Below are positions 1 to 42,738 of a stretch of DNA of 42,738 bases, one piece after another (position 1 is the stretch's first letter; every line of letters starts with the position of its first letter). The notes beneath the pieces are model-generated. The model had not been told where the DNA came from. It made no database searches and saw only the letters and a program-made list of their open reading frames with translations. The position numbers and the translations under genes are program-made. Source of the DNA: Pseudomonadota bacterium (GTDB lineage Bacteria > Desulfobacterota > Binatia > UBA1149); the NCBI GenBank assembly GCA_014382245.1, contig JACNKC010000091.1, forward strand, positions 1-42,738, given 5' to 3'.

Positions 1-235
1 CGCGAGTTCGTGGATGCTCTGAGTTCTTCGTACCACAGGTGCTTGCTACCCTTGCAGGGGTGGCACCTCTGGGGGCGGCGTGTTCGTGGTTGCTCTGAGG
101 GTCTTTTGTCTTTCGACCTGCTGAAAATGGCAGGTAGTGAGATGGTCATTAACAGTGTTGCTTTTCCGTTGTTATGGAGCTGCGCATAAAATTGATTTGC
201 TGTGTCTTCTGCGTCGTTTGATCTTTTAATATGTA
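1..235. other. Low-GC left edge, no assignable gene
   Basis: This stretch and the next 30 bases are visibly poorer in G and C than the rest of the window, most clearly at about 181-270. Plus frame 1 is open from the edge to a TAA at 187-189 (62 codons, no start in the window). A minus-strand frame is open from an ATG at 147-149 to the edge. Neither translation resembles a family I know, and both overlap a non-coding-looking repeat, so neither is called as a gene. The sequence could be the remnant of an insertion or an intergenic region that the truncated DUF3604 gene now reads into. Confidence 0.4.
6..136. repeat. Two-copy box-plus-hairpin repeat
   Basis: An 18-base box, GTTCGTGG(A/T)TGCTCTGAG, occurs at 6-23 and 82-99 with 17 of 18 bases identical, spaced 76 bp apart. 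Each copy is followed by an inverted repeat. After the first copy, CCACAGGTGC at 33-42 pairs with GCACCTCTGG at 63-72 with one mismatch, and a second short stem lies inside. After the second copy, ACCTGC at 116-121 pairs with GCAGGT at 130-135. The 76-bp period is not a multiple of three, which argues against a protein repeat. It looks like a short extragenic repetitive element, but the window edge hides its full extent. Confidence 0.45.
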
Positions 236-1702
236 TTACTTATTTCCTGGTGCATTTTTTGACTCCCTGACCCCTCCCATCGGCACACCGGAGGAGTAAC
301 CTTCCCGCGCAAAATTTTTGGCTTCGCACATGTCGTCGGCGAGTTCCCACGCTGCAAAGAGTCGCAGGAGCATACGCGGACCGCTGGTCGCGTAGGTCTC
401 GCGCCTTCGCAGGGCGGCAAAGAGTGCTGGGCGGGAGTTCTCTTCGGCCCACAGAACCACGAGGCCCCCTGGGTTGTTCTCAATATTGTCGGGTAGCCCC
501 GGCGCGAGGTCACTGCCCGCGGGCTTACCTGCCCCACCATGGCCCAGGAACGAGGTTTCCTCGGCCGCGCCCGCCGCCGCGAGGTGAGTGTCGGTGCCGC
601 CTATCAAACCAAAGCGGTAGGGGTTCTGTCCTGTTGAATCTTCGACGACAAGACCGTGCAGCAACGCGTTCCGCACAAAACTCATCGGCCCCGCCTCGCG
701 CCTCAACCAGGGAAACGTATTGCCAATGAAATCATCGTAGGGCAGTTTTTCGAACCCGCAGTACTCGTCGGCCTCACCAGCGCCGATACGGCACTCCGAG
801 TCGCCCTTGTGCTGCATCATCTCGACCAGCGGTTCAAAATCCGCGCGTCGCCGAGCATAGTCAGCCGTCATGGCTTCGCCGTCGGGCCCGCCTGTGGGAA
901 ACATCAGCCCGCCGCTCAAGTTGGAGTTGTGGGGAATAGAAACGACCGAGCAGCCTTCGCCGGTGTTGAGACAGTCGCGCTCGAGAGCATCCCACAACCT
1001 CCGCGGCGAAGGCGCATCCACATAGCTGGCCGGCTCGACGGGCACCTCGGAACTACCAAAAATGATGTTTCGGTGCAGGTTCCTCCCGTTGGGGCTTCCG
1101 GTCCACTCGTAACCAACGAAGCTGGTAAAAGAACAGGCCGAACTGCGATCGTAATACTGTTCGGCTGCCGCTTGGACCTCGCTCCAACTACTCAACATCG
1201 CCCGCCTGCAGTCGTCGCCATTCTCGCCACAGAACCCGAAGCGCTCCGGGCTCTCAGAAGCCATTGCCTTGTTGTTCATCAGGTAATAAGCAGCCCTCGG
1301 CCAATACCGAAACAAGCGGCAAACGAACGAATCGTGACCGGCCATGCCCGGCGTTTCGCAGATTCTGAGCTCGCCGAATAATTCGGCGTGGTCAGTGACC
1401 GCGGCAAAATCCAACGGCCTCTCAAGCGTTACCTCCCTCATGGGGTTGCCCGAAGCATCGTAGGGCTGGATGCCCAGCGTGCCCCCACTTGCAAAATTAT
1501 AGGCATCGACCGGCCTCCCTCGTGTGCCCTGCGTCGCCGCGTCCAGGGACAACGCGGTGTGAACGTGGAGATCGCCGAACCAGGGCAGGCGCAGGGGGTC
1601 GTTCAACTCGCAGGGCTCGCGCGCGGCCAACGCAACAGGCGGAAGTACTATCAAGGCGAATACGAGGGAAACTGATACCAAGCGAATCACGGGCGGCAGC
1701 AT
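236..1702 (-). CDS. DUF3604/PHP-domain protein, C-terminally truncated
   Basis: This is a secreted DUF3604 family protein with a PHP-type metal-binding fold; its substrate is unknown. The metal-binding signatures are visible: GDLHVHT (His-x-His) just after the signal peptide, then AVTDHAE, a GYEWT...NLHRN segment, IPHNSN, and GGTDTH. The start at 1702 is chosen because MLPPVIRLVSVSLVFALIVL...ALA makes a clean Sec signal peptide; a GTG at 1777 would add 25 residues in front of it. From memory, family members continue about 120-150 residues past a GVPMGGDLP segment. Here the protein reads GVPMGG and then ten unrelated residues before the stop. The break coincides with the drop in GC content, so the 3' end was probably lost by an insertion, deletion or recombination. 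It is likely non-functional or altered. The family call is firm; the activity is not known. Confidence 0.8.
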   Translation of the reverse strand: MLPPVIRLVSVSLVFALIVLPPVALAAREPCELNDPLRLPWFGDLHVHTALSLDAATQGTRGRPVDAYNFASGGTLGIQPYDASGNPMREVTLERPLDFAAVTDHAELFGELRICETPGMAGHDSFVCRLFRYWPRAAYYLMNNKAMASESPERFGFCGENGDDCRRAMLSSWSEVQAAAEQYYDRSSACSFTSFVGYEWTGSPNGRNLHRNIIFGSSEVPVEPASYVDAPSPRRLWDALERDCLNTGEGCSVVSIPHNSNLSGGLMFPTGGPDGEAMTADYARRRADFEPLVEMMQHKGDSECRIGAGEADEYCGFEKLPYDDFIGNTFPWLRREAGPMSFVRNALLHGLVVEDSTGQNPYRFGLIGGTDTHLAAAGAAEETSFLGHGGAGKPAGSDLAPGLPDNIENNPGGLVVLWAEENSRPALFAALRRRETYATSGPRMLLRLFAAWELADDMCEAKNFAREGYSSGVPMGGVRESKNAPGNK

Positions 1703-1815
1703 AGCTGCCACCCGATCAAGTGGGAACCCCCGGGGGAAATCGCCCCACGGCACAGCAACGAGTCCCCGCACTGTCACCAGGAAACCTGGATCAAGAAAGC
1801 ACTATCAGCTGAGCG

Positions 1816-2082
1816 CTATCCGCTGTGCGGGCGGAACGATGCGAGCGGAATCGCCATGTTCAGATCTTCCGACGCCTGCTCAAGGCTGAACAGTTGCTCG
1901 ACTTCAACACCCAGTGCCTCACTGAGCAGCAGCGCTTCGCGAACCGAGGGTTGAGCCCTGCGGTTCTTCAGGCGATTGATGCGCGGCCTCGATAAGCCGG
2001 TGCGCCTCGCCAGCTCGCCGTCGGTCCAACCGCGATCGTACAGCATCTTGGAAATCAGATTTGTAACTGTTGTGCCCGGCAT
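1816..2082 (-). CDS. Small XRE-family HTH regulator
   Basis: An 88-residue DNA-binding protein made almost only of a Cro/C1-type helix-turn-helix. Residues about 6-60 hold the fold, with ELARRTGLSRPRINRLKNRR as helices 2-3 and the usual ALGVEVEQLF helix after it. There is no ligand-binding or membrane domain, so it probably acts as a homodimeric repressor or activator. The ATG at 2082 is preferred over longer in-frame starts because GGGAGAGG lies just upstream and the residues before it are low-complexity. A second small HTH gene lies 118 bp upstream on the same strand, and a strong inverted repeat sits in that gap. Its target is not known. Confidence 0.8.
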   Translation of the reverse strand: MPGTTVTNLISKMLYDRGWTDGELARRTGLSRPRINRLKNRRAQPSVREALLLSEALGVEVEQLFSLEQASEDLNMAIPLASFRPHSG

Positions 2083-2111
2083 ATTCTCATTCCTCTCCCT
2101 TCCACTTCCCC

Positions 2112-2141
2112 GTCGATCCCGGGCCCCCACCCCGGGTCGAC
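2112..2141. promoter_or_regulatory. Inverted repeat between two HTH genes
   Basis: GTCGA-T-CCCGGG (2112-2123) and CCCGGGTCGAC (2131-2141) form an 11-bp stem with one bulged T and a 7-base loop. It lies 30 bp upstream of the start of the 88-residue HTH gene and downstream of the second HTH gene. There is no T-run on either side, so it is not a classical intrinsic terminator. It could be an operator for one of the HTH proteins or an RNA structure that controls the downstream gene. The function is inferred from position only. Confidence 0.4.
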
Positions 2142-2200
2142 TAGATCCCGTAACACCAGAAACTGTCACCCTCAGCGCTCGCCAGTACCGCCGGTTCCGT

Positions 2201-2503
2201 TCACGCAGAGCTGCCCCCGGCCACTGCCCTGGCCAGCAGTGGCTCGTCAAAGGGGTGGCCGACCGCTCCAAGCGCAACCACGCCTTCTTCGGTCGCCGTA
2301 ATGGAGTAGAGCTCCCTCAAGGGAAGGCCCAGCACCCGGCTCATAGACAACGCGTTGCCCAGTGGCGGATCTGTACCCTCTATCACCATGCGCCTGACCG
2401 TCGAGTAAGAAATCCCCGTCAAGTCAGATAGGTCCACCAGGGTCAGCTGCCGACCCTTGCTGATCTCGCCAAGCCTGTTCTCGAGTGATGAGTTAGTTGC
2501 CAT
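2201..2503 (-). CDS. Second small HTH regulator
   Basis: A 100-residue protein with one XRE-type helix-turn-helix. Residues about 10-65 contain LVDLSDLTGISYSTVRRMVI as the HTH core, followed by LSMSRVLGLPLRELY, the usual closing helix. The C-terminal 30 residues are rich in Gly, Ala and Val and have no recognised domain. The ATG at 2503 is preferred to a GTG at 2512 because AAGGTGG sits 5 bases before it. It is divergent from the sirtuin gene, with only 61 bp between the two starts, so it is well placed to control both itself and the sirtuin. It is not a close copy of the neighbouring HTH protein, so recent duplication is unlikely. Confidence 0.75.
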   Translation of the reverse strand: MATNSSLENRLGEISKGRQLTLVDLSDLTGISYSTVRRMVIEGTDPPLGNALSMSRVLGLPLRELYSITATEEGVVALGAVGHPFDEPLLARAVAGGSSA

Positions 2504-2564
2504 ATTTTCCACCTTTCTCGCGCTGTTAGGCGCCGTTACAAGCAGGCTACCTAATTGGAGCCAT

Positions 2565-3395
2565 ATGGGTCAAGGCAATACCGACCCCCTGTGCGGGATT
2601 TCGCAAGACGACTGTGATGTTACTTTGCCCGTGGACGCTCAACAGCGCTTCAGCGCGGTAAAAAACTGGCTAACCGACGCCACACGCGTCACGGTTCTTA
2701 CCGGCGCGGGCATTTCAACTGACTCCGGTATTCCTGATTTTCGAGGTCCGCAAGGCTTGTGGACCCGAGATCCCGAGGCCGAAAAGATGGCCACCATCGA
2801 CAACTACATGTCCGACCCCCAGGTCAGGAAAAAAGCCTGGCAGTGGAAACTTGAACAGATGGGAGCAGAGCGAAAACCCAACCCCGGGCACGACGCGTTG
2901 GTCGAGCTCGAGCTGAGTGGCAAACTGCTCGCCGTGGTTACTCAGAACGTAGATGGTTTTCACCAGCAGGCGGGCAACTCGGCAGACAAGGTCATCGAAA
3001 TCCACGGCACCATGCGCGAGGCGATCTGCATGGCCTGCGGCGACAGGACCGGCATAGAGACCACCCTCGACCGGGTGCGAGCGGGTGAACTCGACCCTGC
3101 CTGTCCATTGTGCGAAGGCATACTCAAATCGGCCACGATCAGCTTCGGCCAGGGCCTGGTCGAGGAAGACCTGGCACGAGCACAGCGTGCGGCCCTGGAC
3201 TGTGATCTACTGCTCGCGATCGGCAGCACGCTGACGGTCTATCCCGTAGCCGCGATGGTCCCCACTGCCAGGGAGGCAGGCGCCATCGTGGTAATAATCA
3301 ACGGCGAAGCTACGGGCATGGACGAGATCGCACACGCCGTACTTCGCGGCTCGATCAGCGATCTACTACCTCGGCTCCTGTCGGCCCGGGGATAA
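2565..3395 (+). CDS. cobB: SIR2-family NAD-dependent protein deacylase
   Basis: A cytoplasmic sirtuin that removes acyl groups from lysines while splitting NAD+ into nicotinamide and O-acyl-ADP-ribose. The motifs run in order: TGAGIS at 47-52, GIPDFRG at 55-61, TQNVDG at 126-131, catalytic His147 in IEIHGT, and a zinc ribbon with Cys155, Cys158, Cys180 and Cys183. After the ribbon it reads LKSATISFGQ where CobB of E. coli has a PxVVWFGE-type segment, so it belongs to another bacterial sirtuin subgroup. The ATG at 2565 has GGAG four bases upstream; the longer reading frame from 2457 runs into the HTH promoter region. It is one of only two protein genes here on the plus strand and is divergent from a regulator. 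The 276-residue length is normal. Confidence 0.9.
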   Translation: MGQGNTDPLCGISQDDCDVTLPVDAQQRFSAVKNWLTDATRVTVLTGAGISTDSGIPDFRGPQGLWTRDPEAEKMATIDNYMSDPQVRKKAWQWKLEQMGAERKPNPGHDALVELELSGKLLAVVTQNVDGFHQQAGNSADKVIEIHGTMREAICMACGDRTGIETTLDRVRAGELDPACPLCEGILKSATISFGQGLVEEDLARAQRAALDCDLLLAIGSTLTVYPVAAMVPTAREAGAIVVIINGEATGMDEIAHAVLRGSISDLLPRLLSARG

Positions 3396-3445
3396 CCGCC
3401 GTCGCCGGTAGACACAGCAAGGAGGGTTTCTTGAGGGTGAGTGGG

Positions 3446-3522
3446 TGGGTGCGGGGGAGGGATTTGAACCCTCGACCTGCGGGTTATGAGCCCGCCGAGC
3501 TACCAGACTGCTCCACCCCGCG
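3446..3522 (-). tRNA. Initiator tRNA-fMet (CAU)
   Basis: The sequence folds into a full 77-nt tRNA with encoded CCA. Initiator hallmarks are present: the first acceptor position is an unpaired C1 opposite A72, the D-stem has A11-U24, and the anticodon stem ends in three G-C pairs (GGG/CCC) around the CUCAUAA loop with anticodon CAU. The T arm is GAGGG-TTCAAAT-CCCTC. The discriminator base reads C73, whereas initiator tRNAs normally have A73. It lies 34 bp downstream of the rluB stop on the same strand, so it may be read through from that operon or have its own promoter. Confidence 0.95.
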
Positions 3523-3556
3523 AACCTTGACTAGGGCCGGGTAGAGGAGAAGTCAA

Positions 3557-4342
3557 TCAGTCGAGGTCGGCGGCGGCTCGCAGGGCCTTGATTTCTTTGT
3601 GCTCAAGTCGGCGTACCGAGTCGACTACCTGCCGTCCGAGCTTGAGCGGCCCCAGTACGATGCGCCTGAGTTTGTCCACCCTCAAGCCCACCTCTTCCAT
3701 CATCCTGCGGACCACGTGCTTGCGACCCTCGGCCACGGTTACTTCGAGCCAGACCTTGGTCTCGCCACGTCCCACTCGCCTTATTCGCTCGGCCCTCGCC
3801 CTGCCGTCACCCAGAGACACGCCGTTGAGCAACCTGTCGAGCTGCCTCTGCCTCGGCGGCGGGTTCACCTTCACACGGTAGACTTTTTCGATCTCGTAGG
3901 AGGGGTGCATGAGACGGACCGCGAGTTCGCCGTCATTGGTCAGAAGGAGCAAGCCGCTGCTGTTAAGGTCGAGCCGCCCCACTGGAACCACCGGGCTGCC
4001 CAGGGTCTGCACCACGTCACCGATGCAGAAGCGCCCGCGCGTGTCTTTCATCGTCGACACGCAGCCGGTGGGCTTGTGATAAGCGTAGTACTCCAGCCGG
4101 TGAGGCCCCGCGATCAGCCGACCGTTGACCTTGACGTGATCCTTTCCCGGCACAACGGTACTGCCGGGTTCGGTGACGACCTTGCCGTTGACAGTGACAT
4201 CGCCCAACTGCATCAGTCTCTCGGCCTCACGGCGCGAGGCGATACCCGCCCGTGCTATGTAGACGTGCAGTCGCTGCCGGACCTCAGAGCCTCCCTTCTC
4301 AGCAGGGTCAGTCTTTTTCAGCGGCTTCTTTGATTTCGTCAT
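3557..4342 (-). CDS. rluB: rRNA pseudouridine synthase, RsuA/RluB type
   Basis: This enzyme isomerises a uridine of ribosomal RNA (23S U2605 for RluB) to pseudouridine. An S4 RNA-binding domain occupies about residues 22-70 (VYIARAGIASRREAERL). The catalytic domain follows, with the active-site aspartate in VGRLDLNSSGLLLLTNDG and the family motif RMMEEVG near the C-terminus. The length of 261 residues fits the small RsuA/RluB group and lacks the long tail of E. coli RluB. The start is ATG at 4342 with a GTG directly before it; GAGGG lies just upstream. The gene overlaps the end of scpB by 35 bases, so the two are probably translated together. RluB is favoured over RsuA or RluE because of the scpAB neighbourhood. 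Confidence 0.88.
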   Translation of the reverse strand: MTKSKKPLKKTDPAEKGGSEVRQRLHVYIARAGIASRREAERLMQLGDVTVNGKVVTEPGSTVVPGKDHVKVNGRLIAGPHRLEYYAYHKPTGCVSTMKDTRGRFCIGDVVQTLGSPVVPVGRLDLNSSGLLLLTNDGELAVRLMHPSYEIEKVYRVKVNPPPRQRQLDRLLNGVSLGDGRARAERIRRVGRGETKVWLEVTVAEGRKHVVRRMMEEVGLRVDKLRRIVLGPLKLGRQVVDSVRRLEHKEIKALRAAADLD

Positions 4343-5177
4343 CACCCTCGGTCGCCTGTTCGGTCGAAATCGTGCCGGCTGGAGGCGCGTCGTCGGCTAT
4401 CGCGTCGGCAGCTATCGTGTCGTCGGCCATCACGTCGCCGGGCTCCAGCGGCAGCACCCCCGCCTCGTCGGCCGCCCCTTGTTCAAACTCTGCCTTATCG
4501 GCCAGCATCAGCATTTCGTCACCGAGTTCGGCAAGGCGCGGCATGGCTGCCAGGTCCTTCAATCCAAACAACTCGAGGAAGTCTTTCGTAGTTTCGTAGA
4601 CCAGGGGTCGTCCCGGAACATCGAGGCGACCCGCGATGCGGATCAGCCGTTTCTCGACGAGGTTCTCGAGCACGCCCCCGCTGTCTACCCCGCGCACCCC
4701 TTCTATGCCCTGCCTGGTAGTCGGTTGCTTGTAGGCCACCACGGTGAGTGTCTCGACCGCAGCTCGACTCAAGCGATAAGGACGCTCCTTGAACAAGCGC
4801 CGCACAGGTTCGGCGTGCTCAGCTGCGGTACGGTACTGCCAACCTCCAGCCACCTCGACCAGCCGCACCCCCCTCGCCTCGCATTCGGCCTGTAACTCCT
4901 GCAGGGCCGCGGTGACCTCCTGCCTGCTTGCACCGCGCACGGCCTTGGCCAAGCGACCAGCGTTGATGGCTTCACCAGAGGCAAATACCAGGGCCTCTAC
5001 CAGTGGCTTGAGGCGATCTACCGGCCAACTTCCTTGACTCGGCTGCGAGTGGTCCCCGGCCCCGGCGTCATCGCCCTTCAACGCGGCGTCATCTTCGTTC
5101 GGCACTCCTTCTGCAGACACGTCATCCGGGCTGCTTTCTCCAGCGTTCAGTTCTTCAATCGTGCTTTCTTCAGCCAT
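4308..5177 (-). CDS. scpB: Segregation and condensation protein B
   Basis: ScpB is the winged-helix kite subunit that, with ScpA and the SMC ATPase, organises and segregates the chromosome. The two winged-helix domains lie at about residues 50-215: PLVEALVFASGE, the YKQPTTRQGIEGVRGVDS motif, and GRPLVYETTKDFLELFGL. Both ends are long, acidic and probably disordered: about 45 residues at the N-terminus and 65 at the C-terminus, giving 289 residues against about 180-200 in typical members. ATG 5177 is chosen because it has AAGGAG upstream and overlaps the scpA stop by 8 bases. No smc gene is visible in the window. Confidence 0.93.
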   Translation of the reverse strand: MAEESTIEELNAGESSPDDVSAEGVPNEDDAALKGDDAGAGDHSQPSQGSWPVDRLKPLVEALVFASGEAINAGRLAKAVRGASRQEVTAALQELQAECEARGVRLVEVAGGWQYRTAAEHAEPVRRLFKERPYRLSRAAVETLTVVAYKQPTTRQGIEGVRGVDSGGVLENLVEKRLIRIAGRLDVPGRPLVYETTKDFLELFGLKDLAAMPRLAELGDEMLMLADKAEFEQGAADEAGVLPLEPGDVMADDTIAADAIADDAPPAGTISTEQATEGDDEIKEAAEKD

Positions 5178-5994
5178 CAAGCTGTTGCTCCTTTTCGACT
5201 TCCTCGTCCTCGTCTTCTTTTCCGTGGGCCAGGGGGCCATAGGTATCCAGCAACGCGTACAAGCGGTCGTCGTGGTCATGCCCCATCGACTTCACGCGGA
5301 TCTCCGGCGACCCTTCGTCCTGCATCGCATGAATGATGCCCATCTTCATCAACTCCAGGAGACCTATAAACGTTGCAATAACCAGTCCGCGGGTGGGACT
5401 GTCGCCGAACAGCTCGTCAAAAGTGAGACTCTCTACGACGTCCAGCCGACCGAGCATCTCCCGCACCGCGTCCGCGACGTGGTACTCCTCGGAATCCACA
5501 ACGTGGGGTATGCGCGCAGCCGCGCGCGCGAGCACGCGCCTGAGGGCCTCGAGCAAGTCAGGAAGTTCGACCTGGGCAAAACCCGGGTCCTCGGCCTCGT
5601 TGCGGGGCGGTGGTGAAGCCGCACGGCGAAAAACATCCCGATCGATCAACGCCCTGTCACGGAGGGTATCGGCGGCCTCGCGGTAGCGCTGGTACTCGGC
5701 CAGCTGCCCCACGAGATCCTGCACCGGGTCGTCGTCTTCTTCCTCTTCCTCGTCGTCACGGGGCAGCAATAACCGCGACTTGATGTGCATCAAGGTGGCG
5801 GCCATCAGGAGATACTCGCCCGCCACATCGAGGTCCAGCTCTTCGAACATCTCGAGATAGGCCAGGTACTGGTCGGTGATATCACTGAGCGGAAGATGAT
5901 AAATATCTACCTCGTTGGTCTTCACGAGGTGGAGCAAGAGGTCCAGGGGGCCCTCGAAGGCGTCCATGTTCACCCTGTAGGACGCCACGTTCAT
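5170..5994 (-). CDS. scpA: Segregation and condensation protein A
   Basis: ScpA is the kleisin that bridges the SMC heads and binds the ScpB dimer. The N-terminal kleisin motif FEGPLDLLLHLV (residues 13-24) and the helix MHIKSRLLLP (about 69-78) are typical, and the C-terminal winged helix is near VVESLTFDELFG. A run of Asp and Glu follows LLLPRDD, and the last 15 residues are also acidic. The ATG overlaps the trpS stop in an ATGA, and the stop overlaps scpB by 8 bases. The three genes are therefore very likely one transcript with coupled translation. The 274-residue length is usual. Confidence 0.95.
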   Translation of the reverse strand: MNVASYRVNMDAFEGPLDLLLHLVKTNEVDIYHLPLSDITDQYLAYLEMFEELDLDVAGEYLLMAATLMHIKSRLLLPRDDEEEEEDDDPVQDLVGQLAEYQRYREAADTLRDRALIDRDVFRRAASPPPRNEAEDPGFAQVELPDLLEALRRVLARAAARIPHVVDSEEYHVADAVREMLGRLDVVESLTFDELFGDSPTRGLVIATFIGLLELMKMGIIHAMQDEGSPEIRVKSMGHDHDDRLYALLDTYGPLAHGKEDEDEEVEKEQQLDG

Positions 5995-6992
5995 GCCAGG
6001 CCCATAACCGCCCGCACCCTGGTCATGGTGAGTTCCGCTTTCTGCCTGGCGCGTTCATTGCCGGCGGCGAGCACCTCGTCGACCAGCCCACTGCTGACCG
6101 AGAGTTTTTCACGGCGCTCGCGTATCGGGCGCAGCTGTTCGAGCACGTGGCCGATCATTATCTTCTTGCAGTCCAGGCACCCGATCGAAGCGCTGCGACA
6201 GCCCTCCGAGACCTCCTTGCGCTCTTCGTCGCTCGAATAGATTTCGTGCAGCTCGTAGACCGGGCATTCCTCGGGCACGCCGGGGTCGGTCCTGCGCTGC
6301 CTGCGCGTATCGGTTTTCATGCGCGACAGCCGGGCCGTAACGTCTTCTTCACTATCGCCCAGGCCCACCGAATTGCCGTAGCTCTTGCTCATTTTGCGGC
6401 CGTCGGTGCCGGGTACGCGGGCTGCCTTTACTACCAGCCCCTTCGGCTCGGGAAAAACCTCGCCGTAGTAGCGATTGAAGCGACGTGCCACCTCGCGCGT
6501 GAGCTCAACGTGCGACAGTTGGTCTTCGCCCACCGGAACACGATCGCCACCGTAGACCAGGATATCGGCCGCCTGCAGCAAGGGGTAGCCAAGAAAACCG
6601 TAAGTCGACAGGTCCCGGTTTTCGAACTGCTGCTGCTGTTCCTTGTAAGTGGGCACCCTCTCCAGCCAGGGCACCGGAATTATCATGGCAAACAGCAGGT
6701 GCAGCTCAGCGTGTTGCTTGACACTCGACTGGTTGAAGATCGTGGCCTTGTCGGGGTCCAGCCCGGCCGCGAGCCAGTCGAGAACCATGGCCCCCGTACT
6801 GGCCTTGATACCCGAAGGATCCTTGTACTCGGTCGTGAGCGCGTGCCAGTCAGCAACGAAGAAAAAACTCTCGAAGCCCTGCTGCAGTTCCAGCCAGTTG
6901 TGGATCGCCCCGTTTAGATGACCCAGGTGCAGGCTGCCCGTGGGCCGCATACCCGATACCACGACACCTTTCGTCTTTGTCTTCGCAGCCAC
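5991..6992 (-). CDS. trpS: Tryptophanyl-tRNA synthetase
   Basis: A cytoplasmic class I aminoacyl-tRNA synthetase that charges tRNA-Trp. The HIGH box is HLGH at 22-25 and the KMSKS loop is intact at 200-204. The motif GEDQLSHVELTREVARRFN and the PLLQAADILVYG segment are typical of bacterial TrpRS. A Cys-containing stretch (CRSASIGCLDCKK) lies near residues 265-277, a pattern seen in a subset of TrpRS enzymes. The start is GTG at 6992, five bases from the preceding stop, with GGGGTAGGGG upstream. It leads the trpS-scpA-scpB-rluB group. Confidence 0.96.
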   Translation of the reverse strand: MAAKTKTKGVVVSGMRPTGSLHLGHLNGAIHNWLELQQGFESFFFVADWHALTTEYKDPSGIKASTGAMVLDWLAAGLDPDKATIFNQSSVKQHAELHLLFAMIIPVPWLERVPTYKEQQQQFENRDLSTYGFLGYPLLQAADILVYGGDRVPVGEDQLSHVELTREVARRFNRYYGEVFPEPKGLVVKAARVPGTDGRKMSKSYGNSVGLGDSEEDVTARLSRMKTDTRRQRRTDPGVPEECPVYELHEIYSSDEERKEVSEGCRSASIGCLDCKKIMIGHVLEQLRPIRERREKLSVSSGLVDEVLAAGNERARQKAELTMTRVRAVMGLA

Positions 6993-6997
6993 CGCCC

Positions 6998-7672
6998 CTA
7001 CCCCAGCCCTACCAGGAAACTCAGCAACTCGATGATACCAAACACCATCGGTCCAAGAACTATACTCAGAGTACCAGTAGCGAGCAGGCCGAACACGACC
7101 AGGAAGCCGAAGGGCTCCAGCCTTGCCAGGGCCGCAGCCGGACCAGCCGGCAGCAGGCCGACGGCCACCCTGCCACCATCCAACGGTGGGATCGGGAGAA
7201 GGTTGAACACTCCCAACACTACGTTTATCAGAATGCTGCGCTGGGCCATGATCGCCAGCGGCCTGGCCATGGCAAAAGATTGGTCATTGAGTGCGAACCC
7301 GTCGTCGGCGCGCCCGACGAGGACAGCCAGGAGCACAGCGCTGAGGGCGGCGAGGGCGAAGTTCATGGCCGGGCCGGCGGCGGCAACGTAGACCATGTCG
7401 CGGGCAGGGTTGCGCAGGCGCTGCCAGGAAATCGGCACCGGCTTGGCATAACCGAACAAAAACGGTGACCCGATCGCAAACAGCATAGCCGGCATGAGCA
7501 CCGTACCCACCGGGTCTATGTGGGCCAGGGGGTTCAGCGTCAGCCTCCCCATGCGGGAGGCTGTATCGTCCCCGTACTTAAGCGCTACCCGGCCATGGGC
7601 ATACTCGTGGCACACCACTGAAAAAAGTACCGGAAGCACCCACAGGGCGGCGTCTGCAACATCAAAGTTCAT
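6998..7672 (-). CDS. Site-2 protease-like membrane metalloprotease (M50)
   Basis: An integral membrane zinc protease of the M50/S2P family. The zinc-binding HEYAH is at residues 22-26 within the first transmembrane helix, and the third ligand Asp165 is in NLLPIPPLDGG. Further hydrophobic segments lie at about 52-75, 95-120, 145-165 and 190-222. There is no PDZ domain, so it is a short rhomboid-neighbour type (224 residues), different from RseP. Its substrate is unknown. Similar genes often sit next to trpS and scpA in delta-proteobacteria, which I recall rather than compare. It follows the xer gene by 39 bp and precedes trpS by 5 bp. Confidence 0.88.
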   Translation of the reverse strand: MNFDVADAALWVLPVLFSVVCHEYAHGRVALKYGDDTASRMGRLTLNPLAHIDPVGTVLMPAMLFAIGSPFLFGYAKPVPISWQRLRNPARDMVYVAAAGPAMNFALAALSAVLLAVLVGRADDGFALNDQSFAMARPLAIMAQRSILINVVLGVFNLLPIPPLDGGRVAVGLLPAGPAAALARLEPFGFLVVFGLLATGTLSIVLGPMVFGIIELLSFLVGLG

Positions 7673-7711
7673 CCGCTGAAGAGGACGCCATAATGGCCCA
7701 ACGAGGGGCGG

Positions 7712-8665
7712 TTACAAGCCACGCTCGTGGCGTTTACCCGACCTTGGGTGATGTTTTTCATGAACCTCTCTTAATCGACGGCCGGCCACGTGGGTGTATA
7801 CCTGCGTGGTAGAGAGATCCGCGTGGCCCAACATCATCTGCACAGACCTCAGGTCGGCCCCGCCCTCGAGCAGGTGGGTCGCGAAACTGTGGCGCAACAG
7901 GTGGGGCCGCACCGCCGCCACGCCGGCGCGCAAGGCCACGGCCTTGAAACGTTTCCACAAGGCCTGGCGGCTGACCGAACCACTCTTGCGTCCGGGAAAA
8001 ACGTAGCGCGAGTCGCCGGCCACAGTGAGATAGCGTTGCAGTGCCCCTACTGCCTCCGATCCCATGGGAACCGACCGCTGCTTGGCTCCCTTGCCGGTCA
8101 CGGTCACTACGCCCCGCGAAAGGTCGACGCCCGCCTTCTGCAGCCCGGCCAGTTCCGAAACCCGCAGACCACAGCCATAGGCGAGCTCGAGCATGACCCG
8201 GTCACGCAGCGACAAGAGATCCTCGCCCGCGGTCTCCGCCAGCAACCGGTTAACGTCAGCCACGGTCAAGGGCCGGGGCAAGGTAGACGTTTTCTTTGCC
8301 GGCGAAAGATCACGGATAGGGTTGCGCTCGAGCCAGCCCTCGGCCGACAGGTAAGCAAACAAGCCCCGCAAGGCCGACAGGGCCCGGTTGCGGGACGATG
8401 CTGCGCTGCCCCTTCTCGACATACGCTCGAGGTGAGCCACCGCGTCTTCGCGGGTGACGCCGGCCGCGTCACCCGTGGCTCCTTCGCGCAGGCCTGACAG
8501 GAAAGCCCGTAGGTCGCGCGAGTAGGCTTCCACCGTGTTTGTCGCCAGCCCCTTCTCAGCTGCCAGATGATCCACGTACATATCAACCGCCGTATCCAGC
8601 GCGATCGGGTTCGATCGGCGGACAGGCTCACGGGCTTGCGCAGGGGACGGAGGCCGGGTTCTCAC
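7712..8665 (-). CDS. xerD: Tyrosine recombinase XerC/XerD
   Basis: A site-specific recombinase that resolves chromosome dimers at dif, with FtsK. All catalytic residues are present: Arg168 (GLRVSEL), Lys192 (TGKGAKQR), His255 and Arg258 (HLLRHSFATHL), His281 (LGHADLSTTQ), and the nucleophile Tyr290. The N-terminal SAM-like domain spans about 22-110. The GTG start at 8665 overlaps the glnD stop in GTGA. It carries about 20 extra N-terminal residues, so a later start is possible. XerC and XerD cannot be told apart from sequence alone; xerD is the choice by position. No phage genes surround it. Confidence 0.88.
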   Translation of the reverse strand: MRTRPPSPAQAREPVRRSNPIALDTAVDMYVDHLAAEKGLATNTVEAYSRDLRAFLSGLREGATGDAAGVTREDAVAHLERMSRRGSAASSRNRALSALRGLFAYLSAEGWLERNPIRDLSPAKKTSTLPRPLTVADVNRLLAETAGEDLLSLRDRVMLELAYGCGLRVSELAGLQKAGVDLSRGVVTVTGKGAKQRSVPMGSEAVGALQRYLTVAGDSRYVFPGRKSGSVSRQALWKRFKAVALRAGVAAVRPHLLRHSFATHLLEGGADLRSVQMMLGHADLSTTQVYTHVAGRRLREVHEKHHPRSGKRHERGL

Positions 8666-11439
8666 GATGCTCTCCTCTCTCCGCCCGACCCCTGCTGCTG
8701 GCCAACAGCCCCTCCCTGGGCGGCCACCAATACCGCCGAGCGAAGAGATTCAAGGCGGCCCTTGTCGAGAATCTTTCGGCCATCGATATCGGTCACGTAG
8801 AACACATCACGGGCCTGCAAGGCGTAGTTGGACACGCGTGCCAGGTGGACGGTCAGGCCCAGTTGCTGGAAGGTCGCCGCCAGGCGATAGAGCAGGCCGA
8901 ACCGGTCAGCGGCATACACGTCGATGACCGTGTGGTCTCTTGAAACGTCGTTGTCCAGTTCAACCCGCTCGATGGCTCGCCCCCCCGCCGACCCGGGCCG
9001 AACGGGCCGCTTCAACCCGGCGGCAACGAGCTTGCCCACATCGGCCTGTTGCTTAAGCACCGAATCAAGGTCTGCGCGAACTTTTTTCCAGGTGGCCGGG
9101 TCCATGGCCGTCGGCAACAATTTTTCTTCGACTTCGCAGGCAGGGTCGGGCTCGGGTTCTTCGTGGTCGAGTTGAAAGGCGTCGAGCGCGACTCTTTCCG
9201 CTGACGTCGCTATGCGGGCGCCAACCACGCTCAGACCCGCGGCTGAAAGCACACCGGCAATACTCGCAAACAAGCCAGGGCGGTCGGGGGTACAGACCGT
9301 GAATTCGGTGAGCTCGCGTTCCGGAAAGTGCACCACCCCGGACCGAAAAGCCGCCCCGCCCTTCTGCTCGTACATCAGCCAGTGATCGTAAATCGTCTCC
9401 TCGGGGGTAGAGAGCAGGTAGGACTGGGGCATGGTCGAGAGAAAATGTTCGACACTCTCGCGCTCGGGACCGGGCACCGCCCGTGCAGCCACCCGTTGGC
9501 AGCTGCGCCCAACGCGCGCTTCGGCGTCGTTCTCAGACGCCAGCCCCTTGTCCATCACGTCCACAGCCCGCATGTACAGTTCGGCGAGCAGGTTGTCTTT
9601 CCAGCTCGTCCAGACCTTGGGTCCCACGGCCTTCATGTCGGCAAATGTCACCAGGTAGAGGTCGCGCAGGAGTTTTCTCGAACCCACCTGGGCCACGAAT
9701 TCGCCCACAAGGTCAGGGTCTCCCACGTCACGGTGCTGGGCGAGGTCTGACATCAACAAGTGATTTCTCACGAGAAACTGCAGCGTGTCTGATTGGTCCT
9801 GGTTGAGACCCAAGCGCTCGGCAATGCCCACCACCATCCTCGCGCCGCGTTCGTCGTGGTCGGAACCGTAGCCCTTGCCGGCGTCGTGGAACATCATGGC
9901 GAGGTAGAGAATGGACGGGTCATCGCAAGACCTCATCGCACCGGTCAACAAGGGGCTGAGTTCTTCGTACTCCCCGTCGCGCAGCAGTTCGAGTTCCCGG
10001 ACACCCATCAAGGAATGCTCGTCTACCGTGTAGACGTGGTAGTAGTCCCGTTGCACCATGCAGAAGAGCCGGCCGAATTCAGGCAGTAGTTTTCCCAGCA
10101 CTCCCACCGAATTCATCTCGGCCAGGGTGTCGTAGACCCGTTCTTCCCAGTGCAACACGTCGAGAAACGCGTCATAAGAACCGGCCGGCGGACCGGCGTC
10201 GCCTGCCAGCCGCTCGAGCCTGCGCCTTACAGCCATCCTGCCGGAGGAAGACAGCGTAACCCCCTTACGCTGAGCAATATGAAACACCCGCACCAGGTTG
10301 AGGGGGTCAGCGTCGAGTATTGACTCCTCCAGGACCAGGCGGTCACCCGACACCGTCACCCCGCGTTCGACTCGCCTGCGAACAAGGCGCTCGACCAGTC
10401 CCGGTTTTTCGTCCACGGCCGTCGTGCGGTCAATGATGTCGTCGGTGGTGCGCGCTATCAGCGCCGCGTGCCCGTAGTAGTCTCGCATGAAGAGGTCGGC
10501 GGGGCTGTTGTTGTCATCCCCCTTGTAGCCAAAGCGTTCGGCCACCTGCTCCTGCAATTCAAAGCCCATCTTGTCCTGCTTGTGTCCCGACAGGAAGTGC
10601 AGGCTGTGGCGCACCCGGAGCAGAAATTCGCGGCCCGCAAGGAGGCCTTCAAGTTCATCTGCCGAAAGTATCCCTCGCTCTTCCATGTCCTCAAATGACA
10701 ACACGCCCCTCAGCGTACGGGTGATCCACAGCAGGGTGTGAAGATCGCGGCAGCCCCCACGGCCCTCCTTGATGTCGGGCTCGAGCATGAACACCGACCC
10801 GCCCGTGCGCACGTGGCGGGCTTCGTTCTCCCTTCGCTTGGCCTCGATGAAGGAACCGACGTCGCGCTGGGTGAGAACGTCCTGCACAGCCTCGGTAAAC
10901 TGGGCGCCCAGCTCGGTGCTGCCACTCACAAAGCGACCGTCCAGCAAGGCGGTGCGTATCGTCAGGTCACCCCCAGCCAGGCGCACACATTCACCGCAGT
11001 TTCGCACCGCGTGCCCGACCTGCAACCCGGCGTCCCACATGGAATACAGCAGCGTCTCGGTGACGGTTTCAACGTAGGCGTCTACACGGCTGCCGTACAG
11101 GACCAACAGGTCAACGTCCGAGCCAGGACACATCTCGCTGCGCCCATAACCACCCTGGGCAATAACCGCACAGCTGCGGGTACCACGGCCATAACGACGA
11201 GCGTAACGCGCAGTGGCGGCCTCGAAAAGAAAGCGCGCGAGGTTATCGATGGCCGTGGCGTAGCGAGTCGCGGTGTCTACACCGGACGCGCCGCCCCAGT
11301 GGTCAACTTCAAGCTCCTCTCGCACCGCGTGGACATAGTTCCTGGCTATATCCGATAGCTTTTCCTTCACAGCCAATGGCGAAGGCAGGAGCGTAGTGCG
11401 TCCCGGAGAAGCGGATGTCTCGTTTGAATTATCCGGCAC
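8662..11439 (-). CDS. glnD: Bifunctional uridylyltransferase/uridylyl-removing enzyme GlnD
   Basis: GlnD senses glutamine and adds or removes UMP on PII proteins, so it controls glutamine synthetase and nitrogen regulation. The nucleotidyltransferase motif GGYGRSEMCPGSDVDLL is at 96-112, with the PII-uridylyltransferase helical domain after it. The HD phosphohydrolase has His518-Asp519 (MFHDAGKGYGSDHDE). Two ACT domains lie at about 706-785 and 834-905, with the glutamine-binding loops PDRPGLF and ADRFGLL. The length of 925 is within the family range. The GTG start follows an in-frame stop and lies 16 bp after the amidase gene; no good ribosome site is seen. No glnB, glnA or amtB is in the window. 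Confidence 0.95.
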   Translation of the reverse strand: MPDNSNETSASPGRTTLLPSPLAVKEKLSDIARNYVHAVREELEVDHWGGASGVDTATRYATAIDNLARFLFEAATARYARRYGRGTRSCAVIAQGGYGRSEMCPGSDVDLLVLYGSRVDAYVETVTETLLYSMWDAGLQVGHAVRNCGECVRLAGGDLTIRTALLDGRFVSGSTELGAQFTEAVQDVLTQRDVGSFIEAKRRENEARHVRTGGSVFMLEPDIKEGRGGCRDLHTLLWITRTLRGVLSFEDMEERGILSADELEGLLAGREFLLRVRHSLHFLSGHKQDKMGFELQEQVAERFGYKGDDNNSPADLFMRDYYGHAALIARTTDDIIDRTTAVDEKPGLVERLVRRRVERGVTVSGDRLVLEESILDADPLNLVRVFHIAQRKGVTLSSSGRMAVRRRLERLAGDAGPPAGSYDAFLDVLHWEERVYDTLAEMNSVGVLGKLLPEFGRLFCMVQRDYYHVYTVDEHSLMGVRELELLRDGEYEELSPLLTGAMRSCDDPSILYLAMMFHDAGKGYGSDHDERGARMVVGIAERLGLNQDQSDTLQFLVRNHLLMSDLAQHRDVGDPDLVGEFVAQVGSRKLLRDLYLVTFADMKAVGPKVWTSWKDNLLAELYMRAVDVMDKGLASENDAEARVGRSCQRVAARAVPGPERESVEHFLSTMPQSYLLSTPEETIYDHWLMYEQKGGAAFRSGVVHFPERELTEFTVCTPDRPGLFASIAGVLSAAGLSVVGARIATSAERVALDAFQLDHEEPEPDPACEVEEKLLPTAMDPATWKKVRADLDSVLKQQADVGKLVAAGLKRPVRPGSAGGRAIERVELDNDVSRDHTVIDVYAADRFGLLYRLAATFQQLGLTVHLARVSNYALQARDVFYVTDIDGRKILDKGRLESLRSAVLVAAQGGAVGQQQGSGGERRAS

Positions 11440-11455
11440 GATTTATGATCGAATG

Positions 11456-12703
11456 CTAGCGCAGACTGGCAACCCTTTCATCAGACAGGTACTCGCGGAG
11501 GCCATCGTAGATGCCCTCCGCCAGCATCTGCCGGTACACCGCGGCACCCAGGCGCGGCCCCTCGGTCTTGTGAGAAAGGAACCCCACCTCGATCAGTGCG
11601 CAGGGCATGAAGACACCGTCGAGAACAAGAAACGGCCCCTTCTTCACGCCCAGGGAGTGAATGGTGCCGTAGTGGCGACCGAGATTGCGCAACACGCTCG
11701 ACTGCAAGGCACCCGCGAGAACCACCGACTCGGCTTCCTTTCCGGTCTGAACGAGATCGGACAGTATGTACTTGAGGTCCGTATCCGCCCCCGAAACGTC
11801 GTCTTTTATCAGCTGCCCCACGCCGTTCTCCGCCTTGGCGAGCCTCAGGATCGCCCGGTTGTTCGAGTTGTCGAGCGTGTAAGTCTCCACCCCGTGCAGG
11901 CCCGTGGTGGTGCTGGAATTCGCGTGTATAGAGACAAAGAGGTCGGCCTTGCGGCCGTTGGCAAAATCCTTTCGCCCCTCCAGGGACACAAAACGGTCGT
12001 CGTTCCTGGTCAGTGTCACCTCGGCAACGCCGTTACGAACGAGCAGGTCCCTTACCCGGCGCGAAATATCGAGAGTAACTTCTTTCTCCCGCATGCCGAA
12101 GTTTCCAAGAGCACCCGGATCGCGACCGCCATGGCCGGGGTCCAGCACAATATGAACCTTGCGCTTATTCGCGACCAGCTTAGGCGGATTGCTGACCAGC
12201 GGTGCCGGGGTCGCGGCCGCGACAGAAGCTTGGACGGCTGGAGCTGGAGACCCCGCTCCGGGTTCTGCCTGCAAGTCGATGTACACCCGCGCGGGCGAAC
12301 CGGCTGCCGAGCGCAAGGAGCCCACCGTGACCTTGACCGGCATCTTCAAATCAATGACAACGCGTGCGGTGTCATTGCTGAACTGGGCGGCCCGTATCCG
12401 GCTCACCCGCACATCGGCCGCTACCCGTGAAGTGTCAATGGCGTTGCCGTTGGAGACCCCCTCCAGGTCAACGTACACCCTGAACGGCCAGCGTCCCTTG
12501 CTGTCCGGTCGCAGCGTGGCGTAAGTGAAATCGACCGAGGAACTGAGGTCTATGACCACCCGGGTAGAGTCTGCGGTCGAGGCCGAACGCACCCGCTCTA
12601 CGCCCGCCGCTGCCGCCGGCGCAGCCCACGCCACCACCAGCCAGCCCGCCAGGACCAACGCGAGTACACTGCCCTTACCCCTCGTCAACACAGCCACCAG
12701 CAC
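11456..12703 (-). CDS. amiC: N-acetylmuramoyl-L-alanine amidase (AmiC-like)
   Basis: A periplasmic zinc amidase that cleaves the bond between N-acetylmuramic acid and L-alanine during cell separation. A signal peptide covers about residues 1-33 (LALVLAGWLVVAWAAPAAAA). An AMIN domain spans about 36-145, apparently in two strand-rich repeats (VVIDLSS... and VVIDLKMPV...). Amidase_3 spans about 185-405, with zinc ligands in LDPGHGG and VSIHAN, and the catalytic Glu in ALIEVGFLSH. GTG at 12703 is the longest start; other GTG codons follow closely, so the exact start is uncertain. It sits 12 bp after mutS. Confidence 0.93.
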   Translation of the reverse strand: MLVAVLTRGKGSVLALVLAGWLVVAWAAPAAAAGVERVRSASTADSTRVVIDLSSSVDFTYATLRPDSKGRWPFRVYVDLEGVSNGNAIDTSRVAADVRVSRIRAAQFSNDTARVVIDLKMPVKVTVGSLRSAAGSPARVYIDLQAEPGAGSPAPAVQASVAAATPAPLVSNPPKLVANKRKVHIVLDPGHGGRDPGALGNFGMREKEVTLDISRRVRDLLVRNGVAEVTLTRNDDRFVSLEGRKDFANGRKADLFVSIHANSSTTTGLHGVETYTLDNSNNRAILRLAKAENGVGQLIKDDVSGADTDLKYILSDLVQTGKEAESVVLAGALQSSVLRNLGRHYGTIHSLGVKKGPFLVLDGVFMPCALIEVGFLSHKTEGPRLGAAVYRQMLAEGIYDGLREYLSDERVASLR

Positions 12704-12715
12704 CCAAGCCGTCCA

Positions 12716-15274
12716 TTATTCCCTGTTTCGGTACCCCCGGACAAGTCCCGCGAGTATTTTCAGTGCCTCCAACGGACTTATTGTGTCGGTGTCGAGATCG
12801 GAAAGTTCGCGTAGTAACTCATCATTCTCGTCCGTTACGGCTGCCACGGGGGGCTGGGTAAACAAGCCCAGCTGCGCCTGCTGCAAGGCAGCCAACGGCC
12901 CCTCGCCGGTTTCAAAACCGTCGAGAATTTCGCGGGCCCGGTCAGTGACTTCTACCGGCAGCCCGGCCAGCCTGCCAACCTCGATGCCGTAACTACCACT
13001 CGCCGCCCCCGCGACGATGCGGTAAAGGAACACCACCTCGCCCTTGTGCCTGCGCACGGCGACCGAGTAGTTGGCGACCGCGTCGTGTTCGCCCGCGAGG
13101 GCAGCCAGCTCGTGGTAGTGAGTAGCGAACAGTGTCTTGACGCCTTTCCTGACCATCTCTTCGGCCACCGCCCAGGCAATGGAAATACCATCAAAGGTAG
13201 AAGTACCGCGGCCGATCTCGTCCAACACTACCAAGCTGCGGTCAGTCATGTTGTCGAGTATCGCGGCGGTCTCGGTCATCTCGACCATGAAGGTTGACCT
13301 ACCTCCGCCGAGATCGTCGCTGGCCCCGATCCTCGTAAAAATCCTGTCGACCAGGGGCACCCGTGCCGAAGCGGCCGGTACATAGCACCCACAGTGAGCC
13401 ATGAGAGTCAGCAGGGCCACCTGTCGCAGGTATGTCGACTTACCCGCCATGTTGGGACCGGTGATAACCATTAGAGCCGTCTCGCCGCCGAGCCTGCAAT
13501 CGTTGGCGACAAACGGCGCCGCGCAGGAATTCTCGACCACGGGGTGACGACCATCCTGGATGCTCAGCTCTCTGCCCTGGTGCAGCTCCGGCCTGCAGTA
13601 AGATTTGCGATGAGCGACTTCCGCGAATCCAGCGAGCGCGTCGATAACGGCTACGCTACGGGCGCAGGCCGACAGGCCAGCCAGCGCGGCGTCGAGTTCG
13701 TTTATGAGCTCTTCGAAGAGGTGAGCTTCGAGCCGCTGCGCTCGCTCCTCTGCCCCGAGGACCTCGGCCTCCCGCTCTTTCAACTCCGGGGTGACGTAGC
13801 GCTCAGCGTTGGCTAGGGTCTGCTTGCGTTCGTAGTTGCCGGGCACCCTGTCCTGGTTGGCGCGGCTCACCTCCAGGTAGTACCCGAACACCCGGTTGTA
13901 GCCCACTTTCAAGCCATTGATACCCGTGCTTTCACGCTCACTTTTCTCAAACGCAGCGATCCAGCCCTTGCCGTCCCGGCTCACAGCGCGCAGACGGTCA
14001 ACCTCGTCATTGTAACCGTCACGTATGAACCCGCCCGCATTGGCAGCGGCGGCAACTTCGTCGGACAGCGCACGCCGCAACAACGCCACCACCCCGGAAT
14101 GCGAGTCCATCCCAGGCAGAGTATCCGCGAGAGCGTCGGGCAGCTGTCGGTCGCCAAGCAGGCTGGCGATCTTGGCCACTACCTCGAGTGAGGCCGCCAC
14201 TCGGAGCAGGTCACGGGGGCCAGCGGTGCGCGAGCCAAGCCGACCACACAGGCGCTCGAGGTCTCCCAGGCCCTTGAGGGTTTCGCGCAAAAGGTCGCGC
14301 AACGCGTAATCCTCGACAAACAACTCCACGCCGTCAAGACGGCGCCCGATATCCGCCAGGTTCCCCAGCGGTTGTTCCAACCACCTCGCGGTCAACCTCC
14401 TGCCCATGGCGGTGACAGAACCGTCGATCACCTCCAGCAGGGTACCGGCGCGTCCCCCGCCTTCGCGTGACCGAGTGAGTTCGAGGTTGCGGCGGGTCGC
14501 CACATCGAGAGCCACGCCGGCCGTAGGGTCACTATACCGCGCGGGCCGAAGGTGCCCGGTGTGGCCCGCCTGGCTGCGGTCGGCGTAAGCCAACAGCATC
14601 GCCGTAGCCGCCGCCGAGTCGCCCGGAAGCTCTCCAGCGCCGCTTGCAACAGCGGGGACTGCCGCGACTTCGGTTATCATGCAGCCCTCTACACCAAGGC
14701 CGGAAGTGTCCATGACACAGTTGTCTTCTACCAATACCTCGCTGGGTCCGACGGCAAACAGGGCATCCCTGAGGGGCTCGAGCCCTGACCCCCTGGTCGC
14801 CTCGAGTTCACCGGTCGAGAAGTCCATCCAGGCCAGCCCCCACGCCGATGTTTTGCCGTACACCGCCGCCAGAAAATTGGAGCTGTCGGTGCCGAGGCTG
14901 TCCTCGTCCAGGTTTGTACCCGGGCTGATGACCCTGCGTACTTCTCGTTTTACCGGGCCGGGGCTCGCGCCCGGCAGTTCGACCTGTTCACAAACAGCAA
15001 CCTTTACTCCCGCCTCCAGCAGCCGAGCGATGTAGGGCCGCGCCGAGTGATAGGGTATACCACACAAGGGGATAGGGTTGGGGTCGTTACGGTTGCGCGT
15101 GGTCAGGGTGATATCGAGTATAGACGCGGCGCGCTCGGCGTCATCGAAAAACATCTCGTAAAAATCCCCCAACCGAAAGAACAGGATCGCATCTTCGTGC
15201 CCCGCCTTGATCTCCAGGTACTGGCGCATGACGGGAGTCAATTTCACGTCGGTAGGAAGAGCGGCGGACGACAC
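12716..15274 (-). CDS. mutS: DNA mismatch repair protein MutS
   Basis: MutS binds mispaired bases and starts mismatch repair. The mismatch-reading F-x-E is Phe38-x-Glu40 (GDFYEMF). The ATPase has the P-loop GPNMAGKST near residue 610, the Walker B LVVLDEIGRGTSTFDG, and the helix-turn-helix dimer contact near the C-terminus (YGIEVGRLAGLP). The length of 852 is normal. The start GTG directly follows the stop of the VWA gene (TGAGTG). The partner MutL is also in the window, 12 kb away on the same strand but in another transcription unit. Confidence 0.97.
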   Translation of the reverse strand: MSSAALPTDVKLTPVMRQYLEIKAGHEDAILFFRLGDFYEMFFDDAERAASILDITLTTRNRNDPNPIPLCGIPYHSARPYIARLLEAGVKVAVCEQVELPGASPGPVKREVRRVISPGTNLDEDSLGTDSSNFLAAVYGKTSAWGLAWMDFSTGELEATRGSGLEPLRDALFAVGPSEVLVEDNCVMDTSGLGVEGCMITEVAAVPAVASGAGELPGDSAAATAMLLAYADRSQAGHTGHLRPARYSDPTAGVALDVATRRNLELTRSREGGGRAGTLLEVIDGSVTAMGRRLTARWLEQPLGNLADIGRRLDGVELFVEDYALRDLLRETLKGLGDLERLCGRLGSRTAGPRDLLRVAASLEVVAKIASLLGDRQLPDALADTLPGMDSHSGVVALLRRALSDEVAAAANAGGFIRDGYNDEVDRLRAVSRDGKGWIAAFEKSERESTGINGLKVGYNRVFGYYLEVSRANQDRVPGNYERKQTLANAERYVTPELKEREAEVLGAEERAQRLEAHLFEELINELDAALAGLSACARSVAVIDALAGFAEVAHRKSYCRPELHQGRELSIQDGRHPVVENSCAAPFVANDCRLGGETALMVITGPNMAGKSTYLRQVALLTLMAHCGCYVPAASARVPLVDRIFTRIGASDDLGGGRSTFMVEMTETAAILDNMTDRSLVVLDEIGRGTSTFDGISIAWAVAEEMVRKGVKTLFATHYHELAALAGEHDAVANYSVAVRRHKGEVVFLYRIVAGAASGSYGIEVGRLAGLPVEVTDRAREILDGFETGEGPLAALQQAQLGLFTQPPVAAVTDENDELLRELSDLDTDTISPLEALKILAGLVRGYRNRE

Positions 15275-16864
15275 TCAGAGAATCTTGCGACGGCGGCGCA
15301 CGTAGTCAACCAACAGGAATTTACCCAGCTGGTCGGGGGCCATGTAAAACGCCCTGCCCCGGTTGGCGGCCGTCATTTTCTCAACAAAAGCGCGTAGTGC
15401 CGGGCTGTCGTCGAGCATAAAGGTATTAAGGCGTATACCGCTGGCCGTAACCCGCCCGACCTCCTTCAGTGTCTCCTGGCTGGCCCGCGACGAGAGCCCC
15501 CCTTCGCCCAGTGGCCACTCGCAGAAGAGGCGCCCCGAGCGAAAATACGCGGTCGGCTGACCGTCGGTAATGATAATCATCTGTCGGCTTCCGGCCGTAC
15601 GCCCCATCAGGATCTCGCGTCCGAGGCGCAGCCCGTCCTGCAGGTTGGTAAACGGCTCGCCCATGTTCCAGCTGGTTTCAGGCAACCGCCCAGGATGCAG
15701 TTCCACCGCGCGGGTATAAAAGCCCACCACGGCAAAGAAGTCCTGGGGATGTTTCGTCCTGATCAGCGTCTCCATGGCCATGGCCACCCGGCGCGCTGCG
15801 GCAAAACGCCCCTGCCAGCTCATCGACCAACTCATATCGAGCAGCAGCACGGTAGCAGCCCTCGTGTCGCGCTCTCTCTCCACTACCTCGAGATCAACAG
15901 GGTGGAGACGCAGGGGCAGCCCGGGCGATCGCATCACCGTGTTGCGAAGCGAAGCCAACACGTCGAGATCGGCTGCTTCGTCAGGTTGCCAGGGCCTCGA
16001 GACCCCGGGCAAGGCCTCTCCGTGCCCCGGTCGTGTAGTACCGTGATTACCGTGGATGTCGCCGACGAGCTCTCGGTAGATCTCGCGAAGAGCCACCTGT
16101 CCCAACTTGCGAGCTCCCCTGCTGGTGAGCCGGGCCTGGCCCTCGTCGCCAGCTATATACCCGCCCTCGTGCAGCACCTGCATCACCTGGGCAAGCCGCT
16201 CCACGTCTTCGGCCGACTCCTCGCCGAGCAGTTTCTCAACTTTCTGCTTGTCGACGGCATTGAAGTCGCGACCGAAAAGCAGGTTCTTGAGATCCAGGAG
16301 GCCCTCGATTCGATCGAGGAACTCGAGCGCGCGTTCGTAGTCCAGAGAATCCGGGCCCTTGAACATCCTGCCACGGCCGCGGATAAACAACGCCAGCCGT
16401 GAAACATCGGCCAGCTGTTCAGTGAGTTGGTCAAAAATTGCCGAAGCATCGGCGTCGAGAAAACCGTAGCCACCAAGGCGTTCGATGGCCCCGTCTATGT
16501 CCGCCGGCACAGAACCGAGCAAAGACTGCCTCCGATTGGCGTCACGACTATCGTTGAGTGCGTCGGCAGCGGCTAGTTCCGATTCCAACACCCGGCGCAT
16601 GAGCTCGCGTTGACCGTCGAGCGCGTGGTCAAAATTAACCTCCGATTGAAGTTCGCGCAGGGCGTCGTCTATGCGTTCGAGCAACGCGTCCACGCCGGTG
16701 ACCTCGAGCCCCTTGTCGACAAAACCAGCCGACAGCATACGACTGAGCGCTTCGTTGAAGTCAGCCGATTCGTTAAAGAAACGGGAGATCTCCTGGAAAA
16801 CACCATCGGCATCCAGGCGTACCGACCCACCGGCCTGCCAGCGGGTGTAGAGCAATCGAGCCAC
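15275..16864 (-). CDS. VWA-domain protein, partner of a MoxR-like ATPase
   Basis: A 529-residue cytoplasmic protein. The C-terminal von Willebrand A domain (about 336-529) has a complete metal-binding site: Asp343-x-Ser345-x-Ser347, Thr406 (FTNLQDG) and Asp434 (ITDGQP). The N-terminal 300 residues are helical, charged and not recognised; they read FDHALDGQRELMRRVLESELAAADAL near residue 78. There is no signal peptide or membrane segment. The gene lies 6 bp after the AAA+ ATPase gene, so the pair likely works together, as in MoxR/VWA or Mg-chelatase D-type systems where the VWA protein presents a substrate or metal-site to the ATPase. The client is unknown. The mutS start follows its stop directly. 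Confidence 0.8.
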   Translation of the reverse strand: MARLLYTRWQAGGSVRLDADGVFQEISRFFNESADFNEALSRMLSAGFVDKGLEVTGVDALLERIDDALRELQSEVNFDHALDGQRELMRRVLESELAAADALNDSRDANRRQSLLGSVPADIDGAIERLGGYGFLDADASAIFDQLTEQLADVSRLALFIRGRGRMFKGPDSLDYERALEFLDRIEGLLDLKNLLFGRDFNAVDKQKVEKLLGEESAEDVERLAQVMQVLHEGGYIAGDEGQARLTSRGARKLGQVALREIYRELVGDIHGNHGTTRPGHGEALPGVSRPWQPDEAADLDVLASLRNTVMRSPGLPLRLHPVDLEVVERERDTRAATVLLLDMSWSMSWQGRFAAARRVAMAMETLIRTKHPQDFFAVVGFYTRAVELHPGRLPETSWNMGEPFTNLQDGLRLGREILMGRTAGSRQMIIITDGQPTAYFRSGRLFCEWPLGEGGLSSRASQETLKEVGRVTASGIRLNTFMLDDSPALRAFVEKMTAANRGRAFYMAPDQLGKFLLVDYVRRRRKIL

Positions 16865-16870
16865 CGCCGA

Positions 16871-18268
16871 TCAGGCGCTGAAAGACAGGCGCCCCCCCTC
16901 TCGCTTGCGACCCAGCAGCTCGTGGAGGTGCAGGCCTTCGAGCACGAACTCCGCTGCCGCGGCCATCAATCCCGGGGTTTCAAAGGTTCCGAGCGATTCG
17001 ATCGCCTTCCTCAGACCCGACACGGTTGCCACCCCATCGAGGTAATCCTCGCTGGCCATCGAATCCGACACCGAGATGCCCCAGCCTTCCCTCACATATT
17101 CCACCACCTCTTGAAGCTCGGCGATTTCGAAATGCTGGTCAAAGACCGCCTTGGTGGCCCGGTTAAGCAATCGCTCGATCACCCTCGACTCGATGTCGCC
17201 TTCGACGCCATACTCAAACTCGAGTTTTCCTGCCATCGACGCGAAGACCGAATGAAAGTCGCTCAACCTCGGCACGATCTCGTTATCGTCCTGGCGAATA
17301 GCCCGTTTCTCTGCATTGGCGATCAGCGTTTCAAAATTATCGATGGTCACCCTCACGCTCACGCCAGAGGACTGGTTGAGCTCCTCGGCAGCCCGGGCTT
17401 CTCTGCTCAGTGTCGCGACAATGTCGCGCACGAAGGGCGGCACCCGGATCTCCCGACCGCCGCGGGGGGCCAATGACACTTCGAGTTCGAGTATCTCGGT
17501 TTCGACTTCGACCGTACGCGGGTAGTGCGTGCGAACGCGCGCGTTGAACCTGTCCTTGAGTGGGGTCACGATGCGGCCGCGGCTCGTGTAGTCCTCGGGA
17601 TTGGCCGTCGCGACGATCACAACGTCCATGGGCAGGCGCAGCTTGTAGCCCTTGAACTGCAGGTCACGCTCCTCCATGACATTAAAAAGACCAACCTGTA
17701 CTTTCTCGGCCAGGTCGGGGAGCTCATTGATCGCAAATACCCCACGGTTGCTGCGAGGGATGAGCCCGAAGTGCAGGACCTCTTCATCGCTGAGATGACG
17801 ACCCTCGGCTACCCTTATCGGATCGATCTCGCCCACGAGATCAGCCATGCTCACGTCAGGGGTGGCGAGTTTTTCACCGTAGCGATCGTCCCGTTGCAAC
17901 CACAGCACCGGAAGTTCATCGCCCAGCTCGGCTTTCCTACGCCGACACGCGGCGCAATGGGGGTTGAGCGGATCGTCGTTTATAGGACAGCCATCTACCG
18001 CCGGCACCTCCTCATCCAGCAAACCGACGAGTGCGCGTATCAATCTTGTCTTGGCCTGGCCGCGTTCACCGAGCAACACCACGTGGTGGCCAGCCAGCAC
18101 GGCGTTCTCGAGCTCGGGAATTACCGTATCGTCGTAACCCCTGACCGACGAGAACACCCGCTGGTCTTTCTTGAGCGCGACGATGAGGTTGTCGCGCATT
18201 TCGTCGCGAACACTGCGCGAGGTCCAACCCGACTCTACGAGTTGCCCCAGTGTAGTCGGAGCGGCCAC
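16871..18268 (-). CDS. MoxR/Mg-chelatase-like AAA+ ATPase
   Basis: A 465-residue AAA+ ATPase, probably a hexameric chaperone for the VWA protein encoded next. The P-loop is GERGQAKT at 67-74; the Walker B equivalent is VFAINELPDL at 177-186; sensor 1 is ATANPED at about 220-226; and an Arg-containing sensor-2-like segment is at about 304-310. A Cys pattern, Cys94 with Cys105 and Cys108 (CPINDDPLNPHCAACR), may bind zinc and sits in a loop between the P-loop and Walker B. The GTG start has no ribosome site, but a promoter-like sequence ends 6 bases before it. The family is well recognised; the biological role is not. Confidence 0.82.
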   Translation of the reverse strand: MAAPTTLGQLVESGWTSRSVRDEMRDNLIVALKKDQRVFSSVRGYDDTVIPELENAVLAGHHVVLLGERGQAKTRLIRALVGLLDEEVPAVDGCPINDDPLNPHCAACRRRKAELGDELPVLWLQRDDRYGEKLATPDVSMADLVGEIDPIRVAEGRHLSDEEVLHFGLIPRSNRGVFAINELPDLAEKVQVGLFNVMEERDLQFKGYKLRLPMDVVIVATANPEDYTSRGRIVTPLKDRFNARVRTHYPRTVEVETEILELEVSLAPRGGREIRVPPFVRDIVATLSREARAAEELNQSSGVSVRVTIDNFETLIANAEKRAIRQDDNEIVPRLSDFHSVFASMAGKLEFEYGVEGDIESRVIERLLNRATKAVFDQHFEIAELQEVVEYVREGWGISVSDSMASEDYLDGVATVSGLRKAIESLGTFETPGLMAAAAEFVLEGLHLHELLGRKREGGRLSFSA

Positions 18269-18274
18269 CCCGGG

Positions 18275-18303
18275 AGTATATTTACAGAACAGGGGTGCTG
18301 CAA
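18275..18303 (-). promoter_or_regulatory. Candidate promoter of the AAA+/VWA unit
   Basis: On the minus strand, TTGCAG (18298-18303) and TATACT (18275-18280) are 17 bp apart, the ideal spacing for sigma-70. The -10 box matches 5 of 6 consensus bases and the -35 box 3 of 6. Transcription would start about 6-7 bases downstream, at or next to the GTG of the ATPase gene. It lies in the 65-bp gap after the lapA-like gene, so the downstream AAA+-VWA-mutS group probably has its own promoter. Confidence 0.45.
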
Positions 18304-18333
18304 AGACGCCGCGGCAATCAAAAAGACGAGCTG

Positions 18334-18684
18334 TCAGTAGGCCTCTTCGTCGTCGTCGGGGTCAAGGTCAGCACTGCTGCGAACACGGGATACCTGGCCG
18401 CCAGTGCGAGGCGAGACTCGATCCAGCTCCCTCTCAAGCGAACGCACCCTGACCCGTGCTCGCGTGTTTTCAAGCAGCGCGCCCAGCCCCCCGACCAACA
18501 CGCCGATGAGAATAGAACCCAGGATAACGGCAAAAAGCGGCATGCCCACCGCAGCCCCATCCGGGCGAGGCAGAAACGGCAGGGCAGGCAAGTAGACTAC
18601 CTGCACCACCTCTGAGTTCGAGGTTGCTATCATCACTGCCGCGAGGAAAAGCACGCTGTAAAAAACTGTTCTGAGTATTTTCAC
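18334..18684 (-). CDS. LapA-domain (DUF1049) small membrane protein
   Basis: A 116-residue inner-membrane protein with two transmembrane helices (about residues 5-22 and 47-71) and a cytoplasmic C-terminal tail. The tail has a basic coiled-coil-like part (ENTRARVRVRSLERELDRV) followed by an acidic end (DPDDDEEAY). This layout matches LapA/YciS-type proteins, which in E. coli help LPS biogenesis control with LapB; no lapB is seen here. The GTG at 18684 is preferred over a TTG at 18702 because AAGGA is placed about 10 bases upstream of it. It is the last gene of the pheA-to-lapA run and sits next to the hit gene, as in related genomes I recall. Confidence 0.7.
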   Translation of the reverse strand: MKILRTVFYSVLFLAAVMIATSNSEVVQVVYLPALPFLPRPDGAAVGMPLFAVILGSILIGVLVGGLGALLENTRARVRVRSLERELDRVSPRTGGQVSRVRSSADLDPDDDEEAY

Positions 18685-18702
18685 AGGACCCTGTTCCTTC
18701 AA

Positions 18703-19200
18703 TCAAGCACCGGCAGCGAACAACGGCAGCAAGCGTTCGTAGGCCTCGTCTATATGCTCGGGCAGCACTCGGCAATCGGCGAGCATGGGCATGAAATTGG
18801 TGTCGCCTTCCCAGCGCGGCACCACGTGCCAGTGCATGTGGTCATCTATGCCCGCGCCCGCCGAGCGGCCGAGATTGAGCCCGACGTTGAAGCCCTGGGG
18901 AGAGTAAGCCTTACCGAGAACTGCGACGGCCTTCTGCAACACCGCGCTGAGGGACGCCGCGGCATCGACCGAAAGTCCCACGAAGTCGGCTGTGTGCTCG
19001 CGCGGCGCCACCATAAGGTGGGCGTTCGCGTAGGGGTAGCGGTTCATTATGACGCTCGCGTACTCGTCGCTGTACAATACGAGGCTTTCCCTGCGCTCCC
19101 CGTCGCCCTCAAGCCGTGACTTGTCACAGAATATGCAACCGTCCCCGCGCTCGTCCTTCTCGACGTACGCCAGGCGCCAAGGAGCCCAGAGCACTCTCAC
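18703..19200 (-). CDS. HIT-family nucleotide hydrolase/phosphorylase
   Basis: A cytoplasmic histidine-triad protein acting on nucleoside phosphates, most like bacterial Ap4A phosphorylase/FHIT relatives. The catalytic triad motif HMHWHVVPRW is at about residues 124-133. The N-terminus has a CIFC zinc-type pair (Cys22 and Cys25) after the WAPWRLAYV segment, a feature of the AP-4-A phosphorylase subfamily. The start is GTG at 19200, 10 bp after the IHF-like gene. The real substrate is unknown. The length of 165 is normal for the subfamily. Confidence 0.87.
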   Translation of the reverse strand: MRVLWAPWRLAYVEKDERGDGCIFCDKSRLEGDGERRESLVLYSDEYASVIMNRYPYANAHLMVAPREHTADFVGLSVDAAASLSAVLQKAVAVLGKAYSPQGFNVGLNLGRSAGAGIDDHMHWHVVPRWEGDTNFMPMLADCRVLPEHIDEAYERLLPLFAAGA

Positions 19201-19210
19201 GCGCTACCTG

Positions 19211-19579
19211 TCAGACGGCGGGAAAGCCGGACCCGGAGTCGATTTCGGTGCCCAGCGACTCGGCGGCCTGTCTTTCTCCGCTCGCGCAGCCGTCAACGAA
19301 GCCGTCGCCTATGCGCATCTTGAGTTCTTTGCCCACCTTGAAAAACGGCACTTTCTTGGCCGACACCGCGACAATGTCGCCTGTCTTGGGATTCCGGCCT
19401 TCGCGGGCATCGCGATGACGAACAACAAAACTACCGAAGCCCCGGATCTCTATGCGATCCCCGTTACACAAGGCTTCGGTCATGCTCTCAAAAATTGTAT
19501 TTACGATTATCTCGGCGTCCCGCCTGGAATAGGCAGGATACCTGCTTGCGATCTCTTCGATCAGGTCTCGTTTAGTCAT
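19211..19579 (-). CDS. ihfB: HU/IHF-family DNA-bending protein (IHF-beta-like)
   Basis: A histone-like nucleoid protein that bends DNA. The fold starts MTKRDLIEEIASRYPAYSRRDAE and contains GDRIEIRGFGSF and the DNA-contact loop RHRDAREGRNPKTGD, with the intercalating proline in RNPKTG. The Tyr-Pro near the start and the GDRIEIRGFGSF region favour IHF-beta over HU. It is 122 residues against about 90-100 usual, with an acidic and Ser/Gly-rich tail of about 28 residues. It follows rpsA by 51 bp, the typical position. ATG at 19579, with GGGGAG about 10 bases upstream. No ihfA is visible. Confidence 0.85.
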   Translation of the reverse strand: MTKRDLIEEIASRYPAYSRRDAEIIVNTIFESMTEALCNGDRIEIRGFGSFVVRHRDAREGRNPKTGDIVAVSAKKVPFFKVGKELKMRIGDGFVDGCASGERQAAESLGTEIDSGSGFPAV

Positions 19580-19630
19580 CTACCGTGCACTCCCCGCTAA
19601 CAGATTCGTCAGCCTGCTGACGTTCCGGTC

Positions 19631-21604
19631 TTAATTTTTCTCATCATCCGCGTCGATATCTTCCGCAACAGTTTGTAGCTCCTCCCCACCGATGTCGCCA
19701 GCGCTATCAAGAACTTCTTCGTCGCTTTCCGACGCGACGGCGGCTTCTTCGACCGCTGCCGCTTCCTCGGCGACTTCCTCGGCGACTTCTTCGGCAGCTT
19801 CTTCGACCGCTACCGTTTCGGCTGTCGCTTCTTCGACCGCTACCGCTTCCTGTTCATCAGGCTCGGCACCGGCTTCGCCTTCCGGCGCGTCACGTTGGAG
19901 CTGCTCGCTCAGCATGGCCCCGAGGTTGAAAGCCGACCCGGTAGACCCCATGTCGGCGCCCGATGCAGCCTGCTGCACCTGCCCGGCACCGTCCTGTATG
20001 GCCGACTTGAGGCTCAGCGAAATTTTCTTTTCCTCGCGATCGAGGCCAAGCACCTGGGCAGAAACAACCTCGCCCACGTTGATGAACTCTCTCGGGTCTT
20101 CGACCCGTTCGGTCGAGAGCTCGGACACGTGCACCATTCCTTCCACGCCTTCCTCTATCTCGACGAAGGCACCAAAGTCGGTGACGTTGGTCACCTTACC
20201 CTGCACCGTGCAACCCACCGGGTAGCGGTGGTCCATGTTATTCCACGGATCTTCAGACACCTGCTTCAGGCCGAGGGACAAGCGTTCGTTGGGTACATCG
20301 ATCGACAGCACCATGACCTCGACTGCCGAGCCCTTGTCCACTACCTCCGACGGATGACTGACCCTCTTGGTCCAGTGCATATCGGACACATGCACCAGCC
20401 CGTCGATTCCGTCGGCGACGTTCACAAAGAAACCAAAGTCGGTCACGCTGGTAACAGTACCGGACAACTGGGTCCCCACCGGGTGATCGATAGGCAGCTG
20501 CTCCCAGGGGTTGGAAGTAGCCTGCTTCATACCCAGCGACACCCTGCGGCTGGATTGGTCGATGCCTAGAACTACAACGTCAACTTCATCGTTGACCGAC
20601 ACTACCTTCGACGGATGCGTCACCCTTGTAGTCCAGGACATTTCGGAAACGTGGACGAGACCCTCGATGCCTTCTTCGACCTCCACGAAGGCACCGTAGT
20701 CGACGATGCTCACGACCTTGCCTTGCAGCCGGCTGCCGGGAAACAAGCGATCGGTGATCGTCTCCCAGGGATCTTCCTGCAGCTGTTTCATGCCGAGTGA
20801 AACTCGACGCGCCTCGGCGTCAAACTTGAGAACGACGACCTTTATTACGTCGCCCGGCTTTACCCGCTCCGAAGGCGAAGTGATACGGCCGTAAGACATG
20901 TCGGTGACGTGGAGCAGGCCGTCGAGGCCACCAACGTCAACAAACGCGCCGTAGTCGGTCACGTTCTTTACAACGCCTTCGAGCACGACCCCTTCGTCGA
21001 GAACGGCGAGGGTCTTGTCCATCTGGACGTTCCGTTCTTTCTCGAGGAGCACCTTGCGCGAAACGACCACGTTGCCGCGCGCGCGATTGAACTTGAGTAC
21101 GGCGTATTCCTGGGTCTCGCCCACGTAACGGTCCAAGCCACGCGGCGGTCGAATCTCAACGTGCGAGCCGGGAAGAAAAGCGGTAACGCCCAGGTCTACC
21201 GACAGGCCACCCTTAACCTTGCCGATCACGGTACCCTCTATCGGGGTCTCGCTGTTGAAGGCTTCCTCGATGTTCTTCCAGATAACGGCTTCTTTCGCGC
21301 GCCGGAACGAAAGAACCAGCCCTCCCCCGGCGGAGCCCGTTGAGACTACCAGTACTTCTACGCTGTCGCCCTCCGCTACGCTGGTTTCCCCCTGCGGCGA
21401 TGTGAACTCGCCGACCGGGATCATTCCTTCGGACTTATAGCCAACGTCTACAGTCACTGTAGCGGTATCAACCGAAACTATCGTTCCCTTGACGATCTCC
21501 CCGGTTTCGATGCCAACCGCACCCACTGAAGCTTCGAACAGTTCGCTGAAACTCTCCAATCCCTGCTGTTTACCGTTTTGGTCTCCGGCCTTCTCCTCGA
21601 GCAT
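19631..21604 (-). CDS. rpsA: 30S ribosomal protein S1
   Basis: S1 binds mRNA and helps load it on the 30S subunit. Six S1 RNA-binding domains run from about residue 35 to 535; domains 3-6 have the regular pattern VTDYGAFVDV or FGAFVEI, GLVHVSEMSW and VSLGMKQ. The C-terminal 100-120 residues are very acidic and repetitive (AEEVAEEVAEE, then DIDADDEKN), well beyond the end of E. coli S1. The ATG at 21604 has GGGAGG 11 bases upstream and avoids 13 poorly matching residues of a longer frame. A promoter-like sequence lies 55-83 bp upstream. Order cmk-rpsA-ihf is typical. Confidence 0.95.
   Translation of the reverse strand: MLEEKAGDQNGKQQGLESFSELFEASVGAVGIETGEIVKGTIVSVDTATVTVDVGYKSEGMIPVGEFTSPQGETSVAEGDSVEVLVVSTGSAGGGLVLSFRRAKEAVIWKNIEEAFNSETPIEGTVIGKVKGGLSVDLGVTAFLPGSHVEIRPPRGLDRYVGETQEYAVLKFNRARGNVVVSRKVLLEKERNVQMDKTLAVLDEGVVLEGVVKNVTDYGAFVDVGGLDGLLHVTDMSYGRITSPSERVKPGDVIKVVVLKFDAEARRVSLGMKQLQEDPWETITDRLFPGSRLQGKVVSIVDYGAFVEVEEGIEGLVHVSEMSWTTRVTHPSKVVSVNDEVDVVVLGIDQSSRRVSLGMKQATSNPWEQLPIDHPVGTQLSGTVTSVTDFGFFVNVADGIDGLVHVSDMHWTKRVSHPSEVVDKGSAVEVMVLSIDVPNERLSLGLKQVSEDPWNNMDHRYPVGCTVQGKVTNVTDFGAFVEIEEGVEGMVHVSELSTERVEDPREFINVGEVVSAQVLGLDREEKKISLSLKSAIQDGAGQVQQAASGADMGSTGSAFNLGAMLSEQLQRDAPEGEAGAEPDEQEAVAVEEATAETVAVEEAAEEVAEEVAEEAAAVEEAAVASESDEEVLDSAGDIGGEELQTVAEDIDADDEKN
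19741..19850 (-). repeat. Degenerate in-frame repeat in the S1 tail
   Basis: The sequence CTTCTTCGACCGCT recurs at 19744-19757, 19798-19811 and 19828-19841, with CGGCGACTTCCTC-like units between them. It encodes repeated Glu/Ala/Val segments of the acidic tail of ribosomal protein S1. Such arrays can change length between strains by slippage; the changes would stay in frame when whole units are gained or lost. Confidence 0.65.
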
Positions 21605-21658
21605 TAAACGACGAACCTCCCATGGCGCGCCCGAACGGGTCACACCGAAACAAGCAAC

Positions 21659-21687
21659 TTCATAGCGCCCTTGGGCAACAGTATCAA
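21659..21687 (-). promoter_or_regulatory. Candidate sigma-70 promoter of rpsA
   Basis: TTGATA (21682-21687, 5 of 6 matches) and TATGAA (21659-21664, 4 of 6 matches) are separated by 17 bp on the minus strand. They lie in the 105-bp gap between cmk and rpsA. Transcription would start near 21652, leaving a leader of about 48 bases. This fits the known habit of rpsA having a promoter downstream of cmk. Confidence 0.5.
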
Positions 21688-21709
21688 GGCAAAAGACCTT
21701 GTCCTGGAA

Positions 21710-22384
21710 CTACTTGGCGAATTTCTTTCTGGAATGGACCTCTTTGACCACTGCATCGATGACTTCCTGCAAGGAAAAGCTGGTCGTATCGAGCACCAGT
21801 GAGTCCTCGGCAGGGCGCAGCGGAGCGACCTTTCGACTACGATCGCGACGGTCCCTTTCGGCCATTTCGGCGCCGAGTTTTTCCAGGTTTGCCGTGCCGC
21901 TGAGGCCAAGTTCCAGCCCACGCCTGCGGGCCCGTTCATCCTCGTCGGCGTCCAGAAAAACCTTCAGGGCTGCCCTCGGAAAGACGACGGTGCCCATGTC
22001 CCGTCCTTCTACCACCAGGCCCTCGCCCCTTGCCGCGGCCCGCTGTAACTCGATAAGTGCCGATCTCACGGCGGGCAATGCCGAAGAGCGCGAAGCCGCG
22101 TCACTCACCCGCGCGCTGCGCAGCAAGGAAGTAACATTCCTGTCGTTGAGAAATGTCTGCTCGCCATCGGCGGATTGTGAGATCCTGGCACCTGCCAGCA
22201 GGAGCTCGACCGCCCGTTCGTCTGAGGGGTCGGCACCGGCCTCCACGAGGAGGAGAGCCACCGCCCTGTAGAGCGCACCCGAATCGAGACAGGCAAACCC
22301 CAGTTTTTCGGCGACAGCCTTGGCTGTCGTCGACTTGCCGGCCCCGGCCGGACCGTCGATGGCCACCACGAAACAATCGCTCAT
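21710..22384 (-). CDS. cmk: Cytidylate kinase
   Basis: Phosphorylates CMP and dCMP to the diphosphates with ATP. The P-loop GPAGAGKST is at residues 11-19, followed by the substrate motif YRAVALLL; VEGRDMGTVVFP at about 125-136 and the lid region RDRRDRSR are typical. The length of 224 is normal for the long bacterial type. Its ATG overlaps the aroA stop in ATGA, so it is translated with the aromatic genes. rpsA follows after 105 bp with its own likely promoter. Confidence 0.96.
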   Translation of the reverse strand: MSDCFVVAIDGPAGAGKSTTAKAVAEKLGFACLDSGALYRAVALLLVEAGADPSDERAVELLLAGARISQSADGEQTFLNDRNVTSLLRSARVSDAASRSSALPAVRSALIELQRAAARGEGLVVEGRDMGTVVFPRAALKVFLDADEDERARRRGLELGLSGTANLEKLGAEMAERDRRDRSRKVAPLRPAEDSLVLDTTSFSLQEVIDAVVKEVHSRKKFAK

Positions 22385-23730
22385 GACGACGATACCCTTT
22401 CGAGCTCTCTGAAAAAATCGGGAAAAGATACGTCCGCCACCCGCGGATCGAGTACCGTGACGGCCTGCTCGGCAGCCAGTGCCGCCACCGCGGCCGACAT
22501 CGCGATCCTGTGGTCACCAGCTGGATTGACTTCCACGCCACCGCGCATAGTGCCGCCGTAGATATCCATGCCATCATCGTGCTCGGTTACCTTGATGCCC
22601 AGGGCCGACAACATTACACATACCGCGCGCACGCGATCACCTTCCTTGAGCCTGAGTTCGGCGGCGCCCCTTATGCGGGTTACACCGTCGGCGTGGGCTG
22701 CCGCCACCGCCAACACGGGTAGCTCGTCTATCGTAAATGGCACTTCTTCTTCGGCCAGGTCTACGCCCACGAGGTCTGAAGAACGCACCGTCAACGTCCC
22801 GTAGCACTCGCCCGCGGATTCACCCTCCACCACGGCTTCGATGTCAGCGCCCATGCTCCGCAGCACGCGAAGAAAACCCGTGCGCGTGGGGTTCAGGCAA
22901 ACGCCCTGCAAGCGCAGCAAGGAGCCCGGCACCAGAACAGCCGCCACTACAAAAAAGGCTGCCGAAGATATGTCCCCGCACACGCGCAGATCGAGGGAAG
23001 TCGGAACTCGAGGACCGCTGAGCGAAACAGCGTGCTCTCCGCCTGGAGGAACAACAAAAGGGTCGGCGACCAGCTCCTGCCCACCCGGGCCGCCGAAATC
23101 CCGCTCGAGGTCGATCCCCATCGCAGCGAGCATGATCTCGCTGTGGTCGCGTGAAAGCGAGGGCTCGGTTACGGTGCTCTCGCCGGTGGCCTGCATCGCT
23201 GCAAGAAGTACTGCCGTCTTGACCTGTGCGCTGGCCACCGGAAGTCGGCACGTGGCTGACACCAGCTGCGTACCGCGTATGACCAGGGGCAGGCAACCGT
23301 CTGCAGCCGTCAACGACGCACCAAACCCGGCGAGCGGGTCTACGACTCTTCGCATGGGCCGCCGACTCAGCGAAGCGTCGCCCGTGAGTACGGTTTCGAA
23401 GTCCTGCCCCGCCAGCAGTCCGGCCAGCAAGCGGCTGGTGGTGCCGGAGTTGCCACAGTCGATCGGCCCAGGGGCTTCGCTGAAGGCCATGGCTCTTCCA
23501 CGCAGCCTGGCAATGCCGTCCCCTTCTCGCTTGACCTCCACGCCCAAGGCGCTCACGGCTCGTAGTGTCGAGGCGAGGTCCTCGGAACCGGGAATACCCT
23601 CGACCAGCGATTCGCCCTCGGCCGCAGCGTTGAAAAGTATGGCGCGGTGGGCGATGGACTTATCGCCGGGAGGGATTACCGTCCCGGCGAGCGGGCCGGC
23701 GGCGGGGCGCACCACGAGCCCGGCCGACAC
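22381..23730 (-). CDS. aroA: 3-phosphoshikimate 1-carboxyvinyltransferase (EPSP synthase)
   Basis: Transfers the enolpyruvyl group of PEP to shikimate 3-phosphate, step six of the shikimate pathway. Key motifs are PGDKSIAHRA (residues 21-30, catalytic Lys24), CGNSGTTSRLL at about 92-102, SLSRRPM, the SRDHSE segment and LRLKEGDR near residue 355. The GNSGTT form resembles Bacillus-type rather than enterobacterial enzymes, which have GNAGTA. GTG start at 23730, one base after the tyrA stop. 449 residues, a normal length. Confidence 0.96.
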   Translation of the reverse strand: MSAGLVVRPAAGPLAGTVIPPGDKSIAHRAILFNAAAEGESLVEGIPGSEDLASTLRAVSALGVEVKREGDGIARLRGRAMAFSEAPGPIDCGNSGTTSRLLAGLLAGQDFETVLTGDASLSRRPMRRVVDPLAGFGASLTAADGCLPLVIRGTQLVSATCRLPVASAQVKTAVLLAAMQATGESTVTEPSLSRDHSEIMLAAMGIDLERDFGGPGGQELVADPFVVPPGGEHAVSLSGPRVPTSLDLRVCGDISSAAFFVVAAVLVPGSLLRLQGVCLNPTRTGFLRVLRSMGADIEAVVEGESAGECYGTLTVRSSDLVGVDLAEEEVPFTIDELPVLAVAAAHADGVTRIRGAAELRLKEGDRVRAVCVMLSALGIKVTEHDDGMDIYGGTMRGGVEVNPAGDHRIAMSAAVAALAAEQAVTVLDPRVADVSFPDFFRELERVSSS

Positions 23731-23731
23731 T

Positions 23732-24595
23732 TCAGCTCACTCCTATATTCCGGCGCACCGACCGGGCGCGGGCAGCCACCGCCTCGATCCCTCCGCCGTC
23801 GCTTTTGTCGATCGCCGTGCGCAGCTCAGCCCACGAGGCAGAAAACCTGTCCATCGCTTCGAGTACGGATTCCCTGTTGAAATCGAGGATGCCCTCCCAC
23901 ACTGACGAGTCGCTGTCGGCAAGCCGGGTGGTGTCGGAAAAACCGTTGCCCACCACCTTCAAGAAAAGCGTCCGTGGTTCAACTCCACTGACACCCGCGG
24001 CCAGGGCCCAGGCAACGAGTTGGGGAAGGTGACTCGACGAAGCCACCAGGCGGTCGTGCAGCACCGAATCCATCTCCACGACCCTCGCTCCCGTGGCCTC
24101 CCACATGGCGCGGACCAGGCCCAGTGTTTCCGGCGTGGTCGAAGCGGTGGGCGTCAGCACCACGGTCTTTTCCCTGAATAGATCACAGTCAGCAGCCGCT
24201 GCGCCCGTCTTTTCGCTTCCGGCCATGGGGTGACCGCCCACGAACAGGGTTGCCAGCTCGCTACTATTGGCCCTCTCCACCACCGGCACCTTCACGCTAC
24301 CGACATCGGTCACGACACAACCGGCGGGCATGGCCGCGGCCACGTCGTCCATCAAGCGCATCACCGTATCCACCGGCGCAGCGAGAACGACCAGGTCTGC
24401 TCCTACGAGAGACGCCTCGAGATCGGTAGAAACCTCGTCTACGAGTTTCTTGTCGAGCGCACGCGAAAGGTTGTCGCGACTACGACCTACGCCGCAGACC
24501 CGCTCTACTACTCCAGAGCGCTTGAGGGCACCGGCCAGCGATCCGCCGACCAGCCCCGTGCCTACAACGACACAGCGTTTTGCTATTGTCTTCAC
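23732..24595 (-). CDS. tyrA: Prephenate (or arogenate) dehydrogenase
   Basis: Oxidative decarboxylation of prephenate to 4-hydroxyphenylpyruvate for tyrosine, using NAD(P)+. The Rossmann loop VVGTGLVGGSL is at residues 10-20, and catalytic-type His122 (GGHPMAGSE) and His189 (SSSHLPQ) are present. There is no chorismate mutase or ACT domain, so it is the simple monofunctional form of about 287 residues. Its GTG overlaps the hisC stop in GTGA. Whether it prefers prephenate or arogenate cannot be read from the sequence. Confidence 0.93.
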   Translation of the reverse strand: MKTIAKRCVVVGTGLVGGSLAGALKRSGVVERVCGVGRSRDNLSRALDKKLVDEVSTDLEASLVGADLVVLAAPVDTVMRLMDDVAAAMPAGCVVTDVGSVKVPVVERANSSELATLFVGGHPMAGSEKTGAAAADCDLFREKTVVLTPTASTTPETLGLVRAMWEATGARVVEMDSVLHDRLVASSSHLPQLVAWALAAGVSGVEPRTLFLKVVGNGFSDTTRLADSDSSVWEGILDFNRESVLEAMDRFSASWAELRTAIDKSDGGGIEAVAARARSVRRNIGVS

Positions 24596-25695
24596 CCTTC
24601 TGCTTCCTGGTCGCCGAGCAGGTTCTCGAGAACTCGGGCGAAACGCGTGTTCTCAGCGTCGGTGCCCACCGTGACCCTTATCATGTGCGGGTAGCCATAG
24701 CCTCCCATGGGACGCACGATCACCCCACCCTTGAGCAGGGCCTCGGTAACGGCGTCGCCGTCACCCACCGCTACCAGTACAAAATTGGCGTGGCTCGGCA
24801 CGAAGGACAGCCCCAGCCTGTCGAACAAGGCGGAGTAAAAGCGCCGTCCCTCATCGACCAGCTCTCGCGAGCGGCGCAGGTGCTCGTCGTCGTCCAGCGC
24901 CGCCAGCGCCGCCTCCTGGGCAGGCAGGTTGACGTTGAAAGGCTGCCGCAAACGCTCCATGGCATCGACCAGCGAGGCCTCGCCCACCCCGTAGCCGATC
25001 CTGAAACCGGCGAGCCCGTAGGCCTTCGAGAAGGTACGCATTGCCAGCAAGCCTGGATGCCGGCCCAGGTCTGCGACCGTGTCGGGAAAATCAGGCAGGT
25101 CCACGAACTCGCGGTAGGCCTCGTCCACGGCAATGACAACATTGGCGGGCATGGCCGCCAGGAACTTATCCCAGGCGTCACACCCGAAAACGGTGCCAGT
25201 GGGATTGTTGGGATTGGCAAGAAAAACCACTCCCGTAGATGGACCCACGGCGGCGGCCAGGGCCTCGAGGTCGTGCTCGAAGTTACGCGACGGTACGGCT
25301 ACCGGCCGGGCGCCCTCCGCGCGGGCAACAAGCTCGTAGATCATGAAAGCGTTCTCGCTGAACACCACCTCGCGGCCACCGTCGGCGAATACGCGCACAG
25401 CGAGCTCGATGATCTCGTTAGAACCGTTACCGAACACGAGCTGGTCTTCGGCCACGCCCAGGCGCTCGGCCAACGCTCGCCGCAACAACACGACCCCACC
25501 CTCGGGATAACGGTGCACCCGTTGGAGCGCCGCGGCGGCCGCCTTGAGCGCAGCCGGCGACGCGCCCAGAGCGTTTTCGTTGGATGCAAGCTTGATCGTG
25601 CCGCTCAGCCCCAGCTCGCGCTCCACTTCTTCGATCGGGCGACCGGGCTGGTAAGGACTCAGCGTGGCTATTCTTTCAGGTACGGGGGGCTTCAC
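24592..25695 (-). CDS. hisC: HisC-like aminotransferase (histidinol-phosphate/aromatic)
   Basis: A fold-type I PLP aminotransferase of the histidinol-phosphate family. The PLP-binding lysine is Lys224 in TFSKAYGLAG; Asp191 (VDEAYREF), the NPNNPTGT loop at 161-168 and the C-terminal Arg-containing segment are present. The gene lies between pheA and tyrA, not in a his operon. By context it most likely makes phenylalanine and tyrosine from their keto acids, perhaps as well as serving histidine synthesis. It is 367 residues. GTG start at 25695, 18 bp after pheA. Confidence 0.9.
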   Translation of the reverse strand: MKPPVPERIATLSPYQPGRPIEEVERELGLSGTIKLASNENALGASPAALKAAAAALQRVHRYPEGGVVLLRRALAERLGVAEDQLVFGNGSNEIIELAVRVFADGGREVVFSENAFMIYELVARAEGARPVAVPSRNFEHDLEALAAAVGPSTGVVFLANPNNPTGTVFGCDAWDKFLAAMPANVVIAVDEAYREFVDLPDFPDTVADLGRHPGLLAMRTFSKAYGLAGFRIGYGVGEASLVDAMERLRQPFNVNLPAQEAALAALDDDEHLRRSRELVDEGRRFYSALFDRLGLSFVPSHANFVLVAVGDGDAVTEALLKGGVIVRPMGGYGYPHMIRVTVGTDAENTRFARVLENLLGDQEAEG

Positions 25696-25713
25696 TACAC
25701 CGGCCGGGGCTTC

Positions 25714-26808
25714 TCAGGAGGCCACCGGGTACGAGCCCAGCAGTCTCGTGCTCAAGGCGATTTCCTCTATCTCAGCCAGGGCCGCGGCTACCGGCTGGTC
25801 GGCCACGTGGCCCGACACATCGATGAAGAAACTGTACTCCCATGGACGCGAAGGCAGCGGCCTTGATTCAAGCATCGAAAGGTTTACGCCGTGACTGGCG
25901 AAGGACTTGAGCAGGCGCTCGAGCACGCCCACCTCGTCCTTGACCAGTACCACCAGCGAGGTGCGACAGTTTCCCGAGACCTCGGGGCCCGGCGAATCGC
26001 CAACCACGAGGAAGCGCGTCACGTTCGAGGGATCGTCCTGCACCGATGCTGCCACCACTTCGAGCGCGTAGGTGTTGGCCGCGAGGCGGCCCGCGATGGC
26101 AGCGGTGCCTTCTTCGTCGGCGGCCAGGCGCGCGGCGGCGGCCGTGCTGGCCACCGGTTCGCGGAGCACGGCCGGGAAATGCTCGGCCAGGTAGCGGCGA
26201 CACTGCGCGAGTCCTTGCGGGTGAGACACGATTCTTTTTATGTCGTTACCCGTCGCCGCAGACGCGAGCAGACACTGCTCGACCGGCAGAACGAGTTCGG
26301 CCAGGATGTTGAGGCGAGAGTCGGCCAGGCCATCGAGAGTAGGCGTCACTGCCCCCTCGGTGGTGTTTTCTACCGGCACCACGCCAAACTCCGAGCGGCC
26401 GTTCTCGACCGACGCGAAGACCTCGCCAAGAGTCACCACGGGGTCGTAGCTGGCCGCGCTGCCGAACTGCCGACGCGCAGCCTCGTGCGAGAAAGTTCCT
26501 TCCGGCCCCAGGTAAGCCACCGTGGCAGGTTTCTGCAAGTTGCGACAGGCCGATATGATTTCGCGGAACACGTTTTCGACGTCGTCACCGGGCAGGGGCC
26601 CCTCGTTGGCCTGCCGCGCAGCGGCCAGCACGGCTTGCTCCCTGGCGGCATCGAGCACAACGGCACCGTCGCCCTTGGCCTTACCTATGTCGCTCGCCAG
26701 GCGCGCGCGCTCTGCCAACAGTTCAACAATGCGAAGGTCGACATCGCCGATTTTCTGCCTGAGACCATCCAGTTTTGATTGCCTGGCCAAGTTAAAGCTG
26801 CTCCCCAC
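25714..26808 (-). CDS. pheA: Chorismate mutase/prephenate dehydratase (P-protein)
   Basis: Bifunctional enzyme of phenylalanine synthesis that converts chorismate to prephenate and on to phenylpyruvate. An AroQ-type chorismate mutase covers residues about 10-92 (LDGLRQKIGDVDLRIVELL). The prephenate dehydratase follows, from VAYLGPEGTFS (97-107) to the catalytic Thr264-Arg265-Phe266. An ACT domain (about 280-360) with the phenylalanine-binding ESRP motif suggests feedback inhibition. GTG at 26808 gives the longest frame; a TTG six codons later has a better-spaced GGGGAG, so the start could be slightly inside. It heads the aromatic operon, and a promoter-like pair lies just upstream. Confidence 0.95.
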   Translation of the reverse strand: MGSSFNLARQSKLDGLRQKIGDVDLRIVELLAERARLASDIGKAKGDGAVVLDAAREQAVLAAARQANEGPLPGDDVENVFREIISACRNLQKPATVAYLGPEGTFSHEAARRQFGSAASYDPVVTLGEVFASVENGRSEFGVVPVENTTEGAVTPTLDGLADSRLNILAELVLPVEQCLLASAATGNDIKRIVSHPQGLAQCRRYLAEHFPAVLREPVASTAAAARLAADEEGTAAIAGRLAANTYALEVVAASVQDDPSNVTRFLVVGDSPGPEVSGNCRTSLVVLVKDEVGVLERLLKSFASHGVNLSMLESRPLPSRPWEYSFFIDVSGHVADQPVAAALAEIEEIALSTRLLGSYPVAS

Positions 26809-26840
26809 CCGCTGCGCTTAACGCGGGTGTAGAATTCGAC

Positions 26841-26869
26841 AGATAAACCGAAGCCATAGAGCTTTGCAA
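26841..26869 (-). promoter_or_regulatory. Candidate promoter of the pheA operon
   Basis: TTGCAA (26864-26869) and TTATCT (26841-26846) are 17 bp apart on the minus strand, within the 113-bp gap between miaA and pheA. Both boxes are only moderate matches to the sigma-70 consensus. Transcription would begin near 26834, giving a short leader of about 25 bases. No leader peptide or clear attenuator hairpin is seen in the leader. Confidence 0.35.
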
Positions 26870-26921
26870 CAGGAAGCGACCCCGACAACAGCGCCCGAAC
26901 GGGCCGCGCGAACAGCAGGTT

Positions 26922-27896
26922 TCAGCCGGTCTCAAAAAAACACCGTGCCAGGTCTGAAAACTCGTCGCCGCGTTCGGCGTCGATCCACTGCCCGGCCAGC
27001 TGGTTCCGCAGCCAGGTCAGTTGCCGCTTTGCGTACTGTCGAGTCGCCCGGGCGAGTTGTTCTTCCAACTCCCCGGCTTCGAGCCTGCCCTCCAGGCAGG
27101 CCCAGGCCTGGCGGTAGCCCAGCGAATCAAAAGCCCGGCAATCGGGCGTGTAGCCTCGCTCGCGCAGGGCCTCGATTTCGTCGAGGAGGCCGCCAGACAC
27201 CATCGCCCGGGCCCGGCTGTCAATCAGCGCGTAGAGCCGTTCGCGGGGACGGTCGACCACCAGTACCAGCGAGCGCGACGGCAGGGCCGGGCCACCGCAG
27301 GGTTGTTGCTGGTCGCCGGCCGCAGCCAGGCGCTCGAGGGCCCGCACCAGGCGCAGCGTGTCGTTCGCATGAATCCGTTCCGCAGCCACGGGATCCTCGA
27401 CCCGCAAGCGCTCGTGCAACGCGCCGGGGCTGGCGTCTTCCTCGGCCTGCAGGCGGGTCCTCAGGCCATCATCGGCAGCCGGCGCGGCATCGAGCCCGCC
27501 CAGCAGTCGCGACAGGTACAGCCCTGTACCTCCACAGACTATAGCTCGACGGCCCCGCGAAGCGATATCGGCCAGGGCGGCGATGGCCGCCCGTCGCCAC
27601 GCGGCGAGATCGTAGGCCTGGTCGGGATCAATGACGTCGACCAGGTGGTGTTTCACCCTGGCCAACTGCTGGGCGTCGGGCTTAGCCGTACCCACGTCCA
27701 TGTAGCGGTACACCTGCCGCGAATCGGCGCTGACTATCTCGGCGTCGAGTTCTTCGGCCAGGGAAATGGCGATCTCGGTCTTTCCAGCGGCCGTCGGTCC
27801 GGTGACCAGCAGTACGCTGTCGGGCAGCCGCAGGTCGTGCCCGACAGCGTCGGAGGCGGGAGGCGGCGCTGCCCTGCTGTCCGCTTCAGCAGCCAT
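26922..27896 (-). CDS. miaA: tRNA dimethylallyltransferase
   Basis: Adds a dimethylallyl group to A37 of tRNAs that read codons starting with U. The P-loop GPTAAGKT is at residues 33-40, followed by SADSRQVYRYMDVGTAKP, GGTGLYLSRLL and, near the C-terminus, RQYAKRQLTWLRNQ. The ATG at 27896 is chosen because it overlaps the mutL stop by 11 bases; the longer frame from 28085 lies wholly inside mutL. The result is 324 residues, about 20 more than typical because of an Ala/Pro-rich N-terminal tail. The mutL-miaA order is common. Confidence 0.94.
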   Translation of the reverse strand: MAAEADSRAAPPPASDAVGHDLRLPDSVLLVTGPTAAGKTEIAISLAEELDAEIVSADSRQVYRYMDVGTAKPDAQQLARVKHHLVDVIDPDQAYDLAAWRRAAIAALADIASRGRRAIVCGGTGLYLSRLLGGLDAAPAADDGLRTRLQAEEDASPGALHERLRVEDPVAAERIHANDTLRLVRALERLAAAGDQQQPCGGPALPSRSLVLVVDRPRERLYALIDSRARAMVSGGLLDEIEALRERGYTPDCRAFDSLGYRQAWACLEGRLEAGELEEQLARATRQYAKRQLTWLRNQLAGQWIDAERGDEFSDLARCFFETG

Positions 27897-29730
27897 GGCC
27901 GCCAGCCGGCCCAGTGGCGCTGCGACCGAACATCCGCTCCAGTCGCGAGCGCGGAATCTCGCGGGCAACCGGTCGGCCGTGCGGACAGGCCGAAACAAAC
28001 TCCACCGACGAGCAGCGCTCCAGCAGGGCCCGCGCAGCTTCGAGATCCATGCGCGTGCCGACGCGCACCGCCGAGTGACAGGCAACAGTGGCCAGCACCC
28101 GTTCGATCAGAGCGTCGAGCTTGCCGGTGCTTCCTGTCTCCACGAGATCAGCCACCAGGCCCTCGACCAGGGGCAGCGTCTCGCAGTGAGAAGCCAAGGC
28201 CGGCAAGGACCGCACGATCACTTCTTCTTCGCCAAAAGCCTCTATTTCCCAACCCGCAGCCAGCAGATCAGACGAACGCCGGGTCACCGCGGCTACGCCA
28301 CCGGGTCCCACGCTCACGGTAGCGGGCAACAGCAACGACTGGACTTCGATGTTGCCCGATTTCCAGTCGGCGATAAGGTTTTCGTAGAGCAAGCGTTCGT
28401 GGACGGCGTGCTGGTCCACGAGTACCAGCGTATCGGTTGACTGGCAGACGATGTAACCGTCAAACGCCTGCCCCAGCACCTCGAGGTGAGAAAGCGTGCC
28501 CTGCTGCTGGACGCCGGGCATCTCGAGCGCGACCTGTTCTACAATTTCGCGCACGGGCGGCGCGAGCGCATCTTCGCTGGTTTCAACGTAACCGGGTGGC
28601 GGTTCACCAACCGTGGTGGGCAAAGGCGCGCTCGCAGGTGCAGTCCAGGCCCTTTCGACACGATTGCCGCGCGATAGATCCACTCCCCTCAAGGCAGCGG
28701 CGCCCCTGAGGGCCACTCGTATGGATTCGACAACAAAGCGATGCACTTCCCCGGGGTCGCCGAAGCGCAACTCCATCTTGGCGGGGTGAACGTTGACGTC
28801 CACCGCCGAAGGGTCAACGGTCAACTCGATGACCACCGCCGGAAACCGGCCCTTGAGCAGGTAGCCGCGGTAGGCCTCGGTCACTGCCTTGAAGAGCAAC
28901 CTGTCCTTTACCCAGCGGCCGTTGACAAAAAGATGGACGTGCCTCGACGTGCCCCAGGATTCACCCGCCGCGCTCACGAAGCCCTTGAGGCCCATGCCTT
29001 CCCAGCCACCTTCTACAGCCACAAGCTTCTCGCTTACCTGGGCACCGAGCACCTGCCGGACTCGCTCCAGCGAAGTATTTACCGCCGGGCAATCGAGCTT
29101 GTCAGCGCCGTTGCGCAACATCCTGAAGCCGACCGAGGGCGACAGCAGGGCAAAGCGCCTGACGGTGTCGAGCACCTGCTGGAACTCTGTGTCACGGCTC
29201 TTGAGAAACTTTCTTCTCGCCGGCACCGACCAGAAGAGGTCCCGCACCTCGATAGAACTCCCGGGCCCCGCCCCGGCCTCGCTGCGATCGGATACCCGGC
29301 CACCATCCACCATCACCCTTACGGCGCTGTCTCGACCGGCCGTACGCGTGGTCAGGCTCACACGCCCGACGGCAGCAATACTGGCCAGGGCCTCGCCCCT
29401 GAAGCCGAAGGTGCCCACATTTTCAAGATCCAGTAGAGAGCTTATCTTGCTCGTTGCGTGGCGGGTAAGCGCCAACTCAAGCTGCGAAGGCTCTATGCCA
29501 CAGCCATTGTCCCTCACCAGCAACCGTTGACCGTCTTCACGGTCGTCGTACTCCACGTGGACTACCGTAGCACCGGCGTCAAGAGCGTTCTCGACCACCT
29601 CCTTTACGACCGACGCTGGCCGCTCGACCACTTCGCCAGCGGCAATACCCGAGATCACGCCCTCGTCGAGCAGGACTATGCCGCCCGCCCGCGGGCCGCC
29701 GCGAACGGCCCCCTTGTCAGGCGAGGACAA
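27886..29730 (-). CDS. mutL: DNA mismatch repair protein MutL (endonuclease type)
   Basis: MutL couples mismatch recognition to strand removal. The GHKL ATPase motifs are ENALDAG (near residue 47), DNGCGI and GFRGEALASI. The C-terminal domain has the endonuclease motif DQHAVHERLLYE, matching DQHA(X)2E(X)4E exactly, and the metal-site motifs ACHSA and CPHGRP. It therefore nicks DNA itself, as in bacteria without MutH. The chosen start is TTG at 29730, which has AGAGGGG 5-6 bases upstream and overlaps the pgi stop by 14 bases; no ATG or GTG lies suitably near the conserved VLLDEGVISGIAAGE start. An upstream in-frame ATG-like start at 29790 would add 20 residues inside pgi. About 614 residues. 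Confidence 0.9.
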   Translation of the reverse strand: MSSPDKGAVRGGPRAGGIVLLDEGVISGIAAGEVVERPASVVKEVVENALDAGATVVHVEYDDREDGQRLLVRDNGCGIEPSQLELALTRHATSKISSLLDLENVGTFGFRGEALASIAAVGRVSLTTRTAGRDSAVRVMVDGGRVSDRSEAGAGPGSSIEVRDLFWSVPARRKFLKSRDTEFQQVLDTVRRFALLSPSVGFRMLRNGADKLDCPAVNTSLERVRQVLGAQVSEKLVAVEGGWEGMGLKGFVSAAGESWGTSRHVHLFVNGRWVKDRLLFKAVTEAYRGYLLKGRFPAVVIELTVDPSAVDVNVHPAKMELRFGDPGEVHRFVVESIRVALRGAAALRGVDLSRGNRVERAWTAPASAPLPTTVGEPPPGYVETSEDALAPPVREIVEQVALEMPGVQQQGTLSHLEVLGQAFDGYIVCQSTDTLVLVDQHAVHERLLYENLIADWKSGNIEVQSLLLPATVSVGPGGVAAVTRRSSDLLAAGWEIEAFGEEEVIVRSLPALASHCETLPLVEGLVADLVETGSTGKLDALIERVLATVACHSAVRVGTRMDLEAARALLERCSSVEFVSACPHGRPVAREIPRSRLERMFGRSATGPAGGHGC

Positions 29731-31114
29731 ACTCGCCCCTCTTACGATCAAGCAATTGTCGTACGCGATCCGCGCTTGCTTCGCTGCCACCGCAACCGGC
29801 CAGCGCGCGGGTCAGGTCCTTGCCCGCTTCGACGCCGGGCTGATTCAGTGGGTCGATACCCAGCAGCCCCCCCATGACCAGGGTCTGGACTTCGAACATG
29901 TGAAACAGTTCGCCCAGCTCAACAGGGCCGAGCTCGGCCAGGACTATGCTGCTGTTGAGCCTGCCGGCTTCGCACAGCGCCAACTCGGTAGCCCGTTGCT
30001 CCATGTTGAGCAATTCGCCCAGGTCGTGTCCGGAAAGATACTCCAGCTCCTCGACACCCTCGTAACCGCCTGGAATGCGCAGCTCGCAACCGTGATCTTT
30101 GATCCTGAAAAAGGTCACTACCTTGTCGCGAGGACCTTCCACGTAGAGCTGTACCTGCGAATGCTGATCGGTGGCCCCCAGTGCGCGCACCGGTGTCTGC
30201 CCGGTCATCACCTCGCGCCCGGCGAGATCTACGCGCTTACCGAGACTTTCGGCCCACAGTTGACCGTACCATTCGGCCAGGCCCATCAAGCGATCGCTGT
30301 ATGGCATAAGTACGTGCACCGAGGCGCCACGCTGTTGCCGGGCAAGAAAAAGCAGCGCCGCGTGCAGGGCAGCCGGGTTGCTGAACACGTCGAGAACACT
30401 CGCGCGCAGGTCGGCAGTGCGAGCGCCGTGGCAGAGCGCCCTTATGTCTATACCAGCCGCCGCCGCCGGTAAGAGGCCAACGGCTGACAGCACCGAGAAG
30501 CGCCCGCCGACTCCCTCGGGAACGGGCAGGCTGCGTACCTTATGTTCGCTGGCAATTTGACGCAGCAATCCTTCTTCGGGATCGGTGGTAAAAACAAAGT
30601 GCCTCGAAAGCGACGATTTGCCCAGGCGCTGCTCGAGCCTCTCGCGCACGACCATGAACTGGGACATGGTTTCAACCGTGGAGCCGGACTTGGAAATGAC
30701 GTTGAACACCGTGCGCTTGAGTTTCAGACCGTCGAGCGCCCTGGAAAGCGACAGCGGATCAATGTTGTCGAGCACGAGTACGTCAAGGCCGTCAGGTGCG
30801 CGAGCGGCCGGGGCGATCGCATCAAGCACGGCGCGGGTGCCAAGGGCCGAGCCACCTATGCCCAGGACCACCAGGGTGTCGAACTCCGAGCGCAGTTCGC
30901 CGGCCAGCGCTTCGATGCGGCGGATTGCCTGGTCGTCGTAGGGAAGGCCATAAAACGGTAGCCTCCCCTCCTTGCGATAAACGGAAAGGGTCTTGAGAAC
31001 GTCCACCACACGAGGCGCGAGCGCGTCCAGGTCAGCCCCGGAAAGGCCGTATTCTCCAACCATGTGATCGAAGAAACCGTTGACATCCAGTGTCACCTGG
31101 GTGGTTGAACCCAT
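29717..31114 (-). CDS. pgi: Glucose-6-phosphate isomerase
   Basis: Interconverts glucose 6-phosphate and fructose 6-phosphate in glycolysis and gluconeogenesis. Visible motifs are VLGIGGSALGTRA, the phosphate-binding SKSGSTVET, an ATDQHSQVQLY segment carrying the catalytic His region, and NQPGVEAGK near the C-terminus. It is 465 residues, the shorter bacterial form. The ATG at 31114 starts a better-conserved protein than a TTG at 31210, which would run through the promoter area shared with rpmB. No clear ribosome site is seen, so the start is the weakest part of the call. The mutL gene overlaps its end. Confidence 0.93.
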   Translation of the reverse strand: MGSTTQVTLDVNGFFDHMVGEYGLSGADLDALAPRVVDVLKTLSVYRKEGRLPFYGLPYDDQAIRRIEALAGELRSEFDTLVVLGIGGSALGTRAVLDAIAPAARAPDGLDVLVLDNIDPLSLSRALDGLKLKRTVFNVISKSGSTVETMSQFMVVRERLEQRLGKSSLSRHFVFTTDPEEGLLRQIASEHKVRSLPVPEGVGGRFSVLSAVGLLPAAAAGIDIRALCHGARTADLRASVLDVFSNPAALHAALLFLARQQRGASVHVLMPYSDRLMGLAEWYGQLWAESLGKRVDLAGREVMTGQTPVRALGATDQHSQVQLYVEGPRDKVVTFFRIKDHGCELRIPGGYEGVEELEYLSGHDLGELLNMEQRATELALCEAGRLNSSIVLAELGPVELGELFHMFEVQTLVMGGLLGIDPLNQPGVEAGKDLTRALAGCGGSEASADRVRQLLDRKRGEFVLA

Positions 31115-31230
31115 CGGCGCCGGATACCACTCGATTCGCGGATTTACAATAAGAGAGCCGCACGGCTTTTGCCCCGACGAGGGGGGCGTGCTAGTTATCG
31201 TGCGATTCAACCGTCAGCGGGAGAGTAGAG

Positions 31231-31422
31231 ATGGCCAGGGTTTGTGACATTTGCGGAAAACGCCGGGGGGTGGGCAACACGGTTTCCCACGCCCACAACA
31301 AGCACAGGCGAACCTGGCAGCCCAACCTGCAGAAGGTTCACGTGGTTGAAAGCGGGACCAAGAAGACCATCAAGGCCTGCACTCGCTGCATACGCAGCGG
31401 AAAAGTCGTAAAAGCAGCCTGA
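31231..31422 (+). CDS. rpmB: 50S ribosomal protein L28
   Basis: A 63-residue large-subunit ribosomal protein. It starts [10 protein letters not shown] and has [18 protein letters not shown], the typical L28 core. Four cysteines (Cys5, Cys8, Cys50 and Cys53, in CDIC and CTRC) form the zinc-binding C+ type, so the cell invests zinc in this ribosomal protein. GGGAGAG precedes the ATG. It stands alone on the plus strand, divergent from pgi and convergent with ridA; rpmG is not adjacent. Confidence 0.95.
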
Positions 31423-31439
31423 CTGCTGCCAACTCCCGG

Positions 31440-31826
31440 TCAGCGAGAAGCCACTGCCTCCAGTTCCACGGCCGCGCCTCGCGGCAGAGTCGCCACTCCC
31501 ACGACCGCCCGCGCTGGCTTGGCATCCCCGAGACAGGATTCGTAGATCGCGTTGAACTCTTCAAAGCGCGACAGCTCAACCAGTGAAACGTTGACCTTGA
31601 CCAGGTTTGTAAAATCCATGCCGGCCCCGGCCAGCACTGCACCCAGGTTGTCGAAGGCCCTGCGCACCTGGCAGGCAAAATCGCCCTCTACCAGTTCTCC
31701 GCTTGCCGGGTCCAGGGGAATCTGCCCCGAGCAGAACAACAGGTCGCCCACTTCTACGGCCTGGCTGTAAGGGCCTATGGCCCGGGGGGCGCCCGCTACC
31801 GATATTTGTTTTCTTTCGCCACTCAC
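31440..31826 (-). CDS. ridA: RidA family reactive enamine/imine deaminase
   Basis: A small trimeric protein that hydrolyses reactive 2-aminoacrylate-type intermediates released by PLP enzymes. The hallmark residues are kept: Gly18-Pro19-Tyr20 (AIGPYSQAV), Arg106 in PARAVVGVATLP, and the C-terminal VELEAVA with glutamates. The length of 128 is usual. GTG at 31826 is preceded by GGGGGAG with good spacing. It follows the RelA/SpoT gene by 25 bp, an arrangement seen in many proteobacteria. Confidence 0.94.
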   Translation of the reverse strand: MSGERKQISVAGAPRAIGPYSQAVEVGDLLFCSGQIPLDPASGELVEGDFACQVRRAFDNLGAVLAGAGMDFTNLVKVNVSLVELSRFEEFNAIYESCLGDAKPARAVVGVATLPRGAAVELEAVASR

Positions 31827-31851
31827 CGTTTGCTCCCCCGCCGCTGCAAGC

Positions 31852-33987
31852 TCAAGCTCTTATACGACGAACGTCGTGCACACCGGGAACCCTTCGAAGG
31901 TTGCGCGAAACGCGCTTGAGTTCATCGACGTGACCCAGCACCAGTTCAAATACGTTGGTGGCCCGATTGCCGCCGATGCTGCGCACCTGCGCTCGTTCGA
32001 TATTAACGCCCGCCGCGGTTATGGCCTGGCTCATTCCCGCCAGCAGGCCCGGCCTGTCACTCGAATCGACCTCGAGCTTCACCTTCCTGAGAGCACGGGC
32101 GCCTTTCTCCCAGGTCACCTCCACGTGCCGGCGCGAATCCGAATCTACCAGGCGCTGGCAGTCGAGCGAGTGGACGGTAATGCCCCTTCCCTTGGTCAGG
32201 AAGCCGACTATCGAATCTCCAGGAAGCGGCTGGCAGCACTTGCCGAAACGAACAACCGCGCCTTCTACGCCGCGCACGGTGACCCCGGTTTTAGACTGGC
32301 GGGCCAGCAATCCGAATATTCTCCTTAAACGCCTGCGCGGCCCAGCCTTGGCAGCGCGATCGGGCAACAGGTGATCTATCACCTGGGCGACCGTGACCCG
32401 ACCGAGACCAACCGATTCGAGGAGCTCGTCCTCGTCGACCTTGCGGAACTTCTTCAGCAGGTCGGCCATTCTTCCCTCGCGGTGAAGACGGGCGAGATCC
32501 AGGCTCTCTACCTTGAGGTCGCGCTCGACTATAGCGCGCCCCAGGGCGATCGCTCTCGTCTTCTCCTCCTGCTTGAGCACGCTCAGCACCCGTTCGCGGG
32601 CGTGGTGACCGACGACAAACTTGAGCCAGTCCCGCGACGGCGCGAGTTCCTCGGTCGTGAGAATTTCGACAGAGTCGCCCTGTTCAAGGCGGTACTTGAT
32701 GGGCACCAGGCGCCCGTTCACACGCGCACCGGCGCAGTGGTTGCCGATGTCGGTGTGAATACTGTAGGCAAAATCGACTACGGACGCGCCCAGCGGCAGA
32801 GACACGGTGTCGCCCTTGGGCGTAAAGACATAAACATCCTCGGCCGTGACGTCGGCCTTGATGGTGTCGATGAACTCGCGGGGATCGTCGACCTTCTGCC
32901 ACTCGAGGACCTGGCGCAGCCATTCAAGGCGTTCGTCTTCGTCGGTTCCCTGGTCGTCCCTCGACTTGTAGCGCCAGTGCGCGGCAATGCCGTGCTCGGC
33001 AATGCGGTGCATTTCTCCCGTCCGCACCTGTATCTCCATGCGCTCGCCGTAGGGACCTATCACCGTGGTGTGCAGCGACTGGTACATATTGGCCTTCGGC
33101 AGCGCCACGTAATCCCTGAAACGCCCGGGTACAGGCCGCCAGTAAGAGTGCATGATGCCCAATGCTTCGTAACACTCGTTTCTGCTGTCCACCACGACAC
33201 GAAAGGCCACCACGTCATGCACTTCGTCGTAGTCGAGGCCCTGGTCTTTCATCTTGCAGAACACCGAGTAGGCGCTCTTGGTGCGCCCACCCACCTCGGC
33301 CTCCAGGCCACCATCACCCAGTCGCTTGGTCAGCAGATTACAGACTTCGCTCATGTAGCCCTCACGTTCCAGCCGGTTGAGCGAAAGCCTGTCACGTAGT
33401 GCGCGGTGCTCTTCGGCGTAAAGCACACGAAAACAAGAGTCTTCGAGCTCGGTCTTGAGCCAGTTGATGCCCAGGCGATGCGCCAGCGGGGCATAGAGAT
33501 CGAGCGTCTCGCGGGCGATCCGTTGTTGTTTTTCTGGTGCCAGGTGCTTGATGGTGCGCAGGTTGTGGGCCCTGTCGGCTAACTTTACCAGCAGCACGCG
33601 CACGTCGCGGGCCGCGGCCAGAACTACCTTGCGCTGGTTTTCAGCCTCCAGTGTCTCGCTGTCGTCGGTTTCCAACAGGCTGATCTTGGTCACTCCGTCG
33701 ACCAGCCCCGCGACCTCGGCGCCGAAACGTTCCTCGATCTGCTCGGTGGTAGCCAGGGTGTCTTCCACCGTGTCGTGGAGCAGCCCGGTGACCACCGAGT
33801 CGACATCGAGCCTGAGGTCAGCGAGCAGCAGGGCCACGGCCAGGGGATGGGTCAGGTAGGGTTCACCCGACTGCCGTAGTTGACCCGCGTGGACCTCGGC
33901 CGAAAATTCATAGGCCTTCGACACCAGCGAGATATCGTCTTCGGACAGGTATTCCCGGGTCTTGCTGAGTAAATCGCCGAGGCTCAA
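31852..33987 (-). CDS. spoT: Bifunctional (p)ppGpp synthetase/hydrolase (RelA/SpoT)
   Basis: Makes and degrades the stringent-response alarmone (p)ppGpp. The hydrolase domain has the metal-binding HD at 71-72 in LLHDTVEDT, so hydrolysis is likely active. The synthetase domain (about 230-350) includes GRTKSAYSVFCKMKD and DVVAFRVVVD. A TGS domain follows (VFTPKGDTVSLPLGASVVDFAY), then a helical region and a C-terminal ACT domain from about 640. The start is TTG at 33987, overlapping the gmk stop in TTGA, with GAGG seven bases upstream. The length of 711 is typical of bifunctional enzymes. Coupling to gmk links GMP kinase with the enzyme that uses GDP and GTP. Confidence 0.95.
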   Translation of the reverse strand: MSLGDLLSKTREYLSEDDISLVSKAYEFSAEVHAGQLRQSGEPYLTHPLAVALLLADLRLDVDSVVTGLLHDTVEDTLATTEQIEERFGAEVAGLVDGVTKISLLETDDSETLEAENQRKVVLAAARDVRVLLVKLADRAHNLRTIKHLAPEKQQRIARETLDLYAPLAHRLGINWLKTELEDSCFRVLYAEEHRALRDRLSLNRLEREGYMSEVCNLLTKRLGDGGLEAEVGGRTKSAYSVFCKMKDQGLDYDEVHDVVAFRVVVDSRNECYEALGIMHSYWRPVPGRFRDYVALPKANMYQSLHTTVIGPYGERMEIQVRTGEMHRIAEHGIAAHWRYKSRDDQGTDEDERLEWLRQVLEWQKVDDPREFIDTIKADVTAEDVYVFTPKGDTVSLPLGASVVDFAYSIHTDIGNHCAGARVNGRLVPIKYRLEQGDSVEILTTEELAPSRDWLKFVVGHHARERVLSVLKQEEKTRAIALGRAIVERDLKVESLDLARLHREGRMADLLKKFRKVDEDELLESVGLGRVTVAQVIDHLLPDRAAKAGPRRRLRRIFGLLARQSKTGVTVRGVEGAVVRFGKCCQPLPGDSIVGFLTKGRGITVHSLDCQRLVDSDSRRHVEVTWEKGARALRKVKLEVDSSDRPGLLAGMSQAITAAGVNIERAQVRSIGGNRATNVFELVLGHVDELKRVSRNLRRVPGVHDVRRIRA

Positions 33988-34604
33988 TCCTTTTCCTCAA
34001 AAGAATCCAGCACTGCCCTTGCAGGACCTTCCACGGGATTGCATACCCGGCTGCTCGAACCGCGTACTATGTCCGCACAGGCAGCCTTGGCAACTTCGAG
34101 ATCGTCGTTGACCACGCAGTAATCATAGTCGGCGACCCGGGCTATCTCGGCAGCTACTTCAGCCAGGCGGTGGCCTATTACTTCATCGCTGTCTGTGCCG
34201 CGTGCGGCCAGGCGGGCGGCCAGCACTTCCCGCGAAGGCGGCAGCAGGAAGGTCGCCACGGCGTCGGGGTACAGCTTCCGGATCGCCGCTGCGCCCTGCA
34301 CGTCGACATCAAGAAGAAGCTTGTTGCCTTCGCCAAGGGCAGCTTCCACTACCGCCAGCGAAGTGCCGTAGCGATGACGGTGAACGATGGCCCATTCGGC
34401 AAACAACCCCTCCTTTACCATGCGATCGAACTCGGCGTCGTCGACAAACAGGTATTCCACGCCGTCGGTTTCACCCTCACGGGGCGGACGGGTGGTGGTT
34501 GAAAGCGAGATTTCAAGATCGGCAAAGGTATCGAGTAAGCCCGCGCATATGGTGGATTTGCCAGAACCCGACGGCCCAGAAAAGATAAATAGACTGCCAC
34601 TCAC
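33984..34604 (-). CDS. gmk: Guanylate kinase
   Basis: Phosphorylates GMP to GDP with ATP. The P-loop is GPSGSGKST at residues 10-18, and the GMP-binding region has STTTRPPREGE and VEYLFV. The LLLDVDVQGA and DYDYCVVND segments are typical. The GTG start follows the yicC stop by 6 bp, and its end overlaps the start of the RelA/SpoT gene. An omega-subunit gene (rpoZ), often between gmk and spoT, is absent here. 206 residues, a normal length. Confidence 0.96.
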   Translation of the reverse strand: MSGSLFIFSGPSGSGKSTICAGLLDTFADLEISLSTTTRPPREGETDGVEYLFVDDAEFDRMVKEGLFAEWAIVHRHRYGTSLAVVEAALGEGNKLLLDVDVQGAAAIRKLYPDAVATFLLPPSREVLAARLAARGTDSDEVIGHRLAEVAAEIARVADYDYCVVNDDLEVAKAACADIVRGSSSRVCNPVEGPARAVLDSFEEKD

Positions 34605-34610
34605 TGCCGC

Positions 34611-35483
34611 TTACTCCACGTTCTGCACCTGCTCTCGCAGCCGCTCCATCTCGACCTTACCGTCGAGCACGAGGTTTTTCACGGCCAGCTCCCCCACCTT
34701 CGACGAAATCGTGTTCAATTCCCTGCCTACTTCCTGCAGGAGGAAGTCGAACCTCTTGCCAATGGGGCCCTGCACGCGGGTGAGTGCCACCAGGGCGTCC
34801 ACGTGGCTGTCGAGTCGGACGAGTTCTTCCGTCACGTCGGTGCGGTCGGCCAGAAGCGCTACTTCCTGGGCCAGGCGAGCCTCGTCGATCCGTCCCGAAC
34901 CGAGAAGGTCAGCCACGCGGCTTTCGAGCCTGGCTTGCAACCGGCCGGCCATACCCCGGCAGATGTTCGCGACCCCACCCGCGGTCTTGCGCAACGCACG
35001 CAGGCGGCCGAGCATATCCTTTTTCAAGTATCCCCCCTCGCGCTTACGATCACGAAGGTGGGCCTGCAGCGCCTTATCGAGCAGCCCGCGAACGACGGCC
35101 AGCTCCTCGGCTGGCACCGAAACGCGCTCACTTACCACGAAAATATCGCTCCTGCCCTGCAGCAGGGAAAGCTCGAGCTCTCCTTGCAGCCCGAACTCCT
35201 CCTGCAGTGACCTCCATGCCTTGATCCACGCTTGCGCCGCCCTGCTGTTGACCTTGACCGAGCCCGGGCCCTGCTGGGAGTTGCGTCCGATGTACAGCTC
35301 AACGCGACCGCGTTCGACAATCGCCCCCACCGTGCGGCGAAACTCGCTCTCCCAGCGTCCGTACTCGCGCGGTAGCGATACCTTGATGTCGAGGTTGCGC
35401 TGATTGACCGAACGTATCTCGACCAGCAAGGTTGTCTCTTCGGCCACGCCCGAGGCCGTCCCAAATCCCGTCATGCTCTTCAC
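34611..35483 (-). CDS. yicC: YicC family endoribonuclease
   Basis: A conserved YicC/YloC protein; the E. coli member is reported to be an endoribonuclease acting on RyhB-type RNAs. It begins MKSMTGFG, close to the family's MIRSMTGFG, and has VEIRSVNQRNLDIKVSLPR and a C-terminal RFDFLLQEVGRELNTISSK, the DUF1732 signature. It is 290 residues. GTG at 35483 is 9 bp after the kinase gene, and gmk follows after 6 bp. YicC-gmk adjacency is common in bacteria. Confidence 0.93.
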   Translation of the reverse strand: MKSMTGFGTASGVAEETTLLVEIRSVNQRNLDIKVSLPREYGRWESEFRRTVGAIVERGRVELYIGRNSQQGPGSVKVNSRAAQAWIKAWRSLQEEFGLQGELELSLLQGRSDIFVVSERVSVPAEELAVVRGLLDKALQAHLRDRKREGGYLKKDMLGRLRALRKTAGGVANICRGMAGRLQARLESRVADLLGSGRIDEARLAQEVALLADRTDVTEELVRLDSHVDALVALTRVQGPIGKRFDFLLQEVGRELNTISSKVGELAVKNLVLDGKVEMERLREQVQNVE

Positions 35484-35492
35484 GACAACACC

Positions 35493-36215
35493 CTAACCCC
35501 GGTAGCCCCACTCAAGCCAGCGTCGCTGTTCGCCGTCAAGCGCCGTGCCCGCGGCGGCCGACATTTTGACCATCGAACGCCAGAAACGATCGCGGGCCGC
35601 ATCGGCATAACGAGTCACGTTGGGCCTGCCCAACCACGCACGATCAAAATCGATGACCCAGGCTTCACCGTCCCGGTCTACGAGCAGGTTCTGGCCCGTG
35701 AGGTCGGGGTGATAGACCCCCGCGTTGTGCAGGCAGCGGATCGCGAGGCCCGCGGCCCGCAGCAGTCTCTTTCGTCCGGCCTCGTCAGAGCTCTCAAACA
35801 GGTCGAACAGGGGGCGGGTGCCTTCCAGCTCGCCGGTAACCATCCACCCCCTGTAAAACATTCCCGCCTCCTCCACGCAGACCGCCAGCACCTGCGGCAC
35901 CGGGCAACCCGATGCGCGGGCGTAGTGGGTGACCGCGAGCTCGCGCAACGGCCGAGCCGGGCGGGCGAGATAAAGGTCTCGGCTGAGAAACCGCATCATG
36001 CCGCCGCGCAGGTAGTGGCGCACGTAAACGGCTCGGCCACCGGGCAACACCACGCGCCGGGTTCCGCCACGACCACCGCTTACGGCTTCGCCGGCCTCGT
36101 CGCGGTCAATCCCGCAAAGCAAGCCTGTCATTTCTTCCAGGTCAAGACGGGCAGCCACCACCCTTACTGAACCCCTGTCGAGGTCCTCGTATCCCTCGGG
36201 TAGAATCAGGGCCAC
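35493..36215 (-). CDS. kdkA: Lipopolysaccharide kinase, Kdo kinase-like
   Basis: A cytoplasmic-face kinase of the Kdo/WaaP family, expected to phosphorylate a sugar of the inner core, most likely Kdo bound to lipid A. The conserved Arg segment RHYLRGGMMRFLSRDLYL lies at 66-83. The catalytic loop is HPDLTGQN with Asp171 and Asn176, and the metal-binding Asp189 is in VIDFDRA. The length of 240 fits KdkA. GTG at 36215 has GGAGG ten bases upstream. It sits in the lipid A/Kdo run next to waaA and lpxK, supporting the role; a heptose kinase is the main alternative. Confidence 0.82.
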   Translation of the reverse strand: MALILPEGYEDLDRGSVRVVAARLDLEEMTGLLCGIDRDEAGEAVSGGRGGTRRVVLPGGRAVYVRHYLRGGMMRFLSRDLYLARPARPLRELAVTHYARASGCPVPQVLAVCVEEAGMFYRGWMVTGELEGTRPLFDLFESSDEAGRKRLLRAAGLAIRCLHNAGVYHPDLTGQNLLVDRDGEAWVIDFDRAWLGRPNVTRYADAARDRFWRSMVKMSAAAGTALDGEQRRWLEWGYRG

Positions 36216-36233
36216 CTGGACGAAGCCTCCACT

Positions 36234-36401
36234 TCAGTCGGCCGGCTCCGCCTCTTCTACGAGAAGAACCGGCACGCCGTCCTTGACGCCAAAGACCAGG
36301 CGACAGGCGTCGCAGAGTAGTTTCTCGTCGCTGTCATACTGCAGCCGCCCCTTGCAGGACGGGCAGGCCAGTACGTCGAGGAGACCGGGATCGTTTTTCA
36401 C
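36234..36401 (-). CDS. Trm112/YcaR-like small zinc-ribbon protein
   Basis: A 55-residue gene on the minus strand. It starts MKNDPGLLDVLACPSCKGRL and has a second Cys pair (CDAC) after about 14 residues, then VFGVKDGVPVLL. This is the UPF0434/Trm112 fold: a four-Cys zinc ribbon. In E. coli ycaR lies between lpxK and kdsB, which matches this position close to lpxK. The GTG start overlaps the epimerase stop in GTGA, and the kinase gene follows 18 bp later. The exact role of bacterial YcaR is unclear; a small accessory role to a methyltransferase is known for eukaryotic Trm112. Confidence 0.88.
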   Translation of the reverse strand: MKNDPGLLDVLACPSCKGRLQYDSDEKLLCDACRLVFGVKDGVPVLLVEEAEPAD

Positions 36402-37366
36402 GCTGCCCCCATGCAGGCGATAAGGCCCGCGTCGAGCGACTGCAACCAGTCGCGCTCGCGGCTCAAGCCTTCTCTCAAGCCGACGGCCGGTTTGTAGCCT
36501 ATGAGCTCAAGCGCTCGGCTGGTGTCGGCTACTGTATGAACGACGTCACCTTTCTGCTTGTCGTGCCGTTTCACCTGGGGCTCGCGGCCGGTGATATCAC
36601 CAATGAGGGCCAACACTTCGTTAACCGTTATGCGCGAACCGCCGCCTATGTTGAGCACCTGGCCCGTAACCGGCGCCGCGGCAGCGGCCATGTTAGCGGC
36701 CACGATGTCGTCCACGAAAGTAAAATCCCTCGACTGCTCACCGTCACCGTAGAGCGAGATCTCCCCGCCCTCAAGAGTCGATCGAATAAAGCGGTTGAAA
36801 GCCATGTCGGGGCGTTGGCGGGGGCCGTAAACGGTGAAGTAGCGCAAGGCCACTGTCGGCAAGCCATAGTTAACGCTGTACAGGGACACCAGGTGCTCGC
36901 CTGCCAGCTTGGTCACGCCGTAGGGCGACACCGGGCGCGTGGCACTGCTCTCTGTCATGGGAAGATCCCGCGTGTCGCCGTAGACCGAGGACGAGGAGGC
37001 ATACACCAGCTTGGAGACCGAAGCCGCGAGACAGGCTTCGAGCAATCGCTGCGTAGCGTAAACGTTGTTGTCGCTGTAGATCCTGAAGTCAGCGCCCCAG
37101 CTGGTCCTGACGCCAGCCTGGGCAGCCTGGTGAAAGACCCAGTCCACCCCTTCGAGCAGTCCGGAGAGCTCCGTGTCGACCAGGCTCGCCTCGACGAAGT
37201 TGTACGACGACGACTGCCTGGCCGTCTCGAGATTGTCTTCCTTGAGAGCGCGCGCGTAGTAGTCGATAAAGCAGTCGACACCCGTCACCTCGTGGCCAGC
37301 CTCGAGCAAAGCATCGCTTAAAGAGGAGCCAACAAACCCCGCAGCACCGGTCACCAAGGCCTTCAT
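36398..37366 (-). CDS. NAD-dependent sugar-nucleotide epimerase (extended SDR)
   Basis: A cytoplasmic extended short-chain dehydrogenase. The NAD-binding loop TGAAGFVG is at 6-13 and the catalytic Ser-Tyr-Lys set is near Ser125, Tyr149 and Lys153 (SPYGVTKLAGE). RYFTVYGPRQRPDMA and the later NIGGG segment resemble UDP-glucuronate 4-epimerases and UDP-glucose 4-epimerases. Its place between lpxK and the Kdo kinase suggests it supplies a sugar for the LPS core, perhaps UDP-galacturonate. The substrate is not decided by sequence. It overlaps lpxK in ATGA. 322 residues. Confidence 0.88.
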   Translation of the reverse strand: MKALVTGAAGFVGSSLSDALLEAGHEVTGVDCFIDYYARALKEDNLETARQSSSYNFVEASLVDTELSGLLEGVDWVFHQAAQAGVRTSWGADFRIYSDNNVYATQRLLEACLAASVSKLVYASSSSVYGDTRDLPMTESSATRPVSPYGVTKLAGEHLVSLYSVNYGLPTVALRYFTVYGPRQRPDMAFNRFIRSTLEGGEISLYGDGEQSRDFTFVDDIVAANMAAAAAPVTGQVLNIGGGSRITVNEVLALIGDITGREPQVKRHDKQKGDVVHTVADTSRALELIGYKPAVGLREGLSRERDWLQSLDAGLIACMGAA

Positions 37367-38457
37367 TTATTGATTCCCGCGTCGCCCCGGGGCGCGCCAG
37401 ACCGCTGATGATGCGGCCCACGCTCTTTCAGGTCAAGTGCATCCACGACCGCATCGAGCAACGCGGGGCCGCCTTTTACTTCCAAGCCGAGCCTGAGCGC
37501 CAACGGGCTGAATTCTTCGTCCACATAAGCTTCGAGCTTGACGAGGTCTTTTTCCGTCGTCAGCAGCAGGGCCCCGCTTCGCTGCGCCGCGCGCAGGGGA
37601 TCGAGGTCGCCCGGCTCGTAGTCGTGGTGATCGGCAAAGGCGTAGACCTCTTCGACTAACGCAGCGCAGGCGACCAGCATGTCAACGAAAGCGGCGGGGC
37701 TGGCAATCCCGCAGATCACCACCACGCGCTGCCCGCGCAGCCGCTCGAGCGAACCCGGCTCGGCGTTAATCGATACCCTGTCCACGAGTCCCACTGCCCG
37801 CCGGAACACCATCGGGCCGCTCTCTCCGCCGGCGTTTTCGACAATGATGTCAGCCCTGCGCAACGCCGAAGCAGGTTCGCGCAGCGGACCGCGCGGCAGT
37901 AACCGCGCATCCCGGTCGCCCACGGCAAGCAACACCAGGTCAAGGTCGCGGGCGAGCCGCCGATGCTGAAAGCCATCGTCGAGAATCAGCAGGTCGACGC
38001 CGACTTCCCGTTCCGCGAGGCGACAAGCCGCCACCCGGTCGGCAGCGGTCACCACCGTGCAGTCACAACGGCGAGCCACGAGCACTGCCTCGTCGGCAGA
38101 TCGATGGGAGCCCACCCCGGACCGGGCGGCGTCCACGCGATCGACGTCGCCGCTGGACCCGTAGCCACGGCTGACAACGACAGCCTTGTAACCACGCTTT
38201 TTCAGCGAATCGACCAACCAGATCACAAGCGGTGTCTTGCCGGTTCCGCCCGAGTTGATGTTGCCCACGCACAACACCGGCAATCCCACGCTCCGGGAGC
38301 GCAACAGACCAGAGTCCCAGGCGGCGTTGCGCAGGTACAGCACGAGCCAGTACAGCAGGGACAGTGGCGCGAGCAGCAGGCGGGCCAGGCGCCAGGCCGT
38401 TGCCGGCGAGTACCACAGGCTCGCCAACAAGGCGGGCCGCCCCCTGGCGGCGCTCAC
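37363..38457 (-). CDS. lpxK: Tetraacyldisaccharide 4'-kinase
   Basis: Phosphorylates the 4' position of the lipid A disaccharide on the inner membrane. A membrane anchor lies at about residues 22-42, followed by the P-loop VGNINSGGTGKTP at 64-76. VSRGYG and the ILDDGFQH motif (about 157-164) are typical, as is LLTTEKDLVKL. The GTG overlaps the waaA stop in GTGA, and the epimerase ATG overlaps its stop. It is 364 residues, with a short variable C-terminal tail. Confidence 0.95.
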   Translation of the reverse strand: MSAARGRPALLASLWYSPATAWRLARLLLAPLSLLYWLVLYLRNAAWDSGLLRSRSVGLPVLCVGNINSGGTGKTPLVIWLVDSLKKRGYKAVVVSRGYGSSGDVDRVDAARSGVGSHRSADEAVLVARRCDCTVVTAADRVAACRLAEREVGVDLLILDDGFQHRRLARDLDLVLLAVGDRDARLLPRGPLREPASALRRADIIVENAGGESGPMVFRRAVGLVDRVSINAEPGSLERLRGQRVVVICGIASPAAFVDMLVACAALVEEVYAFADHHDYEPGDLDPLRAAQRSGALLLTTEKDLVKLEAYVDEEFSPLALRLGLEVKGGPALLDAVVDALDLKERGPHHQRSGAPRGDAGINK

Positions 38458-39758
38458 AACAAGCCCTCCAGCACTGCCATCGTGGCGTCGAGCGCACCGC
38501 CGCTGTTCCGGACTACGTCGCGGGCTGCCTCACCGGCCCGTGCTGCCTTTTTCTCATCGTCCACCCAACCGGTCCACACCGCCGCGAGCGCCTCGGCATC
38601 GGCCACCAGCTCGATGGCGTCTCCAGCCAGCAACGCCGCCGACTGGTGCTGAACGTTGTCCAAGTGGGTCCCCGCGCAGATGGCGGTCGCGTAAGCGGCG
38701 GGTTCGAGAAGGTTGTGACCGCCCTTATCTACCAGGCTGCCGCCCACGAAAACGCCGCGCGCGGCAGCAAAAAACCCTCGCAGCTTGCCCACGGTGTCGA
38801 CGACCAGCACCTCCCAGTCACCGCCCGTGTCGCCCTCCCCCAGCAGCTTGTAACGCAACCCCCGCCGAACGAGCAGGCCCTCTACCTCGGCGGCCCTCTC
38901 GGGATGGCGAGGCGCCATAACCAACCGCGCACGACCGCGCAGGCCTTCGAACGCGGACAACAGCAGTTCTTCCTCGCCCTCACGGGTGGAACCGGCGACC
39001 AGCACCGGCAAGGAGCCTTCAGCGGACGCGAGCAGATCGGGAGTCGCCGCGACTTCGGCTGGGGCCAGGCCGTCTTGCTTGAGATCACCCACCACTGTCA
39101 CGCCCACGGCCCCGAGGGAGCCCAGCCTGTCGGCGCTTTCGCGATCGCGGGCGAGCACTGCATTTACGCCTGCCAGTGCGGGTCCCACGAGCCAGCGTAC
39201 TCGTCGATAGCGGGGAAAACTTTCTCCCGACACCCGCGCGTTAACCATGGCACTGGGTACCTGCCTGTGGGCCAACTCGTTGAGCAGGCAAGGCCAGATC
39301 TCGGTCTCAACAAAGACGAACAGCGAAGGCTCCAGGGCATCGAGTACGCGCATCATGACCGGCGGCGCGTCGAAAGGAAAAAACCTCGCCGACGTTGCCG
39401 ACGATTTCGCGGCCAGCTGCAAGCCGGTCGCGGTGTTACAGGTCAGCAGCATCGGAAGATCGGGGCGGGCCTCTGCCAGGCGCACCAGCAGCGGCCTGGC
39501 CAGCTGCACCTCCCCCACCGAGGCGGCGTGTAGCCAGGCACAACCCTTCAATTCAGCAAGCAGCCCGGCGTCCCTGGTCCAGCCGGCAAGCCTGCCCACG
39601 ATCTCTTCGCGCCGACGCGTCCCCTCGCCCGCCGTACGCCGGTAAACCCTCGCCAGCAGGACCACCAGGCGGCCCAGCAGCGCGTACGCGCGGCGGGCAA
39701 CCCAGGCCGACGCCGGTTTGACTCCCGCCCCAGCTTGCACAGGCTTGCCACTCTTCAC
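38454..39758 (-). CDS. waaA: 3-deoxy-D-manno-octulosonic acid transferase
   Basis: Attaches Kdo from CMP-Kdo to the lipid A precursor (also called KdtA). An N-terminal membrane-proximal helix covers about residues 22-42. WLHAASVGEVQ at about 76-86, FVETEIWPCLLNE, and the C-terminal FVGGSLVDKGGHNLLEPAAY are strong family motifs. The chosen start is GTG at 39758, which has GAGGA nine bases upstream; a TTG at 39764 overlaps the preceding stop and is also possible. About 434 residues. Whether it adds one or two Kdo units is unknown; a Kdo kinase nearby fits the one-Kdo type. Confidence 0.95.
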   Translation of the reverse strand: MKSGKPVQAGAGVKPASAWVARRAYALLGRLVVLLARVYRRTAGEGTRRREEIVGRLAGWTRDAGLLAELKGCAWLHAASVGEVQLARPLLVRLAEARPDLPMLLTCNTATGLQLAAKSSATSARFFPFDAPPVMMRVLDALEPSLFVFVETEIWPCLLNELAHRQVPSAMVNARVSGESFPRYRRVRWLVGPALAGVNAVLARDRESADRLGSLGAVGVTVVGDLKQDGLAPAEVAATPDLLASAEGSLPVLVAGSTREGEEELLLSAFEGLRGRARLVMAPRHPERAAEVEGLLVRRGLRYKLLGEGDTGGDWEVLVVDTVGKLRGFFAAARGVFVGGSLVDKGGHNLLEPAAYATAICAGTHLDNVQHQSAALLAGDAIELVADAEALAAVWTGWVDDEKKAARAGEAARDVVRNSGGALDATMAVLEGLL

Positions 39759-39760
39759 TA

Positions 39761-40465
39761 TCAACAGTCCTCGGGTACACGACCCACGGCCTGGTCTGCG
39801 CGGCGGGTGATCGCTGTGAGCCTGGCCTCGAGCTCGCGGCAGTCCCGTTCGTTGTCACCCTCGGGCGCGAGTTCGAGTTCCCGGGAGGCCACCACCACCA
39901 CGCGGCTGAAGGGCGCCGGTACCATCATGCGATCCCAGCTCGCGAGGCGAAACACCCGGCTCGCGCTCCACGACAAGCCCACGACCGGCCGGCCACCGTC
40001 GCGCGCCAGGACTATAACGCCCGGCTTGACCACGCCCGCCGGCCCCCGAGGGCCGTCTGGAACCAGCGCCACGTCGACGCCCTTGCGCATGAGCCGGTAC
40101 AGGCCCAGCAGCCCGGCCACGCCCCGGCGGCTCGAAGAGCCACGGGTAACCGTGAGCCCCAGCCCCTCGAGCACGCGCGCTATGATGGCGCCGTCTCGGT
40201 GGGCGCTGTTCATGACGCCCAGCTGTCGGTCACGGTAGACAAAAGGCAACATCAACGAGCGACCGTGCCAGCAGGCGAGCACAACGGAACTACGCCCAGC
40301 CCACCTGCGCTCAAGGTCATCGAATCCCTCGAAGGTGACGCGGCAGCTGAAAGCAAGAAAACGCAGCAGCAGGCCGGCAAGGGTTCCGGCAACCGCGACC
40401 TCGAGATCGGCAAAGCGCCGGTTGCGCCGCATCCGCCTCCACAGCCTGCCCCCGCCACCGGCCAC
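39761..40465 (-). CDS. Lysophospholipid acyltransferase-type protein (DUF374)
   Basis: A 234-residue membrane-associated acyltransferase of the DUF374 family, related to lipid A lauroyl/myristoyl acyltransferases (LpxL-like). The hydrophobic N-terminus at about residues 22-40 is followed by VLACWHGRSLMLPFVY, a His-containing active-site segment, and VPDGPRGPAGVVKPGV, the family signature. It sits between msbA and waaA and probably adds the secondary acyl chain to Kdo-lipid A or its precursor. The start is GTG at 40465, with a weak ribosome site. The activity is inferred from context. Confidence 0.85.
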   Translation of the reverse strand: MAGGGGRLWRRMRRNRRFADLEVAVAGTLAGLLLRFLAFSCRVTFEGFDDLERRWAGRSSVVLACWHGRSLMLPFVYRDRQLGVMNSAHRDGAIIARVLEGLGLTVTRGSSSRRGVAGLLGLYRLMRKGVDVALVPDGPRGPAGVVKPGVIVLARDGGRPVVGLSWSASRVFRLASWDRMMVPAPFSRVVVVASRELELAPEGDNERDCRELEARLTAITRRADQAVGRVPEDC

Positions 40466-40487
40466 GCATCAATACCCAGCCTACCGC

Positions 40488-42245
40488 TCAGGCGGCCGGG
40501 CGGTCCTCGAACTGCATGTCGTGGAGCTTCTTGTAGAGCTGTCCGTGCTCAAGCAGTTCCTCGTGAGTACCGGTCTCCACTATGCGCCCGCCCGACACTA
40601 CGGCTATCCGATCGGCCCTTCTCACGGTAGACAACCTGTGGGCAATGACCAGGGTGGTCCGGCCCTCAACCAGGTGCTCAAGGGCTTCCTGCACCAGTCT
40701 TTCGGACTGCGTGTCGAGGGCGCTCGTGGCTTCGTCGAGTATGAGCAGCGGCGCGTCCTTGAGCAGCGCCCGGGCTATCGCGACGCGTTGCCGCTCACCC
40801 CCCGACAACTGCACGCCCATCTCGCCGGTCACGGTATCGTAGCCATGGGCTAAGCTGGAAATAAATTCGTGCGCGTTGGCGGCAACGGCCGCGTTTTCGA
40901 TCTCCCCCTGCTCGCGCTCCGGGTGCCCGTAGGCGATGTTGTTTGCCAGCGTATCGTTGAACAGGAAGGTCGACTGGGTGACCACGGAGATCAACGACCT
41001 CAAGGACTCGAGCTCCAGGTCAGCTAAGTTTCTACCGTCCAGGGTAACGCGGCCGCGGTCCGCGTCATAGAACCTCGGGATAAGGTCGGCGATTGTACTC
41101 TTGCCTCCACCGCTGGGACCCACGAGGGCCACCATCTCGCCGGCGCCTATCTCGAGGTTAATGTCCTCGAGCACGTTGTCCCTGCCGTCGTAAGAAAAAC
41201 ACACCCCCTCGAAACGCACGCCGCTGCCAATCGCGGTGATCTTGTCACCGCCACCGTCGCCCTGGTCTTCGGGCGCGAGGTCGAGTAATTCAAAAATACG
41301 AAGCGCAGCGCCCAGGCCCACCTGCACGGTGTTGTTGGTACGCACGACTTTCTTGAAAGGATCGTAGAGCAACGCCAGGGCGCTGATGAAAGCCATAAAA
41401 CCTCCAGCCGTCCTGCCACCTCCTATCACCGAGCTGCCGCCCAGCCACAACACCGCCGCGATCGAAAACGCGGCAGCCACTTCCATCATCGGCGTAGTGA
41501 CTGCCTTGATACGCGCGGCCTTCATGTAGAGCCTGAGCAGGCGGCTGTTCTCTTCGTCGAAGCGCCGCTGCTCGTAGTCCTCCATGCCGAAAGCCTTGAC
41601 CACCCGGTTGCCCTGGATGGCCTCCTGCAACAGCGACGAAAGGCCTCCGAGCTTGTCGAGGCTGTCCTGGCTCAAGCGACGCAGCCGACGAGAAAGCCTC
41701 TGCAGCGGCACCACCACGGCCGGAAAAACCAGGAACGAAATGACGGCAAGTTCAAAATCAAGGTAAAACGCCACGCCAAGCAGGACGATCACGGTGGTGC
41801 TGTCGCGCAGCAGAGCGGCGACACCGTCGGTCAGTGCCTGCCGGACCAGCAGCACGTCCGTGGTGACCCTCGACAGCAGAGACGCCGTCTGCGCGTTGTC
41901 AAAGTACGACAACGGCAAGCGTTGAATGCGCTGGTTGAGCAGGTTGCGGATGTCGCGCGTGATGTGCTGGCCGACGTATTCGCCCAGGTAAGACTGTCCG
42001 TAGTTGAGCAGGCCGCGAGCGAGAAAAACCACAACTATCATCGGCGGCAGCAGGGCCAGCGCTTCGAGGTCGCCCGCGGCGAGCACGTCGTCGATGAGGC
42101 TGCGCACCAGCCACGGCACCAGCCCCGACGTGGCGCTGTAGGCCACCATGCAGAGAAGCGCGCCCGCGAACCACGGCCAGACGTAGGGTCGCACCCAGGA
42201 GAGCATACGTCGGCCCACGCGCAGGGACTCGGAGCGTTCGATCAC
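40488..42245 (-). CDS. msbA: Lipid A export ABC transporter MsbA
   Basis: A homodimeric half-transporter that flips lipid A-core across the inner membrane. The membrane domain has six predicted helices in about residues 20-320. The ATPase domain has Walker A VGPSGGGKST near 378-387, signature LSGGERQRVAIARALL, Walker B LLILDEATSALD and the switch His in VIAHRLS. It is 585 residues, a normal length. GTG overlaps the lpxB stop in GTGA. The lpxB-msbA-acyltransferase-waaA-lpxK order makes lipid A the likely cargo rather than a drug. Confidence 0.93.
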   Translation of the reverse strand: MIERSESLRVGRRMLSWVRPYVWPWFAGALLCMVAYSATSGLVPWLVRSLIDDVLAAGDLEALALLPPMIVVVFLARGLLNYGQSYLGEYVGQHITRDIRNLLNQRIQRLPLSYFDNAQTASLLSRVTTDVLLVRQALTDGVAALLRDSTTVIVLLGVAFYLDFELAVISFLVFPAVVVPLQRLSRRLRRLSQDSLDKLGGLSSLLQEAIQGNRVVKAFGMEDYEQRRFDEENSRLLRLYMKAARIKAVTTPMMEVAAAFSIAAVLWLGGSSVIGGGRTAGGFMAFISALALLYDPFKKVVRTNNTVQVGLGAALRIFELLDLAPEDQGDGGGDKITAIGSGVRFEGVCFSYDGRDNVLEDINLEIGAGEMVALVGPSGGGKSTIADLIPRFYDADRGRVTLDGRNLADLELESLRSLISVVTQSTFLFNDTLANNIAYGHPEREQGEIENAAVAANAHEFISSLAHGYDTVTGEMGVQLSGGERQRVAIARALLKDAPLLILDEATSALDTQSERLVQEALEHLVEGRTTLVIAHRLSTVRRADRIAVVSGGRIVETGTHEELLEHGQLYKKLHDMQFEDRPAA

Positions 42246-42738
42246 GCTATCATCTCCACTGCCAATGCCGCCGCTCGGTCGGCAGCCCCGGGTTTGACCA
42301 GCATGTCGCTCACACTCGCCAGGTCTCTTTTCATGTCGCTGCGCGGTTGGCCCTCCGCGAGCAACGGGGCGAGCGTTGCGGCCAACGCCTCGGCCGTGGC
42401 CTGCCCCTGCACCAGCTCGGGTACAGCCTCGCGGTCGAGCAGTATATTAGGCATGGCTATCCACGGCACCTTGATGAGCCTCTTGACTATCGCGTAGGTA
42501 AAACGGGTCACTCGGTACATGACGACCATTGGACAACCCAGCACCGCGCACTCAACGGTCGCCGTCCCTGAAGAAAGTGCGACCGCGTCGGCCGCCGCCA
42601 CGAGGTTGTAGGTATCCCCTTCTACCACGGGCACATCAAGCCCGCTCTGCGCCAGCATCGATTCCAGCAGCTCCGCGGGCAAGCCGGGCGCGCGGGCTAC
42701 AACAAATTCAGCCTTATCCGATAGGCCGCGGGCGGCCT
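42242..42738 (-). CDS. lpxB: Lipid-A-disaccharide synthase (5' part outside window)
   Basis: The visible part is the C-terminal 165 codons; the reading frame is open to the right edge. It has EGDTYNLVAAADAVALSSGTATVECAV, the nucleotide-sugar binding region of this GT19 glycosyltransferase, then VPWIAMPNILLDREAVPELVQ. LpxB joins UDP-diacylglucosamine and lipid X to form the lipid A disaccharide. Its stop overlaps the msbA GTG. The beginning and N-terminal half are not in this window, so the length is unknown. Confidence 0.94.
   Translation of the reverse strand, partial: AARGLSDKAEFVVARAPGLPAELLESMLAQSGLDVPVVEGDTYNLVAAADAVALSSGTATVECAVLGCPMVVMYRVTRFTYAIVKRLIKVPWIAMPNILLDREAVPELVQGQATAEALAATLAPLLAEGQPRSDMKRDLASVSDMLVKPGAADRAAALAVEMIA

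Follow-up and report, generated by a model that had tools for sequence, protein, structure and literature searches.

A widespread AAA+ ATPase and VWA gene pair upstream of mutS, proposed as a remodelling machine

The gene pair and its features

The window analysed here, a stretch of 42,738 nucleotides, carries on its minus strand an AAA+ ATPase gene followed by a gene for a von Willebrand factor type A (VWA) protein. Directly downstream lies mutS, and the stop of the VWA gene abuts the mutS start (15275/15274). The open reading frames, motifs and this junction confirm what a sequence-only reading had placed at these positions on this strand, namely adjoining AAA+ and VWA genes leading into mutS, the latter protein with a complete MIDAS. 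The features are listed below.

18275 to 18304, minus strand: promoter-like site TTTGCA-18-TATACT, 6 nt before the ATPase start codon
16871 to 18268, minus strand: AAA+ ATPase gene, ChlI-like (465 aa, GTG start)
18047 to 18070, minus strand: Walker A, GERGQAKT, ATPase residues 67-74 (sequence motif)
17945 to 17989, minus strand: Cys94, Cys105 and Cys108 motif, a possible metal site (row counts in the alignment)
17753 to 17833, minus strand: helix-2-insert-like segment, residues 146-172 (conservation; assigned by analogy with NorQ)
17723 to 17737, minus strand: Walker B, FAINE, with Asp replaced by Asn family-wide (alignment of 106 rows)
17549 to 17605, minus strand: sensor-1/ANPEDYT to LKDR segment, residues 222-240 (sequence motifs)
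15275 to 16864, minus strand: VWA adaptor gene, with helical N-domain, finger-like element and VWA domain (529 aa)
16064 to 16810, minus strand: all-helical N-terminal region, VWA protein residues 19-267 (single-chain model)
15866 to 16027, minus strand: strand-helix-strand finger-like element, residues 280-333 (model, conservation, hhalign)
15287 to 15865, minus strand: VWA domain, residues 334-526 (PF13519, 30.7 bits against a cut-off of 27)
15824 to 15838, minus strand: MIDAS DxSxS, residues 343-347 (sequence motif)
15647 to 15649, minus strand: MIDAS ligand T406 (sequence motif)
15563 to 15565, minus strand: MIDAS ligand D434 (sequence motif)

Purifying selection acts on both genes of the pair, with dN/dS values against a same-genus genome of 0.06 for the ATPase and 0.095 for the VWA gene (mutS, 0.095). 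The suggestion that the pair has its own promoter fits a promoter-like site that was found once looked for (18304 to 18275; 0.1 expected from shuffles). With only 6 nt between the end of its -10 box and the GTG, the ATPase might be translated from a leaderless mRNA. Single-base shuffles predict 0.37 occurrences of a TATANT box in the 60 nt before the aligned ATPase start, whereas 16 of 28 class relatives have one there (28 of the 29 fetched were counted, and the window's own copy was excluded). Seven of these 16 boxes lie within 20 nt of the start and nine at 39-57 nt.

The Walker B motif of the ATPase reads NE in 105 of 106 family rows, the remaining row having an X. ATPase activity may consequently be weak or altered. 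The three cysteines are all present in 55 of the 106 rows and all absent from 46, while five rows have one and none has two. The same Cys motif occurs in 13 of 13 ChlI-like rows, and the segment is absent from RavA, YehL and seven MoxR rows. Residues 146-172 are proposed, by analogy with NorQ, as a contact for the finger of the VWA protein. By sequence family, the ATPase comes closest to TIGR02442 (E 1e-12), followed by TIGR02031/TIGR02030 (about 6e-11). The AAA_3 (MoxR-class) score of the window protein, 26.5 bits, falls short of the cut-off of 27, and family members in three other genomes (G003, G004 and G007) reach 27.0-27.2. CbbQ_C (PF08406) is not among the family matches of the window ATPase (genome G000 carries a separate PF08406 protein), and none of the CbbQ loci matched the ATPase family profile at E 0.01.

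In a tree of 23 hand-picked rows out of 81, together with MoxR, CbbQ and ChlI-like rows, the ATPase family forms one group (100/100) that does not join the MoxR rows. The branches are long, and the deeper place of the family among these three sets is not fixed. Left out of the tree were MOXR_L159, which is a fragment, CBBQ_L146 and L152, in which no Walker A was found, L150, which was not extracted, and L160, which did not match the family profile. By sequence, the ATPase is nearer to ChlI than to MoxR. The earlier description of a MoxR/chelatase-like ATPase with a Cys-rich insert is thereby refined toward the chelatase (ChlI) side.

In the VWA protein, DxSxS, T406 and D434 make the MIDAS complete, and the first four ligands are present in 53 of 53 aligned rows, with D434 in 52 and an X in the other. 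No AAA family match was found in this protein. Its 300 N-terminal residues, previously described as unrecognised, divide into two parts. Residues of about 280-333 form a conserved finger-like element, for which, together with the VWA domain, hhalign gives an alignment to E. coli YehP at probability 80. The separate region of about 19-267 is modelled as all-helical and matches no sequence family above cut-off. This region is mostly missing from four forms of 380-420 aa, and its conservation (0.50) is lower than that of the finger-like element and the VWA core (0.62 each). The finger of the window protein reads DE, where most relatives have GD.

Single-chain models were obtained with pLDDT 88 for the AAA+ protein and 85 for the VWA protein. 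In a second-look comparison, the AAA+ model matched NorQ (Z 17.6, rmsd 3.1, 248 aligned), CbbQ (17.4, 3.6, 250) and Lon (17.1, 5.2, 270), whereas Foldseek put Lon first and BchI ahead of NorQ. The VWA model matched VWA folds at Z up to 21.1 and NorD (9qh8_G) at Z 18.7, with rmsd 9.6 over 221 residues; in Foldseek, NorD chains ranked 3 and 9, with pilus adhesins and other VWA proteins before them. Because Lon, BchI, the adhesins and other VWA proteins rank ahead in Foldseek, the match to NorQ/NorD is not specific.

Distribution and neighbourhood of the pair

The two genes occur together. Among 198 genomes of the phylum, the VWA gene is present in 17 of 17 genomes positive for the ATPase and in one of 181 negative genomes (G147; p 1e-23), with thresholds of 200 and 300 bits that were chosen after the scores had been seen; 12 further genomes have VWA matches of 74-189 bits, below these thresholds. 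The genome searches scored the best few candidates per genome (8 or 6). In all 20 genomes in which the fetched stretch around the ATPase gene held no VWA gene, one was found elsewhere. Some of these 20 stretches are short and end beside the AAA+ gene (e.g., L101 and L118), so not all 20 loci are proven to be unlinked. The pair is thus co-conserved by both counts.

Within the class (58 genomes, including that of the window), the ATPase is matched in 56 genomes and both genes in 54, adjacent within 312 nt in 51 and separated by 2.1-4.2 kb in three (counted by eye). By record title, the pair is present in at least eight phyla. Judged by these matches, it is a very widespread family and not a local system. 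Phage records gave no match and viral contigs no confirmed match. Plasmid records gave seven matches, four with a query coverage of 80% or more, all in replicons of at least 0.4 Mb. A virus or plasmid origin of the pair was rejected on this basis.

The remark that no client gene lies nearby extends well beyond the window. At 81 ATPase loci, whose neighbours were defined with rough gene calls made for this analysis, no gene besides the partner recurs in more than 19. Neighbour clusters of 10-19 loci occur only under actinobacterial (or mislabelled Bifidobacterium) record titles. Two others, of 6-7 loci, cross lineage boundaries, in scattered places and on both strands. The 16 regions fetched around separate VWA genes gave clusters of at most three loci. 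A conserved third gene was rejected, given that no neighbour recurs widely in either set.

One neighbour that does recur is an sdhA-like gene, found 2-5 genes away in 19 of the 81 loci. All 19 have actinobacterial titles (14 of them Acidimicrobi-), and 18 are on the opposite strand; a link limited in this way to one lineage was not used as proof of a client. Heme-copper oxidases and NO reductases were considered as well. A protein of the COX1/NorB family (E at most 1e-20) is missing from seven of the 17 ATPase-positive phylum genomes (control, 8/14). The family occurs in 10 of these 17 genomes against 50 of the 181 others (p 0.012), and outside the class in 3 of 10 against 50 of 181 (p 1.0). 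Because seven carriers lack the family, its members, heme-copper oxidases and NO reductases, were rejected as the obligatory client. Literature searches under several names for the pair, mostly outside subscription journals, showed no study of its function among the entries listed.

Possible functions of the pair

The pair probably works as one ATP-driven remodelling machine whose client is encoded elsewhere in the genome, and not as a tetrapyrrole chelatase. This reading starts from direct observations (the gene pair, its motifs, its co-occurrence, the absence of a chelatase subunit and the folds of the single-chain models) and borrows its working cycle from NorQ/NorD. By that analogy, the AAA+ protein would assemble into a hexameric ring on which the VWA protein docks, with the finger-like element reaching the pore and the helix-2 insert. 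On the VWA domain, the MIDAS metal would grip an acidic patch of the client protein, and ATP turnover would twist the VWA part against the ring so that the client is opened or reshaped. A connection of the client with ClpC-type proteolysis or with quality control is possible.

A chelatase function is what existing annotations propose, with the names bchI in Binatota and "magnesium chelatase" in mycobacteria, which would make the pair the motor part of a magnesium or cobalt chelatase. This is very improbable, even though the nearest sequence families and the shared Cys motif point toward chelatases. Expression of Rv0958 reportedly rises with that of tetrapyrrole genes in dormant M. tuberculosis (PMC10774309), and the M. 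marinum mutants that grow at high vitamin B12 are reported to include one with an insertion 49 bp upstream of the gene (PMC11237697). However, CobN/BchH (PF02514) is found in none of the 58 class genomes, that of the window included (control, 5/14), and the ATPase reaches at most a tenth of the curated cut-off scores (TIGR02030, 41.9 against 466.95 bits; TIGR02442, 47.4 against 779.45 bits). The tetrapyrrole chelatase was rejected because of this absence and these low scores. The fixed Walker B Asn also argues against it, as does a VWA partner in which no AAA+ N-terminal domain like that of ChlD was found. The BchI cut-off is passed by none of the 58 genomes, nor by any of 14 controls, Synechococcus included, so this comparison had no working positive control. 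In 53 of the 58 class genomes, the ATPase gene ranks first among ChlI-type matches.

The name given by PGAP, "sigma 54-interacting transcriptional regulator", would make the ATPase a sigma-54-dependent transcription activator. Its PF00158 (Sigma54_activat) score does exceed the cut-off (23.2 against 20.2 bits), and the AAA+ domains of such activators match the model at Z about 15; we take the score to reflect shared AAA+ ancestry only. The GAFTGA loop is a motif of sigma-54 activators; it is absent from the 465-aa ATPase (read by eye), in which no DNA-binding domain was found either. The presumed M. smegmatis counterpart is listed in an RNA polymerase pull-down; that source reports that no DNA was recovered with it, which, as its authors note, does not exclude DNA binding (PMC7092591). 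An activator role is scarcely credible. The labels magnesium chelatase, bchI and sigma-54 regulator are thus contradicted or unsupported, and the view of the pair as a module of unknown function, co-conserved and with no established pathway among its orthologues, gains support. Just as hard to credit is a part in a conflict or defence system akin to the MoxR-vWA ternary systems. These have an AAA+ and VWA core that is alike in outline (PMC7159879), but the loci show no recurrent third component, the single PADLOC match reached 15.4 bits and bpMoxR 17.2 against a cut-off of 27, and the distribution of the ATPase, matched in 56 of 58 class genomes, with the phage and viral results above, largely contradicts such a part.

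Two alternatives lie closer to the remodelling machine. A narrower form of it would be a chaperone dedicated to inserting a metal or cofactor into one metalloenzyme, as NorQD serves NO reductase and CbbQO serves Rubisco; this is possible, but unlikely. NorQ and CbbQ, level with Lon, are the top second-look matches of the AAA+ model, the sdhA-like neighbours would suit such a role, and E. coli RavA-ViaA is reported to act on fumarate reductase (PMC10585395). Against this stand the single lineage and opposite strand of the sdhA-like genes and the carriers without COX1/NorB. The pair might instead be a partner, adaptor or regulator of the ClpC unfoldase (ClpC1 in mycobacteria), delivering or protecting clients and not inserting cofactors, which seems quite doubtful. 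The reported ClpC1 interactome of M. smegmatis includes both MSMEG_5512 (AAA) and MSMEG_5511 (VWA); MSMEG_5512 binds ClpC1 with a low-micromolar Kapp and was not degraded by ClpC1P1P2, and its M. tuberculosis counterpart also came up in two-hybrid screening and in a knock-down study (PMC10433963, which cites Lunge et al. and Ziemski et al.). However, that interactome holds many proteins, and MSMEG_5512/5511 are tied to the family through Tsukamurella gene order and annotation, not alignment.

A bolder and rather unlikely version of the remodelling machine would be an unnamed, widespread AAA+/VWA remodeller that descends from a chelatase motor without being a chelatase, keeps a Walker B Asn in all its phyla, gains or loses its metal site as a unit, and serves ClpC-tied housekeeping rather than one metalloenzyme. 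If the remodelling reading is correct, a remodelling machine of at least eight phyla, with presumed mycobacterial counterparts, goes in databases under the names of a chlorophyll enzyme and of a transcription activator. A 2021 study placed bchI in a bacteriochlorophyll pathway and reported homologues of the genes of that pathway as "ubiquitous" in Binatota (PMC8262859), against no CobN/BchH in 58 class genomes. An entry in the ClpC1 interactome list would become a testable two-protein complex, and the family would offer a natural test of the effect of a Walker B Asn in AAA+ motors.

Comparison with known AAA+/VWA systems

The window pair shares with NorQ/NorD the two-protein layout, an N-domain, a finger-like element that opens the VWA part and the MIDAS. 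Cryo-EM of NorQ/NorD is reported to show the finger in the pore and to support twisting; the NorD finger (403-448) lies in the N-terminal part of the VWA fragment (382-638), and the last two residues of NorD matter for docking on NorQ (PMC13036017). In contrast, the last two residues of the window VWA family are not conserved, and its ATPase is ChlI-like, with a Cys insert, NE rather than DE in Walker B and no CbbQ_C match. Also unlike NorQ/NorD, which matures NO reductase, the pair has no linked client and is present in genomes without COX1/NorB-family matches.

Magnesium chelatase (ChlI/BchI with ChlD/BchD) and the putative cobaltochelatase of TIGR02442 resemble the pair in sequence family, Cys motif and the logic of AAA+ plus VWA, and BchI matches the ATPase model at Z 15.6 (rmsd 3.3, 209 aligned). 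They differ in the features already described: the helical N-domain of the VWA partner, with no AAA+ match, the Walker B Asn and the lack of CobN/BchH in 58 of 58 genomes. RavA/ViaA also has AAA+ and VWA genes side by side, with weak profile links (hhalign probability 35 for RavA and 22 for ViaA) and no Cys segment in RavA. YehL/YehP likewise has both genes in one cluster and aligns through the finger and VWA domain of YehP, but YehL has no Cys segment.

Counterparts in Tsukamurella and Nocardia were found with the window protein and profiles. Rv0958/Rv0959 and MSMEG_5512/MSMEG_5511 are presumed orthologues by their labels and adjacent locus numbers, and Rv0959 is listed in a host-QTL table. 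They are annotated as magnesium chelatase and von Willebrand factor type A, and their listing in the ClpC1 interactome sets them apart from the window pair.

The AAA+/VWA locus and its conservation in the class

The module lies on the minus strand, where the genes follow one another in this order:

IHF-like gene (-)
HIT-family gene (-)
LapA-domain gene (-)
16871-18268 (-), AAA+ gene (465 aa)
15275-16864 (-), VWA gene (529 aa)
mutS (-), its start adjoining the stop of the VWA gene

The sequence-only reading had described AAA+ and VWA genes side by side, with a complete MIDAS and running into mutS, and this arrangement is borne out at 15275-18268 (-). The AAA+ protein carries the Walker A motif GERGQAKT, cysteines at positions 94, 105, and 108, FAINE at the place of Walker B, and ANPEDYT...LKDR, while the MIDAS of the VWA protein is complete (DxSxS at 343-347, T406, and D434). 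Searches of Pfam and NCBIfam with both proteins returned general AAA+ and VWA matches alone: the ATPase scored above cut-off for three broad domains (AAA_5, Mg_chelatase, and Sigma54_activat) and the VWA protein for VWA_2, and neither did so for any specific family. A predicted promoter-like site ends 6 nt 5′ of the AAA+ GTG start, and a TATANT box occurs no more than 60 nt upstream of the aligned, predicted AAA+ start in 16/28 class relatives (7 within 20 nt, 9 at 39-57 nt) versus 0.37 expected from single-base shuffles, although these relatives are not independent. Since consensus matches of this kind are found both in the window and in relatives, at least part of the module's transcription is probably independent.

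Among 58 class genomes, including the window's own, the AAA+ gene was matched in 56 and the VWA gene in 55. Both are present beyond remnants in 54/58, adjacent (≤312 nt) in 51 and with 2.1-4.2 kb between them in 3, a split counted by eye. This search found neither gene in G005 and G048; the AAA+ gene of G047 lies at a contig edge, and G002, of the same genus as the window, retains a remnant. At the G002 locus (L165, G002:C12:116000-134000), ~2.7 kb is missing relative to window positions 15488-18186; most of both genes is absent, the remnants are joined, and the flanks are ~91-93% identical. Provided that the assembly is correct, the whole module has been lost here naturally and as one unit; the alternative is an assembly error. 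The dN/dS values against the congener G001 are 0.06 for AAA+ and 0.095 for VWA, comparable to that of mutS (0.095).

The VWA copy of G001 (L166) has an 11-nt insertion that shifts its frame. Also, five class genomes (G013, G026, G033, G040, and G046) encode a second VWA protein, 32-36% identical and with an open frame of 609-823 aa; none of the five has a second AAA+ match.

Partnership of the two genes across genomes

In 198 phylum genomes, the AAA+ family (>200 bits) occurs in 17 and the VWA family (>300 bits) in 18, with thresholds chosen after a score gap was seen and with VWA matches of 74-189 bits in 12 more genomes. All 17 AAA+ carriers also have the VWA gene, and G147 alone has VWA without AAA+ (Fisher p 1.2e-23, shared ancestry not corrected for). 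By record title, the best 80 of at least 590 GTDB matches come from Binatia, Rokubacteria, Chloroflexi, Actinomycetota, Planctomycetes, Acidobacteria, Latescibacterota, and Myxococcales, among others. In the 81 loci formed by these 80 and the window, the VWA gene lies inside the fetched stretch in 61, and the genomes of the remaining 20 all carry it at a different place or, at a minimum, on a different stretch. No third gene is common to more than 19 of the 81 loci, large neighbour clusters are confined to actinobacterial records, and in 16 regions surrounding VWA genes that lie apart no neighbour cluster exceeded 3. Because the two genes co-occur, in many cases with no constant neighbour, these data suggest that the AAA+ and VWA proteins form one complex working on something encoded in trans.

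Several neighbours recur locally. In 19 actinobacterial loci between L079 and L128, the AAA+ gene has an sdhA-like gene 2-5 genes away, on the opposite strand in 18/19, and many of these sdhA-like genes have sdhB- and sdhC-like genes beside them. Five loci (L061, L072, L074, L088, and L103) have a gene of ~300 aa upstream of the AAA+ gene, immediately before it in 4/5; a scanned representative had no Pfam match, and the gene at that place in Thermomicrobium (L143, 6066-6974) is annotated as type II secretion protein E.

Chelatase, sigma-54, and NorQD readings

A chelatase reading was rejected, as CobN/BchH is found in 0/58 class genomes (control 5/14) and AAA+ scores to chelatase models fall far under cut-off. 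A bchI gene is reported for Binatota (PMC8262859); this is likely the module's AAA+ gene, since that gene is the top TIGR02030 match in 53/58 class genomes (≤52.6 bits). PGAP names AAA+ relatives "sigma 54-interacting transcriptional regulator", a label whose support extends no further than the shared AAA+ core.

The family has features of its own. It forms one group in the tree (100/100 support), and Walker B reads NE in 105/106 rows (X in one, window counted twice), whereas DE stands there in 11/13 ChlI-like rows and in MoxR rows. All three of Cys94, Cys105, and Cys108 are present in 55 of 106 rows, none in 46, one in 5, and two in 0; because the cysteines are lost jointly, kept or lost nearly as a unit, their pattern suggests a putative metal site. 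Joint loss of this sort, seen in many lineages, is reminiscent of how ribosomal proteins alternate between C+ and C- forms. The Cys-bearing segment is also present in 13/13 ChlI-like rows and is missing in RavA, YehL, and MoxR rows. The nearest group in the tree, with weak support (83/31), comprises the ChlI-like ATPases of loci L042, L044, and L047, which also have a VWA gene close by. These ATPases read FIDELPAI at Walker B, and the nearby VWA genes score 140-189 bits to the VWA model; they are possibly a sister AAA+/VWA pair.

AlphaFold models of the AAA+ (pLDDT 88) and VWA (pLDDT 85) proteins have predicted folds compatible with NorQD, yet not specific to it. On a second look, the AAA+ model matched NorQ (Z 17.6, rmsd 3.1, 248 aligned) level with CbbQ (Z 17.4, 3.6, 250) and archaeal Lon (Z 17.1, 5.2, 270), followed by BchI (Z 15.6 over 209) and sigma-54 activators (~15); Foldseek places Lon, then BchI, ahead of NorQ, and many VWA folds match the VWA domain model (Z up to 21.1; NorD Z 18.7, rmsd 9.6 over 221), which argues against specificity. 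A separate CbbQ/NorQ-type AAA+ protein (PF08406) is encoded at G000:C39:60704-60955 in the window's genome.

In the model, residues 280-333 of the VWA protein form a strand-helix-strand N-terminal to the VWA core, with conservation of 0.62, as in the core (0.62), versus 0.50 in the helical N-domain. Four short VWA forms of 380-420 aa (Planctomycetes and Acidobacteria records) are missing most of the N-domain, so the working core appears to consist of the finger-like 280-333 element and the VWA domain. According to PMC13036017 and PMC9976466, the NorD finger enters the NorQ pore and NorD MIDAS mutants keep NorQ binding while the reductase is inactive; a twist of NorD driven by ATP turnover is proposed there to let iron into NO reductase. 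By analogy, the module may use a NorQD-type mechanism of ring, docking of the VWA protein, and twisting.

Client candidates and known systems

Comparison of phylum genomes ruled out NO reductase and heme-copper oxidase as obligatory clients. From Tsukamurella gene order and annotation, we infer that MSMEG_5512 (AAA) and MSMEG_5511 (VWA) of M. smegmatis are orthologous to the module pair. In Tsukamurella, the pair follows purH at a distance of a few genes and is also near an rpsR-rpsN-rpmG-rpmB cluster (L183, 12294-13230), perhaps by chance; zinc-free ribosomal paralogues often cluster in this way. PMC10433963 places both mycobacterial proteins in the ClpC1 interactome, with the MSMEG_5512-ClpC1 interaction confirmed by thermophoresis and MSMEG_5512 not degraded; these data are the best experimental lead to a client. 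MSMEG_5512 is also listed in an RNA polymerase pull-down, but no DNA was brought down with it (PMC7092591), and MSMEG_5511 is reported to be 1.6-fold lower in a pafBC mutant.

The module is real and widespread, and probably belongs to the AAA+/VWA remodelling kind, itself already known. YehP aligns to residues 280-333 of its VWA protein, and the sdhA-like neighbours of actinobacterial AAA+ loci recall RavA-ViaA and fumarate reductase.
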